In this document: positions 1 to 64,000 of the stretch, piece by piece
Numbering within the stretch: position 1 is the first letter of the stretch
How the letters are laid out: each line of letters starts with the position of its first letter
Source of the DNA: Dastarcus helophoroides
Lineage: Eukaryota; Arthropoda; Insecta; Coleoptera; Bothrideridae
Length of the DNA: 64,000 nucleotides
NCBI GenBank assembly: GCA_028583605.1
Contig: CM053331.1
Location: 11,454,857-11,518,856 of the forward strand
Reading direction: 5' to 3'
Translations under genes and position numbers: made by a program
The notes under the pieces: generated by a model
Database searches by the model: none
The model's input: the letters and a program-made list of their open reading frames with translations, nothing else
What the model was told of the DNA's origin: nothing

Positions 1-739
1 ACTGGACTTCATATTCAAAATTTTCAGTTTAAGCTTAGAATTTCACACATTTCAGCTGGAAATCATTGGTTCCTTTAAACCTTAATTTTTTTCTCAAAGC
101 CTATGTAAATATATGCAGTTTCAATTAGTCCTTTTTTTAAATTAAATATTCGATTACAAACTGGAAATATTTACTTCCTCTGGAAAGTTTGATTTCGTTT
201 TCGAAATTGTAAACTTAATTTTGGAAATTTTTAGTTTCCCTGGAGTGCTGATGTCATTTTTAAAATTTCGAAATGTTTACTTTATTCTCGATACGATATT
301 TTTTGGAGTTTCGTACATCAGTCACTCCACGATAATAACTATCTAGAACATTCCATTAAAGGGGTCCATATATTCAACAATTACTAACACATCAGATCGT
401 ACCTTTCAATGATTTTGTAAATTAAAACATGATTCCTTCCCTAAAATTAAGCTGCTCACTTTAAGATAAAGACCTTGCTACGGATCGAAGTGGGATCGTT
501 TTTTTAAGTCAGTTATTATTTGAGATCATCCATCAAAAATTTGCACAGAGAACGAGGAAGCCTTCTGAAATTACATGTTATCAGTGTCCAAAAGCTTGTT
601 TCACATTGGGAAAAACTGACCATATATTTTAACTAACTTTACAAATAACTTCTTAATGATAGAAAAATCTTAAGCTAATCATCTTTCCCCAATGTTACAC
701 TACCTGTTATAAATTAAAACGTGTTTTTTTATATTTCAG
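1..739. other. intron or upstream sequence, no gene seen
   Basis: AT-rich sequence ending in a polypyrimidine tract and TTTCAG acceptor just before 740. I see no coding frame or recognisable repeat. It is most simply the intron before the first visible exon of the Ig-domain gene. Confidence 0.5.
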
Positions 740-933
740 CAACGAAACCGAAGATGATGAATTAACATTTCCTGTCCATAGGGACTTTATTGAAGACGAC
801 AACGGCTACTTAAACGTAACCGCTGAATTAACATTCAACAAGGGAAATATCACAAAGGACCTTAACGTGACCTGCAACCTAGTTATACCTGGTACAAAAT
901 ATAGCTTGCACAAATCGCAGATTCTTTATTATG
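740..933 (+). CDS. Ig-like exon of the Beat-like gene
   Basis: Acceptor TTTCAG before 740 and donor G|GTAAAT after 933. It is 194 nt long and starts by completing a codon, then reads 64 codons without a stop and leaves one base. It encodes the C-terminal strands of an Ig-like domain with four N-glycosylation sequons. Confidence 0.65.
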
Positions 934-3900
934 GTAAATATTTCAATTTTACATAAATATTCTTCATGCTAGTTCGCCTGAGACATCAACATTTTCCATC
1001 TAGATTCTGAAGAGATTGAAACGCAAGTGGAAGAGAATATATTTTTGTATGGTAATGATACCATAGAAGAAAATAATGTCACAGATAGTTCGGCAGAGAG
1101 ATTTGAAGTTGAAGGTAGATCGAGAAAGAAATATGTTTGTTTCGTATGTGTATGACCATGTTTGTTTCTTACTAATACGTTTGTCCACACGTCAATGCAA
1201 CAAAGATATTTAACGGTTTTGTATACTTTAGGATAACTAACCGAATGTAAGGATTGTTTGTAGAGCAAATAGATTAAAGCCGGCGGTATACCTAGGGAAT
1301 CCTGGTTCGGTATTCGAATCAGGGTTTCAGATTCGAACACTGAAATGAAGGCAGAAATTCGCGCCTGTGTTTCCCGTGACTGAATCATGAATCTGATTCG
1401 GAAACCTGATCTGAGTTCCATATATGTGAGGCTGATCTAAGGGTGCTTTTATAATGACACTTTATTCCGTGCATTTCTCTCTCACATAAAATATATTTTC
1501 TCTCTGACGTAAATGTCAACTATCCTGAGAGAAGCTATCTCGTCCCAACTTTGTAGATAAGTCTCGGATAGCTTCTCTCATGCTTATCTAAACGCACCCT
1601 AAACTACGCGAAAAAATTAATAAATTTAAGAGAAATCGTAGTCAGTTTGTGTCAAATTAAGAAGTGCTTTAAATTTTGAAGCAATATTCCGTCCGAGCAG
1701 CGTTAAATTGTGAATTTATGCATTAACATCGTTATGTCCGAATAAAGCTGCTTTAATTTACATGGAACTACTGCCACCATATGTTGGATATTTTTTACTT
1801 CTTAGACTAACAAATCGATTTGAAATTTCCGTTGTTTTATGTATAAAGCTTTAAATGTTGGTACAACCTTGATCTTTAAACGTATTTGCGAAACTGTCTG
1901 AAATTTTGCATAGAACGTAATTTAAAATTAGATTGGTGTGGCTTGCCAAAGAGTTTTATGTGTATTTAATTAATGAACGCCACATTTAAAATCTACTATA
2001 ATTTTTTGCAAATTTTGGTGAAATAACATTAGACATGAAAGGTATTTGGGCTAAAAACGTTTGTGAGTGGATCAATTTTTGTAGAGTGCAACAAGTGCCT
2101 CATATCTCCAATTTCACAGTATTTCGCCAGCAGGATTCGTTGTTAAGCATACCAATCTACTTATCGATTAGGAGAAAAAATAAGCATCGATTTTATGCGT
2201 TCAGATTTAAATCTATACTGGACCCTCTTTGTTTTTGCCACTATTTTCTTATTTTACATCTGGTTTTCACAATTTTGACCTGCTACCAATAATTTTTACC
2301 AAACTAGGGACCACCAATGGTCATTTATTAGCAGTAAGGATTTTTGACCCCTTATTGAAGTGAATTGTTTCGTCTGCATCTAGTTTTCTATTATTTAATA
2401 GATATTCAAAATGTTTAATTTTCAGTATTAGTTTTCTGTCCTGTGTTTATTATATGTTGATTTCTCTTCGTTATTGTACCTAAAATACGGAATTTGTTTC
2501 TTGAATCATGTTTTAATAAATTTTTTGGTCTTTCCTACATATACTAATATTTCATTAATTCCAAAATTTTTAAGCTTATCCAGTTTATTTGTAGATTATT
2601 TCGTATATGTAACTGACTGTATAAGCTACCCTTATACAGTGTATTTCATAACATATGAGAACCCCCGAATTCTTTCTTCATTGCTTGCATCAACATAAAT
2701 GTATGTAAGAATTTGAAACAATGGCAATTTCGCAAATTCTGGAATGAGGAAAGGAAAATTGTTGCTTGCAGTAGTCCCTTTAGCGTTTTGACCTCGGACA
2801 CTCTATATGAGTCTGAAATGTATGCCATTTATCAAGAATTACACCTAATTACTTGAAATGGTTTCTCTAATCGACTTTGACTTAAATATGATTAGACTTT
2901 TGGAGTCTTCCTCTGGGGAAAAAAACTGCTTGGGTCTTGCCTGTGTTGACTTGGATTGCTTATTTCCTGAAGCATGCTAGAAGGTTAACTAGGGCACTCT
3001 GGTGACCAATTGTGGTTTTAGAGAGTGAGCTATTAAAGCTGTGTCGTTTGTGTAGATAGCTATTAGAATTTGGTCTGTCCTGGGGATGGATTCTGTCAAC
3101 AGAAGAGGAGAGGTGAAAAAAACGAGTCTTCTGGTTCCCCATAGAGCAGCTTATACTAATAACTTTTATCTCCCCTTCGCTCCAAATTAGCGCTGATTGA
3201 GGAAGGCACTTACCATTTGTACGATCGATGAAAGAATCCTCAATGGTTACTTCTTCAAGATTAATCCCTACTTCTAATTTGTGTCAAATCTCTTGAGATG
3301 TCGACAAGGGTAGTTCTTGGTTTCAGGTCATCCAATGAATGATAGTTTCAACCAGGGCTTTGAACCGGAACGAAAAAACCAGTTATTTTCGTCGGAACGA
3401 AAACCGAAACGAAACCGAAAAAAAAATATCGGTTTATTTCGGCTCGTCAAATTTATATATTTCAAATAGTTTTTATTTTATACTTAAGATTGGAATTTTT
3501 TTTTGAAGTTTCAATTTCTTTTTCAAAATTTTCCACAATTCCATGCAACTTTCACCTCATCTTCATCTCTCATTTCTGATTAGATTAGATTAGAAACTCA
3601 CAATTTCCACATTTTCTAGAAAATATTGACTTTATTCTCAACATTTCAACTCAAATAACAATTTTAAGTTTTAACTTGAATCTTTTATTAAGATTTTGGG
3701 CTTTTTCTTAAAATTTAGACTTTTATTTGGAAATGACTCGAAAGAATTCTTTTCTTCTCCTAAAATTTCGCGTTAAAAAAAAATCCTCTGTTGTATCTTT
3801 GGGATAAAATAGTAGCGTGTTTTTATTTAAACTAGGGAAACTCGGTTTTCCTTACAAAGTTTTTTTTTTAATTCGAGTCTGGAAATTTTTCTGCAAGATT

Positions 3901-6900
3901 TTTTTAAAAAATTCGAAATTTACTTCTTTTTTTTTGATGTCTCTATTTTTTGAAATTATTGGTGAAATTTTGGTGAATTTTTTTTCTTCAAATTCCACTT
4001 TGATTTGAGCATTCCCATTTTTTTTCGAAATCCCAAATTTAAATTCCTGCCGTCGACTTCCTAAGTCTTCCAAAAATTCCAAGATATGATTTTTTCTCAA
4101 CATTTTCGCTAAAATCTGGAAGTTTCAAATTTAACCTAGAAATTTTTAAATTTCAGGTCAAAATTTTAGCAAAACATCCAACACGATATTCCAATTTAAA
4201 CCCGGCATCTTGGCATTGGGGTCGAAAATTTTTCAGTAAACTTGAAATGGTGACATGTGAGAAAATATATAATTTAAACTTGCAATGATTTTATTGACGT
4301 TAAAATAGTAATTTTTATTCTAAAACCTTGATTTTTTTCTCAAGATTTCGATTTTATTCTCAAAACTGCGATTTATTTAGAATTTGGAAGACAAAATTGT
4401 CTACTCTCCTAAATATTAGGCAATTGCTTTCGCTACACTTCTGGTATAAACTCGAAAGCTTGGCCCTTTGCAAGTTCGGTCCTTTGCTCCTTGAACTTTT
4501 GTGTCAAAAATCCGCTCTAAAAATGTTAAATTTATTTAGAAACTATTTAGCTACAGCTAAAATTATTTATATAATCTTCTATTTAAAACTGAAATTCGCG
4601 TTTATCTTTTTCAGAATATTTGTCGTTGATCTTAAAATTTCAATTTTTTCATAGAAAATTTAACTTTAGAAATAATTTGTATTGCACTTTTTGTGGAATT
4701 TTTTACTTTTATTCTAAAAATTTACATTTTCATTAAAAATTTAAAATTTTTGCCTAAAATGATAGCAGAGTTAGATTTCAAACGCAAAAGTGCTAATTTG
4801 AATTTAAAAGTTTTATATTATTTTTTATTTTGAATATTAATTCAAAATCTCGAAAGAATATCCAAATTTCAAGAAAAAAGACAACATTTTTAAAAAACTC
4901 TAATTTTTGGGAAAAAAACAAACTAAGTTAATGACAAACAATTTTTCAAAATTAAGCTCAACATTTTTAGGACTCGAAATTTCGAGCTAAATTCGCATAT
5001 TCGAAAATTCTAAATTTAAAATTAATTTGTCAATTTCTTATAGTCCAAGTCTTAGCTTTTAATTTAGACAAAAATGTCTATAATTAAAGAATAAAAGTCA
5101 ATATGTCAATAAAAAGGGTTAGGAGGTTGCTAGAGAATGACTAAATTTTGTTTAAAGTCTAAATTTTAGAAAAAAATAATAATAAAAAGTACATAGAAGT
5201 TTAAATTTAAAACTTCAAAAGAAAAAAGTTAAAATATCAAAAAAAGGGTAAATACATTAAACAAAAATTTCTGAAAAATCGAATATTTGGGTTTAAAGTC
5301 AAGACTTCTAAATTAGGGTAGAAATTTTGAAAGGTCTTTTTTTAAATAAATTTGAAGTTCTTTTTTTGAAATTATGACAATCCCGCAAAATTTGTAGATT
5401 TTTATGAAAATTCCGAGATTAAATTTGAAATATCTAAACCCAAAATTCTGATTTAGTTTTTTATAAAGTTTAGGTTTTTCTCGAAATTTGAAGTCAAATT
5501 ACATTCAAAATTTAAAGTTTGAGCATAAAACTGTTAAACTCAATTTAAGGCAAGGTCAGATAGTTACGTGTTGCAATTTAAAGAAAAAAGGACATCACCT
5601 TTTCGAAATTATGTTCAAAAATAAATTTTTAATTCTAAAAACTTTTAAAAATCAAAAAATGAGTCAACCGGAACTGAACCGAAAACCAGAAAAAACCGTT
5701 ATTTTTGTCGGAACGAAAACCGGAACTGAACCGATATAATTTTTTTGCCGGAACGAAAACTGAAAACCGGAACGAAAAAAATAGCGGTTCGAAGCCCTGG
5801 TTTCAACCACTTGTAGCAGCTGGTCCGAGGTAATCTACATTGGCTGGACTCCAAATTGTTCCTCCTTGGGAATTCGGAATTGTGTCAAAATCGCTGATGG
5901 TGCTCTGCAGACGTTTCATTAATGTCCTTTCTGCCACCTTACCCATATTGGATAAGAGGCGTATTGGCGGCCTGCAATTTTGGAGATAAGTCCCTACCTT
6001 ATCTGGCTTTGGAATGAAGATCACGTTTGCAGTGTTCCTTTTTGTCGAAAAACTGCCTGAGCCGAAAAATTTTTCACAGCTTGTTCTGGTTCTCGAGCTT
6101 TCTTGATCTACCTTTGCAGATAGCTCTGTATTCTCTCTATGTTGGTTGATTGCATAACAGCTGCTTGATTGGGCTCTTTTTCCTGCGAATCTTGGACCTC
6201 TTGTTGCTTTTTCTCTACGAACTCTAAATCCACTTTGCCATGCGTGGCCTGATATATAGGTTGTAACAAATGCGCTTCTCACTACAGGGATCTCGAAAAC
6301 CGTAAGAGATACAGCATCGGTTAAATTGGGGCAAAGTTGCCTAATTTGGTGGCCAGTAATATGCCGTCAAGGAATCAAAAATATCTATTGTTGCTCTTAA
6401 GATTTTTGAAAAAATGTAAAATTTTGAATTTTTGTTTTTAATTTTTCTTGGCATTATTTCAAGAGTAATCGAGAAACTAAAAAAATTATTCGTTGGCGTT
6501 TTTTATTCTTCATAAGAATAGTTTTTTTTATTAAACGTTTGCCATTTTGTAAAGGACAAAAAACGGCAATTAACAAATTTTTTTTAGTTTATCGATTATT
6601 CTTCAAATAACGTCAAAATAATAGAAAAGAAAGTTCCAAATTTTGCTTTTTTTTCAAAAATCCTAAGAACAGCAAGAGATATTTTTGATTTCTAAAAGAC
6701 ATATTTTTGATCACCAAATTGTGCAACTTTGCCTTAGTTTAAGCGATGCTGTATCTCCTACCGTTTTCGAGATCCCTGTAGTGAGAAGCGAATTTGTTAC
6801 AACTTGTATATTTCAACCAATGCTGTCATCATCTGAAAAAAAACTATTTCTCGGGATCGATGTATAGCGGAGATAGGTTTTCTATCCCCTTATAGAGCTT

Positions 6901-9900
6901 TACCTGTCCAGCAGAAACCTGACGGTTCTTAAGATCATTTTTTCCTAAAATTTAGTAGAACACATTGAGTTCATATCGGTGTTCGTGGATGGGCCTGGTG
7001 ATTTCTGTCTTAGCTGTTTGCAGATGGGAAATGGGTCGTCTTGCTCTTGTCCTGGCACGATTTTTTTTTCTGATTAACTCCACAAAGTTGTTAAGTACTG
7101 GTTTACTTCTCTCTTTATCTCTCTGCACTGAAAAGTTTCGGTCGCTATCAGAATGAAATGTAGAATGGTATTCTCCAGTGTTTCCACCTCTGGCTTAATT
7201 TCATTTTTTCGTGTCTCTTCTGGTTCTTCCGTTTACTTTCCCTGAGCTTGGTTCATTTGATTCTTTTGCAGCTCTCGAAAAATTTGGGTCAATGGTTATC
7301 TTGGATTTGAAAATAAAATCTAGTTTCGAAAGGTTGCCCCTATTACCATATGTCCTTGAATAAGAGGCGGAAGTAAATGTAGATTGCCATGAACATTAAT
7401 TTAATATTAAGACAAGTTGTATCTATTGGGGAAAGTTATGCTTGGCAACAAATTTTAAGTTTGGAAGTTCTGCGAAAAAGAGTCACTATAAATTCTGACT
7501 ATTCCAAGTTTAATGCACAAGAATTTGGTATCTCCAATTGTTTTGTGTTCCTTAAGAATGTAGTTTTTGGGGGATCAAACATGTCAGTTCTTGTGAACAT
7601 CTGCCAAGGTCATTATGACAACGATATGGATCGGGTTGTGCTTATTGATAGATGCTAATTCGATTGTGTGTTGAACATTCTTCATCAACACTGTTCCACG
7701 ATGTCTGAAAATTCTGTGGTGCAGTGATGATGAGTTGGTTCTCCTGGGGCTAGAAGATCGGTTTTATTCTGCCTTATGGACTTCTAAAATATCCTGATTC
7801 TGGTTGTATCTTCGGATGTCCCAGTCAAAGTTTTTGCCATTAACGTCTTCGGCTTATTTCTTATGTCGAAGATACCTGCTAAACCTTTTTTTATGAGGCT
7901 GTAACGATGCGTTCACACTAGACACTTTGTGTCGTACATTTCTCTCTGAGATAAAAATATAGAATATGTTGTGTCAAGTAATTTGCTGAGCTGTGTAAAT
8001 AAGTCTGGGATAGCTTCTCTAAGGTTAGTTGAAACTTAATATATTTTATCACACAATCAGGGAGAAATGTACGAAATAAAGTGTCTAGTGTAAACTCAGC
8101 GTGGGGCAGGGGTCCTTGCGCCTTTACTCCAGTTTATTTTGTCTTGTCCAACTCCATCATGTCTGCATCAAAAAGGTCATTACGTATTTGGCCGGATCAA
8201 CCATTCGTGGTTCTGTCTTTGGCCCTACGGTGAAGAACATGTTCTTGGAAGGATCCTTAGTGGTGACACTTTCCAACTAGACCTCGCTCAGCATTAGCAC
8301 GTTCAGGTCGTTTTCTTTGACGAAAGCTATCCATTATTGTTTGATAGTTGAGGATTGTTGGTAGCATCATTATGATTGAAACAACCACGGTCTCTTGCTT
8401 TCAGTTTCGGAAATTAATCGCTTGGTGTCCAACACTACTTGGTTGTAGTTGACCGGTATTTGGTTGTTCTTTTTGGATTTCTTGGAGTCGCCTGCAATAA
8501 TTAAACCTCGTGAAATTTGATGTTTCCATCTACCTTTACTCTGGCGGTTGTTCGTTTCACAAGAACCTTTGATGCTTCTAGTTCCTTATTGACTGTAACT
8601 AATTTGACCGGATGGAATCACTTTAGTGCCTCTTGTGCTAGGCTGGATTTGCTTTACTTCCTTGGAGTCGACTTCTCTTTCCTCGTGCATCGTCTGCAGC
8701 TTTCAACATGTTCCCCCTTGTAGTTCGAATATACGAACTTTGTGCTGCTTGCAGTTTTTGCTAGCACAGTTTTTCAGTACACTTAACGTAGCTACTACTT
8801 GCAATTTCTTTGTCGATGGTTAAATCTCTAGCACTTGTAACATTGCTTAACTTCGGAGGTGGTTCGTAGCACTTAGATTTCCATTTCAATGAGTTTTTCA
8901 AGCTGGCAGATTCTATTCTCTTCGTGGTGCTCTAAAAACATTATGTTGTATGCCATTTATAACCTATCCTTGTTTAAGAAGGCGGTTAATCGCCATCTAT
9001 CCTTGTTTCCGCATCCAACTCGCAGAGCTTTGAAACCATAATGGGGTTACCCTTTGCTAGTGGATTAAACTTAAAAAAAAAATTTGTTCATAGGATCCTA
9101 ATTCTGGTGGCATTTACCACTTTGAAGCCTACTTTATCAACTTTTCTCTTGAATTCTTCCTTTGATAATTTCTATGAGATTTTGCAGACCTGTGCACTTT
9201 GACAGTGCGTTCCTCCGGAATTGCGGAGTGACATGGCAACTTTTTTTTGTCTAGAGCTTTGTAAGCTCTCTAAAGTTGTTGACGGTCGCTGACTACTCTG
9301 ACGCTTTCATGGACTCCTTTTGGTTTGGGGACGCCAATCTTTCTGAAATTTACATTTCTCCACTTGCTGCATTCTCGATGATAAGAGGTGGGATTCGATG
9401 TTATCTTACTGGACCTTGCTTTTTTGTTGGTGGGATCTTCCTTTGTGGCCATTGAGTTACCTTCTAGGAGGCAATGACGATGGAGCCTACTAAAGAAACT
9501 GGAGCTGACGACAGACTTCTTTGGAGGTTTCTCCTTTGACTTATTGACTTGTAGTCTGAAAGGTGTTGGCATTTCCTCTCTCGTCTTATAGTGGCTGTTT
9601 GACTGCCTTGCTTCTTTGAACTTTGATCTCTTTCTCGATCAATTGGAAATCATCGTCCTTATTGGAAGAGAGGTGCTGTGACGCCTCGCTTGTACCATCA
9701 CCAACGACGCTTTTGGCATTTGGGTCGTCATCAGGAAATGGTGTAGCGTGTTCCAATGATGTATTCCTCACCCTTTCTTTATTCTTTTCCTTTCGGTCTT
9801 AAACTCATTGTTTATCTGTTTGAAATCCTAAGCGAGTTCCTGTTTCATGGTTAAACAAACATATTGTATATTTTGGACTAATACACATATGAGATGATGA

Positions 9901-12900
9901 ATTCAACACAAAATTAATCGTCAAAAATTATCAGTCTTTTAGCACTTCGACTATCATAACACTAATGACATGAATACACACGAAGTGTTTAATTTTGCTT
10001 TGAAAATCGCAGTTTGCCGTAAAACAGCAGAGCTGCTAGTGCTATCGTGGCCTTTTAATGATGGTAGAGCACGGTAACCATACTAAAGGAGAATCTATAC
10101 TTGCTATCTATCTAGCTTGCACATAGCGATAAAAATGAATTTGCAGTGTGATACTACGATACATCGCCATCTATCCAGTAAGTGCTAAATGATGTGCAGA
10201 TCCCAAAAGTATCATTTATTTCAATGAATCCCACAAACTAGTGTTCAAATAATAGAATAATACCAGACTGCAATAGTCCTCTATATCAGGGGTGGCCAAC
10301 AAGTCGATCGCGATCGACCGGTCGATCGCGAGACCAATTTTGGTCGATCACTCGCAAGTTCGGGGTTTGCGAAAAGTATCTCATAAAAACTTTAACTTAA
10401 AAAGTACAAATACTTTTTATTCAAATGTTTTCTGTGATTAGCTCATAGAAAGGATATAATTTTTATATTATCATTATTTTTATTAGTTTGTTTTGACATT
10501 TGAAATGGTTTTATTAAGTTCTTTTTCTTTGCACTTTTGCAATTCTGTTTTCTATTTAAAGCTTTTGTCGGTAGATAACTTTTTTGCTGCTGCTACTTTT
10601 TGCTACCTATATAAAATTTATTTGAATTGGGATATTACAAAATCAGCATAATACTTCGGCTTATGATAAAAACTTATACAATACATATAAAAACGTATAT
10701 AAACAGAGACTAAATAGACTGAACGTAAGACGGTAAGCAGTGAAGCCAGTTGAAAGCCTGGCGGAAGCCTAGCTCAACCCAGCACTCTCATTATTTGACA
10801 GACCGTTGCCAGTTGCCAGTTGCCAGTTAATTGCCAGTTGCTCGTCATTGAAAAACTTTTCTAAGTCTTTACGCAAAGGAATCATAGGGTATATATTACT
10901 TTTAGTTTATATATTAAAAAAAATAAAAAAAAGTTATTATATCGGGTTCGAACCCGGGGGGTAATCCTCCAAATTTGATCCAATACTTTTATTACATGCC
11001 CTATTATTAAGTCGTATATTTTTTGCATTTTAGTATACCTATTTATGAACATGGATAGCAAACCAAAAAAATCGAAAACATATCATTTCAATGAAGAATG
11101 GGAAATTAACTATTTTTTTACGATGGTGAATGATAAATGTTGCTGCTTAATATGTCTTAGCTCGATAGCCATTGCTAAAAAGGGTAATTTGGAGAAACAT
11201 TTCTTATCTTTACATAACAAGTATCAAACAGATTATCCACCAAATTCCGAATTACGAATTACGAAAACGTAAAGTTCGGGATCTTAAAACTCAATTAACA
11301 AATCAACAAAATATTTTCAAAAAGCCAATATTGAAGTCACAAGCAGTAACAACTGCATCCTTCAAAGTAAGCTATCTATTAGCTAAAAAATGTAAACCAT
11401 TTTCTGATGGTGAATTTGTAAAGGAAATGTTCTGGGAAATCTCGGATTCCCTTTTTAATGATTTTAAGAACAAGAGCGAAATTACTGCTGCAATTCAAGA
11501 TCTACAACTGTCCCGAAACACAGTGATGCGACGAATCGAAAAGATGGGTGGAAATTTAAAGGAACAGTTACAAAATGATATTAACAGATGCTCTTGTTTT
11601 TCTCTTCAATGTGATGAATCGACAGATATAAGTGATACTGCACAGTTACTTGTTTTCATTCGTTTAGTTTTTGAAGATTTTACATCTAAAGAAGAATTGT
11701 TGGGTAGGATTTCTTTGAAAGAAAGGACTAGAGGTGTAGATATATTCAACGGGTTTAAAAGTCTGCTTAATGATAAGAAAGTACCTCTTTTTAAATTAGT
11801 TTCAATAACAACGGATGGCGCAGCTGCAATGATAGGCCGCAAAAATGGATTTATAGCCCTATGTCGAAATGACGATGAATTCCCAGATTTTTTGAGTTAC
11901 CACTGTATAATTCACCACCAAGTATTATCCAGCAAGAGACTAAATACAAAAGAAGTAATGGACATCGCGTTTGAAATTGTTAATTCAATTCGTGGAAGTT
12001 CTCTCAAACGTCGTCTTTTTCAACTAAAACTCGATGAAGGTCAGTCTGATTTATTATTGCATACTGATGTAAGATGGCTAAGTAGAGGTAAATTTCTGCA
12101 ACGATTTCGTGATTTATTGCCTGAAATAATAGAATTTCTTAATGAACAAGAGAAAAAATATGCATATTTAAATGACAAAACCTGGCTTAGTGACTTAGCA
12201 TTCCTTACAGATTTTACTTCCATATTAAGCCATTTAAATTTAGAATTACAAGGTAAAAATAAAACAATAATTGATATGATTAGCAGCATAGATGCATATA
12301 AAACCAAATTTATTTTGTTGATAGAAGATTTACAACAAAATAATATGAACCATTTTCCAAATATGGCAGACAACTTACAAAAAAATAAAAATATTATTTA
12401 TGAGATTGACAAGTACGTGGCCGAAATACAAAATGTAATGGAAGATTTTGAGAAGCGATTCCAAGATTTTAAAAAAATTAAAGAAATTGTGGAATTTACA
12501 TCTTTTCCTTTCAAAAAAGATTTAATTGTGAAGGAAATTAGCAAAAAAATTGCAGACTTATTTGATATGGAGCAAAACGCCTTGGGAAATGAAATTATAA
12601 TTTTACAATCTGATTTAATCTTACAAGCCAGAAAATTTGAAGAAAATTTTTGGAAATATTTTAAACGAGAAAAGTATCCCAATATTATCAAATGTAGCGA
12701 ATATATTTATTCTTGCTTTGGATCTACGTATCTGTGCGAATCGGCATTTTCATATTTACAATTGACTAAAACTAAACTTCGTTCCGTCCTGACCGATTCT
12801 CATACTGAGGACTCATTGTTATTGTCTTTGTCAGGATATACTCCAAATTATTGTAATTATTGTAAAGGAAATGCAGACTCAGGTTTCTCATTAATTTAAA

Positions 12901-14211
12901 AAGTTTGAATGAATAAATGTTATTAATAAGTGCTCATGTTGTTTTAATTCCTCTGGACATAAGTTTTTTAACCCATTAAATAAATACTCATGTATGTAGA
13001 TTATTTACCCCTTAATCATGGAGCTCCCCAAAGTGCACGTCGGTATAAAAGCACATTGCAAAAACATCCCCTTCTTACCTAAAAAATAGGTCGATCGCGA
13101 CACAATTTTAAAATAAAAAGTAGATCTTATGTGCACCAAAGTTGGCCACACCTGCTCTATATGCTAAGACCTGTAGTAACACATCGAAGATATTGGAGTT
13201 CTCTGAATTTTATCATATTGACCGTTCTGATAATCGTTTGATGATTGCTACTACACCACTTAGGATAAGAGAGGGCTGCACTATCGTAAATTATATCTTC
13301 TATTTGAATTAGCACGAATTGAAACTGATTAATAAAATATAAAAGTATTGATTAATTCAACAAGAAAGCAATATGTTACTATGCTATTAAATATAGAATG
13401 GTTTTTTTTTTCAAAGCTGAATATTTGGGTTCTTTAAAGGGAAAATTTTGCGTTGTCGTAGTAAGAGAACATAAGATTGCTACCCAGATATTACGAACGT
13501 AATCTTTTTTGAAGCGAGTCATTAAGTGATAATGAAAAATAGATAATTTGCAATTTTGCTGGATGAAGAGTTTGAACCAGAGCAAAATGAACCTTCAAAG
13601 ATCAAAACCTATTTTAAGAATCAACTTCGAAAATAACTCTGGAGAGTCTACAGTAAAATAGAGTAATAAACAAAAACAAATAATCATCCTTGAAAATGAT
13701 TCTCTGTTGTAAAATATTCTCCATGATAATCAATACATGGCTTTGTCGACTGCTTTTTTTGCGAAGTTAACTGCGGTGGTCAATCATTTCGATATTTTTA
13801 CTGTCTTCATTTAAAAATCACATTCTTATAGGAAACTCTTTTGTAAGTATCAGTTGAGTGTTTAATATTATTGAGAAGAATGTGGTACTAGTTGTTTATA
13901 TTTCTCAATAAGATGTAGTATCGGCAAATTCAAAACAGTTTTTGTGCTTGTGAAAGTGATCAAATATATTATTATGAAAGCAAACTATTTGTAAGAAACA
14001 AACAAGAATATTGCCAATAGTATTCTACTAATCTTCAGATTGTTCATGTTTTATGAAATTCATTTATTTTTTTCTTAATTTTTTCGAGAGTGTCGTGTTC
14101 TAATAACGGTTTTTATTTTCAGAAAATTCCAGCCAATTAGCTCAAGCCCCGATGGGAGTTTTGGTATTGACACTTTTATTCTTGAAATCTTACTCCGACT
14201 CGTTTAGTTAG
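740..14211 (+). CDS. Beaten-path-like Ig-domain protein, last three coding exons (5' part outside window)
   Basis: Join 740..933, 1004..1114 and 14123..14211. All junctions are AG/GT and the phases agree, giving 131 readable residues ending in TAG at 14209. The first exon reads as the end of an Ig-like domain: an acidic D-D-N-G-Y turn, then an N-V-T-A-E-L-T-F strand and a cysteine in L-N-V-T-C-N-L. This spacing is what I expect of the second Ig domain of the insect Beat family, whose members bind Side receptors on cells that axons contact. The middle exon is acidic and Asn/Thr-rich. The last exon gives a short hydrophobic tail (G-V-L-V-L-T-L-L-F-L) near the C-terminus, suiting a GPI signal or terminal membrane segment. 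Several N-x-S/T sites suggest secretion. A candidate ATTAAA lies at 14421. The Ig assignment is fairly safe and the Beat assignment moderate; another insect Ig protein is possible. Confidence 0.6.
1004..1114 (+). CDS. acidic linker exon of the Beat-like gene, phase-symmetric
   Basis: Acceptor CATCTAG before 1004 and donor G|GTAGAT after 1114. The 111 nt start and end in the same phase, so inclusion or skipping would keep the frame to the last exon. The peptide is rich in Glu and Asn with N-D-T and N-V-T sequons and looks like a flexible linker. Confidence 0.6.
1441..1599. mobile_element. Harbinger-like MITE, copy 1
   Basis: A 159-bp palindromic element with ends GGGTGC and GCACCC, flanked by TAA at 1438..1440 and 1600..1602. 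The 3-bp TWA duplication and GGG termini are typical of PIF/Harbinger elements. The interior carries a second palindrome around AGAAGCTAT, so the whole unit can fold into one long hairpin. It has no coding capacity and lies in an intron of the Beat-like gene. Confidence 0.75.
1603..2640. other. intronic sequence, nothing recognised
   Basis: AT-rich intron of the Beat-like gene. Short open frames here have no recognisable protein signature. Confidence 0.5.
3353..5799. mobile_element. non-autonomous hAT-like TIR element, AT-rich interior
   Basis: A 2447-bp element with ends CAGGGCTTTGAACCG and CGGTTCGAAGCCCTG, flanked by a perfect 8-bp duplication GTTTCAAC at 3345..3352 and 5800..5807. Both terminal zones carry repeated GGAACGAAAACCG-type motifs in inverted orientation. 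No transposase frame is visible. The interior is degenerate A/T sequence with repeated AAATTT/TTCGAAA words, T-rich on the left and A-rich on the right. The 8-bp TSD and CAGGG termini support hAT. Confidence 0.85.
5803..6253 (-). pseudogene. reverse transcriptase fragment (Jockey-like)
   Basis: An open minus-strand frame contains F-I-P-K-P-D-K, C-R-P-P-I-R-L-L-S and G-K-V-A-E-R-T-L-M-K-R-L, matching the RT fingers and palm entry of Jockey-group LINEs (usually P-K-P-G-K and Y-R-P-I-S-L-L). The frame is cut at its C-terminal side by the TIR element at 3353..5799 and at its N-terminal side by the MITE at 6257..6806. The YxDD region lies on the far side of the first insertion, near 3050. Confidence 0.7.
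6257..6806. mobile_element. palindromic Tc1/mariner-like MITE
   Basis: A 550-bp element that is a near-complete inverted repeat: the left arm, from GTTGTAACAAATGCG through the CTTCTCACTACAGGG motif, is mirrored by the right arm ending near 6806. TA flanks both ends. It sits inside the Jockey RT frame. A truncated arm of the same family occurs at 56985..57100. Confidence 0.75.
7905..8101. mobile_element. Harbinger-like MITE, copy 2
   Basis: A 197-bp copy of the family at 1441..1599, recognisable by CACTAGACACTTTGTGTCG on the left and AAGTGTCTAGTGTAAAC on the right. The left flank is TAA; the right end is mutated, so the duplication cannot be confirmed. It is inserted in the Jockey remnant. 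Confidence 0.7.
8966..9090 (+). mobile_element. 5'-truncated LINE 3' tail (family of 20.2-22.6 kb)
   Basis: This segment is the reverse-complement relative of the tails at 20220..20310 and 44210..44310: shared words for cgccatctatccttg, tttccgcatcc and tagtggattaaact. It ends in an A-run, as expected for a 5'-truncated LINE insertion on the plus strand inside the Jockey remnant. Confidence 0.6.
9831..10278. other. intronic or LINE 5' flank, nothing recognised
   Basis: About 450 bp between the Jockey remnant and the hAT target site. It may include the LINE 5' region. I see no coding sequence. Confidence 0.4.
10287..13154 (+). mobile_element. hAT transposon with ZBED-type transposase
   Basis: A 2868-bp element with termini CAGGGGTGGCCAAC and GTTGGCCACACCTG and a perfect 8-bp duplication CTCTATAT at 10279..10286 and 13155..13162. 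Subterminal GTCGATCGCGA-type motifs recur at both ends (10305..10330 and 13090..13100), as expected of transposase-binding sites. It contains one transposase gene on the plus strand, broken by a short frameshift. Near-intact TIRs, a perfect TSD and an almost complete ORF point to a recent insertion. It lies in the intron before the last exon of the Beat-like gene, in the same orientation. Confidence 0.93.
11045..12899 (+). pseudogene. hAT transposase, ZBED/SCAND3/ZMYM-like, one frameshift
   Basis: Two overlapping frames (11045..11272 and 11172..12899) make one transposase of roughly 610 residues. The first holds a BED-like zinc finger: C-L-I-C near residue 40, then H-F-L-S-L-H. The second carries the RNase-H-like hAT core: C-D-E-S-T-D (first Asp), T-T-D-G-A-A-A-M (second Asp), H-C-I-I-H-H-Q-V-L and D-V-R-W-L-S-R-G, then the C-terminal dimerisation block C-E-S-A-F-S-Y-L-Q containing the last acidic residue. 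The break lies at 11244..11262, where AATTACG occurs twice in tandem; a single copy would keep both frames in register, so a 7-bp duplication is the likely lesion. No other internal stop is seen after the junction. Confidence 0.9.
13163..14122. other. intron, nothing recognised
   Basis: Sequence between the hAT 3' target duplication and the last exon of the Beat-like gene, ending in a T-rich tract and TTTTCAG. No coding frame or repeat recognised. Confidence 0.5.
14123..14211 (+). CDS. C-terminal exon of the Beat-like gene
   Basis: Acceptor ATTTTCAG before 14123. The 89 nt start in the phase required by either upstream exon and encode N-S-S, a short linker, a stretch of about ten hydrophobic residues and a stop. 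The hydrophobic tail with a short polar end suits a GPI-attachment signal. ATTAAA at 14421..14426 followed by GT-rich sequence is a plausible polyadenylation site. Confidence 0.6.
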
Positions 14212-14940
14212 TTTATGTGATAAAACTTAAAATTGTAGGCCATTGTACATTTGTAAATTACTTGAAATGTATATAAAATTATATTTTTATTGTTAACAGG
14301 AGGTAGCTCCTCAACATATCTCACAACCAAAGCATCTTAATGTAAACAATTGTACATAGATTATCTAGAAGTAAAATTTTGTATATGCTAGTCCTGTATT
14401 TTACGATGTTGAACGGAAACATTAAACCATTTTAACACTTGTTGGCGTATTCATTTTTATAAACTAAAAAAAATATTTTAATCAATGTAACAGTATGAGT
14501 AATCATAATTTTTAAAGAACGATATAACGCTTATTTAATGCAGCACCGTAGATAAATAATGGGTGGCTTAAACAAAAAATGTACATATTATTGTAACATA
14601 CAAATATATTCCTTTCCTACAGAAAATTATATAAATGTAAAGTTTCTTCTATTAAAATGAAGCACGAAACAAATTTTGAGAAAAATGTTTAATGGAATTT
14701 CAAAATCAAGATCTAGATTTCAAAACAAAAGTCAGTAATTTAAGTTTAAAGTCGAAGTTTTAGAAAATAATGATGACTTCCTGGATTTTTCAAGTTGAAA
14801 CTAAAGTTTTCAAAAAATAAATTAGTTAACTCATTTTCCAAATGCTAAGGTTTTGATTGAAATTTTAACAAAAAAAGTCGAATTTTAAGTCAATATTTGG
14901 GTGATTAAAATGAAAAATTTAGAATTTTCAGAAATTTCAA
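14212..14940. other. 3' UTR of the Beat-like gene and downstream sequence
   Basis: The 3' UTR probably extends to just after ATTAAA at 14421..14426. Beyond that is AT-rich sequence with A-rich quasi-repeats and no gene. Confidence 0.45.
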
Positions 14941-14949
14941 GGCAAGAAT

Positions 14950-15385
14950 CTCGGGGTGTCTAAGGGATATTGTCTTCCGCAATAAGTACATGACAGCAGA
15001 AAGTAAGATCTGAATATACAAAACCACAGTAAGTCCTACGAAAATGAAAACATTAAGAACTATACATGGGAAGACACTGAGAGATATGTGTGGAAATGAA
15101 GAGATACATAGATTGAGTGACATGCAGGACATATACAGATTCACAAGAGACAAAAGAAAATACTGGAGCCAGCACATCGAAAGAATAGATGAAAATAGAA
15201 TGGTCAAACAAGCGAAGATATAGAAACCAACAGGAAAAAGAACAGAAGGAAGACCAATGAAAAGATGGAAAGAATGCTGGACATCAGAAGAACAAGTGGC
15301 TTAAAGACAAGAACAGGTTGAGAAACCTACCTCAGAGAATGACGAAGAACAAGAGAAATTCTCAGAATATCGTCGTGTTTTCTTA
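14950..15385 (+). pseudogene. 3' end of an RTE-like LINE ORF2
   Basis: The plus strand reads, with one stop, L-R-T-I-H-G-K-T-L-R-D-M-C-G-N-E-E-I followed by Y-W-S-Q-H-I-E-R-I-D-E-N-R and G-K-R-T-E-G-R-P-M-K-R-W. This order (R-x-I-x-G-K-T-x-R-D, H-x-x-R-M, G-R-P-x-x-R-W) is the usual C-terminal signature of RTE-group LINEs. The fragment is 5'-truncated. Confidence 0.7.
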
Positions 15386-15537
15386 AGGTTAAAAGTTTAA
15401 GCTTGAAATGTTTTCTTTTAATTTCAAGTTTTAATTTAAAATGTTTAGAAAAAGTCTATATTTTGAGCCAAAGTGAAAATTAAAAAAAAACTTAAATTTA
15501 TAAGAAAAATTGTTCTTAAAGTTTTGTTTTTTTTTAG

Positions 15538-15893
15538 AGCAGGTATAAGCAACCTTTTTTACAGCGGGCCAACTACAAGGCTAAAAATTTTGCGCGGGCC
15601 GCATGTAAGAAATAATAATAAAAGGCTAGACTACTTAAATTTCTATTACCAAAACAAAAGTCACAAAAAAATTACCCAATTAAAATAGATAATAAAAATA
15701 AAAAAAAAGGAAATTATGGGAAAAAAATTTGAAACAAATTTTAAGAGAATTTTGGAGTTGCTTCTTTGGCAAATTTGTTATAGGAACTCGTATAGAACTT
15801 TTCAGTTTTACGTTATTTAGTCTGGACCTGCGGTTCCTTTTTACTATTTCCATTGCGGACAGTAATTGTTTACAAACATAAGTTGTCCCAAAA
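15538..15893 (-). mobile_element. 3' fragment of a second hAT family with transposase C-terminus
   Basis: The minus strand from about 15893 reads Y-D-F-G-T-T-Y-V-C-K-Q-L-L-S-A-M, then N-R-R-S-R-L-N-N, the C-terminal dimerisation block of hAT transposases (usually F-G-S-T-Y-L-C-E-Q with an acidic Glu; here Lys, a dead residue). It continues to a hAT-like end at 15538..15600 with the gcgggccgc and cagcgggccaac motifs. The 5' part is cut off where a different sequence (CATAGGCGTAGCTAG) starts near 15896. Confidence 0.65.
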
Positions 15894-15895
15894 TC

Positions 15896-17990
15896 ATAGG
15901 CGTAGCTAGAATAGGCAGGCTGGAGCGCTTGCCCTCCCTCTAGTTCATGCAGCAAACCGAAAATTTATATGTATTCAATTGGGGGACTTTCCAATTTTTT
16001 AAAATTCATCCTTTCCATGAAACATTTTTTCGAAATTTTTACCCTTATCTCAAATTTCATATATTTTTTTTACAAATATTGTCTTTTTCTTATAAAATTT
16101 TGCATTAGTTCATAAAATTTGACTTCTTTTATCAAACATGACTGTCAAAATTTGGAATTTTTATTTAAAAGTTCGTTGTTTTTTTTCTGAAATTTTGCCA
16201 TTACTGAAAATACGACATTTTCTGAAAATTTCGATTTTTTTTAATTCTGAAAATTTCAGCTTGTTTATTAAAATCTAATCGATCTTCTAATAAAAAATAT
16301 ATTTTTTTGGAAATTTAAAATTTTTGCGAAAGGACAAAAATTACGAAGAAAATTTCTTTGTAAATTTCAGCCTTTTTTAATGCATATTTTTGGAAGTTTT
16401 AAACTCCTTGTCAAAATTTCGATATGTATCACAATATTTAACATTTTCTGACGCCACATTGAGGCAAGTCCTGTCTTCTTCTGATCTCAAGAAGTCAACG
16501 GAAAATAGATATCCGATTTTTTTCTTATAATTTGCTCTTTTTCTAAATTTCGATAAAATCTAACTATTTTTGGTAAATTTCGAAATTTCACTTAGACTAA
16601 AGGCTTTTTCTCAAAATTTACATCTTTTTCCAAAAGTTTTCTCGTAATTTTTGACTTCCTTTCGGGGTTTCGACTATTTTTTTTTATTTCGTTTTTTTTT
16701 TATTTTTTTTTCTTAAGAAAATTTTTTGTTCGTTTTAAAGTTTTCCTGAAATTTCGCTTTTTCCCCAAATTCCGACATTTGTTTGAACATTTGGTTGACA
16801 ATTTCGATCTATTAGATTCCGAGTTTTTAAGAAATTTGGCCTGATTTCCTAAAGTTTGCCTTTTTTCAGGAAATTTCATTTAATAATAATAATTTAATAT
16901 TTCTATAATTTTTTTTCCTGGTAAACTAGTCTTTTTTTAATTTTAAATTTTTCTACAATAGTTTTTTAGGCACTTAAAATTCACCTGTTTCTCAAAACCT
17001 TTTTTGGAATTTTCGATTTTATTATCAAAATCCCACTTTTTGGACTTTTGTTTCTAAAATGGTTTATTTATTTCCAAATTTTGTCAACTTCCTGAATATA
17101 TTTTTCGACAAATTACGACTTTTAGCTCAAATGGTTTTATGGTTCTGAAAATATTGACTTTTCTCTTTAAATTAGATCGAAATGTTAATGTTGCGAAAAA
17201 TATTTTTGGGGATTTGGACCAAAAAATTTCTTGTAAATTCAACATCTTTACAGAATTTTAAATTTTGAATAATGTTTTTAAAATTGCGATTTTTTTTTCT
17301 CAAAATTCAAATTTTCTGAAAATTGTGTCTTTTCACAAAATTTGATCATTTAAAATTTTGAGTTTTTTGAATTTTGAACATTTCTCAAGTTTTTGAGGAA
17401 GGTTAGGCTTTTATTTTTAATATGATTTATTAAAAATTCGAACTTTTTCAATTTCCATCTCAAAACTGGATTTTCTTTTAAAAATTTGTAAAACTTTTGC
17501 TAAAAAATGTCTATATTTTTTTGGAAATTGCAACATAATTGCAACATAAATTTTATCTTTATAAATTTTGAGATTCTCCCGAAATGTGAACCTTTTTTAG
17601 AAACTAAATCTTGAAACCCAAAAATTCAACATTTTTTTGTAACTTGTAACGTTAAAAGTAGGAATCTTGAGGGTAAAAAAGGTGAAATTTCGAAAGTTTC
17701 ATTGTTTTTCAAAATTTTAAGTTGAGCCTCCGAAATTTATAATTTTTTTCTTAAAATATTGAATTATTCTTTAAATAAAATCTCAGGTTTAGGTGGGGGA
17801 ACATGGAGAAACAATTCAAATATTTAAATTTCGATTAAATCAAGACTTTGAAACAAAAGTTGAATATTTTGAATAGAAACTTCAAAATTTAAGAATCTTT
17901 TAATTTCGTAAATAACGAATTTTCTCAGTTTTAAATTTCCTATTCAAATTCTGTGTTTAAACCTGCATTTTTCCTAAATATGTTACGTGA
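15896..17990. repeat. AT-rich quasi-periodic repeat block
   Basis: About 2.1 kb of degenerate T-rich sequence with imperfectly repeated words such as CAAAATTTCGAC and TTTTTCTCAAAATTT every 20 to 35 bases. It starts beside CATAGGCGTAGCTAG, which resembles a TIR end, but no matching right end was found. It lies between the convergent 3' ends of the Beat-like and pickpocket genes. No coding potential. Confidence 0.55.
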
Positions 17991-18190
17991 TTCGAAAAAA
18001 TATTTGCTTGTTATTTGTAAAATCTTTATTTTTACTAAGATTTTTAGTTAGTAGAGCATATAGCTTAATGCACCTTAAATATATAATTTAAGTAGAGGAC
18101 AATAACTTTTTAGAAAACATTTAATTGAAAATTAACTAACAATATCAATACTTTTTTTTAAATATCACATTAAATAACATCCAACAATTG

Positions 18191-18419
18191 TTAATTCCTA
18201 GGATTTCCAGCCCAATATCCGTATCGCCTGTAGTTTTCTATTAGTCTTACACTTAGAAAATATAAAAGCTCAGCTACTGAAAATAATGAGAATCCAGTGA
18301 AAAGTCCCAGAATTCCTCCAAAATTTGAAATAAAATCTGTTGGACCATACAGCTCAGTTCTTTCAGTTGGTATGAATCTGTCTTTCTTTAGAAAGATTTG
18401 TGCCACTGATAAATGGTAG
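18191..18419 (-). CDS. ppk: ppk exon 9 (TM2 and C-terminus)
   Basis: Acceptor CTTTTTCAG; 75 codons and TAG. Includes S-N-F-G-G-I-L-G-L-F-T-G-F-S, the pore segment, then Y-F-L-S-V-R. ATTAAA about 65 bp after the stop (minus, 18125..18120) is a candidate poly(A) signal. Confidence 0.94.
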
Positions 18420-21400
18420 CTGAAAAAGGGAAAATGACATAATTTTGAAACGTTAACAAACCATAATCATGAATATTTCTTGCATTAAAAGAATTAAACA
18501 TGAAAGAAGGAATTCGTGAAATCACAATCCTTAAATAGTCTTTTGATGGAATCGTATTTGCGATATTGATACCTTCTCTCCAATATCATTCTTACAAATT
18601 AATATAGACTTTATTTGCCGAATAAAAATCATCACTTCTAATAATATTATCCTTAATACAGTGCTATTATTTTCCGCTTTTGGAAATAAGGCTGGTATTT
18701 GAGTTACTCTTTGACTAAAAAATCAACAGTAATTTATTGAAGAACTACCGTCTATAAATTTTACTTGTCGCTTTCCAGTGTTAAGCTATATAGAAAAAAC
18801 TGTGAACTTACTCGTCAATATTTTCTCTGTTAAAACTAGAATTAGGTATCTTTTCAATTAAATGATGTTTCCAGTCCCAAACTGCTGTTGATAATTCATA
18901 ATTGTAATTTATATTGGCACACAAAGGAAGACATTTGCAGTCCTGAAATCCCGTCGTACTGCCGTTTGAGAAAAATTTCTGTTCCAATCCAAACAAAACT
19001 GACATTCCTGTAAAATAACGAAAATTGACTTATCATTTAATCATTCAAACCCTTTCGACTATGCACTTTTTTGTACTTATAATAATTTAACAAAATTATA
19101 TACCAATGCCTAAGATGCATCAGCTAAATCCGCACCAAATTAATTCTACCAGTTTAATTTTAATGTTCAAAGGCTTTAATTAATATTTTACAAGAAACGT
19201 TTTAAAATGAAATTTTATAATATGCAACATTACTGTAAATCGGGGCTACTTTGTCAGCAGTGGTTACATTTCAATTATTACTAATTTATGTTATCTTTTA
19301 TTTTCTTTTTGGTTTGGTTGAAAACTACTAGTTAAAAATAATGCCAAGATTTGAAAATATAGCTGGGTGTCGACTCTACGTAAACTTTACTCCGGAAGCT
19401 ATGGAAAAAGAACTTTCTGACATTAGGAAGGGCCAAGTCAAATGACGCCACAAAATTATACTTTGCAATAAGCTATTTGGTAAGGATCTAATAAATCCAG
19501 GACATTCAGGACTCTAAATTCTTTACAAAAACACACAATAGCTCACATATCAAGGCTTTGAGGATGGGTAGGTAATATATTGTCACTCCAAGTTCCGAAG
19601 ATGAATATATATTAACTAGCAAAACTATTAAAACGCAAATTGGGGATTTCTATTAACATAAACTGATTTTGATCAATTAGTTGCTAAATATCTCCAAAAA
19701 CAAGGCAGGATCTTGAAAAAATGGAAAATTAATTATTATTTTTCTTTATTTATTTACTAATAATTATTTTATTAAAATATTTATAGCTGCAGCTCCAATA
19801 GAAAAATTGATATGATGTCTATCGAGTTTTGGACTGAAAGTTGAAGCAAAAATAATTTTTCATATAGAAGTTACTACCGATAAAATAGTCCCAGAGAATG
19901 TAGCTAATTTTTCAGATATTTAGTCAAAAATCTGCAATATTGTAGTAACAATTTGTATTATTTTATTATACATACAATTAAAAAAAATGTACTGACATAA
20001 TTGAAGGACATCTCTATAAATCTCATAAGCACGAAAAGTAGTTTATCACAAATAATGTTCCAAAACCTGTACAAAATAGCCCTGGTTTACGGTATTCAAT
20101 AGAATCAACAATTGCCACAATTACTGGCTCGATTTTAGACAATTTGGAACTAAAATTGTCACCAATTTCTGAAGGATTGTTAAAAATCTTTTTTTTTATG
20201 TTCAGTGCAATCGTAAAAGATAACCCTCTTAAGCCTTTAAAAGCACCGCGAGTAGGATGCGGAAATGAAGACAGATGGTGATAAACCGCCTTCTTAAACA
20301 AGGATAGATTGTACTTTTTGGGAAAAATTTCGTTCAGTAACGAATTCCATAGCTTGGAAGTTCTAATTTTGATGGAACGGACTGTTCCTTGGTTATCTTC
20401 AAAAATTGAAATAAAAATCTTGTTTTCTGAAACCAAGTAAGATTAAAAAACATAACAAAGGTTGCTCTAACGCGTTTCGATAGTCAAGCTATCATCTTCA
20501 GAAAGTTAAAGTGGTTAGTATCTCTCTAAAGATGATAGCTTGGCTATCGAAACGTGTTAGAGCAACCTTTGTTGTGGTTTTTAATCTTTCTTGCTTTCAG
20601 GGGACAAAATTTGTATTTCAATTTTTGGAAGTTCTATAGAAAAAAGAGTCTCCGTAAACAGAAGTCCTCACCGTGTCAAGCTAGACCTCTCCGTAATTTG
20701 CTGTCTTCAACTGTCTTGTATATCTCAAAAATCTTGCCCTTGGGCGGATCAATCGTATTAGTTCCTGTAAGCATCTCCGAGTAACGTGTACGTGATAAAT
20801 CACCAACCATCCCCCTGTGCTCTAGTATTTCGATATAAACGATCAAACTTTCGTCATCAATTAGGCGAATCGCTCTTCTTTCAATTGAATCCAAGAGAAT
20901 TAAAGTGTACTTTGGGGCTGAACTCGAAACATAAGAACAGTATTCTAGTGTTGGCCTAACTTGAGCTTTGTATAGGGTGAGTAGCTGATGAGATGTTAAG
21001 TACCTACTTTTTAGCTCTAAAAAGAAAGTCTAGCTTCTGAGAGGCGGTTTTGGCTATGGTGCGCACACGATCGTCCCAAGAGAAGTTCGTGCTCCCATTC
21101 ACTTCTAGGATAGATAGATTTAATTCCATCGGGAGGATTTTACATGAGTATGTTTGTTGCATTATCCCTTAATGTTTTCTTAGAGAAAATCGCGGCCTGA
21201 GTTTTTGAGGCGTTGAAGTCGACTAGATTTTTCTTACTTTATTCCAGAATGATTTCGAGATACCCGTTAATCTTCTGTAACTGCTGTTCGCTTAGTCGAT
21301 CTGAAGCAGCGATGTATAATCGTTTGTTAGAGAAAAAAGCCACCAGGCTATATCATCTGCGTAACTGTATATCGGACTGGAAATTGAAGACAACAGATCG

Positions 21401-22935
21401 TTTATGTGTAACAGAAACAAAGTAGGAGACATGACAGATCCTTGCACCCCTGCATTAATCCCGAATTTACCGGATGAGATGCCATCGACGACGATCTGAA
21501 GAGATTTGCTAGCGAGAAAACTGGATATCAAATGACAGAGTCCAGAAGGAAGACCATAGGATGTTAATTTGACGAAAAGAAATCGGTGCTAGACCCTGTC
21601 GAGTCGAATGCCTTTGACATATCCAATGCCATAGTTCTAGCCTCACCGTGTTTTTCCATAACTGAGTTACAGATATGAGTAACATATGTCAGTAGATCGC
21701 CGGTTAAGCGTTGTTGTCTAAAACCTTATTGCCTGTCCAAGATGATTCTATTCTCTTTTAGATATTTGAGAATCTCGATGTTGATAACCTTTTTCATCAC
21801 TTTAAACTTAACAGGCAACAAATATATGGGGCGATAGTTGTTAGCCGGATTCCTTTTCCCTTTTTGACGACAGGCTGCACCCTAGCAGATTTCCAGATAT
21901 TAGGGAATACACCTTTGTTGTAAGAGAGTGTAAACAATTTGCGTAGGACAGAAGTCAATTCTGGAGCGCATTTCTTAAGAACAATAGCGGGGATACCATC
22001 CAGACCGAAGACTTTCGATGTGTCTAGCTCGAGAAGAATCTTCCTGACTGTGCGTTTTCTGAAAACAACTTCAGGCATTGAGGTACCAACCCAAAGAACA
22101 ATTGGAGGTTCTGCGTTTCGAAAATCAAGGTTGCAATTTTCAGCAAACCTTAAGGCTAGCAGATCAGCATTTTCCCTGAAAGTAGTAGCAATATTGTTGT
22201 TTTTATCAAGTAAAGGTGGAACATTTGAAGATGTAAAATTCGCTTTAATTGTTTTTGCAAATCCCCAAAAGGACCTGGAACCATTCGGACAGTTGATAAG
22301 CCTCTAGCGCATTTTACGATCGAAATTACTTTTTGCCTCTTCAATAACCTGTTTACAAAAATTTTATGCACTTACAAAGGTGGTTTGAGTCTCAATGAGG
22401 GATTATTATTCCAACGACGATATGAGCGATTTTTGCAGAAGGCAGCCCGAGCACATTTTTTGCCGAACCAAGATTTCCTAGTGACAGACTTTTGGGAATT
22501 AGGAATTGAGCATTTTATACCAACCAGGATAGTTACAATTTGATCCTGAACATTCGATTTTTGCTGATCTCACTCACTCGTGACTATATTTTCCATCAGG
22601 AGTTACGAACGTGATGAATGTTCTGCATTCTCAGCCACCGGTTTAATTATTTTAGATTAGTGCAAAAACTGTAAAAGTTTTACGGTTGTTGAGAATATTC
22701 TGGTTTGATTTTTTTAGAAAATTTTACAAGCAATCAACCCAAGCAATCTCCGAAGCCAAGCCGGTTCTGAATCAGACAACAATCTAAGAATAAAAATCTC
22801 ACAGAATAATTATATTAAAATTTGTTTTGATTATTCCCCTTTAAGAATGAGGAGTATTCTTGGATACGTTTTATACAAAAAGGTTTGACGTAATAAATTT
22901 TCTAGTTAGTAAGTTAGTTAGTTAGTAGGTTAGTC

Positions 22936-22968
<33 letters not shown>

Positions 22969-25720
22969 GTCAGTTAATTAGTTGGTAGAATTATCTTATC
23001 TTAGTAAAACGGGACTTACTTTCTGCTAATTGTAAGCATTCTGCCTTTGCCCCTCCACACAGGTCAGTAGTATGAACTCCTAAAAAAAAAGAATTTTAGA
23101 GCAGTCACGAAACTAATTATTAGAGATCGGTGTTTTCCCAATTCAATTTCTTGTTTTTTTTGCCTTTTTATACATGATTTGAATATATTTTCAAAACGTT
23201 TAGGGCCTATTTATCCTTTTCTGTGGGTTTCACCGAGTACATTTGCACTTCTGAAGATTTTATGCAGAAATATGTAGACCTACGTAATAAAATAAAAAAA
23301 TAAAGTAGAAAGAACTTCGGAGCAAAAAGTGGAATGTGTTAATTCTTAAAACAGTTCCTTGTTTGAATCCGAAATTTTCAGTTTTTTAAACTCTAATTTC
23401 TAGAAATGAGTTGACATTTTAAATTACAGCCTAAATCTCGACAAAAAAATATAATTTTTGAAAAAAAGTTTGAAATTAAAATTTAAAAAAAAACTATAAA
23501 AAGTTCAAGGTAATTTTAAATCAGGAATTGTAGAAAAAAAATGTCCAAATTTCGAAAGGATCGAATCAATTAACAACTATCTAAATTCAACATTTTCTGA
23601 AGATTCTGAAGTTTGGAATAAAAGAATAGAAATTTTGAAGTCTCTTAAAACCTTTACTGTCTTCCAAAACCCTCAATGAAAAGATTTTAAAAAAACTTAA
23701 ATGTCGAGAGAGAAAAGTCAAAATATTTTGAAAAGATCTGAATTTTAAGTCATTGCCAATGCGAGGTTTGTAAAAAAAAATCCTAAATTATTAAAACCAG
23801 GTTTTTTTTTCAAAATTTCGACTTTAGTTTTGACATTTTCAAATTCAAAAAGTTGTAAAAATTATAAAAATCAAGTTTAAACATATAAAGTCCCAACGTC
23901 GTGATTAAAAGTAAAAAATGTCCTAATTAAAGTTGAAATTTGGTAACTAAGATCAAAATTTCAATGTTAAATTTAAATCGTCAAACTTTTTCTCAAGTTT
24001 TCACCTTGAAGTAGACATTTTAAAAATAGGTCAATTTTCCGGAATTAGATTCGAAATAACAAAACAAGTCTACTCAACTTTGAGTTAAACTGGTTAATTA
24101 AAAATTGTGATAAAAATTCTGAAATCTAAGTCCTAAGTTTAAATAAGCTCAGATTTTGTGTAAAACCCTTCGTAAATTTATAGAAGAATTGATATTTTAG
24201 ACTAAATTTTTAAAAGATAGTCCTTGAAAAATTATTAAAAAATGTCTTCTTAAAATCATGGGTTTAGAACAGATTTTGAATTTTTAGTAAAGAGTGAAAT
24301 ATTCTAAATTTATTCAAATATCGCATTTAAATTTTTTAATTTTAAATAATTTTAATAGATTATTACCAATTCCAAGTTTTTCTCGAAATTTCGGGTTGAA
24401 CCTCAAAAGATCGTTTATATAAATTTTAAATTTTTCCTGAAATTTCATTTTTTTTTTTGAAATGCGGAACACAAGTTTTAAATGTTTATACTGCAAAAAT
24501 AAATATTATTTATAATATACTAAACATAAGGTCAAAACTTCGAATAAAAAAAGGAAAAAGAATTTCAAATACAAGTTAATTTTTTTTTAATTCTTAAAAA
24601 TTTAAACTTATCCTTAAAATATTAGCTTTTTTCTTGAATTTTCGACTTTTAGTTTCAGAATTTTAACCTTTTCTAGAAAGTGTAGGCTTCAAATGAAACC
24701 TCAAATTTGAATGTCAAAATTTCGGAGAAAGATTGAATATTTGAGTTTAAAGTAAAAATCAAAAGATTTATGATGAAAATTCAAAAATAAACTCAAAATT
24801 CGGGAATAAACTCGAAATTTTAAGAATTTCCTAATTTGGAAATACATATGCTTATTTTAAATATCCTGAGTATAACCTAAAATTCAAATTTTTCTCAAAA
24901 TTTTCAGTGAACACTTCTTAATTTTGATACGATTTCTCAAAATGTCGGCATTAGTAGCAAACTTTCGACTTTTTTTGCAATATTCTATACCTAAACTTGA
25001 AATTTCAGTTTTTTAATGTCGAAAGATTTACTTCAATCTTAAAATTTTGACTTTTTTCTCAAAATATTTGGTTCTATACTCGAAAACTGATGTTTTTTTT
25101 TTCTATTTGACTCTAAACCCAAAAATTTAGTAATGAAAATAATTTTAAAATTGTAGATTCTTTTGAAACATCTTTTACTAAGACTCCAGATTTTTAACTT
25201 TTAATTATTTGAACTTTCGATCCTAATCCCGAAATTGTGACTTTGTTTCAAAATTTTCAATTTGAACTGTTATACATTTTTGGGTTTGTTTTTAAATAAC
25301 GACTTTTTCTTTATAATTTTAATTGTCACCTTTGTAACAGATTTCGATTGTAAATTCGAAAATTGAGGTAAATTTGTATTTTAATATAAACTTTAGAATT
25401 TTCTTGTCAAAAATTGTATTTCGATTTTCACTTTTTTTCCTAGGTTTTTGCTTAAAAACTCCTTTGATGGAACTTTTGGTCCTGTATGTATTTTTGACAT
25501 TTCAACTTTTTAAAATTTGTTATAAACTTTGAGGTATTTCGAAATTTTGACGTTTTTCTCACAACTCAAATTCTACACTTTAAATGTTGTTCTTTTTTTT
25601 TGAATAGTTTTTGTTATACATTTTAAACTTTTTATGTAAGATTTATAACTACGACCCTGCCTTTTCTTGGCAAATGCGGGCTGTTAGAGCATTTTTAAAG
25701 TATTTTGCCTTTTTTAGGTA

Positions 25721-25764
<44 letters not shown>

Positions 25765-25767
25765 ACC

Positions 25768-25806
<39 letters not shown>

Positions 25807-28800
25807 AACGTTTTGTTCACCTTTTTTGCCTTTTTTGCCTGCGTTTTTACCTTATTTGGTTGTTGCCTAAAATCGGGCCTCTACTAATTATTATGCAACA
25901 TCTTGACGTAAATCTTGAACTAAATTTAGAAGCATTTTAAATATTTTTTTGAATGAAATCAAAAGTGCTGTACGAAACAGCGATGCCATTAGCTACTTGT
26001 AATGTTATAAATCTTCTTTTGGTGAGATACACCACATTGTTGATGTTTCTTAATAAGGGGAGATGAGGCAACGAACATCTGCTTCATATTTTGTACTAGA
26101 CTCATGACTTGACTTTATGGTGCAAATCAAAAATTATTTACTTACTTGGCATCCAATAGTCCACACAGCCACAGTGTTTTAAGGTATAATTGGTAAGACA
26201 TTCCAAATGACAATTTGTCTGAGAATAAACTTTAAAATAGCGCAATTTTCTTTCGGAAGAAAAGTAGCAATCACGCTTTTCGGGATCATAGGCCTCTATT
26301 TTTTCAGATGTTGTAATCATCGATGGAATAACAGCAACAAGAACAGCTTCATCAAGAGGAACTGAAAAGAAAATTTGACCTGGACGAGGGATCCTTGCAG
26401 GCATATGTAGTGAAACCTAGAAATATTATGCAAGTTATTTTTTCGTTAAGAAAGATATATAAAGGTTGTGTACGACTTTAACTCACTCTGATTCCTTGAA
26501 AAGCAATCGCTTTGCAGGTATGATCCAAATCTTTTTTATTAGTTAAAACACCCACTGTCAAGGAGTTCTTAGCTCCGGCCAATATTGCTCTGTGAGGATA
26601 TGTTAATAGTGAAGCATTTCCTGCAAAACCTTCTTCAATATTCCACGTCGATTGAGGAGCAGTGTCTAAATGTGGAATGTCCCTAAAAAGATATCGTTTT
26701 CTATAGAAATGTCCCCAACTACAACTCCAATCTTACAGGTCCTGGTATGGTCTATTATCGATTAACAATTTAGTTTCAAATTGCTATTTACGTGAGATAT
26801 TTTATGGCATTAAAATTATCACAGAGATTCAGAATTTCATAAATGATGCTATGGACTGTATAAAAAAGTGTCTATTTGCAAATTGAAACATTAAAAAATT
26901 GTTTTTTAATTATGAAAAAGAAAATTTTACTTCAAGCATAAAATTTTGGAATAAAGACAAAAATTAAATTTCAAATTCATTATATTTATACAGTAAATCT
27001 CAAAGGCTTTTCCGAGGAATCTCAGTTTTCAATGTAATATTACTACTAAGATATTCAAATATTGATTCAAAAAATTCAAGATTTTGGAAAGTAGGTTCAA
27101 CTTCAACTTTAAACTACTTTAAATTTTTATTTGTTTATCAGAATATCGAGTTTTCGGTTAAAGTTTTGTTTGGACTCGAAAGAACTTTTCGCAGAATTTC
27201 AACATTACTCACCAAGTTATATTTATCTCAATATTTCCATAAAAAGTCAAAAGTTGGACCTATATTGGAATGTTTTTTCTCCAGATAACCTCAAAAAAGT
27301 TTTCTTTTTGACTTAATTTCTGCTTTGATTTCGAAATATAGTCATCAACCTTAAAATTTTGAATGTAACTATTAAATGTCGATCAAACTCTGATTTTTTT
27401 TATTCTCCTTTATCTCTAGAAATTGTGAATATAATTGTGAACATAAAGAATTTTTAGAAACACTCTAAATTAACAAAAAATAAGTGTTTTCTTGATGGTT
27501 TATTGTATTTACAGCAATATAAAAACCAGTTGTAAACATTGTGGTTACTTTTCCTAATTATAAAAAATTTGTCTACGTAGTTAGTTGAAATGGACTTACT
27601 TACATATCATCTTCGTATATATCGTTTAAATTTAAAGTATTGAATGTGTAGCAAAAGCCTTCGTCAGTAATAATTGGTCTAAATATTGTTTTGCACGGAA
27701 TATACTTAGCTTCCCATTTACAGATAAATAATTCATGCTCAATAGTGGAACACTAAAAATTAAATACAGTTATTTGTATTTTTATTTTAATACTACTTAC
27801 TTCTTCCAAAAATTGATAAAAATCTTCAGAAAAAGTTTCGTTTTTTACAAGATTGGAGTCGTCATCACATAACAGCGACATATACTCGAAATATTTTTTT
27901 CTGAAAAATTTATTTTAAAACTTCGAACAATACAAAACTATGGCTGAATTCTACTCTGTGGGCGTCACGTCCTGCTGTGCACGAATCGCCTTCAGTACTT
28001 TGCCGTAATCGATACATTTTTTCGAAATTTTGGCTTCCGGGCAAACAGTAACTGCTGGAAATGGCAGATTAAATATTGGCGTATCTCTGGTGGCAAAAGA
28101 AACTAAAACAGGTGCCGATTCCCATTTGTCCCAAATTTCTAGTATCATATACGTGCATCCTCCTATACAAATGATGAATACAAAAATCCACCATAACCTA
28201 GAAAATAGACTTTGTAGAAACATGTTTAAGAGTATAATTATTTTAAAGAGCTTAAGTGTTCTGCTTCTGAAGGAGATTAATCTGTTGAATGGGCACTTAA
28301 AATGTTAATGAACTAGCTAATTTGCTCATGGTGTAAAAATTGATACATCTTTTTCAGTGACATGTTCTACATGGAAGCTAACTAGCTTTCATTGCAAATA
28401 AACAGATACATATTTTTTTATTATTATTATTTTTATTGCGACAAATGTTTTATAATATAGGAGCATGAATAAAGCTAAAAGACAGGTCAATTTATCAACT
28501 GATTCTAAATCCTCTAAATAATTATCCAGAAATATAAAGAAAAACACGCGGAAACAAAACCAAAAATGTCACATATTTTCCCACCCAATTTTCTAATTAT
28601 TTTAGCTAAAGTAACGAGGAGGAAAATAGGAAAAAATAAGAGAGATTTGTTGTTCGGTTTAATTCTTTTAAAGAACTGAAAAAGGAAAGAGAAAATAAAA
28701 GAGACAAGCAAAAGTTATTTTTAACAGTCTTCAACAAAACTTATTTTGAGGTATTTAATTCCTACTTGATACAAAGGGACCCAGTGGCGGCTGGTGCTAA

Positions 28801-31800
28801 TAAAATTTGGGGGTTGCAAAGAGACATTTGGAAAAATGTGCCGAAACTGGAAATTTTAAATTAAGCTGGAGGAATTAAGAAATATTTTATTTTTATTTTC
28901 GCAAAAAACAGAAAGAAAAAGAAGAGGAAGTCGATCTTTGGCATCTTTTGCCATCTTTGGAACTTTGGCAGCTGCAAATTTATCAATAACTTTTTACTGA
29001 AGTCGAATATTTCTTGGATTAAGTCCTTTTCTTTGAAGACATCGTTAATTCGGACAATCTTTCCTGGCATAATGTATTTTTTAAAGAGTTTTTATTCTTT
29101 CCAGGCTGAACAAGCACCATTCTGCTTCAGCGGAAGTCATTGGGATAGTTATCAGGATTTTAAAAAGATTTAGAGTTTCACTAAGCTCACTATTTTCTGA
29201 AATAATGTTATAGAGTACAAGTAAACCAAAAGCCGATTTAAACTTTTCTGTTTCGTAAATTAGGGTTAGTTTAGTTCTTAGTTTTTGTAAATTAAAAAAT
29301 GGATGAACCTTGACGGTTTCTTTAAAATTCTTTTCAGGAAAAGTGATTCTATGTTGGTTAAACTTTTCAGAAAAAAATAAGGTTGCTGCAATTAAAAGGC
29401 CAGTGAAGCTGAATCGTTTTTTAGCTTAGCAGATAACAATGTCGCATAGGTACTTCTTTAGCTTCGCGAACTACTTCTGTTAAAACTTCGCTTTTTACAA
29501 AACACCGTCTGCACAATATTTAAGTCTGGAATAGGTCATCCACGTCGCTTAATTTCCAGTTTTTTCGACACAGATCGGTTACAGAATGGCTGTGCAATTA
29601 AACTTTGCACTGAATTCATTTTTATTTGTGTTTCAAGACTCGGAACATTACCCGATGATCGATATTTGGTTTGCACCCACAAGTGCAACCTAATGCTTGC
29701 TTATGGGCAAGTATTTTAAGCGAACAAAATATGAGTTAAGGCGCAGGTGCATATGTGTAAAGCAAAGTTTGCAGTCTAGCCTGCAAACTTTGCAAACCGT
29801 GGACCCAATATGTCATCAAACGCTTACGAATCGGCGGAATCCGCAATATTCAGCAGTATGGTTGGTAGCGATAAATCTGTTATCAATAAATAAAATAAAC
29901 AACATAAAGAACAATTTACTTTCTTTTTTATCCCAGCGATTTTTTGGAGGTTGCACAAACCTGCAAACCTTAGCACTAGCCGCCACTGATGGGACCCCAC
30001 CGGTTCGACTCGGATGATTCGACTCTGCGGGTAATCCAGGCAATCCGACCGTCGACTACGTAAAATCGTAAGATCAAACTAACTTACATGTGAAGTTCTA
30101 TCTTGATTATATGAGATCTTGTCGAAGTAAATAGGACAAAATATAGTACCTTCATTCTAGGCGATAGGATTACATATTTTAAAGAAATAAACAAATCATA
30201 AATCTCGTTATGCCCTCACGGTCTCGGCTGCATATGCACCGCGGCTCCCCATATACTTCAGTCTGCTTTCAGAGATTATACATTTTTTGCAACTAAATAC
30301 GGGCTTGGGAATTGGGAGGGATCCTATTTACTTCGACCTTGACCTCATATAATCAAGATGAAGTACAGGTAAGTTCGTTTGATCTTGTGATTATATTCGG
30401 GCTTGTCTCGTAAATAGGACTAAATGTAGATGTTTAGAGTATGTTGCAAAAAATAAACCTTAGCAAATCATTTCATTGGAAAGAGTATATTTATTAAACA
30501 AAATAAATAAACTGCTTATAGTACATCTGAATAATTTGGTTTTATCCAGATAATATGGTCACTCTTAGCTACAAAAATATTAGAGTCGAAGATGAAGAAA
30601 AGGTAGTCTTAGGAGGGGTTGCCTACGGTTTCTCGAGAGATTTGGAGTCTGAATTGAAAACTCAGTCTGATCTTTTAATGAAAAGTTTTGTTAATACCTA
30701 TAACAAAGGATCTCGAAGTATTAGACTGTGGCTATTGATAACAGAGTAACCAACTGTGAGATAATACCAAGGTGTTTTTTGTATCTTCGAACCTGTCCAG
30801 AAATGTTGAGACTACCGAAGTATCTCAAAAATTAACGTATTTGAGTTTACCGGGCCTAAGCATATCAACTTCTTTAAAAAATGTTAAAATCTGAAGTTCT
30901 GGCATAGATTAGGACCGGCCTTCTGGGGTAATGATGCACTAAAAAGAGTTAAGAGAGCTAAATAAGGCACCTCTATTAAACTGTACAGTATGAAACTCTA
31001 ATACGTTCCCTGATGCCATATTAAGGGGGTCAAATTTTTTGCTGATAAACGAAAATCTATCACAATTTCAGGCCTTGTTATAATGCACCAGCGGTGATCG
31101 AGACAATGCAGATTTAAATGTATTCCTTGTGAACGTTGTTTCGCAGAAATGTTTTCTTGATAAAAGGCTTTCCTCGAGGAAAGCTGGGGTGCTAATGGGC
31201 GAGGAGTGCTGCCGCAGGAAAGTAAATCTACATTATTTAGTGGGCCACCTAGGAACGACCACTGTGTCTTGAGCTTGGCCACTAATAATAGCTTTGAAGA
31301 GGCAGAGAATGATTGAAGAAAGGGAAAAGCGAAAAGGTGCAAAATAGATCAACTGTTGGTAAATGCCCCTATAGAACTGGATTTGGGGTTACTGATCCTG
31401 AAAACGTAAAGCTTACTTTTTGTATTTATGCGGCTAATAAATAAATTTATGACCAAGGAGTCAAATTTTCGAGTCAACTGTCGAAATGCTGAATTTTCCA
31501 ATAACAATCCTGTATTTGCTTATAACTTTTTATAAGTTTTATCTGCCCCGACATATTCTGTTGATTTCACGTAACATGGAATAATGACGATACTTCGAAA
31601 CTCGCACCCTTGCCAAATTGATCGAATGAAAATCTTTAATTCTGTACACTATCCATATCATTCACCATTCACGTATCATATTGCTTTAGTCCTATAAATA
31701 CTACAGAGAACTAAACAGTTTTTTAATTGTTTGGAATATCATTTCTGCCCCAAAAATTCAGTTAGAAGTTCTAAATAATTGATGTGGTGGGTCTTGTTCT

Positions 31801-34800
31801 TCTCGGACCAAAAACCGAGAGAACTTTTGACGAAATATTTCCATAACGAACGCGTTTTTCTGTAAAGAGCCTTACCATATTTCAAGTTTTCTAGCTACCA
31901 GTTAATGAAATAAAGAGATATTTCGATAATTTGAGCTTAAATGGGAGCTAAAATTTGGTGAATTTTTCAAAAATTAAACAAAATCGGTTACAAATCGAGA
32001 TTGAACACAAGAAAATAACAAGATATTTGGATAATTATAACCCAAATGATAGCGAAACATCGATGTCCAGTGCTACAATTGTTTTTACCTTTTTCATATT
32101 TTTTTATATTTTCACAATTTATTTATGGGATGGGGTTCCTACAGCCTTTGCCGCATCCCACATTTCGAACGCCATTCCTCTCTATTTCTCCATGCCTCCA
32201 CTTCGATAGCTCTGTTTCTCCTTTATTTCTCTATACAGTCCCTCCATGAGATCATTGGACTTCCGCTCTTTCTTCTCTGTGGAAGTACATAGTTTGGCAC
32301 TCTTTTTGGCCTCCTTTTCTTACTCATTCTCTGTACGTGACTATATCACAACAGTTGTCTTGTTTTGATTCTGTCTGGCGATGATTCTTCTTATTCTTCG
32401 TATCTCTTTATTTCTCATGTGGTCCAGTTTTGATATTCTGCATGCTCTTCTCAAGAAATCCATTTCTATAGTGCCTAGTTTCTCATATCCTTCTTCGTTA
32501 ACTGCCAGTATTCCGCACCATAGGTTCCACCACAGCTCTGAATATTTTTATTTTTGTAGTTAATTTCATAGTTTTAGACCATAGTAGGGAGTGTAGGGCC
32601 TAAATTGATTTCTTTCCTTGTTGTATTCTACTTTGAATGTCTCTTTTGTTGTGCCTTTTTTGCTTAATATACTCCTTAAATATTTGTATTGACTCGTTCT
32701 ATTTATTTGTGTGATTTGTAAGTTCGGATCTCGGTCTTCGCCTTCGCCCTTTCCTACTACTTTGATATATTCAGTTCTTGTCATGTTTATTATTAGGCCC
32801 CAGTGTTCGTATTGACATTTTAATTTTCTAAACATGTAGTCTGCGTCTTCCTCGTCACCGGCAATAATCACTTGATCGTCAGGAAAATAGAGAATTGTCA
32901 AATACTGGTTTCCTACCTTAATGTCCATATTTTCCGTTCTATTTCTCCAGCTGGTCAACGCATCCCGAATATATATTTTAAATAGAGTATGAGGCATGGT
33001 GCACCTCAGTTTCAGTCCGTTATTTATCGTAAATAATTGCAATCTGGTGGTACCTCTTTTAATTGTACTCTGTGAGTCTTTATTTAGATTTCAAATTGCA
33101 TGTATGTAAATTTTTTCGAATTCAATGTTTTTCAAAGCCTCAAACAATTTTTTCCGGGAGACTCTGTCATATGCTTTTTCAAGATCTATGAATATCAAAT
33201 GAGTCGACAGGTTTCTAGCTTTACGTTTTCCATTACTTGTAGTACAAATTTATTGCCAGTACACGATCTTCCCGCCCAAAAGCCGCCATGTTCTTCTATC
33301 TCTTCTAACCCAACTTCAATTCTAGTTTTCAATATACCACTGTACAACCTCCCCATTGCTCTTAAAACACCTAATCCTCCATAATTTTTGCATAATTTCT
33401 TATCCCTTTTTTTATACATCGAGCTGATAAAACTGAGTTTCCAATTTTCGGGAATTTAGTTACCTCGGAGACAGTTATTGAAAAGTTCTACTATCATTTT
33501 AAATAATATTTTTGGTCCGCGCTTTATAAGTTCAATAGGGATGTTTTCAGATATTCTTGGACTTCTTCAGAGATGTCTTTACTTTTGAGTTAGAGATTTG
33601 TTCGACGTGGTCTGTTGGAGTCATATTTATGTCAAAGTTCATGTCGTCCATATTGAATTCTATCCTATTTTCTGTCAAAAGTTCGGTGAAATAATTTCCC
33701 CCTTCTTCCATTTGAATAACATCTAGTTTGAAATACAAATCTTGTTCCCTAAAACCAAGAAAGAATAAAAAACACAACAAAGGTTGCTTTAACGCGTTTC
33801 GACAGCCAAGCTATCATCTTCAGAGAGATACTAGTATCTCTCGAAAGGTGTTAGAGCAACCTTTGTTGTGTTTTTTAATCTTTCTTGGTTTCAGGGGACC
33901 AGATTTGTATTTCGATTTTTGAAGATAGCCAAGGATCAATCCGTTCCACCAAAACATTTGATTTATTGTTTCTGTTATTGTTTTATTGCTTTATCACTTT
34001 TCGCGCCTGTGCTACTCTTGTGCCATCCATATACCTTTCTACCTAGTCGCATTTCTTTTCCCACATTTCATTTTTAGCTTTTTCTATTTGTTTCTTTACT
34101 TTTCTATTCAGCTTCATATATATAGTTAAATCTCTCTCATTTTGTTATTATAGACAATTTTGGTAAGCTTTCCTTTTCTGTCGAAGTAAATCTTGCATCT
34201 GGTTCGTCCACCATTCTGGGTTAGTTTTTCGGTGTTCTTTCATTCCCAGAGTTTTCTGTGCAGCTTCAGGCTTACGTGTTTTTAATTCTTCATAAAACTC
34301 ATTTGCATTTTGTGCTTTATTTGTTTCTTGCAGTTTATGTGCCAATCTTAGTTCGCGCGTCCACACATAGCGAACGAACGTGAACAAGCGTCCGCGCGGA
34401 CGCGAGTGTGGAGGCTTTCGCGTCCTCGCGTTCGCGCTTCGCTCACTTCTCCGTCCAAAATCGGTTTTCTGGTCCGCGTCAAAGGGTTTGCGGGACTTTC
34501 GAAAGGCGCGAGCGCGAATGCATCCACACTGGTGGCGTGAATTCAGTCACAGTTTTAAAGTTTTTCTGGTGATTGTTGTGTATTTTCAGAGAAGACCATT
34601 TTATTTTTTTCTTTATTTGGTTTTTATTTTTAATAAAAAGATAATTATAATATGCTATGGCGCAAAGCGCAGCGGCAGCAGCAGTGACTACCTCTGGGTC
34701 CATTTCTCTTAAAAGTGCGAACTACACTGCAAGGTTTACGAGTGTGCAGGGACATATTTTTCGTGCAAAAATCGCTCGCGAATCGCAACGTGAATTTAGG

Positions 34801-37800
34801 AGGCGATTTCCGCGCGAGCATGGAGGCGGCATTAGGCGTGGACGTGACGGAGAGCATGAACGAACAGAAAGACAGACCTACGAAATTTGGGCAACGCGAT
34901 CCGCCGTCGGTGGGTACATGAAAGGAAAACGCTCGTCTGTGCTTGTTCATGCTGTTTAAGTGTGGGCGAAGAACGAATATCGCGCTTCCCCAAAGTAATG
35001 AAAAACACACGATACGGTGGTCAATATTGATTTATACATCTTAGAGGCAGCATGGAATGGCCCAGTGATGTTATTATATTATTTAATAATGACGTTGAAA
35101 ATTTACGTGGCTGTGTGAAGCTGTGGTTAATAAGAAGGTCGCATATAGAATGGAACTTAGACGAATGTTGGGAAATTACAATATCTCCGTTCGTTCGTGC
35201 TCGTTTATGTTTTTCAATGTTTATTCTCACTCGTCGATGCTTTTCGCGTTCGCAGAGGCTTGTTCAGGTTCGTTCGCTGTGTGTGGACGTGACTTAAGAA
35301 GCGAGTGGATACGCAGTTATCACGTTCCAAATGGTAACTGCGTTCATGTAGTCTCTCATTCTTTTCTTCTTCTTCAATCCTTTTGTTATTTCTTTTTTAA
35401 AATTTTTTTTTTTAATTTTCATGTCTTTTGGTTTTCTATATTTCATTTTAATGACCTATTTTTGTCAACTGTCATGAGGTGACGTATTAAAAAATTTCTA
35501 TATCACGTAGTCACATTTCAAAAAATGTTTCGTAATATTATCAACCTTTAATACTAAAAACTGAAATATTTCTAAACTGAGTTCCAGAAATGTTAAATAA
35601 AATTAATAAACATAAGGTTCACAATAAGAGTCTGCCACGAAGAATTATAAATTGTAAGTAAATTACGTAAATAATAAATTTATGTGTTACATTTGAACCC
35701 CAGTGTATAAGATAAATTAAGTCACTTGGGTATACATTGAAGAAAAAAAAATAAAAGAAGAATCTTTGATCGGCACAGAGGATGAGTAAGAATTATTTTG
35801 GGTACATTTAAACAAATACGTTTATTTGTTTAGGTGTTCCAAAAATAATTTATTCTTAATAAAGAAAGAAAAAACCTATTCTTCATGGTGAACTCTTATT
35901 GATCGGAAACGTTATGTTTATTAATTTTATTTAACATTTCTTCAGCCCAGTTTGGAAATATTTAAATTTTTATCGTTTGCTGACAATATTTCAAAACAGT
36001 TTTGGAAATATGACTACGTGATATTTAAATTTATTTAAAACGTCACCTCATCAGAGTTGACAAAATAAGAGGTTAGTTTATTTTACAACCTGTTTGGTTG
36101 GTCGGATTGGCGAACATTAAAATTTGCAAGCTACTATTGTACTGACCTTGCCCAACCATACACAAATATAAAAGATGTCGAAACTAGACTATTTACAATT
36201 TTAATTAACACATTTTTATTTGTGATAATACCATTAATTTGAAAATAAAAAACATTCATTACTACATAATAGTTTTTAATTTTCACTTTTGTCGGCAGTG
36301 TTCATAACTGCCAATTTTTTAATGTCAAAACTACTTATGATAGTATTTTAGAAATTTGTTTTTTTGATACGAAAATACTTTTTAAGATAAAACTACCTAT
36401 GAGCGTTTTTTTAAAGTATTTAAATAGTCAATAAGTATTTTTTTACTGTTTGAAAATGAAATGTCTGATATTTACAGTTTGCCGGAAAATTGATGAAAAA
36501 ATAAAGCAATTCTTATATAAATCAAGAATCAGGTCTCTCCTCTGCATTAGTTTGTCCCTTGGCAGTTAGGTTAGGTTAGGTTAGGTTATGTAATTAGTAA
36601 ATTAAGAAGAAAATATATAGCATTACTAGTCTCGGAGATAAAATAATACTTTACAAGGTTAATTTCAATGGTTTTTTGCTTTATAACATTAAATGTTATC
36701 AGCCTGAGAACAATTTTCTAAATTATTTTCAGAAACAAGACTTATTTTAGTAATTATCACTGGGGAACAGTGGGCAGCATAATTTCTGTTGAGTTTGATT
36801 TTCAGCTGCTTTAGAGTTAAATAGGCATGCTGATTCAAAACTACAGTTAGTTTTCTTTTACCGCATCTAGTTTTTTTCTTTACTTTCTATAGCTATCATA
36901 CTTTCTACTAAGAGGAAGTGCGTTTTTGTGATATTTTCGGAGTTTAGTTAGTGCTCACGGAATTGTGTATTGCCATAACCGTTGATTGAATTCCAATCAA
37001 CGCCATAACGTACATAATTTAATAGAAATGTTGAGAATTTTATTCCAAGACGCAATTACTAACGATTTTTCATCGATAACTCAAAGCAAATATTGACGTG
37101 TCCTCCTCCACAGTGGACACTTATTTGGCTAACAATAAGTCGTAGCAAAACACTCAGTTTGTTTGTGTGAACAATTTGAGGGCATAAAGAGAGTAATTAA
37201 TTTGTCGCAATATTATATGCACTTATGACCATCCTGCTTTTTCCTTGGCCAGTACGCGGATATTCTAATGGTGCATTTACACTAGACACTTTATTCCGTA
37301 CATTTTTCTGTGACATAAAACATATTGTAGCAAAAAATAATTATAAAGTTTTGTTTGGAAATTTTATAGAGAATTTGATAAGGGAAAGCAGCTGCGATAA
37401 GTCAAACGGCAAATAAGCGTTCCAGCAATTTCGGCAAACGATAAGGCTTATCTGCTGGATTCTTCTAGAACTCGAACCGGGACCTATATAAGGCGGTCGC
37501 TTTTTTCTCAATTAGTGAGTTAGAAGTCAATGAATAAATTAGTTAATTAAACAGAGTTAGTGAATTACAATTGTAGTGTTCCGAGTTCAGTTTTGAAACA
37601 ATTTACCAAGTGTTAATCATTCGAACCGATAACGCGCAACAATATTTTCTCTCTGATGTAAGTCTCAACTATCCTCCGAGAACATCTTTCCTCTCAGCTG
37701 TGTAGATAAGTCTCGGATAGCTTCTCTCTGGATAGCTGACACTTATGTCAGAGAGAAATGTAGGGAATAAAGTGTCTAATCTAAACGCTTCCTAAGGATC

Positions 37801-40334
37801 CCTGTTTCTTATACATGTGAAACAACAGATCCCATGAAAACCATTAGGAGCATTGAAATTGGCTACCAAGGTGTGAACTGAAAACTAGTGATTCAAATAT
37901 TTTTCACCAGCAACTTGTCGACAGAAAAAAAAACAACTTTTCCTGTATATAAAACTGGGTCTTGAAGCAATTTGTTAAATCTCTGTCATTTAAAGCAAAT
38001 TGATTCAAATATCTATTGTGGTATTTTTTAGATTATCATTCGAAAAGATAAAGGCCAGTGTATTTGATTATCCACAGACTCGATAGCTAACTAAGAACGA
38101 ACCTTTCGTCGCAAGAATGACTGAATTTGAAAAGAATGATTTTCTGGCATTCAAAATCATTACCAGATACTTGCTGAAAATACACGAGCTTACGATTACA
38201 TCAAAATTGTCGAACAACTCTTAAAAAGATTCAAAATACTAAATATAACATGACTATCAAATTGCATTTTTTAAATAGCTGTGGGGCAGAGATGAGCAGG
38301 TTAAGCGATTTCACAAAGATTTGAAGATCATGGAGGCACGGTATCAAGGTCAATGGGTTACAAAGGTGAATACACAATAAGCTTGCCCACACTAAAGAAG
38401 GAACTCAAAAATGTTTATCCTTAATAAGTTTGCGTAACACTTTGTAAATAAAAATTTTACTATTTGTATAAGCACAATTTGATTTTCAGTAATATCTAGT
38501 CGCTAGCATTTGCATGAACAATATGTTTGAAAGTGAACACTATATTTGGTAAATTTTACCTTTATTTTCTTTTATATGCTCATCTTGTATGGCTTGTATG
38601 TTGAACCAAGGACAGGTATCCTGTAGATTGAAAAGCTGACATGATAGACTTAAATGTAGTTCATTTTTGGATTTAAAGATCAAAAATTAGTCGAAAACAA
38701 ATCAGATTTTTGGCAGCGAAATTGCCGTTCCCCAGTGTTATTGATGTGTAACTGAAAATCAGTTCTATCGACAAAATTATAACTTGTTAACTAGGCTAAC
38801 TAAGCCGTGTCAGGTTCCTATGTTACAGAAATCCTTCGGAGGTTCCTAGCATAAAATTTTTAAATTTCTAACTTTTTAATACTTTCATATTTATAATTAT
38901 TTGATTATAATAAATAATAAATGACCAATTAAATGTTCTGTAATTAAACAGTTAAACGTGCTTAAAATTGAAAATATGCGTAACCGCACTACCATAGACT
39001 ACTTTCGGTCTTCCTTGGCCTCATCAGTATGGCACGGTGGTTGTATACATTTCCAACTTAAAGCCGTTAGTTAGTCGCATAAGTATCCAAGAGAGTAAAC
39101 CCTCATTGGGTGATTTGTAACTGACTTTTAGCTGTTTATTACGCAAACATTTTCGCTACATGCTAATTGAAGCATTCTTCTCTGCTGAGATAATAAGCCT
39201 TGTATATACGAATATAAACAAGTTTATTACGATGCAATTGAAATCTAATTTCATTAGAAGCTAATGAAAAATAGAATAAAATTGCAAAGTTCACGTAGAT
39301 GAGACAAAGCTTGTATCACGGGTTGCATCTCAACATCCATAGATGCAAACGTTCTCGGCGTGACTTTACTTTCATCTAGTTTGACAAATGACCAATTAAA
39401 CGTTCTGTAATTAAACAGTTAAACGTGCTTAAAATTGAAAATATATTCAACCGCAACCATAGATTAGTTTCTGCCTTCCTTGGCCTCATCAGTATGGCAC
39501 GGTGGTTGTATACATTTCCAACTTAAAGCCGTTAGTCAGTCGTATAAGTATCCAAGGAGAGTAAACTCCCATTGGGTTTCTTGTAACTGACTTTTAACTG
39601 TTTATTACGCAAACATTTTCGCTACATGCTAATTGAAGCATTCTTCTCTGCTGATATAATAAGCCTTGTATATACGAATATATACAAGTTTATTACGATG
39701 CAATTGAAATCTAATTTCATTAGAATCTAATGAAAACTAGATTGCAACTGCAAAGTTCACGTAGATGAGGCAAAGCTTGTATCACGGGTTGCATCGCATA
39801 GATGCAAACGTCCTCGGCGTGACTTTACTTTCATCTAGTTTGACAAGTGATCAATTGAATGTTCTGTAATTAAACAGTTAAACGTGTTTAAAATAATGAT
39901 TAATAAAAAAATTGAAAAAATATTAAAAGCAAGCTTCGCGAAAATACCAATTTTTACCAAACTCATATAACTTTAAGCTACTCGTTCGCTTGGTTCGCTT
40001 GTTTTCAAAAGCTATATTCTTTTAAAGTTTGCTTTTCTACATTTGTTTAATATACTATTGCGACATTTCTGATTCAAATATAAAAACCGCGATTAACTGA
40101 AAATTTGTAAAAACAGTATCCACTATTCAAGCAAATTATAGGCTTCTATGAGCTCACTTACCTTTCGAAGCAGGATATTTTTCTAATCATGTAATTGAGT
40201 CCTTGAATGCTCGAATTTTCACAGTATTCTCTAACATAGCGCCTTAAACTTTTGCGAAAATTCCTCTTTGGTGAATTTTCTTCTTTAATTTCAAAGTTTG
40301 TGAAATTATTTGCTTCCGTTTCCACAGGATCCAT
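18191..40334 (-). CDS. ppk: pickpocket-family DEG/ENaC sodium channel, complete, nine exons
   Basis: Join (minus): 40334..40162, 28197..27955, 27900..27801, 27752..27604, 26682..26487, 26416..26146, 23079..23020, 19007..18812, 18419..18191. These total 1617 nt, giving 538 residues plus TAG; every junction is AG/GT and all phases agree. It is an amiloride-type cation channel subunit in the plasma membrane. The N-terminus has the family block Y-C-E-N-S-S-I-Q-G-L-N-Y (37-48). TM1 is about 59-80. The extracellular loop carries F-P-A-V-T-V-C-P (104-110), G-F-C-Y-T-F-N, H-C-G-C-V-D-Y-W-M-P-R near 370 and the C-K-C-L-P-L-C cluster. TM2 holds G-G-I-L-G-L-F-T-G-F-S (496-507), with the G-x-S selectivity motif, followed by a short cytoplasmic tail. 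The length is normal for the family. The Met at 40334 is chosen because it opens exon 1 just upstream of the conserved block. The subfamily number cannot be told. It may act in mechano- or chemosensation or in tracheal fluid clearance, by family analogy only. Confidence 0.95.
18420..18811 (-). other. ppk: ppk intron 8
   Basis: A 392-bp AT-rich intron with canonical ends; nothing else seen. Confidence 0.8.
18812..19007 (-). CDS. ppk: ppk exon 8 (C-x-C-L-P-x-C)
   Basis: Acceptor TTTTACAG and donor GA|GTAAGT, 196 nt. Contains D-C-K-C-L-P-L-C followed by I-N-Y-N-Y-E-L-S, the pre-TM2 cysteine cluster. Confidence 0.93.
19008..20190 (-). other. ppk: 3' part of ppk intron 7, nothing recognised
   Basis: AT-rich intron sequence between exon 8 and the LINE remnant. 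No motif recognised. Confidence 0.6.
20366..20624. mobile_element. inverted-repeat element with hammerhead-like arms, 12-bp TSD
   Basis: A 259-bp insertion in the LINE, bounded by perfect copies of TTGGAAGTTCTA at 20354..20365 and 20625..20636. The related LINE tail at 44.37 kb shows the empty site. Its two arms are inverted around 20510 and each contains a TGATAGC...GCTATC-type stem followed by GAAACGCGTT-like sequence on the outward strand. Relatives are at 33722..33953 and 50684..50790. The long variable TSD and the terminal motif resemble Penelope-type termini rather than a DNA transposon. Confidence 0.7.
20463..20506 (-). ncRNA. hammerhead-ribozyme-like motif (IR-element family)
   Basis: Minus strand: CUGAAGA, one extra U, a 5-bp stem GAUAG/CUAUC, then GAAA and CGCGUU. 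Sequence before CUGAAGA (CUUU) can pair with AGAG after the putative cleavage triplet. The extra U between the core and stem II departs from the canonical hammerhead, so activity is uncertain. The plus-strand counterpart at 20520..20562 has CUAAAGA instead of CUGAAGA. Confidence 0.5.
22904..22984. repeat. (AGTT)n tetranucleotide microsatellite
   Basis: About 80 bp of AGTT repeats with a few substitutions, just downstream of ppk exon 7 in intron 7. Confidence 0.9.
23020..23079 (-). CDS. ppk: ppk exon 7, 60-nt microexon
   Basis: Acceptor after a T9 tract (TTTAG) and donor A|GTAAGT. Only one frame is open; it gives D-L-C-G-G-A-K-A-E-C and completes the M-P-R motif from exon 6. It is too short for ordinary ORF calling and was found from phase and motif continuity. 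Confidence 0.88.
23121..25883. mobile_element. non-autonomous TIR element (hAT-like), AT-rich interior
   Basis: A 2763-bp insertion in ppk intron 6 with ends TAGAGATCGG and CGGGCCTCTA, flanked by CTAATTAT at 23113..23120 and 25884..25891. The interior is degenerate A/T sequence with recurring TTTTGCC and AAATTTCGAC words and no coding frame. A (TA)n tract lies near its right end. A long portion is related to 54900..56530, which shows that this is a dispersed family. Confidence 0.75.
25725..25802. repeat. (TA)n microsatellite
   Basis: A TA dinucleotide run with short interruptions, within the 2.76-kb TIR element. Confidence 0.95.
26146..26416 (-). CDS. ppk: ppk exon 6 (cysteine-rich core)
   Basis: Acceptor TTTCTAG and donor A|GTAAGT, 271 nt. 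Encodes the beta-ball/knuckle region through R-D-C-Y-F and C-H-L-E-C-L to H-C-G-C-V-D-Y-W-M-P, whose last Arg is completed by exon 7. Confidence 0.94.
26487..26682 (-). CDS. ppk: ppk exon 5
   Basis: Acceptor TTTTTAG and donor AGA|GTGAGT, 196 nt. Reads W-N-I-E-E-G-F, Y-P-H-R-A and D-L-D-H-T-C-K, then F-Q-G-I-R, in the order seen in insect pickpocket proteins. Confidence 0.92.
26683..27603 (-). other. ppk: ppk intron 4, nothing recognised
   Basis: A 921-bp AT-rich intron with canonical splice ends. No repeat recognised. Confidence 0.7.
27604..27752 (-). CDS. ppk: ppk exon 4 (G-F-C-Y-T-F-N motif)
   Basis: Acceptor TTTTTAG and donor AT|GTAAGT, 149 nt. Carries W-E-A-K-Y-I-P-C and D-E-G-F-C-Y-T-F-N, the diagnostic DEG/ENaC extracellular signature. 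Using the second GTAAGT four bases further on would run into TAA. Confidence 0.92.
27801..27900 (-). CDS. ppk: ppk exon 3
   Basis: Acceptor TTTTTCAG and donor GAA|GTAAGT, 100 nt. Encodes a 33-residue extracellular segment with C-D-D-D and an N-E-T sequon. Confidence 0.9.
27955..28197 (-). CDS. ppk: ppk exon 2 (TM1 and start of extracellular domain)
   Basis: Acceptor TTCTAG|G and donor GA|GTAGAA. 243 nt with 80 full codons. Contains TM1 (L-W-W-I-F-V-F-I-I-C-I-G-G) and the F-P-A-V-T-V-C motif. An in-frame TAG just past the donor shows the frame must splice here. Confidence 0.93.
28198..28773 (-). other. ppk: start of the ppk intron 1 region before its transposon cluster
   Basis: AT-rich intron sequence adjoining exon 2. 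No feature recognised. Confidence 0.6.
28782..29988 (-). mobile_element. internally deleted hAT element with transposase remnant
   Basis: A 1207-bp element with ends CAGTGGCGGCTGGTGC and GCACTAGCCGCCACTG. Flanks AAGGGACC (28774..28781) and ATGGGACC (29989..29996) match at 7 of 8 positions. The minus strand around 29180..29090 reads I-T-I-P-M-T-S-A-E-A-E-W followed by L-E-R-I-K-T-L, the C-terminal hAT block usually seen as P-x-T-S-A-x-A-E-R-S-F-S. It lies in ppk intron 1. Confidence 0.8.
30063..30394. mobile_element. TIR MITE in ppk intron 1
   Basis: Inverted arms of about 75 bp: AAGATCAAACTAACTTACAT... at the left and its reverse complement with a few changes ending near 30394. Both arms include TCGAAGTAAATAGGA at their inner ends. 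No clear target duplication. Confidence 0.6.
30395..32114 (-). other. ppk: ppk intron 1 sequence, nothing recognised
   Basis: Contains a 114-codon minus-strand frame (31342..30998) and a 64-codon plus-strand frame (30555..30749). Neither shows a motif I recognise, and both probably occur by chance. Confidence 0.45.
33722..33953. mobile_element. second copy of the hammerhead-like inverted-repeat element
   Basis: Shares both arms with 20366..20624 (ACCAAGAAAGA..., CAACAAAGGTTGCTNTAACGCG) and keeps a longer right end that mirrors the left end of that copy. The right arm has lost most of its stem II segment. It is inserted in the RTE-like LINE. Confidence 0.7.
33786..33828 (-). ncRNA. hammerhead-ribozyme-like motif
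   Basis: Minus strand: CUGAAGA, extra U, GAUAGC-UUG-GCUGUC stem (one wobble), GAAA and CGCGUU. Same design as 20463..20506. Stem I pairing is weak here. Confidence 0.45.
34351..35293. mobile_element. CpG-rich Harbinger-like TIR element
   Basis: A 943-bp element flanked by TTA (34348..34350 and 35294..35296). The left end is GTTCGCGCGTCCACAC; the right end, read in reverse complement, is GTCACGTCCACAC. Subterminal AGCGAACGAAC motifs are mirrored. Base composition is far richer in G+C and CpG than the surroundings. Short frames inside have no clear match; 35052..35170 is faintly MADF-like (W-P-S-D, C-W-E-I), only a guess. Confidence 0.65.
35454..36073. mobile_element. foldback TIR element
   Basis: Long inverted arms: ACCTATTTTTGTCAAC... 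with GAGGTGACGT and ATCACGTAGTCA on the left are mirrored at the right end by TGACTACGTGAT, ACGTCACCTC and GTTGACAAAATAAGAGGT. No coding region. No target duplication I can be sure of. Confidence 0.65.
36074..37268 (-). other. ppk: ppk intron 1 sequence, nothing but a short TTAGG run
   Basis: AT-rich sequence. The only feature noted is the telomere-like repeat at 36566..36585. Confidence 0.5.
36566..36585 (+). repeat. short interstitial (TTAGG)4
   Basis: Four perfect units of the ancestral insect telomere repeat. Too short to imply a former telomere. Confidence 0.8.
37269..37792. mobile_element. Harbinger-like MITE copy 3, split by a solo LTR
   Basis: The MITE ends are flanked by TAA at 37266..37268 and 37793..37795. 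The two halves match other copies (CACTAGACACTTTATTCC on the left, TCTCGGATAGCTTCTCTC on the right) but are separated by 316 bp of LTR-like sequence. Confidence 0.75.
37326..37641 (+). mobile_element. solo LTR of a Ty3/Gypsy-like retrotransposon
   Basis: A 316-bp insertion starting TGTAGC and ending GCAACA, flanked by ATAT on both sides (37322..37325 and 37642..37645). It carries TATATAAG at 37485 with a TCAATTA initiator-like site about 25 bp downstream and AATAAA at 37533. TG...CA ends, a TATA box, a poly(A) signal and a 4-bp TSD together indicate a solo LTR left after recombination. The superfamily is inferred from the TSD length only. Confidence 0.65.
38095..38380 (+). pseudogene. fragment of a repeat-encoded insect protein family
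   Basis: Shifting plus-strand frames read N-D-F-L-A-F-K, then I-V-E-Q-L-L-K-R-F-K, then R-F-H-K-D-L-K-I-M-E-A-R-Y-Q-G-Q-W. This resembles the E-R-F-H-Q-D-I-x-x-M-E-x-R-Y-Q-G-R-W block of a large repeat-encoded protein family I recall from many insect genomes; I do not know its function. Several frameshifts, no start. Confidence 0.45.
38983..39038 (-). ncRNA. type-I hammerhead ribozyme, unit 1
   Basis: Minus strand: CUGAUGA (39027..39021), stem II GGCC-AAGGAA-GACC (one C/A mismatch), GAAA, then GUAGUC with putative cleavage after C at 38997. Stem I is GUGCCAUA before the core pairing with UAUGGUA after it, a 3-nt bulge, then ACCG with CGGU. Stem III is minimal and has a G/G clash at its second pair. 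All invariant core residues are present. Confidence 0.75.
39450..39503 (-). ncRNA. type-I hammerhead ribozyme, unit 2 (partly degraded)
   Basis: Minus strand: CUGAUGA (39492..39486), GGCC-AAGGAA-GGCA, GAAA, CUAAUC with putative cleavage after C at 39462. Stem I CCAUA/UAUGG and ACCG/CGGU is retained with a shorter bulge. The pair closing stem II next to GAAA is lost (G/A), and the second stem III pair is C/A. Confidence 0.7.
40162..40334 (-). CDS. ppk: ppk exon 1 (start codon, cytoplasmic N-terminus)
   Basis: ATG at 40334 and donor AG|GTAAGT at 40161. It encodes 57 codons plus two bases, including the conserved Y-C-E-N-S-S-I-Q-G-L-N-Y block. It was identified by homology and phase although it is 12 kb from exon 2. 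Confidence 0.9.
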
Positions 40335-41253
40335 AATACTAATAAGTGAAATGGCTAATTCAATTTTGTTTAAAGTACGTCTATTAATCGCATGGGATAT
40401 GCTAATACTGAAACGTTAATTTCAACTGATGGGAAGATGGGATACACCCTCTCACATAAATTACCTAATGGGTCATTGAAACAAGAATCGCTTAAAACTG
40501 CAAAACAAAACTAACTTCTTAAACTTCGTGGCAGCTAAAAGGTTAAAGCGATTTAATCTCATCTACCAAAAATCAAGGACATATTTTTATATTATTACCT
40601 ATTAAAATACCTGAGTTTCGCACTGATTAGCTAAATTGTAGCTGCACACCTTTGTATAATCACTTTTATATAGTAACGTTTGATAACAAGAACTAAATTA
40701 AAAATGTCCAGATACTCGAATGGATTAAACACTTTATGTTTATAAGATGTAGGTCAGGCAACCAAAATTTGCGTTTTAGTTCGAGTTAAGAATAACATTT
40801 AAATTACTCCTATAAATGTAACGGTTTATCTTATAAAGTGTTAAAAACAGACCCTCTAAAATAGTTTTCACTAAATCAAATGGTTCTGTAGTAAATCAGT
40901 AAGAATAGTGTGAAATATAATAAATACATCTTTCCCAGTTTGCATGCTTATGTAAAATGAGATAGTCTTTGCGTAATCTGCACCTTATTTTGTTTCGAAA
41001 AATTTAAAATTTAAGTAGCGGCATTGAAGCAGCACATGTATAATTTAGCTTAATACAATAGCAGTATGAACAATAATTTACAGATCACCTTTAAAAATAA
41101 TTATTTATGCTGATTAATTAATTTACATTAAAATGCCGTTGATACCAAATTAGAAATAGCTCTTTAATTTAATTTATTATAATGAAAGAAAAAATAAAAG
41201 CCAAATATTCGAAAATAATTCATATTGTTGGTTCGTTGTTTTTTTTTCTTTTA
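40335..41253. other. upstream region of ppk, no promoter motif identified
   Basis: AT-rich intergenic sequence that should include the ppk 5' UTR and promoter. I see no convincing TATA/Inr combination. Confidence 0.45.
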
Positions 41254-42110
41254 CGTGTGTGTGACTACACTAGACACTCTATTTCGTACATTTCTCTCTC
41301 ACATAAAATTTATTAAGTGTCAACCATCCTGAGACAAGCTATTCGAGATTGTCAGCTGTGTAAATAAGTCTCGAATAGCTTCTCACAGGATAGTTGGTAC
41401 TTACCTCAAAGAGAAATGTACAGAATAAAGTATCTGGTGTAAACTCACCCTTAAATTTATGACTGTGTAGTTTCTAATTTTCAGCTATATTACATTGGAT
41501 GCCAGCAGTGATTATTACTTTTTGGCGATAACAGTTTTAAACTAAATAAATTTAAAGTGTCATCTTTGACACGCTCGTCATTACTTTACCATTATTTGAA
41601 CAACGGACACAAAACAATTTCTATGAAATGCAAGGAAAAAAATGTTCCTGCAATTAATTTTACTCGAAAATGAAACAGAATTGCGTCTTATTCTTTTACA
41701 CTGTATTTAAAAGTGACTTAACTTACAATATGTATGAAAGTTTTAAGAACTTGAGATTCCCAAGTTTGTGTTTTCTTTCTTGCTTTTTTTTGTCTCACTT
41801 TAATAAAATTTAAAGTAGTTAATTAATCGTTTTCAAAATTAATAGAGTTCTGCTGTAAAAAATTCTGAATCGACAGAAATAAAAATGGCAAAAATCGGTT
41901 AAGAATTGGGGTCTGCAATTTAAAAAAGCAGCAAATGCTATAATTGCCTAGAGAAAGCCCTCCTATAGTCAAAAAGCTCTATTTTAACTAATCTGGGACA
42001 AAATTAATCTTATTTTTATGACGAAAAGTCGTGTTTTTTGGCATTACGCGATATTAGAGCAAACCACCACCAACGGTCGGGGTGTGCAATTTCAAAGTAT
42101 AAACTCGTTA
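41254..42110 (+). repeat. duplicated segment, copy A
   Basis: After the MITE, about 650 bp are related to 45657..46440: a shared order of ATTATTACTTTTTGG, ATTTGAACAA, TTTTACACTGTA and TTGAGATTC words with many substitutions. No gene is recognisable. Similarity begins at the MITE edge on the left. Confidence 0.6.
41257..41450. mobile_element. Harbinger-like MITE copy 4 (in a duplicated segment)
   Basis: Right end CTCACCC followed by TTA; the left end is mutated. Core words ACTAGACACTCTATTTCG and CAGCTGTGTAAATAAGTC identify the family. It is the left edge of a segment that recurs at 45279..46440. Confidence 0.65.
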
Positions 42111-42560
42111 TTTAAAAGTCAAAATTTTCTAATTATAGTAAAAATCTTAACAAATTTAAAAGTTTGAAGAAAACAATTTAATTCTAATAAGTCTCCAGGA
42201 AAAGTCGAAATTTTTATGAAATTGAGAATTTTTAAAAAGTGAAAGGTCTTGGATCAAAATATATTTAAAAAATTCGGAAATATCGAAACAAAAAAAAAAT
42301 TGAAATTTTAACGCCAAAATTTGATGAAATATGGAAATTTGAAAAAAACAAATTTTGCAATGTGATACGTGTCAAAAAAATTGAAATTTACAAAAATTCT
42401 CAAATTGTAATTTTAAAAAATACTTCTACCTATTTTTCGGACTTTTTTAAATAGTAGATTTTTTAAAATTTCAACTTTTGAAAATTTGAACCTTAGAAAA
42501 TTTTGATTTTTTTGAAATATGCACTATACTTGGAAATCGTTGGTAAAACCAAAAGTGCAC
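42110..42560. repeat. AT-rich quasi-periodic repeat block
   Basis: A-rich then T-rich degenerate AAATTTGAAA-type sequence like that at 15.9-18.0 kb. No genes. Confidence 0.5.
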
Positions 42561-43010
42561 ACCATGGGAAATGGTTATCCAATTTACAATTAAATTTTCG
42601 CAGGAAAGCAAAAATAAAAAAGCTCGTCTTCAAGCTTAACACATGCATCTACTTTTGTCTCCAAAACTATTCATAACATAAACATTAGGGTGGAGTGAAT
42701 ACAATTTTTTTCTATATTCATTATGGCATTATGGCATATTCGCAAAAAGGCACAATATGAAAGCCAAAATATTTTTTGTCTAGGTTTATATTTAAAGGTG
42801 CCCTCGATAGATTAAAGTTTTGAAAAAATAATCCGAAACTTGTTGCTGTTCGGTAGAGCAAAATTAAATGCTTTAATTTAAAAAAAATCGTAGAAATTAT
42901 TTTTATTTTGTTTCTAAGTAATAAGTAATTATGATATTATTTAATTATGTTTGTAGTAAAGATGTATAAGGATTTAATTAAGTTCTATATTTGTTGTTTA
43001 CAGTAAAAAT
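42561..43010. other. intergenic, nothing recognised
   Basis: AT-rich sequence between the repeat block and the repeat-encoded pseudogene. Confidence 0.45.
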
Positions 43011-43014
43011 GGCT

Positions 43015-44210
43015 CAAGCTACGACTCGTTAAAAGACAAACTGTCCCGGTATTGGCACTCCCGAAACATTACCCTTGTCTTAATTACCGACCTACTTTAA
43101 TGTTATGAAATACTATCTTCTGATCAAGCATAAGCTAAAGCCAGAAAAATCATTTAAAGAACCGAAATCTCAGAAAGAGTTGCGACTCTGGTTTTAGAAA
43201 TATGGCATAAATCCTCGCTTCCAACAGTAAATTTAAAAAGAGTATTGCAAATTATTAGGTCTTACCAGGAAAAATAAAAAAGTTAATTAAACCATTTAAA
43301 GGACGTCAAGCTAGAAAAAACTATAAAGTGAAAGTTAACAAATTCTAAGAAGATTCCCAAATATTATTCGACATTAGTAGCTGCAAATGTGTAACAGTTG
43401 TCGATTGTACGTGTGACAAAAGCAGTTTTATACCGAAAGAGGCAATTAATTTCTTAATAGATTAGAGGATATGAGAAAAATTATTGTCGGAGGCATTCAT
43501 GTAACCACAACAAAAAAATCCCGAGAAAGCAATAACGAAAAAGAATGGAATCATCTCGCTTGAAACAGCTACAAAATTATGAAAAACATTTCTGGTTTCA
43601 TTCTCAAGTTGAAAAACAACTATAAGCAGCAGCAATAGCAGCAGCAGCAGCTTTTCTGATACTTCATTTTTAATGGCGCTTTTCTTTAATCAAGAACCAA
43701 CAGACGATGTTGCTGAGACGTCTCATAAACAGATGCGCATAAAATTCCTATCTTTGGCTCTTGCCTGCGATCGTACTGGAGTTTCTGATAGGTTTGCCGC
43801 TCTTATAGCTTTTGCTGTCTTGAAAGACGTTGGCATCATTACATCAAGTGATCAAAGTAGTGTGATAGATCGTTGGAAGGTTCAACGGGAAAGAGCAAGG
43901 ACAAGTTCTACTTTACAAGACTTGACAAATGTCTGGTCTTTACTTTGATGGTAGAAAAGACAAAACTTTGGTAATAGTCAAGAAAGAAGATTATGGTACA
44001 GAAAACGGCAAATAGATCAATACGTCATGGTGTCTGAACCAAGGAGCGTTTGTTTTGGTCATATCACGGTGCAGACAGGATCAGCTAGAACAATGGAAGA
44101 TAGTATTATAAAATAGTTAAATAATAAATCGGTTGACTTGAGTGCTTTATCAGTCAGTAATTGACTCTAGTAAATACTGGATTTAAAGACGGTGTCATAA
44201 GCCTGTTAGA
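43015..44210 (+). pseudogene. degraded repeat-encoded insect ORF
   Basis: Broken plus-strand frames include C-P-G-I-G-T-P-E-T-L-P-L-S near 43045, Y-Y-L-L-I-K-H-K-L-K-P-E, a 91-codon open stretch 43673..43948 with L-A-L-A-C-D-R-T-G-V-S-D-R, and K-T-L-V-I-V-K-K-E near 43965. I recognise this order from multicopy uncharacterised ORFs in insect genomes, where a longer open form ends in a DxD/WxxC-type domain. It has many stops here, so it is dead. Function unknown; possibly carried by a mobile element. Confidence 0.5.
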
Positions 44211-44229
44211 GGTTTTTTTATAAGTTTAA

Positions 44230-44645
44230 TCCACTCGCCATCATGCTTTCAAAGCACTGCGAGTAGGATGCGGAAACAAGGATAGATGGCGACGAACCGC
44301 CTTTTGAAACAAGGATAGGCTTCTAATTTTTGGGGAAAATTCCTTTCGGTAACAAGTTCCATAACTTGGAAGTTTTATAGAAAAGAGTCACCGTAGACAG
44401 AAGTCCTCACTGTGTCAAGCTGTATTTGTAGTACTTGTAGAAAAGAGACAAGTCACCAACCATACGCCCGTGCTTTAGTGTTTCGAGAGAATCGGCCTGA
44501 CTCTCGTCATCAATTAGTCAAATAGCTCTTCTTTGATGAATTGAATCCAAGAGAGCTAAAGTGTATTTTGGGGCTGAACTCCAAACATAAGAACAGTATT
44601 CTAGTGTTGGCCTAACTTGAGCTTTGTATAGTGTATAGATAGCTT
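44230..44645 (-). mobile_element. 5'-truncated LINE tail (family of 20.2-22.6 kb)
   Basis: Related to 20220..20360 joined to 20637..20990, without the ribozyme-like element, so it records the empty insertion site. It encodes degraded RT C-terminal sequence on the minus strand. Confidence 0.75.
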
Positions 44646-45278
44646 TCAGTACTGCATGTGAACGTTAATTTTCTGCTTTATTGGCTATTCTGTAACTTTT
44701 TTTTCATAAATATTAATCTCATTTTTATTGCAGAATTTTTGATTTATTTTTGCTTTAAGAGAGATTTGGGGCACCATAAACTTTTAAATCTTTTTTTATT
44801 ATTACAAAAAATATAGTTTTCAAACTACATAAAAAATACTAAAAAATACTATTCTGATAGATTATTAAGGTTTATGTACATCTGAATGAAGCTGTCAACA
44901 ATGAACGAAATTATACTTTTTTCCAAAATTCTTTCGTGCTGGGGCACCTCAAACCATTATAATACAAAAATGATATTTAACATGCTTTATTTACTCATCC
45001 ATAGGAAGCTTTTTATCACTATGCTATAATAAAAAATCAGAAAAAAAAATTTTCATGCATTTTAATTTGACCCTAATAAACATATCTTATACCAAATGCG
45101 TTTTGCAAAACAATTTTTATATTTATCACCAGTTACAGTGGCATTTTGTTTAGTAATAAGCATATTGTTTATTGAATTTATTGTAAGAATTGAAACATAA
45201 AATTATCAGTTAAAAAAATTAATGTAGCTCCTACTTTCATGACAATTATACTACACTACATTTCAATTTGGTATCTGA
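44646..45278. other. intergenic, nothing recognised
   Basis: AT-rich sequence without identified features. Confidence 0.45.
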
Positions 45279-45656
45279 GAGTGCCAATGTACTAGACACT
45301 TTATTCTATACATTTCTGTCTCACATAAAATATTGAAAGTATCAACTATCCCGAAAGAAGCTATCTTAGGGTGCGTTCACGCTAGACGCTTTATTCTTTA
45401 CATTTCTCTCTGAGATAAGTATCAGCTATCCTGAGAGAAGCTATTCAAGACTTATTAACACAGGTGAGTCTCGGAATATTGACACTTAACATATTTTATG
45501 TCAGAAAGAATTGTTCGGAATAAAGAGTTTAATGTAAACGCACTGTTAGATTCTCAGCTGTGTAGATAGATAGGTCCCGGATGGCTTCTCCCAAAATAGT
45601 TGACCCTTATCTCAGCGAGAAATGTACGGCATAAAGGGTCTAGTGTAAACGCACCC
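45279..45656. mobile_element. Harbinger-like MITE copy 5, with a nested copy inside
   Basis: The outer copy has a left end GAGTGCC-like and a right end GCACCC. Its halves are separated by the inner copy at 45369..45545. It corresponds to 41257..41450 within the duplicated segment. Confidence 0.7.
45369..45545. mobile_element. Harbinger-like MITE copy 6, inserted into copy 5
   Basis: A 177-bp element starting GGGTGCG and ending GCACTG, flanked by TTA at 45366..45368 and 45546..45548. The outer copy is continuous across one TTA, confirming the 3-bp target duplication of the family. Confidence 0.8.
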
Positions 45657-46440
45657 TTGTATTCATGGTTTTTTTAGTTTCTAGATAGTTTTTAGCCATG
45701 TCATATGCCGATTATTATTTTTGGGCAATGACAGTTCTGACATAAATAAGTTTAACCTGTTAACTTGGACACTTTTGTCATAATTTATTCATCATTTGAA
45801 CAAAGAGCACAACATTTCTATAAAATGAAGAGAAAAAACTGTTCGTTAAATATTTTTTTCTCGAAAAAGAAAACTAATTGCCTCTTAGTATTTTACACTG
45901 TACTTAAAAAAACTTCACTTTCAATATGTATAAAAGTTATAAGAGCTTGAGATTCATAAGTTTGAAAGTTTTCTTATAAACTAGGTTGTTTTTTAATAAA
46001 ATTGAAACTATTTGACCAATGATTTCCAAAATGAGTTGAGTTCTAGTTAGTTTGAGAACTTGCGAGTCGATTTAAATAAGAATGCCCAAAATTGGTAAAT
46101 AATTGCGACCTGTAGCGTGATAAGTGATAAGTCAAAAACGACTAACTTTTTGTTTGTACGTATGTTATCACATTTAACATATGTACAAGCAGACTGACAG
46201 TCGTTTTTCAATGATGAAATTTGAAGTTAACCTTTATTTAAAAATATAGCAAATATTATTCTTGTCCAGAGAAAGCTGTTTTCTATCTAAAAAGCTATAT
46301 TACAACTGATTTGTTGGAAAATTACCCTAGATATACTGAATTTTATGGAAAAAAAAAAATTGTGTTTTCTAACATTTCGCGATAATATAGCAATGTGTAT
46401 TGTTGACATTTTTGCTAAATTTTAACTTTTCCTCACAAAA
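45657..46440 (+). repeat. duplicated segment, copy B
   Basis: Related to 41451..42110 (see copy A). No genes recognised. Confidence 0.55.
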
Positions 46441-46747
46441 TTTGATTTCTTTTATAAATTTTGATGTTTTTAAAGGATCACATCTGAAAATCTTCACCTT
46501 TTCACATAGCCACTTTTATTAAAATTCCGACTTATTCTCAAATTATGGATTAAAAATTTTGATTTTTTGTAAACTTCGATTGTTTTCTATTTTGGCATTT
46601 GAAAAATATTTTTTATAACGTCACATCCCAAAATGACATTTATTTAACAGTATCGATGAATCAAAACAATGTCATTGTAGACAAGTGTAAAGCAATTTAT
46701 TTAACCTACAAGTAATTAATTGGTATTGATATATCGTGTTCAGTGAA

Positions 46748-46885
46748 TATGATAACGAAGGCTTCCACGGTCAGAGTCAGTACAGCATATACTTCTTCCG
46801 GGACTGGACCTTGTCAAAGAACTACTAAAAGTGTTCGACGTTTCACTCACCATCGTAAGGGTCTTCTTTAGGAACAAAAAAACAA
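46748..46885 (-). repeat. inverted terminal segment of the Penelope element
   Basis: Reverse-complement relative of 50110..50265 (shared GAAGCCTTCGTTATCAT-type end, ACTTTTAGTAG, GAAACGTC). Its ribozyme-like core is mutated to CUAAAGA. It marks the 5' boundary of the Penelope copy. Confidence 0.7.
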
Positions 46886-46934
46886 TAAATGAAAAATAAA
46901 ATACAACTGTGATCACACGTCCTCAATTCTAAAA

Positions 46935-47486
46935 ACTTTGCAGAATTGTTGTCCGAAGTAACCCTGGACCCCAACGACATACTGGTAAGTTTGGACGTCA
47001 CTTCACTATTCACTAATGTTCCAATTTCCGACTCCATGACGATAATTCGTCAATTACTTTCAGGCAGGTTCTCTAGTTGATTTATCTGAAATGTGCCTCA
47101 CATCGACTTATTTTTCTTTTAATGGTAGTTTCTATAAACAAATGTCTGGCACCCGAATGGGTTTCCTCTTATCCCCAGTCGTAGCAAATATTTTCATGGA
47201 ATCTTTTAAAAATACTGCGTTGGAAACTGCGGGTTTAAAACCCAAGCTATGGCTTCGTTATGTAGATGATACATTTATTGTATGGCCTCATGGCAAGGAT
47301 TCACTAAATATATTTTTGGAACACTTAAACAGCTTAGATTCTTCCATTAACTTCATTATGGAAATCGAAACCAACGGTTCTTTTCATTTTCTTGACGTAT
47401 TGGTCACCCGTTTACCAAACGGTCGCGCCTCTCATTCCGTTTATCGAAAACCCAACATCACTCTTCCCAAAAACGTTTTGTTATAA
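46935..47486 (+). pseudogene. Penelope-type reverse transcriptase, 5'-truncated
   Basis: Shifting frames give D-I-L-V-S-L-D-V-T-S-L-F-T-N-V (motif A) near 46975, then an open frame (47091..47486) with Q-M-S-G-T-R-M-G-F-L-L-S-P-V-V-A (motif B), L-R-Y-V-D-D-T-F-I-V-W (motif C, active YVDD) and F-H-F-L-D-V-L. Continuation after 47490 in other frames leads to the GIY-YIG domain. The family is clear; the protein is interrupted. Confidence 0.88.
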
Positions 47487-48305
47487 ATTCACTGGTTTCA
47501 CGAGCTGTAGTAATTTCACAGCCGATAAATCTTTCAGAATAATCGAACAAAATTCGTTTTAACCTCCGCAACAATGGTTACAAATCGCACGACATTGAAA
47601 CTGTCATTAAACAACATCGCCACCCTACCCCTCGTCCTTCAAAAAATTCAATAATTTCTTCTAAAGTCTTTCTTCCTTATGTTCACGGAGTGACAGATCG
47701 AATCGGAAAATTATTGAGAAAACACAACATTAAATCCATTTTTTCATCATCCTTAAAAATCTAACAGCTCCTTTCATCTCCCAAAGATAAAACTTCATCC
47801 TTTTGATCTAATGGTGTGTACAGGGTTGTTCTTGTGGTTCAGTGTACAGGATGAGCGAAACTCGATGTCTCAGCTCTATTATAACAAAAGAAAAAACGAT
47901 ATAAGAAATCTGCAAAGAGGTTCTTAAATTGAATGGAATAAGATCCATTATAAGTCAAATTTGCATATTTTTCCAGATTTGGAAACCAAAATAATGACGT
48001 CATTGAACTTTTTTTTCCAGAAACATACTTGTATTTCTACATATTTAAAAAGAGGTAGTTTTTTTAAACAAATTTTGTATAGAAAAAAATTTGGTATCTT
48101 TTTCGAATAAAAAGTTATAAGCAATTTTATTGCAAAAAAAGAATACCAACAAAAACTCCTAACTACTGCGATTTAAACAAATAGCCTCTAGAAATGCAAT
48201 AAATCAAAAATCAAAGAAGAGTGCAATCTGTCAATAATTAAACTAATGGTAAACAAATATTTTTTGTTGCCATTTGACCTGAAAAATGTTCACGTAAAAG
48301 ATATA

Positions 48306-49158
48306 CAGGGTGAATTAGAAAGAATGGGCCAACGCTAAACTGAAGGTACTAGACACCAAAATATTACGATCGAGCTCAATATGTCTTATACCAATGTGGA
48401 TGGTTTAAGAGGTACAGGGCGTTGAAAGTTTAAATTTTGTTCTGAAATTTTTTAATAATTGGGAAAGTTTTGATGCTAGTAATTTAATATTTGGGAATTT
48501 TATGTTTTTTGGTGTGAGAACTACGAATTTTGAATTTATATTGATGTTGCCCCTAGAGGCGCTAATTTCACATAATCATTTACGTAAATTAAAACATATT
48601 TTTTTTACCTGTTGAATTATACTTAAAACAAGTAGACAATATAAAAAGCGATCAATTCTATAAAGAAAAGGTACTCTTGTTTAAGTCGTCTAAAGGTAAG
48701 GATTTTTTATATATTTGCAATTAAAAGTTTCAATGTATTTTTTTAATGTTTTTTCTAATTTCACATAATAATTTACGTAAATTAAAACATATTTTTTTTA
48801 TTTGTTGAATTATACTTAAAACAAGTAGACAATATAAAAGGCGATCAATTCTATAAAGAAAAAGTACTCTTGTTTAAGTCGTCCAAAGGAACGGTTTTTT
48901 ATATATTTGCAATTAAAAGTTTCCATGTATTTTTTTTAATGTTTTTTTAAGGCGTAGATATTACTATAATAAAATATTAAATTTATAGCACCAAAACTTT
49001 TTCAATTATTGAGAAATTTCAGAATAAAATTTAAACTTTGAACGCCCTGTATCTCTTGAACTATTTACATTAGTATAAGGCATATTCAGCTCAATTGTAA
49101 TATTTTGTTGTCTATTCTCTCCAGTTTTGCGTTAGCCCATTCTTTCTGATTCACCCTG
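48306..49158. mobile_element. nested Tc1/mariner-like MITE
   Basis: An 853-bp element with ends CAGGGTGAATTAG and CTGATTCACCCTG, TA-flanked. The arms are inverted (ACGCCCTGTATCTC at the right mirrors the left). Its centre holds a 193-bp tandem duplication. Confidence 0.82.
48562..48947 (+). repeat. 193-bp tandem duplication inside the nested MITE
   Basis: Two adjacent units begin CTAATTTCACATAAT at 48562 and 48755 and match closely throughout, ending near 48947. Confidence 0.85.
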
Positions 49159-49938
49159 TATTATTTATTAGTTTATGGGAAATTTCAAAAGAACACTAGA
49201 AGAGCAGGGGAATACTCTCTGAGACGTGTTATTCCAAATCTGAAAATAATTAATAGATTTGTTTCCAAAGGCTGTTTGATTAAATCGCACCAATTGCGAA
49301 TTTTTAATAAAACATTGTTTACAATAAATTTGCTTGTAAATTTTTAACGGAAAAAGATACCAAATTTTTTTGTTTACAAAATTTGTTTAGAAAAATTAGC
49401 TCTTTTTAAATGTATAAAAACATAGAAATATTTCTGGAAAAAAAATTCAATGACGTCATTACTTTGGTTTCCAAATCTGAAAAAATATGCAAATTTAGCT
49501 TTGAATGGACCTTATTTAATCCAATGTCTGAATCTCTTTTCAGATTTCCTACATCATTTTTTCTTTTCTTATAATAGCGCCGAGACATTGAGTTTCGCTC
49601 GCCCTGTACATCGGAGACACGGGGCGATCATTTAAGACGCGAATATCCGAGCACCAAAGATGTCTTAGGTCTGGTTTATTTTCGCAGTCAGCCATTGCCG
49701 AATATCAACATGAGACCGGACATAAGATTATCTTTGATAATATTTTAATTATATCCAATATTCCCAATTATTATAATAGGAAGATACGCGAGGCCATTGA
49801 AATCCAAAAATTTCCCAAAAACATCAACAGAGACGACGGTAACATGCTTTCCTCCATCTGTAAACCAACCATCGGAAATCTTCGGACGTGATCGCGCAGA
49901 CGAATGGTATAGAAAGTTTCCCTTTCCCTCTTTTCTGT

Positions 49939-50059
49939 CAGAAGAGTTTCGCCTCTGGTATGGTGGACACAGTGAGTTACCGTGCTCTTTGGTCTAAACT
50001 TTCTTATCCTTTGTACCAATTTGCAATTCAGAAGAGTTTCGCCTCTGGTATGGTGGACA
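49939..50059 (+). repeat. two 31-bp direct repeats, 90-bp period, in the Penelope 3' region
   Basis: CAGAAGAGTTTCGCCTCTGG and its continuation TATGGTGGACA occur at 49939 and again at 50029. They lie between the endonuclease remnant and the terminal ribozyme-like motif. Confidence 0.85.
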
Positions 50060-50130
50060 TACTGGGTGCTCTGATGTTTTGAAATTGGCCTTTCCATTCT
50101 TTCATTTTTGCATATTCCTCTTTTCATTTC

Positions 50131-50180
50131 TTTGTTCCTGAAGAAGCCCCTGCGATGGTGGATGAAACGTCCAACACTTT
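50131..50180 (+). ncRNA. hammerhead-ribozyme-like motif at the Penelope 3' end
   Basis: CUGAAGA (50138..50144), a stem AGCCCC/GGUGGAU with two mismatches, GAAA, then CGUC. GUU before the core can pair with AAC after the cleavage triplet, beyond a C/C mismatch. Hammerheads with minimal stem III are known from Penelope-like elements, which supports the reading. Confidence 0.5.
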
Positions 50181-50275
50181 TAGTAGATCTTTGACACGGT
50201 CCAATCCCGGAAGAAGTATATCCTGTACTGACTCTGGCCGTGGAAGCCTTCGTTATCATAATATTGTATACAACA

Positions 50276-50683
50276 CGTGACTAAACTATGTTTTTCTTTA
50301 CTTGTGTGGTTTATACCACCTGCCTTCAGCTCGTGCCAGAAACGCCACAATCGTAAAAAAAAACACCATTTTAGCCACTTGTTATATAAAATACTATTTT
50401 TTTAATCGAAGTTCCATTTTAATAAAAATTTCGATTTTAACAATTTTTACAAACTTTTTTTGAAAATTTCGATCTTTAAAATTTTTATTTTCGTTTAGAC
50501 CTTTAGATTTCTCGCAATGTTGATTTTTATTTAAATTTTCACCTTTTTCAAAAATTTATTAAAGGAATTTCGATAGAAATAAGTGTTTCAATCCTTTGAC
50601 ATTTACAAATTTTCACTTTTTTCCAATGTTTATCATCATTTTAACTATTTTTTAAAATTTTTGTTTTTGTAAAATTCCAAAAA
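50276..50683. other. intergenic AT-rich sequence
   Basis: T-rich quasi-periodic words as elsewhere. No gene. Confidence 0.45.
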
Positions 50684-50790
50684 TTGAAATACAAATCTTT
50701 TTCCCTGAATCTTAGAAAGATTAAAAAATACAACAAAAGTGCCCTAACGCGTTTCGATAGCCAAGCTATTATCTTCAAAGAAATAAAATT
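50684..50790. mobile_element. half copy of the hammerhead-like inverted-repeat element
   Basis: Carries one arm of the 20366..20624 family (GAAATACAAATCT, ACGCGTTTCGATAGCCAAGC). The minus-strand core reads UUGAAGA, so the leading C is lost. Confidence 0.6.
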
Positions 50791-51108
50791 ATGTTTAAAA
50801 ATTTTGAAAAAAAATCAGAAGCTTCAGAAAAAAGTAGGAACAATTTTCAAATAAATTCGGCATTTCCAGAAAAAGGTGAAGCATTAAAAAACCAAATTAT
50901 TTAAACAAGTCGAAATTTTTAAAAAAGATCGAATTACAAAATGGTTATATTTCCAAAAAAGTCGAAAATACAAAAATTTTCAAACAGTAGAAATGTTTAG
51001 AATATAATCAAATACACCACAAAAGATGTTCTCATTTGGTTTGATTGTTTTATTTTTTTATTAATGAGTTGTCTTTTACTATATTCTTATTAACAACACA
51101 ATAAGATA
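50790..51108. repeat. AT-rich quasi-periodic block
   Basis: A-rich degenerate sequence without genes. Confidence 0.4.
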
Positions 51109-52248
51109 CAGGGTGTTTTCGAATAAAATGTTAAAACATAAGGAGGATAATACTGGGATCATATTAAGAAAAAAAGTTTGCATTAACATAGGTTCGGACC
51201 TCTTTATTTTCAACATACAGGGTCTTACAAATTATAACAAAATTCTTTTTTCTCTGAGTACTTTGAAACCTTTCGAATTTTTTTTTTTTTTGAGTTTTGG
51301 TAGGTATTAACTAGGCATAAAAGCAAATTTTTTACACATTTGTTCCACTTCCAAAAATGTACCAAAAATGGTACACCAATGCTTTTTTCAGAAGAGGTTC
51401 TAATTTCATAAACATCTTTTATTTTTTGGTAAAAATGCCCTCTTAATTATTTTCCTACAACGGTCGGTTTTCGATTAAGATGTCCTTGAACATTTTTAGT
51501 CACGAAAATAAAAAGAAAAAAAAGTCACGCCGCTGATTTTTCTTTAAAATAGATATGGTTTATACTAATGTATTTTATTCCTTGGTAAAAATTTCCTCTT
51601 AACCTTTTTGTCCGACGAATAATTTTCATTAAAAAATAAAATGCTTTTATTTGCATTTCGATGGGCGTTCAATCTTCTTTTCTGCAAATTTAATGTCTTA
51701 TTTTAAGGAAACTTTGGCCATTGGGGTTTCTTTATGAAAATTAATGTAAGGTTAGTTAGATTTACGTGTTTTTTTGGAAGTAACTATTTCTAGTTATTAA
51801 TAATCCCATAGCAAGGAATAAGTAAATTTATGGTCTTTAAAGCTAAATCATTTTTTTTTTGGAAAAGCTTTCGTCAGACGAAAAAAAGTCATGGGAGCAT
51901 TTTTAACAAGCAATGAAAGTGGTTTATGAATTGGGTACTTCTTTTGGAAAAAACCAAAGGCATACCATTTTTTCGTTAAAAATACTCAAGGTGAGGTTGA
52001 CGCGGACGCCACTGAAGCAGGTAAAGCAAATATTTTTTTGTAGAAAATGCGCCTTTGTGTCTATTAATATCTACCAAAATTGAAAAAAAATATTTCAAGT
52101 GGTTTTATTGTATTTAAGAAAAAAATTTCAATACCCTCTATCTTAAAAATAAAGCGGTTCCGGACTTATGCTGATATATCCTCTTTTTCTTAAAATCGTG
52201 CAAAGATTACGCTTCTTCAGTATTAGAACCTTAGTCGAAAACCCCCTG
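51109..52248. mobile_element. Tc1/mariner-like MITE
   Basis: A 1140-bp element with ends CAGGGTGTTTTCGA and TCGAAAACCCCCTG, TA at both flanks. No transposase recognised. The interior includes short frames without motifs. Confidence 0.75.
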
Positions 52249-52254
52249 TATATA

Positions 52255-52470
52255 AGCTCTTAGGGAATCAAGTCAAAAGCGTTGCAGCTACAATCAATTT
52301 TTATACACAGGAACTCAAATATATTTGTCATTTTGAGCGTTACGCAAAAAAACTAAGAATTTTCATAAAGGCAATTTGGTTATGTATTAAAAAAACTAAC
52401 CTTTTCAGCGTGCAAAATTTTATTTTTTGAAATACTCCCATTCTAGTCATTTTTATGACCATGCTTCAGG
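52255..52470 (+). repeat. dispersed repeat shared with 58.3-58.9 kb
   Basis: The segments GGAATCAAGTCAAAAGCGTT and ATACTCCCATTCTAGTCA have close relatives at 58345 and 58875, in the same order, separated there by extra sequence. Confidence 0.55.
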
Positions 52471-53018
52471 TCAGTTTAAACAGCTTTCGTTTTTTATTAC
52501 AAGAGAAACCCAGGTTTGCAATCCACCGGTAAAAGTGTAAACTATTTCCATAATTTTTAATCGACATTACAAGATCATAAATCGAATAATTAAAGTATGT
52601 CTTAAAATATAAAATTTAATTAATTAACCGGAAATTGTAGATAAATAATACGTTAGCTGCTGATTGTAAATCTAATTAAAAGCTCGTAGTATCCTAGAAT
52701 TTATGAGCATAGCACATTTAATTAATCTAATGTCGGGTCGATAGTATGATAATTTATTATTCATTATACCCACAATTGCATTAAAATCTCATCAGAGAAT
52801 AACCTTGCAAAACTGTATGCCCTAAACTTTACCCCCTAAATGGAAGTAGTCTACATGACATGTTGTCAACTGTTGGGTGCCACCGGTTTTGATTTTGCAG
52901 TTTTGATTTCTGCAACTTTGTCAAATTTACCGCATTTTTACAAAATTATTTTTATTTTTTATTATTTATATTATTATTTATTTTTTAATTTTGAATGACG
53001 CTACAAAGATTTTGTATA
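52471..53018. other. intergenic, nothing recognised
   Basis: AT-rich sequence between two repeats. Confidence 0.4.
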
Positions 53019-53893
53019 TCGGGTGTAACATGGTACACCCCCTATTTTTTCTTTATTTGTGATAAAATTTTCAAACTTACTATGTTTGAGGTACTTATAA
53101 AATGTCAAATTTTAACATAAAAATGACATTCCTACTGCTGCCTCTTTTGCTAAAACTGATACAAACTTTTGATGTTTAAATGAAACATCCTGTATATTAT
53201 TACATTTTTGGAATCTGCGCAATTTTCTGAACATAATGCATCTAAAAAAAGTGAATTTTAAAGGATCGACACTTTTTTTGCTTCCATTATATTTTTCAAC
53301 TTAGAAGGCTGTGACTTATTCTAATTAATTCTAATGGATCACATTAACGCTAAAAAAAATCAAGTCACGTGAAAAAAAGGAGTATTTCATTCTTTTATCA
53401 CGTGATAAAGTTAACAAAAATGGTTTTTAAGTAATAACTTGATTTTCTTAATTGGCACCATATTGGTACTGTGGTACCACCAAAAAGTATAGTTAATGGC
53501 AAATCTAACAAATTATCATTTTTGCTGTGAAATCAATAGAACTGATGTTGCGGCCAAAAGAATTCGAAATATTCCGTTTCAATTTATTTGAAGATTTAAT
53601 CAACAACAACATAAGATAGCTGTGGAAAACAAATTTAGAAAAAAGACACTTTCTAAGTTTTCCTAATTTAATTATTTTGCAGCGCTAACGTGGTCAGTTA
53701 GCGTTAATTGAGATAAATCATGACCTTCTAGGCTGAAAAATAAAATGGAACCAAAAAAATGTTTGATCCTTCCAAAATTACTCATTTTATGTGCATTGTA
53801 TTCAGAAAATTGTGCAGATTCCAAAAATGTAATAATATACAGGGTGTTCTATTTAAACATCAAAAGTTGGTATTAGTTTTAGCGAAAGTGACA
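53019..53893. mobile_element. TA-flanked foldback MITE, right end missing
   Basis: Starts TCGGGTGTAACATGGTAC after TA. Long arms are inverted around 53450. It matches 59132..60137 over most of its length but breaks off at about 53893, without the right terminus. Confidence 0.7.
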
Positions 53894-54200
53894 AGATTTT
53901 TTTTCGGGGGTTGCGGGCTGCGATCCTTGTGCTAAAACTACCTAGTCTTTGTTTGCGTTTAGGTTAGAGATAAGAAGCCACGGTCCAATACTACTTTACT
54001 ATTATTATTGTATAGAAGTATACTAAAATATAAAAAAATCCACTAAAACCATTTCTAGAGTAACTCTTCTAACATTCTGACAAAGTAATTTAACAACAAC
54101 GTTGTCTATTTATTTTAATATAATTTCTAAATAAAAATAGATTTATCTTTGAACTGTCTAACACAACCTGCAGTTGCCTATAGAAAGTCCTCTACTTCAA
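53894..54200. other. intergenic, nothing recognised
   Basis: Short unique-looking AT-rich stretch. Confidence 0.4.
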
Positions 54201-56530
54201 GACATAGTTTGAAGTCAGCTGGAAAAAAATCTTTTTTTTTTAATTTTTTTAAATTTCGATTAAATTCATAATTTTAACTTTTATCTCAAATTTAAAGTTT
54301 GCACCCGAACATATAGGATATGGATATTCTTTCTAAATTCTGGAAGATTAGATGTTTTTTTTAAGTTTCCTCTTAGTGTCCAACTCTTTTTCTAACTGGC
54401 AACAACTTCAATTCCAACGGTTTTTATTTTGGGCAATTTTGATTTTTCCGAATTTCGAAAAACAGTTTTTACTATAAAGTTAGTTATCGTTTTTTTTTTG
54501 TAAGTTATACCTTTAATCTCAAAATTTCGACCATTTTTGGAAATTTTCAACTTGAATTAGATTTTATGCTAAATGCGAAATATGTTAATACTTTTATTTT
54601 TTTTTCTCAAAATTCAAAGTTTAAAATCTTGGTATTTACTTCAAACCCCCAAATATTTTTTTAAACTTCGATTTCTTCTAGCAACCTACAGATTTTGCCA
54701 ACATTTTTGTGAAAAATGTCAGATATCGAAATTTTGAACTTAATCTTGAGTTTTTTGAATTTGGGATTTTAATTCGAAATGTCTAGAAAAGTCTACAGTT
54801 AGAGTGGACAAACTCGTTCTAGTGTTTATACTTAAATATAACCAAAATTCATTATTAAACATTTCTGAAAATATTAATTTTTTTTTAAATTTTGGATTTC
54901 CGAACAAAATTAGGATATGTTAATTCTTAATGTGACCTGTTCGAACTCGAAATTTTTAGTTTTTTAAATTCAAAATTTTAGAAATAAGTTGACATTTAGA
55001 ATTACTCTCTAAATCCGAAGAAAAATGAAGCCATGATTTTTGAAAAAAAAAAGGTTTGGAGTCAAAATTTTTTAATAAAAATTTCTCATTTCCAAAAGAT
55101 AAAGTCTATTAACAAAAACTAATAACACTCAATATTTTGTCTTGAAACAAAATTTAAAAAATAAACTTTGATATTTCCTGAAACTTTTAGTGTTTTCTCA
55201 AAATGGCCAGGGGATTTTTTATAAATTAAAGGTCTAGAAAGAAAGTCAAAATATTTTGAAAAAGTCTGAATTTTGAACCAGTGCTAATGTTAAAATTTTG
55301 AAAAATAAACCTAAGTTATTAAACTCATTTTTTTTTCAAAATTTCGAATTTAATCTTGACATTTTTAAACCCGTCGTAAAAAGTTGCAAAAATTTTATAA
55401 ATCAAGTTTTCTCAAAATATGAATTTAAAGTTGGAATGTCGTGATTAAAAGTAGAATAAATTCTTAATTAAAGTTGAAATTTGATAACTACGATAGAAAT
55501 TGCAATATTTTTTTGAAAGTTTTCATTTGAAATTCGAATTTTGGAGAAAAAAGTCGAATTTTCCAAATCGTAATCGAAATATAAACCAATCAACTTCATA
55601 ACAAAAAATTTCGAAATTTTTTATTATGAAGCTAAAACTTTTTGAAAAAATTAAACGTTTCGAATTAAGCTGAATGGTTAAAGTTATTAAAAAAATCCTG
55701 AGTTTTTTCCAACTTAAAAATGCTTAAGCTTTGTGTAAAACTCGAAATTTATAAAAGAATCGACATTTTAAACATTCAATCGCCATGTTAGAAAAATTAT
55801 AGAAGAAATTCATGAAAATAACTTATTAAGAAATGTCTTCCCAAAATAATGGCTTATAAGATATTTAATTTTTTAGTAAAGGACCTAATATTCAAAATTT
55901 TATTTAAAAACCGAATTTAAATTTTAAATTTTTAGATTCCAAAACTGTAAGACTATTATTACAAATTTCAAGTTTTTCTAAAAATTTGGGGTTAAATCTC
56001 AAAAAATCGCTTGTATAAATTTCCTGAAAATTTAAATTTTTTTTCAAAATGCGGAGTTAAAGCTTGAAAAACTTGCAAACTCAACATTATTTTAATAAAA
56101 TTCAAAACGTAAGATTGAAATTTCAAATTAAAAAAAGAAATTTTACCAAAAGTTTAAATTTTTCTAGAAACGAAATCTCAGATTTAAATGTCAAAATTTT
56201 GGAAAAAATTCGAATGAATTTAAGGTAAAAATTTTAAAATTTAGGGCGAAAATTCGAGAATGAACTCGAAATTTTAAGAACTTCTTCATTTGAAAATGTT
56301 ATACTCCTTCTGAATATCCTGAGTATAACCTAAAATCTATTATTTTTTTTAATTCCGACTGAGATATTAAAATGTTTTTTTGGTTAATTTTGAGTTTTGG
56401 CCTGTTAATGCCTTTTTTAAAGATTATTTTACCTTTTTGGTGCCTTCTTTAGCTTTTCGTTTTTGCCTAATTTAACATTTTGCTCACCTTTTTACCTTGC
56501 TTGATTTTGCTTAAAATCCGGTTTCTAATA
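54200..56530. repeat. AT-rich repeat related to the 23.1-25.9 kb TIR element
   Basis: From about 54900 the order of words (GTTAATTCTTAA, GAAATAAGTTGACATTT, GTCGTGATTAAAAGTA) parallels 23340..23930. The 3' end near 56460..56530 (CTAATTTAACATTTTGCTCACC, AAAATCCGG) parallels 25795..25880. No intact termini. No coding sequence. Confidence 0.65.
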
Positions 56531-56908
56531 AAAAGAAATGGCGCCAAATTTGGAAAAAAAACATCCTTGCATTTCAGTACGAAAAAAAAATGATCCATTA
56601 AAAGTGGTTTTTAAAAAGGTCGCACATCTGGAAAATTCAGTTCTATCTAGTGTGAAGCCAAAAAATTTCGGGGGGGGGGCTGCATCATCAAGTACGTTAT
56701 TTTAAATACGGACGTGTAATTTTTATTCCACAATTGTTTAGCTTTTAAATCTTTGACTTTACTGATGTATCAAACTTTTATGTGGATAAACTTTTCGTAA
56801 CTGTAAACCGTCATCAAGGAAAAACACCTTTGTCAGATTAAGATATTTTTTATTTTTTAATAATAGTTAACCAGAATGTAAAACAATATTTCAAACGAAA
56901 TGTGACAG

Positions 56909-56949
56909 CAGGTACTGATGATGGTAGCAAAAAGACGAAACGTCTATTA
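56909..56949 (+). ncRNA. hammerhead-ribozyme-like motif
   Basis: CUGAUGA (56915..56921), an extra U, a weak GGU/GAC stem, GAAA, CGUC, with GGUA before and UAUU after able to pair. Probably a degraded Penelope-type terminus. Stem II is poor. Confidence 0.4.
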
Positions 56950-56984
56950 AAAAACTACTTATGCTATCTTCGATATTTTCGATT

Positions 56985-57100
56985 TCTGAGCGAAATATTT
57001 CTGATCGTCAAATTGTGCAACTTTGCCCTAATTTAACCGATGCTGTATCTCTTACCGTTTTGGAAATCCCTGTAGTGAGAAGCGAATTTGTTACAACCTG
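56985..57100. mobile_element. truncated arm of the palindromic MITE at 6257..6806
   Basis: Matches 6700..6806 (TGTGCAACTTTGCCCTAATT, CCCTGTAGTGAGAAGCGAAT) and ends CCTG followed by TA. The other arm is missing. Confidence 0.75.
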
Positions 57101-57102
57101 TA

Positions 57103-58334
57103 TACATAAAGAATTTGTCCTAGTTTTTATTTTGGAGGAATAAACCAGAACAATCAGTTTTATCGCGAAAAGAGTTTACCAAACAGGTACAAAAGCGACC
57201 GAAAAGGACGGTTGTAGAGGTAATAAAAAAAGTTAATTTAATATTTTACATTTATTTTCTACTTGATTTTCAAACTTAACAAAGATAGCGACCTATAAAT
57301 AATAAATAACTAAAATTAAAAATATTGCACATGCCCTTTGAAAATATCGCGCCTAAGCATTGTTGGCCAATCGAGAAAATGGAATAATATAACGATAATT
57401 AAATTAAACAACAAATTAAATATGAGAAAGATACGAGTAATTAAAATAAATAAATTGGAAAATATTAGGAATCTTTAAAATTTATTCTATGTTAAATGTC
57501 TTTGATATTTATGAATTTCCAATACGTGCGTATACTACTCAGCAAAAGTTACGGAAAGAAGGTAAATAAAGTATTAATATAACTTCTTTAGTATTTACCT
57601 TTTATTAAATTTAATTGGCAATATATAACCAACAACTACTAAGGAACAAAGTTAAAATTTACTTCCACACACATTTATTTTAAATATCAACTTGTAAAGC
57701 TAGATGAGAGTTACGAGGTCTGCTCAGAAAATAAGGAATCTTTTTAGAAAACGCATCCCCATAGCAACGCTACTTTTGGGAACTCTGCATTCATCACAAC
57801 GCCACAAATAACTATCTAGAGAGATTTTAAAATTTTCAGATAAATACGGAATATTAACTTTGCCCAAAATTTTGACATAAAATTCAAGTTTCATGAAAAA
57901 TTTCCAGAAAAGTTTTGCTAAGACATTTTCAACTTTTTCCCAAAATTTTAAATTTTTTCTCAAAATTTTGACCAAAACCCTTTTTTTTAATTTTGTCGTA
58001 CACTGGAGCTCCTGAAATTAATGTGAAAACTTAAAATTAAGGTTGAAGTTTCAAAAAAAAAACAGAAAAATCCAAATTTTTAGGAAATTGTGTTTAGATT
58101 GATGACCGTCGGCTTATGTATTTTATGTGCTACTGGCAGAAGGAAGAAGAAAAAGTTCGTCACTTAGCAGCCAGCTGTTACAGCTTTACGACCCCATGTG
58201 AACCAGCTAACACCGATTGTATACATATACATATATACACACGGTGGGTAAAAAAAATTCCACATTTTATTTTCTTCGCCAGTGTTATTATTAGTAGGTA
58301 GTTTTTATCAATTTTTTACCAAATATGCAATAAT
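57103..58334. other. intergenic with minor repeat ends
   Basis: Contains a hairpin at 57559..57601 (AAGGTAAAT mirrored by ATTTACCTT) and, at 57714, GAGGTCTGCTCAGAAAATAA, which resembles the end of a mariner-type element; no partner end was found. No gene. Confidence 0.4.
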
Positions 58335-58930
58335 ATATAGGCTTTTAGGCAATCAAGTTAAAACTGTTGCAGCAACAATCAGTTTTTATACAGAGGCTTT
58401 CAAAACTGTCAGTCACTTTGAGTTGTAGCGTACCTTCTAGGAATAATATACCGGCGTAAACAGAATTATCATTACGTCCTAATGACCTTATTGAAATCGT
58501 CATTGGGATGTTACCATCTTCCTTGATAAGCGTAAATACGTACAAATATCATTAGAGTTTTCAGAATAGTATTTTCTCCGAAAGCCATTAACATTATTTC
58601 TAGAAGACGAAAGAACCCCCACTTTTAGGTAAAGTGGAGAAGAAAAAATTCAACGAGAATTAGTTCTGTTCGGGTCTTGAATGTAGTTAGTCCATTTGTT
58701 CATTGTTATTCCTAGTTAATATAATATTTAAATATAAATGTGGTTTTTATGTTCTAATCGAAACAACATCGCCACAGTCTTTCGTGAAATCCTAAGAATT
58801 GACTTTAACATTTATTTTTATGATATATAATGTGGTATATTTTTTCTGAGTGTAACTTTTTTTATTTTTTAAAATACTCCGTTTCTAGTCAATTTTATGA
58901 CTATTTTAATGAAGCCGTACGCAATAACAT
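58335..58930 (+). repeat. dispersed repeat shared with 52.26-52.47 kb
   Basis: Same ordered segments as 52255..52470 with about 400 bp of extra sequence in the middle. Confidence 0.5.
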
Positions 58931-59131
58931 TTTAGTAAAAAATTCGTGATCCTTTTTGAATGCTTTCAGACCAAAATTAATAATTTGTCTAACAGACGAT
59001 GTCTTAAAATCAAACTCATGTCAGTGTACCTTCTATTAGTAAGAATTTGGTAAAAAAACAACCCACTACTAACAAAATAAATCAATCAAATAAAATATGA
59101 ACATTTTTTGCCACCGTTGAGTTGAGATATA

Positions 59132-60137
59132 TCGGGTGTAACAGAATCATGATACGCCTCCTTTTTTTCTTTATTTATATAGATAAAATTTTCAAACTTA
59201 CTTTACTTGATGTACTTATAAAATGTCTTATTTTGACATAAAAATGATATTCCTACTGCTGTCACTTTAGCCAAAGCTAATATAAACTTTTGATTTTTAA
59301 ATAGAATGCTCTCTATATTATTGCATTTTTGAATCCTGCACAATTTTTTGAATACGATGCACCCAAAAAAAAGTGATATTTACAGGATCGAAAATTCCTT
59401 TGGTCCCATTTTATTTTTTAACCTCCTAGAAGGCTATGATTTATTCGAATTAATTCTAATGGACTATATTAACGCTAAAAAAATCAAAGCACGTGAAAAA
59501 AGGAGGATTTTTCTCTTTTATTACGTGATAAAGTTAACAAAAATGGTTTTTATGTAATACCTTCATTTTTCTTAAATGGCACCATATAGATACTGTACTA
59601 CCACCAAAAAGTATAATTAATTGCGAATCTAACCATATTTTCATTTTCGGTGTGAACTTAATAGAACTGAAATTACAGCCATAGTAGTCCAAAATATTGG
59701 GTTTCAATTTATTTGAAGGTTTATTTAATGAGAACTAAGATAGCTGTAGAAAACAAATTTAGAAAAAAAAACTTCCTGAGTTTTCTTAATATAATTTTCT
59801 TGCAGCGCTAATGTGGTCAGTTAGCTTTAATTAGGATGAGTCATGACCTTCCAAGTTGAAAAATAAAATGGAACCAAACAAATTTTTGATCCTTTAAAAA
59901 TTACTTGTTTTACGTGTATTGTATTCAGAAAATTGTGCATATTCCAAAAATGTAACAACATACAGGGTTTTTCATTTTAAATCAATAGTTGGTATCAGTT
60001 TTAGCAAAAGTGAGAGCAGCAAAAATGTCAATTTTATGTCAAAATTTAGCATTTCATAAATAGATCAGGTGTTGCAACTTTGACAATTGATAAATAAAGA
60101 AAAAATAGAAGGTGTACCATGATTCTGTTACACCCGA
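59132..60137. mobile_element. complete TA-flanked foldback MITE
   Basis: A 1006-bp element with ends TCGGGTGTAACAGAATCATG and its reverse complement at 60118..60137, TA at both sides. The arms are inverted over about 450 bp. A truncated sister is at 53019..53893. Confidence 0.8.
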
Positions 60138-60139
60138 TA

Positions 60140-60995
60140 TACATATACATATAAATAGTAGTAGTATAAAATGAAGGAGTCGATTTAAAATATTTAGTTC
60201 TAATGGCAGACAGTGGGACATGAAACATGATATACTTGAAGTATCAGAATGGCAATTCGAGGAATCTAGGACCATAAAATGGGAGATTTTTCATAAGTGG
60301 CCTCCAATGGCGCTCATGTTGAATACACAAAATACATAAAACATTGAACCATCCGAATGCATAAAAGAAAACCTTGAACTTTCTTCTATCCAGTGATGTA
60401 CCATGTGTCCCTTACATTAATGTAGCATGTGTCTATTACATCAAATTTATTTTAACTTAAATTTAGCGTGAATCAAGATGAATCAATAAGGGTCCAAAAA
60501 TAAAATTGTGTCTCCATTTTCGTTCATTAGCTTTTTCAGTTTGAATAAACCAGTAGCTTTGATAAAAGGCATTTTGAGACCCATGCTTATACTGAAGATA
60601 TCTAGTACTTAATAATCTTATTATCATTTACTTATTAATCTTTATGTACGGTCTACAGAAATATTTCCAGATTATCAATGCTTCGCCGAGTTGAATTTTT
60701 TATATTGGAAGTTTTTGGTATATGCGACTACTAATTTACTCTCTATCAGCAGCCAAAATTAGAGCAGATTATCCATACACGTACTTTTTAATATGATGTA
60801 ACAACCATCTGGCTTTGGATTTTAATTTATGGTAGCAATTTCACTTTCAAATCTAATATCTGGCTAGTCGAACATCAGAGACATTTGCGATGAGAATAAG
60901 GAAGTTATTTGCATAATAGCACACATTCAATCTTTCGCTATCAGTACGAGGCAATCGCGGACCATTCAACTAAATTATAAAATGAACAAAACATA
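60140..60995. other. 3' flank of the cuticular protein gene
   Basis: AT-rich sequence presumably including the 3' UTR of the minus-strand cuticle gene. No poly(A) signal chosen with confidence. Confidence 0.4.
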
Positions 60996-61208
60996 CTAAT
61001 GGTGCGCAACATTTTCGTAAGTCACTTTCGCATGATATCCGCTCGGATCTGCATAATATTCGACTTTCTGTAGCCGACCATCCGGTAAAAGCACGTGGTA
61101 ATGTCCTTTGGCACTTCTACCTTCTCTTTGTTCCTCGTGACCGAAGTCGTTCTTCTCGTGATAGTCTTTGACTCGGTAACCAAACGCGTACCTCGCCGCG
61201 TATAGATG
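60996..61208 (-). CDS. RR-2 cuticular protein, last coding exon
   Basis: Acceptor TTTTTCAG before 61208, then 70 codons and TAG. It encodes most of a Rebers-Riddiford chitin-binding domain of the RR-2 type: Y-A-F-G-Y-R-V-K-D-Y-H near residue 7, H-E-E-Q-R-E-G-R-S-A-K-G-H-Y, P-D-G-R-L-Q-K-V-E-Y-Y-A-D and G-Y-H-A-K-V-T-Y. Such proteins are secreted and bind chitin in rigid cuticle. The protein stops soon after the domain. The signal-peptide exon should lie to the right on the minus strand, possibly beyond the window; I did not find it. An alternative upstream in-frame Met at 61232 lies in the intron. Confidence 0.92.
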   Translation of the reverse strand, partial: HLYAARYAFGYRVKDYHEKNDFGHEEQREGRSAKGHYHVLLPDGRLQKVEYYADPSGYHAKVTYENVAHH

Positions 61209-62590
61209 CTGAAAAATGTTTGAATGAGACACCGAATTTTAATTAATCTGAAATGTTAACATGTTAACGAATACATAACAATACAAGAAATTTTTCCTAA
61301 AATGAGAAAATAAAATCTAGCGGTTGCAATTACTAAAATCCAAAGTTAGTTCACGACAGTGGAAATACGTGTATTGAGTTTAATAAGCACACATTAAACA
61401 GGAGCTGTAACTTTCATCTCTAAGTCAAATATTAGCTCTATAATCATGTCACAAAATCTTTTATTGATGACATGCGCTAGTCATTTGTTGAATAAATATG
61501 CCCGGTATTAGTAGTTTTCATTGTCAGTACCGTAAAGACGTTAGATTGTGAGACATGATCTGGGTTTGCATGTTTGCATTCACCTATTAATAGAATGTTC
61601 AATTTTGATATAGAGGATTGAAATGCAAAACTAATGATCCCCACGTAAATATTTATTTAGATTGTTACATGCAGGTACAAGTTTTTATATTTCTTAGATT
61701 CACAACGTGTAAAAATGAATAAATAGCTTTATGACCAAAAAGAAACACAAGAAATTGAATTTATGCATTGCTACATTAGAGTAAATATTTTTAGTATATT
61801 TAGAAACCCTGTTTATTATACAATAAAAGTTGCTTCATCTATTATACTGTGTGGTGTAGATGAATACATTTTTATTTCGTGCACTGGTGATTTTTGCCAA
61901 AATCCTGTAACAGGTCAATTTTTATCTTGTGTTCATTTCGAGATACATGTTTCACATCACCATAAAAGCTCTTTTAATTCTCTATTTAACGACATCAGTA
62001 AGTTCAACTAGTAGAATTTTGTAACGGCAAAGTTATATTTTTTAAATTAAAACAAAAAATGTTTGTTTTTTAAGAACCTAAATTACAAAAGATTTTTAAA
62101 TGGAGCACCTTCAGTTATAATAGGGGAGAGATGCCTAATGCTTACTGGTGCTTGAATCGTGTCTTCGCTTATTTTTCTAACGAATTGTTCAATCTTTCTC
62201 CATATGACGGTCTCAATGTGTAGCTAGATTGAATATAGTACTAAAATAACCAGAAGTCTGTCACTTGGTGATTACTTGGTGCTTACTTTTTAAGGTGAGC
62301 TAGCATGTAACTTTCGACTCATTTGTCCTAAGCAATAGCAAGTAATTTTGTAATATTACTCATTGTTTACTTTAGTAAGTATAAAACGCAATTATTCCTT
62401 TATTATTTAAAGTTTTTACCATAACAATTGGTTATGCCACATTCAGATTTTATTTAATACTACAAAAGAGGTTGCTGTTGCCTAAGTCATACTAGCATTT
62501 AAGTACCCCTTCAACAAGTTCCAATGGGCGAATTAAAATTGCTTACAATGAAACTGGTTCTGCTTCATATGTGAAGAAGTAAAAATAATA
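61209..62590. other. intron or upstream of the cuticle gene, nothing certain
   Basis: Short plus-strand frames (for example 61763..62011) lack motifs. AGGGGAGAGATGCC at 62123 resembles the terminus at 63118 and could be the edge of a pogo-type element. Confidence 0.4.
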
Positions 62591-62594
62591 GACA

Positions 62595-62684
62595 TGGTGC
62601 AATGCATGTGCAACCTGGGTTCACGAAACTTGTGTAAAATCAACAAAGAAAAATATATCTCTCAAGTGCCCAAAATGTTTATAA
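62595..62684 (+). pseudogene. C-terminal PHD-like zinc finger of a pogo/Tigger transposase
   Basis: An open stretch reads W-C-N-A-C-A-T-W-V-H-E-T-C and ends K-C-P-K-C-L then TAA. C-x2-C ... H-x3-C ... C-x2-C with W before H is the short PHD-like finger at the end of many insect pogo-type transposases. The body of the transposase is missing upstream. Confidence 0.55.
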
Positions 62685-63587
62685 AAATAATTTTGTGTAT
62701 GTGTCTAGCTGTATTTTAGAATGTCTAATGTTACCACAAATTGATAGCAGATATCCAACAATTTTGAACTGGCTAATATACACGCCAGTACTACAAAATA
62801 CGTTTAAAATTAAGTGGTACGATCTCGACAACTCTCATGTATAGGGAATATGCGAACAGAAAACTCTTCTAAAATTTCGGCAGTTACTTGTACCATTCCA
62901 TCCGAATCAGCTCTTTTGACATAATTTGTGTATAATTTTAATATAAAAATGCAGTTTGTGGTCCATTTCGATGTCTTTACTTTTTAAAATCCTCAAAGAG
63001 AAATAAAAAGAAGTTAAACCTGGGGATCTAGGTGCACACTCAATTGATCCTCTTCGCCCTATCCATATATCGCGGAAGATATCCAAGTATGTTATTATTC
63101 TTACTAATATAACTTAGGGGAGAGCGGGGCTAAAAGTTCCCGGGCTAAGTTGTTCCGATTAAAAGAGCCTCAAGAGAAAAAGAAATAAATATATTTCGTA
63201 AGTAGGATGTGAAATGAATCGTGACAGCGCAGCGATGTCAGTCATATTGTTAGGTAATTATGTCCGGTATATCAGGAAGTGACCGCGTGCGTTGTTCTGT
63301 CACGTACATAAGTAAATGTTTTTCTTTTTGTAATTTTCGATCTCTCTTCCATATATTAATAGTAAGCGTTTCGGTTTTTGCTGTGTTTACGCCAAAATAT
63401 ATCTGCTTTGAATATGATAAGCTAAAATTGTCTAGGACCTGTAACCCAAGCTATCATTTGCTTTTATGTAAGCATTTGTCATTTGAGGCTAAGTGTTCCT
63501 TTTTTGTGGGGCATGTTGTGATCTCGGAACAACCTGCCCCAACACATTTATGCCAATAGAGCAGGGTAAATTATTATTTTTTGTTGT
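62685..63587. other. intergenic; transposon terminus near 63118
   Basis: AGGGGAGAGCGGGGCTAAAA at 63117 resembles a pogo/Tigger-type terminus upstream of the transposase fragment. A 99-codon frame (63260..63559) has no recognised motif and is probably chance. Confidence 0.4.
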
Positions 63588-64000
63588 ATGCGGACATATA
63601 CACGAAAAACAACCCGGGGTACTACATCTCGTGAACTGATGTTAAGATCTGCAGATGCAGTTATAAAAGAAGCTAGAAAAGTAAAAACGGTTGCCAAAAA
63701 GCTTAATATTTGTCATATGACATTACACAAATTTGTAAAGAAGTTGAAATCTGGAGAAAACGCTATGGTTGGCTATAAAAACCGGTTTTTAGTGAAGAAC
63801 AGGAAAAACAGTTGACATGATATTTTTGAAAATGTGCAACCATTTTCTTTGATCTATTACCAGAGGAAGTTCGAAAATTAGCTTACGAATGTGCAGTAAA
63901 ATTTAACCTGCATGGTATGCCACCGTCATAGCATAGAAATGACACAGCTGGTCTAGATTGGTTGACTGGTTTCTTAAAGAGAATTTCTCAGCTTTCAATC
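63588..64000 (+). pseudogene. pogo/Tigger-type transposase, N-terminal part, frameshifted, runs off window
   Basis: ATG at 63588 opens R-T-Y-T-R-K-T-T-R-G, then an Psq/CENP-B-type helix-turn-helix (A-D-A-V-I-K-E-A-R-K ... T-V-A-K-K-L-N-I-C-H-M-T-L-H-K-F-V). The frame stops at 63815, but shifted frames continue with L-P-E-E-V-R-K-L-A-Y-E-C-A and D-W-L-T-G-F-L-K-R, the next conserved blocks. It is a DNA-binding transposase remnant; the catalytic DDE part would lie beyond the window. Confidence 0.8.

Follow-up and report, generated by a model that had tools for sequence, protein, structure and literature searches.

A retrozyme-type repeat family of Dastarcus helophoroides with copies that end at two fixed internal sites, and a resident Penelope-like family as its candidate helper

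Metazoan non-LTR retrozymes have been described as RNAs of ~170–400 nt encoded by repeats of 150–450 bp, and insects are named among the animals carrying them (Cervera and de la Pena 2020, PMC7229834). The machinery and template of animal retrozymes are left open in the available text of that account, where Penelope elements are called "a strong candidate" (PMC7229834); LINEs or Penelope elements have been proposed as the mobilisers (PMC11722881). The protein of a lizard Penelope element, PAc of Anolis, cuts and extends both target strands, with internal starts at two sites in an AC-rich stem-loop (PMC11167929). Like the repeats examined here, pDo500 of Dolichopoda crickets carries a hammerhead in an insect tandem repeat, for which single and double forms have been proposed; unlike them, it is described as satellite DNA, and its double form keeps stem III within one strand, whereas stem III here would be the shared stem (PMC2837043). 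The W-elements of Schistosoma likewise resemble satellites, may have target duplications at their autosomal copies and have an indicated link to hammerheads; a two-site fold-back architecture was not encountered in the available portion of PMC8490949.

The window, i.e. the whole 64,000-nucleotide stretch of D. helophoroides DNA that was analysed, contains a tandem array (Table 1) in which Tandem Repeats Finder detected 2.1 copies with a period of 466 and 91% matches, in agreement with the 465-bp array reported in the preliminary description. Cores of the form CUGAUGA...GAAA were found on the minus strand, with cleavage predicted after C39462 and after C38997 to give a unit of 465. A hammerhead had been claimed for every unit; this holds for two units, and the third, partial unit has no core. 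Elsewhere in the 64-kb window, the pattern CUGAUGA-N6-24-GAAA matched a single string, on the plus strand at 56915. All nine core residues checked, stem I and H17 are intact in both ribozymes. Of the paired stems described previously, stem I is thus present in both local copies and stem II is intact in neither, being damaged at the pair adjoining the core, and the palindromic stem III is broken in both. Checking the array against the Rfam models, as had been suggested, gave no match reaching the gathering score in the window; one hammerhead matched HH9 at 13.4 bits (E 7.3) and the other gave no match. Identity to the family consensus is 93.0% for the array, compared with 97.3–99.6% for 23 of 26 other copies of at least 900 bp. 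Judged by its sequence, the window array is an old, damaged member of the family. With damage to stems II and III in each of its units and lower identity to the consensus, this copy is unlikely to self-cleave efficiently, and therefore the effect on ppk pre-mRNA envisaged earlier is also unlikely.

The 3′ end of the insertion, in ribozyme sense, lies at family site A (phase 75; see below) and its 5′ end at phase 26, 5′ ends being variable in the family. No clear exact target duplication was seen around the insertion, the best being 7 bp. It is located ~270 bp downstream of the first exon of what we take to be a ppk-like gene, in an intron and on the same strand. This call is based on a ppk-like motif together with an open frame and donor, and the exon alone gave no significant match in Pfam or PDB. 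The sense orientation assigned earlier to the array within this intron is supported by same-strand exons at 40334–40162 and near 28230.

Table 1. Positions of the features discussed, numbered from the first letter of the window
Feature	Position	Strand	Basis or remark
Retrozyme insertion, single arm, 2.1 units	38919..39894	-	period 466; 3′ end at site A, variable 5′ end
3′ terminus at site A	38919..38926	-	family phase range 72-87; in the consensus, loop of a 7-bp hairpin
Hammerhead copy 1	38960..39060	-	core start 39027; predicted cut 38997/38996; stem II C.A; stem III AGUAGU
Hammerhead copy 2	39430..39525	-	core start 39492; predicted cut 39462/39461; stem II G.A closing pair; stem III ACUAAU
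First coding exon, ppk-like gene	40162..40334	-	57 codons + 2 nt; donor GTAAGT
Next ppk exon	27951..28230	-	Pfam ASC match; approximate upstream border, acceptor tentative
Decayed Penelope-like element	46748..50260	+	candidate-helper family
RT fragment of Penelope-like element	47046-47486	+	Pfam RVT_1
GIY-YIG-like fragment of Penelope-like element	from about 49600	+	by eye, without Pfam match
Minimal hammerhead-like motif of Penelope-like element	50138	+	

Across the 539-Mb genome, the restored 25-base core, with up to 3 mismatches allowed, gave 2573 matches and its reversed pattern gave 0, so the core is not a chance occurrence. The genome-wide search thus recovered many dispersed copies in which core and stem I are conserved, and the retrozyme-type identity proposed earlier, that of a hammerhead-bearing tandem repeat in many genomic copies, was upheld. 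In 26 loci (L001–L030 minus 4 duplicate loci, not selected for an intact motif), core, stems and H17 are intact in 93 of 104 ribozymes, as they are in the consensus; in loci L031–L080, 39 of 57 hammerheads are intact. The consensus shows the features of a type I hammerhead (core CUGANGA...GAAA, stem II, H17 and open stem I), and stem III in the family is a loopless palindrome, ACUAGU. At eight better-preserved loci, two units scored 28 bits in Rfam (E 0.004; best 28.2, to HH9) and the other units listed 22.5–22.9 bits (E 0.18–0.25); all retrozyme units were under the gathering score of 52, and a ninth locus, L081, which carries the Penelope motif, matched nothing in Rfam up to an E of 1. Since these scores are below gathering, the hammerhead call is based on the conserved core and stems. 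On these sequences the family fits best among the metazoan (non-LTR) retrozymes: its monomers are short (465–466 bp), of low GC (37% in the consensus) and in tandem, each with one type I hammerhead, its copies are many and dispersed, and target duplications, when present, exceed the 4 bp required of the class. A single type I hammerhead in each monomer, low GC, tandem arrays of two or more units, many dispersed copies and duplications larger than in plant retrozymes are all described for these elements, but the monomer here is slightly above the quoted range and the loopless palindromic stem III is different; fold-backs, two fixed ends and variants shared between arms are traits of the D. helophoroides family that were not encountered for metazoan retrozymes in the available text of PMC7229834. 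The family, dispersed and showing fixed ends and target duplications, is better described as a retroelement than by the earlier label of a ribozyme-satellite.

The ending of copies at two fixed internal sites is the new part of this analysis. In 81 elements (the longest ~3 kb within the extracted stretches), 101 of 117 outer ends fall at sites A or B, compared with an expected 9%, and only 7 of 117 inner ends do so. Site A lies ~80 nt and site B ~278 nt past the cleavage site, a spacing of 198 nt. Genome-wide copy counts, with up to 3 mismatches, step up at A (3275 just 5′, 1512 just 3′) and again at B (2088 just 5′, 1244 just 3′), the hammerhead giving 2573. Mapped onto a single predicted fold, ends lie in an apical loop in 47 of 60 cases at A and in 27 of 41 at B; the predicted fold of the circle has an MFE z of about -11 against 60 base shuffles. 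All 37 two-armed fold-backs have the arrangement "-+", with ribozyme sense pointing outward, and their outer ends pair as A/B in 28, A/A in 1 and B/B in 0, with one end elsewhere in 8. The second end is variable in the 43 of 81 elements with one arm only, 8 of which have an end outside A and B. A second sample, taken from exact-match marker coordinates on C1 below 31.5 Mb and partly overlapping the first, again contained only "-+" fold-backs (30/30), with 23 A/B, 4 A/A and 3 B/B. Marker loss can produce A/A or B/B pairs such as these 7 of 30. Target duplications of at least 10 bp were found in a third of elements (27/80) and in 21 of 36 complete fold-backs, compared with 0.3% of shuffled pairs; no exact duplication of this length was found in 53 of 80.

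Opposite arms of fold-backs agree in 1079 of 1101 comparisons (98%) at 16 variable sites, compared with a mean of 62% and a maximum of 79.4% when arms were swapped in 1000 shuffles. At least one discordant site is present in 16 of 37 testable elements, full agreement is found in only 14 of the 23 fold-backs in which both arms could be read at three sites or more, and array L024 is mixed at 7 of 16 sites. Head-to-head inverted terminal parts and 8–10 bp duplications, together with a 31-bp tail on one inverted end that is counted here as a likeness, are described for Penelope elements of Adineta vaga, for which the authors favour self-priming on antisense RNA (PMC3846280). Unlike that scheme, two primings on one sense RNA fit the retrozyme data, because inner phases are unequal, outer sites differ and variants are the same.

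The window also contains a decayed Penelope-like element with an inverted copy of its own 3′ end at its left edge, and from sequence its family is a candidate helper of the retrozyme. The resident Penelope family gave 1612 candidates, of which 150 copies were scored, and by eye its copies stop ~50–58 nt or 86–93 nt past the hammerhead-like motif. In the Penelope fold-back L092/L081, each arm has one of the sites and a 13-bp duplication is present; in the window fold-back, both arms have ends of the site-2 type and no duplication is visible by eye. Comparison of Penelope ends with sites A and B gave no clear shared sequence beyond short strings, and the Penelope sites are ~35 nt apart versus 198 nt between A and B. 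In PAc, by subtraction, the internal start lies in a stem-loop ~85–92 nt past the hammerhead, comparable to the putative start here; two start sites with use of both strands are described for PAc, and the DNA ends of the retrozyme would fit such a scheme; PAc, unlike the retrozyme, has a protein-coding frame and adjacent start sites (tail 30–40 bp) rather than sites 198 nt apart (PMC11167929). PAc prefers A+T-rich targets (PMC11167929); retrozyme flanks are A+T-rich, but so is the window.

Taken together, Penelope machinery probably uses both cut target strands as primers for the reverse transcription of a single circular RNA. Multimeric sense transcripts would be cut by their hammerheads into 466-nt monomers, and cleavage should be best when two copies pair through the loopless palindromic stem III; monomers would then be ligated into circles. 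A Penelope-like protein would make staggered cuts, ~10–13 bp apart, in the two target strands, and reverse transcription would begin within the circle at the two stem-loop sites. Priming from one strand would give a single array, around which the polymerase may circle up to ~4.5 times, and priming from both, usually at A and B of the same RNA, would give a head-to-head fold-back with variable inner joints. Counting against this reading are the mixing in L024, the discordant arms, the ends outside A and B, the elements without duplication, the A/A and B/B pairs of the marker sample, the ends of the Penelope fold-back in the window, the scant sequence likeness between Penelope ends and sites A and B, the mismatch in site spacing and the dispensability of the PAc hammerhead for insertion in vitro (PMC11167929).

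The same retrozyme and enzyme could instead use an uncut multimeric transcript as template, which is judged unlikely. Such a template would also yield arrays of more than one unit that run unbroken across the cleavage phase (of 120 arms, 51 are longer than a unit), mixed array L024 fits it, and in the lizard system in vitro the substrate was predominantly unprocessed RNA and insertion was unchanged in ribozyme mutants (PMC11167929). Against it, though indirectly, some variants occur in every unit of their array (14 of the 169 variant sites with at least threefold coverage), which requires a stage at which only one unit was passed on, and a single small RNA best explains strict A/B pairing within one RNA haplotype. 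Mobilisation by a LINE or other non-Penelope retroelement is quite improbable: LINE insertions likewise show target duplications and 5′ truncation, L1 is known to undergo twin priming (PMC2837659) and LINE-like RT fragments are present in the window by eye, but two fixed internal starts with priming from both strands are described in the available portion of PMC11167929 for a Penelope element, not for R2 or L1, no poly-A tail was seen by eye at the retrozyme ends inspected, and a numerous Penelope family of similar layout resides in the same genome. An ordinary satellite, its repeats spread through unequal exchange or through DNA circles that were excised and its hammerhead incidental, would account for the monomer size and has a precedent in the hammerheads of pDo500 (PMC2837043); it is very improbable given short dispersed arrays, two fixed end phases, target duplications and uniform fold-back orientation, long arrays without fixed ends not having been met in the extracted stretches. 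Least credible of all is a Foldback-like DNA transposon with inverted arms built of tandem repeats, which the inverted arms and short target duplications resemble, since identical terminal inverted repeats are ruled out by outer ends that differ, A vs B, in 28 of 37 two-armed elements, and over half of the elements have only one arm.

In its fullest form, the reading of Penelope priming on one circular RNA treats animal retrozyme copies as frozen records of Penelope reverse transcription, in which a dimeric enzyme would hold one circle while each of the cut target strands primes at its own dedicated stem-loop of that circle, and a dimer-dependent loopless hammerhead would cut only multimers and spare the monomer circle; the balance on this fuller proposal is even. 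If true, cutting of multimers only would answer the published puzzle of why circles stay closed. Fixed ends, the A/B rule and variants shared between arms turn the question of the mobiliser into concrete predictions, namely two start sites, one RNA and both strands, and the same features offer a possible explanation of why Penelope elements are themselves built head to head.

The tandem array proposed in the preliminary description was confirmed, and its minus strand carries two hammerhead-like motifs with predicted cleavage sites 465 nt apart. It lies ~270 bp into an intron of a ppk-like gene on the same strand, in agreement with the sense orientation suggested for it. The first coding exon of this gene was called in part from a motif that we take to be ppk-like, and on its own gave no significant match in Pfam or PDB; later exons are Pfam ASC matches. 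Many relatives were found in the genome (538.9 Mb, 50 contigs), with long matches 88–93% identical to the window copy, and the genome-wide search returned 2573 matches to the restored core pattern (up to 3 mismatches) against 0 for the reversed pattern. The 466-nt family consensus, derived from 80 loci, has a GGCC/GGCC stem II and a self-complementary, loopless stem III (ACUAGU). Conservation outside the window extends beyond the core and stem I, with core, stems I–III, and H17 intact in 93 of 104 ribozymes from 26 loci selected without regard to the ribozyme, and in 39 of 57 from loci selected by a perfect 25-base core. The family scores below Rfam's own thresholds for hammerheads. Selection on the hammerhead was not accepted, as a per-site divergence of 0.41% (10/2445) versus 0.69% (289/42080) involves too few changes.

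Both window ribozymes fail stems II and III, having lost the GGCC/GGCC and ACUAGU pairings of the consensus. From its 93.0% identity to the consensus, compared with 97.3–99.6% in 23 of 26 further copies at least 900 bp long, the window copy is judged to be an old insertion with a probably non-working ribozyme. No sign was seen of the role in ppk expression that had been suggested, the copy being old, damaged, and within a 12-kb intron.

Copies were placed on a circular map of the unit, numbered from phase 0 at the base that follows the cleavage site, with ends taken from local alignment and accurate to a few bases. The first 30 of the 80 loci were picked for their resemblance to the window copy (976 bp), a choice that biases them toward long arrays; the remainder (L031–L080) were picked by the perfect 25-base core and all lie on one contig, C1. 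Four loci (L010, L015, L022, and L027) were removed from counts as repeats of neighbouring loci, and L009 was given its right outer end by hand from L010. This left 81 elements: 43 single arms, 37 fold-backs with two head-to-head arms, and one three-armed element (L059), which was kept outside the end counts and included in the arm-swap test. Of 117 3' outer ends (ribozyme sense), 101 fall at site A (phase 72–87) or site B (phase 268–283), where 9% would be expected for the windows used; only 7 of 117 5' or inner ends do so. Ribozyme sense points outward in all 37 fold-backs, whose outer ends pair as A/B in 28, A/A in 1, and B/B in none, with one end elsewhere in 8; excluding these 8, and taking the two ends as independent, no more than one same-type pair among 29 would arise with a probability of ~2e-8 to 6e-8. 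In single arms the outer end is at A in 27 cases, at B in 8, and elsewhere in 8. Exact flanking duplications of at least 10 bp accompany 27 of 80 elements (0.3% of shuffled pairs). They flank 21 of the 36 complete fold-backs (18 of these 10–13 bp), and the other 15 show no more than 7 bp; the lengths may contain one or two element bases.

A linear cleaved monomer as template was rejected because the cleavage phase is not enriched among 5' ends (1 of 117 at phases 0–9 and 5 of 117 at phases 440–465). Self-primed snap-back synthesis would also produce fold-backs, but with the two arms sharing one outer end and with inner phases close to equal; it was ruled out because the outer ends are unlike in 28 of 37 and inner phases differ by 15 or less in only 2 of 37.

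Counts of 25-base markers, which are independent of locus choice, fall from 3275 just 5' of site A to 1512 just 3' of it, and from 2088 to 1244 across site B, with 2573 for the hammerhead marker. Copying that begins at A and B and tails off farther from each start would give such a sawtooth, and the size of the steps suggests some 2600 arms in the assembly. The part of C1 below 31.5 Mb yielded 114 exact-match clusters, 84 of one orientation and 30 fold-backs. All 30 have ribozyme sense outward, with outer sites A/B in 23, A/A in 4, and B/B in 3; these sites were set by the outermost marker, so that loss of a marker puts an end at the wrong site, and the loci are partly common to the first sample.

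Arms were compared at 16 positions varying at more than 10% in the family. Within an arm, units agree in 1393 of the 1441 comparisons made; between different elements, agreement is 61%. Opposite arms of one fold-back agree in 1079 of 1101 comparisons (1091 of 1113 with the three-armed element), whereas exchanging second arms between elements gave a mean agreement of 62% and a maximum of 79.4% in 1000 trials. This difference indicates that the RNA templates of the two arms usually had identical sequence, a single molecule being the simplest case. Later homogenisation by gene conversion could also make arms agree but is not likely, because changes after insertion are mostly confined to a single unit (140 of the 169 variant sites with a coverage of 3 or more). 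Agreement was complete in 21 of 37 testable elements and in 14 of 23 fold-backs with at least 3 sites represented in each arm; the remainder mostly have one or two discordant sites. One fold-back, L024, is a clear mixture, discordant at 7 of 16 sites, and its units carry unlike variant sets, contrary to nearly all other fold-backs. Its origin may lie in two templates or in a multimer of mixed units.

A candidate helper is the family of a decayed Penelope-like element in the window, whose reverse transcriptase matches Pfam RVT_1. The genome holds 1612 candidates of this family; scoring was applied to 150, every one of which matches, with open frames of up to 900 codons. Their 3' end carries a hammerhead-like motif (CUGAAGA ... 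GAAACGUC) in 7 of 8 regions compared, being absent in L089; that of L081 was not detected by Rfam. With sequences read by eye and distances counted from the predicted cleavage site, five copies (L081, L082, L083, L085, and L086) stop after ~50–58 nt, and a stop after ~86–93 nt is seen in L084, L087, L092, L088 (which has a small deletion), and the two arms of the window element; L089 lacks this 3' end. One Penelope fold-back, with L092 as its left end and L081 as its right, combines an arm of the longer type with an arm of the shorter type and is flanked by a 13-bp duplication (by eye).

PMC11167929 describes a lizard Penelope element that, when studied in vitro, cuts both strands, extends both, and initiates internally at two sites, the commonest 111–118 nt into the frame. 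By subtraction from its figures, this start is 85–92 nt past the ribozyme cut, about the same distance as retrozyme site A (73–88 nt). In Penelope of Adineta vaga, as described in PMC3846280, the ends are inverted head to head and one of them bears a 31-bp tail, an asymmetry common to the fold-backs here. That Penelope machinery primes from both cut target strands on one circular RNA is, on balance, the probable explanation, slightly weakened by the 7 of 30 marker-sample fold-backs that are same-site and by full agreement at variable sites in only 14 of 23 fold-backs.

Metazoan retrozymes, their occurrence in insects, minimal Penelope hammerheads, and internal initiation by Penelope protein are already published. 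Neither fold-back retrozymes with two start sites nor variants common to both arms were found in the open-access literature searched. The related strings at 20501 and 33823, the former beside LINE-like reverse transcriptase fragments (by eye), keep stem II through a G.U change, have a palindromic ACGCGU at the stem III position, and are perhaps another minimal-hammerhead family.

Features of the window
Feature	Position	Strand	Remarks
Open frame, 576 codons	11169-12899	+	hAT-type transposase features; DUF4371 and Dimer_Tnp_hAT, both below Pfam cut-off
Hammerhead-like string	20501	-	CUGAAGA-UGAUAG...CUAUC/CUGUC-GAAACGCGU; related pair with 33823
Hammerhead-like string	33823	-	as 20501
Retrozyme array	38919-39894	-	
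First coding exon, ppk-like gene	40334-40162	-	open frame, GTAAGT donor, presumed ppk-like motif
Insert interrupting Penelope	47843-49610		long inverted repeats 47843-48194 and 49262-49610; nested inverted pair 48303-48492 / 48972-49161 around 193-bp tandem pair 48562-48947
Hammerhead-like string	56915	+	CUGAUGA...GAAACGUC, like minimal Penelope hammerhead; stem II poor

Folded as a circle, the consensus is highly paired (-162.7 kcal/mol versus -97.5 +/- 5.7 for 60 base-shuffled versions). In this prediction on one sequence, site A lies in UCAAAAC, the 7-nt loop closing a 7-bp hairpin, and site B in the loop AGCA, which closes a short one; these loops contain 47 of the 60 A ends and 27 of the 41 B ends. 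Rfam microRNA matches in fold-backs were below their gathering scores and were rejected as inverted-repeat hairpins. Long hairpins with weak microRNA-precursor scores occur at fold-back inner joints (L023:1232-1410 and L009:3295-3416) and, if transcribed, could feed small-RNA silencing of the retrozyme.
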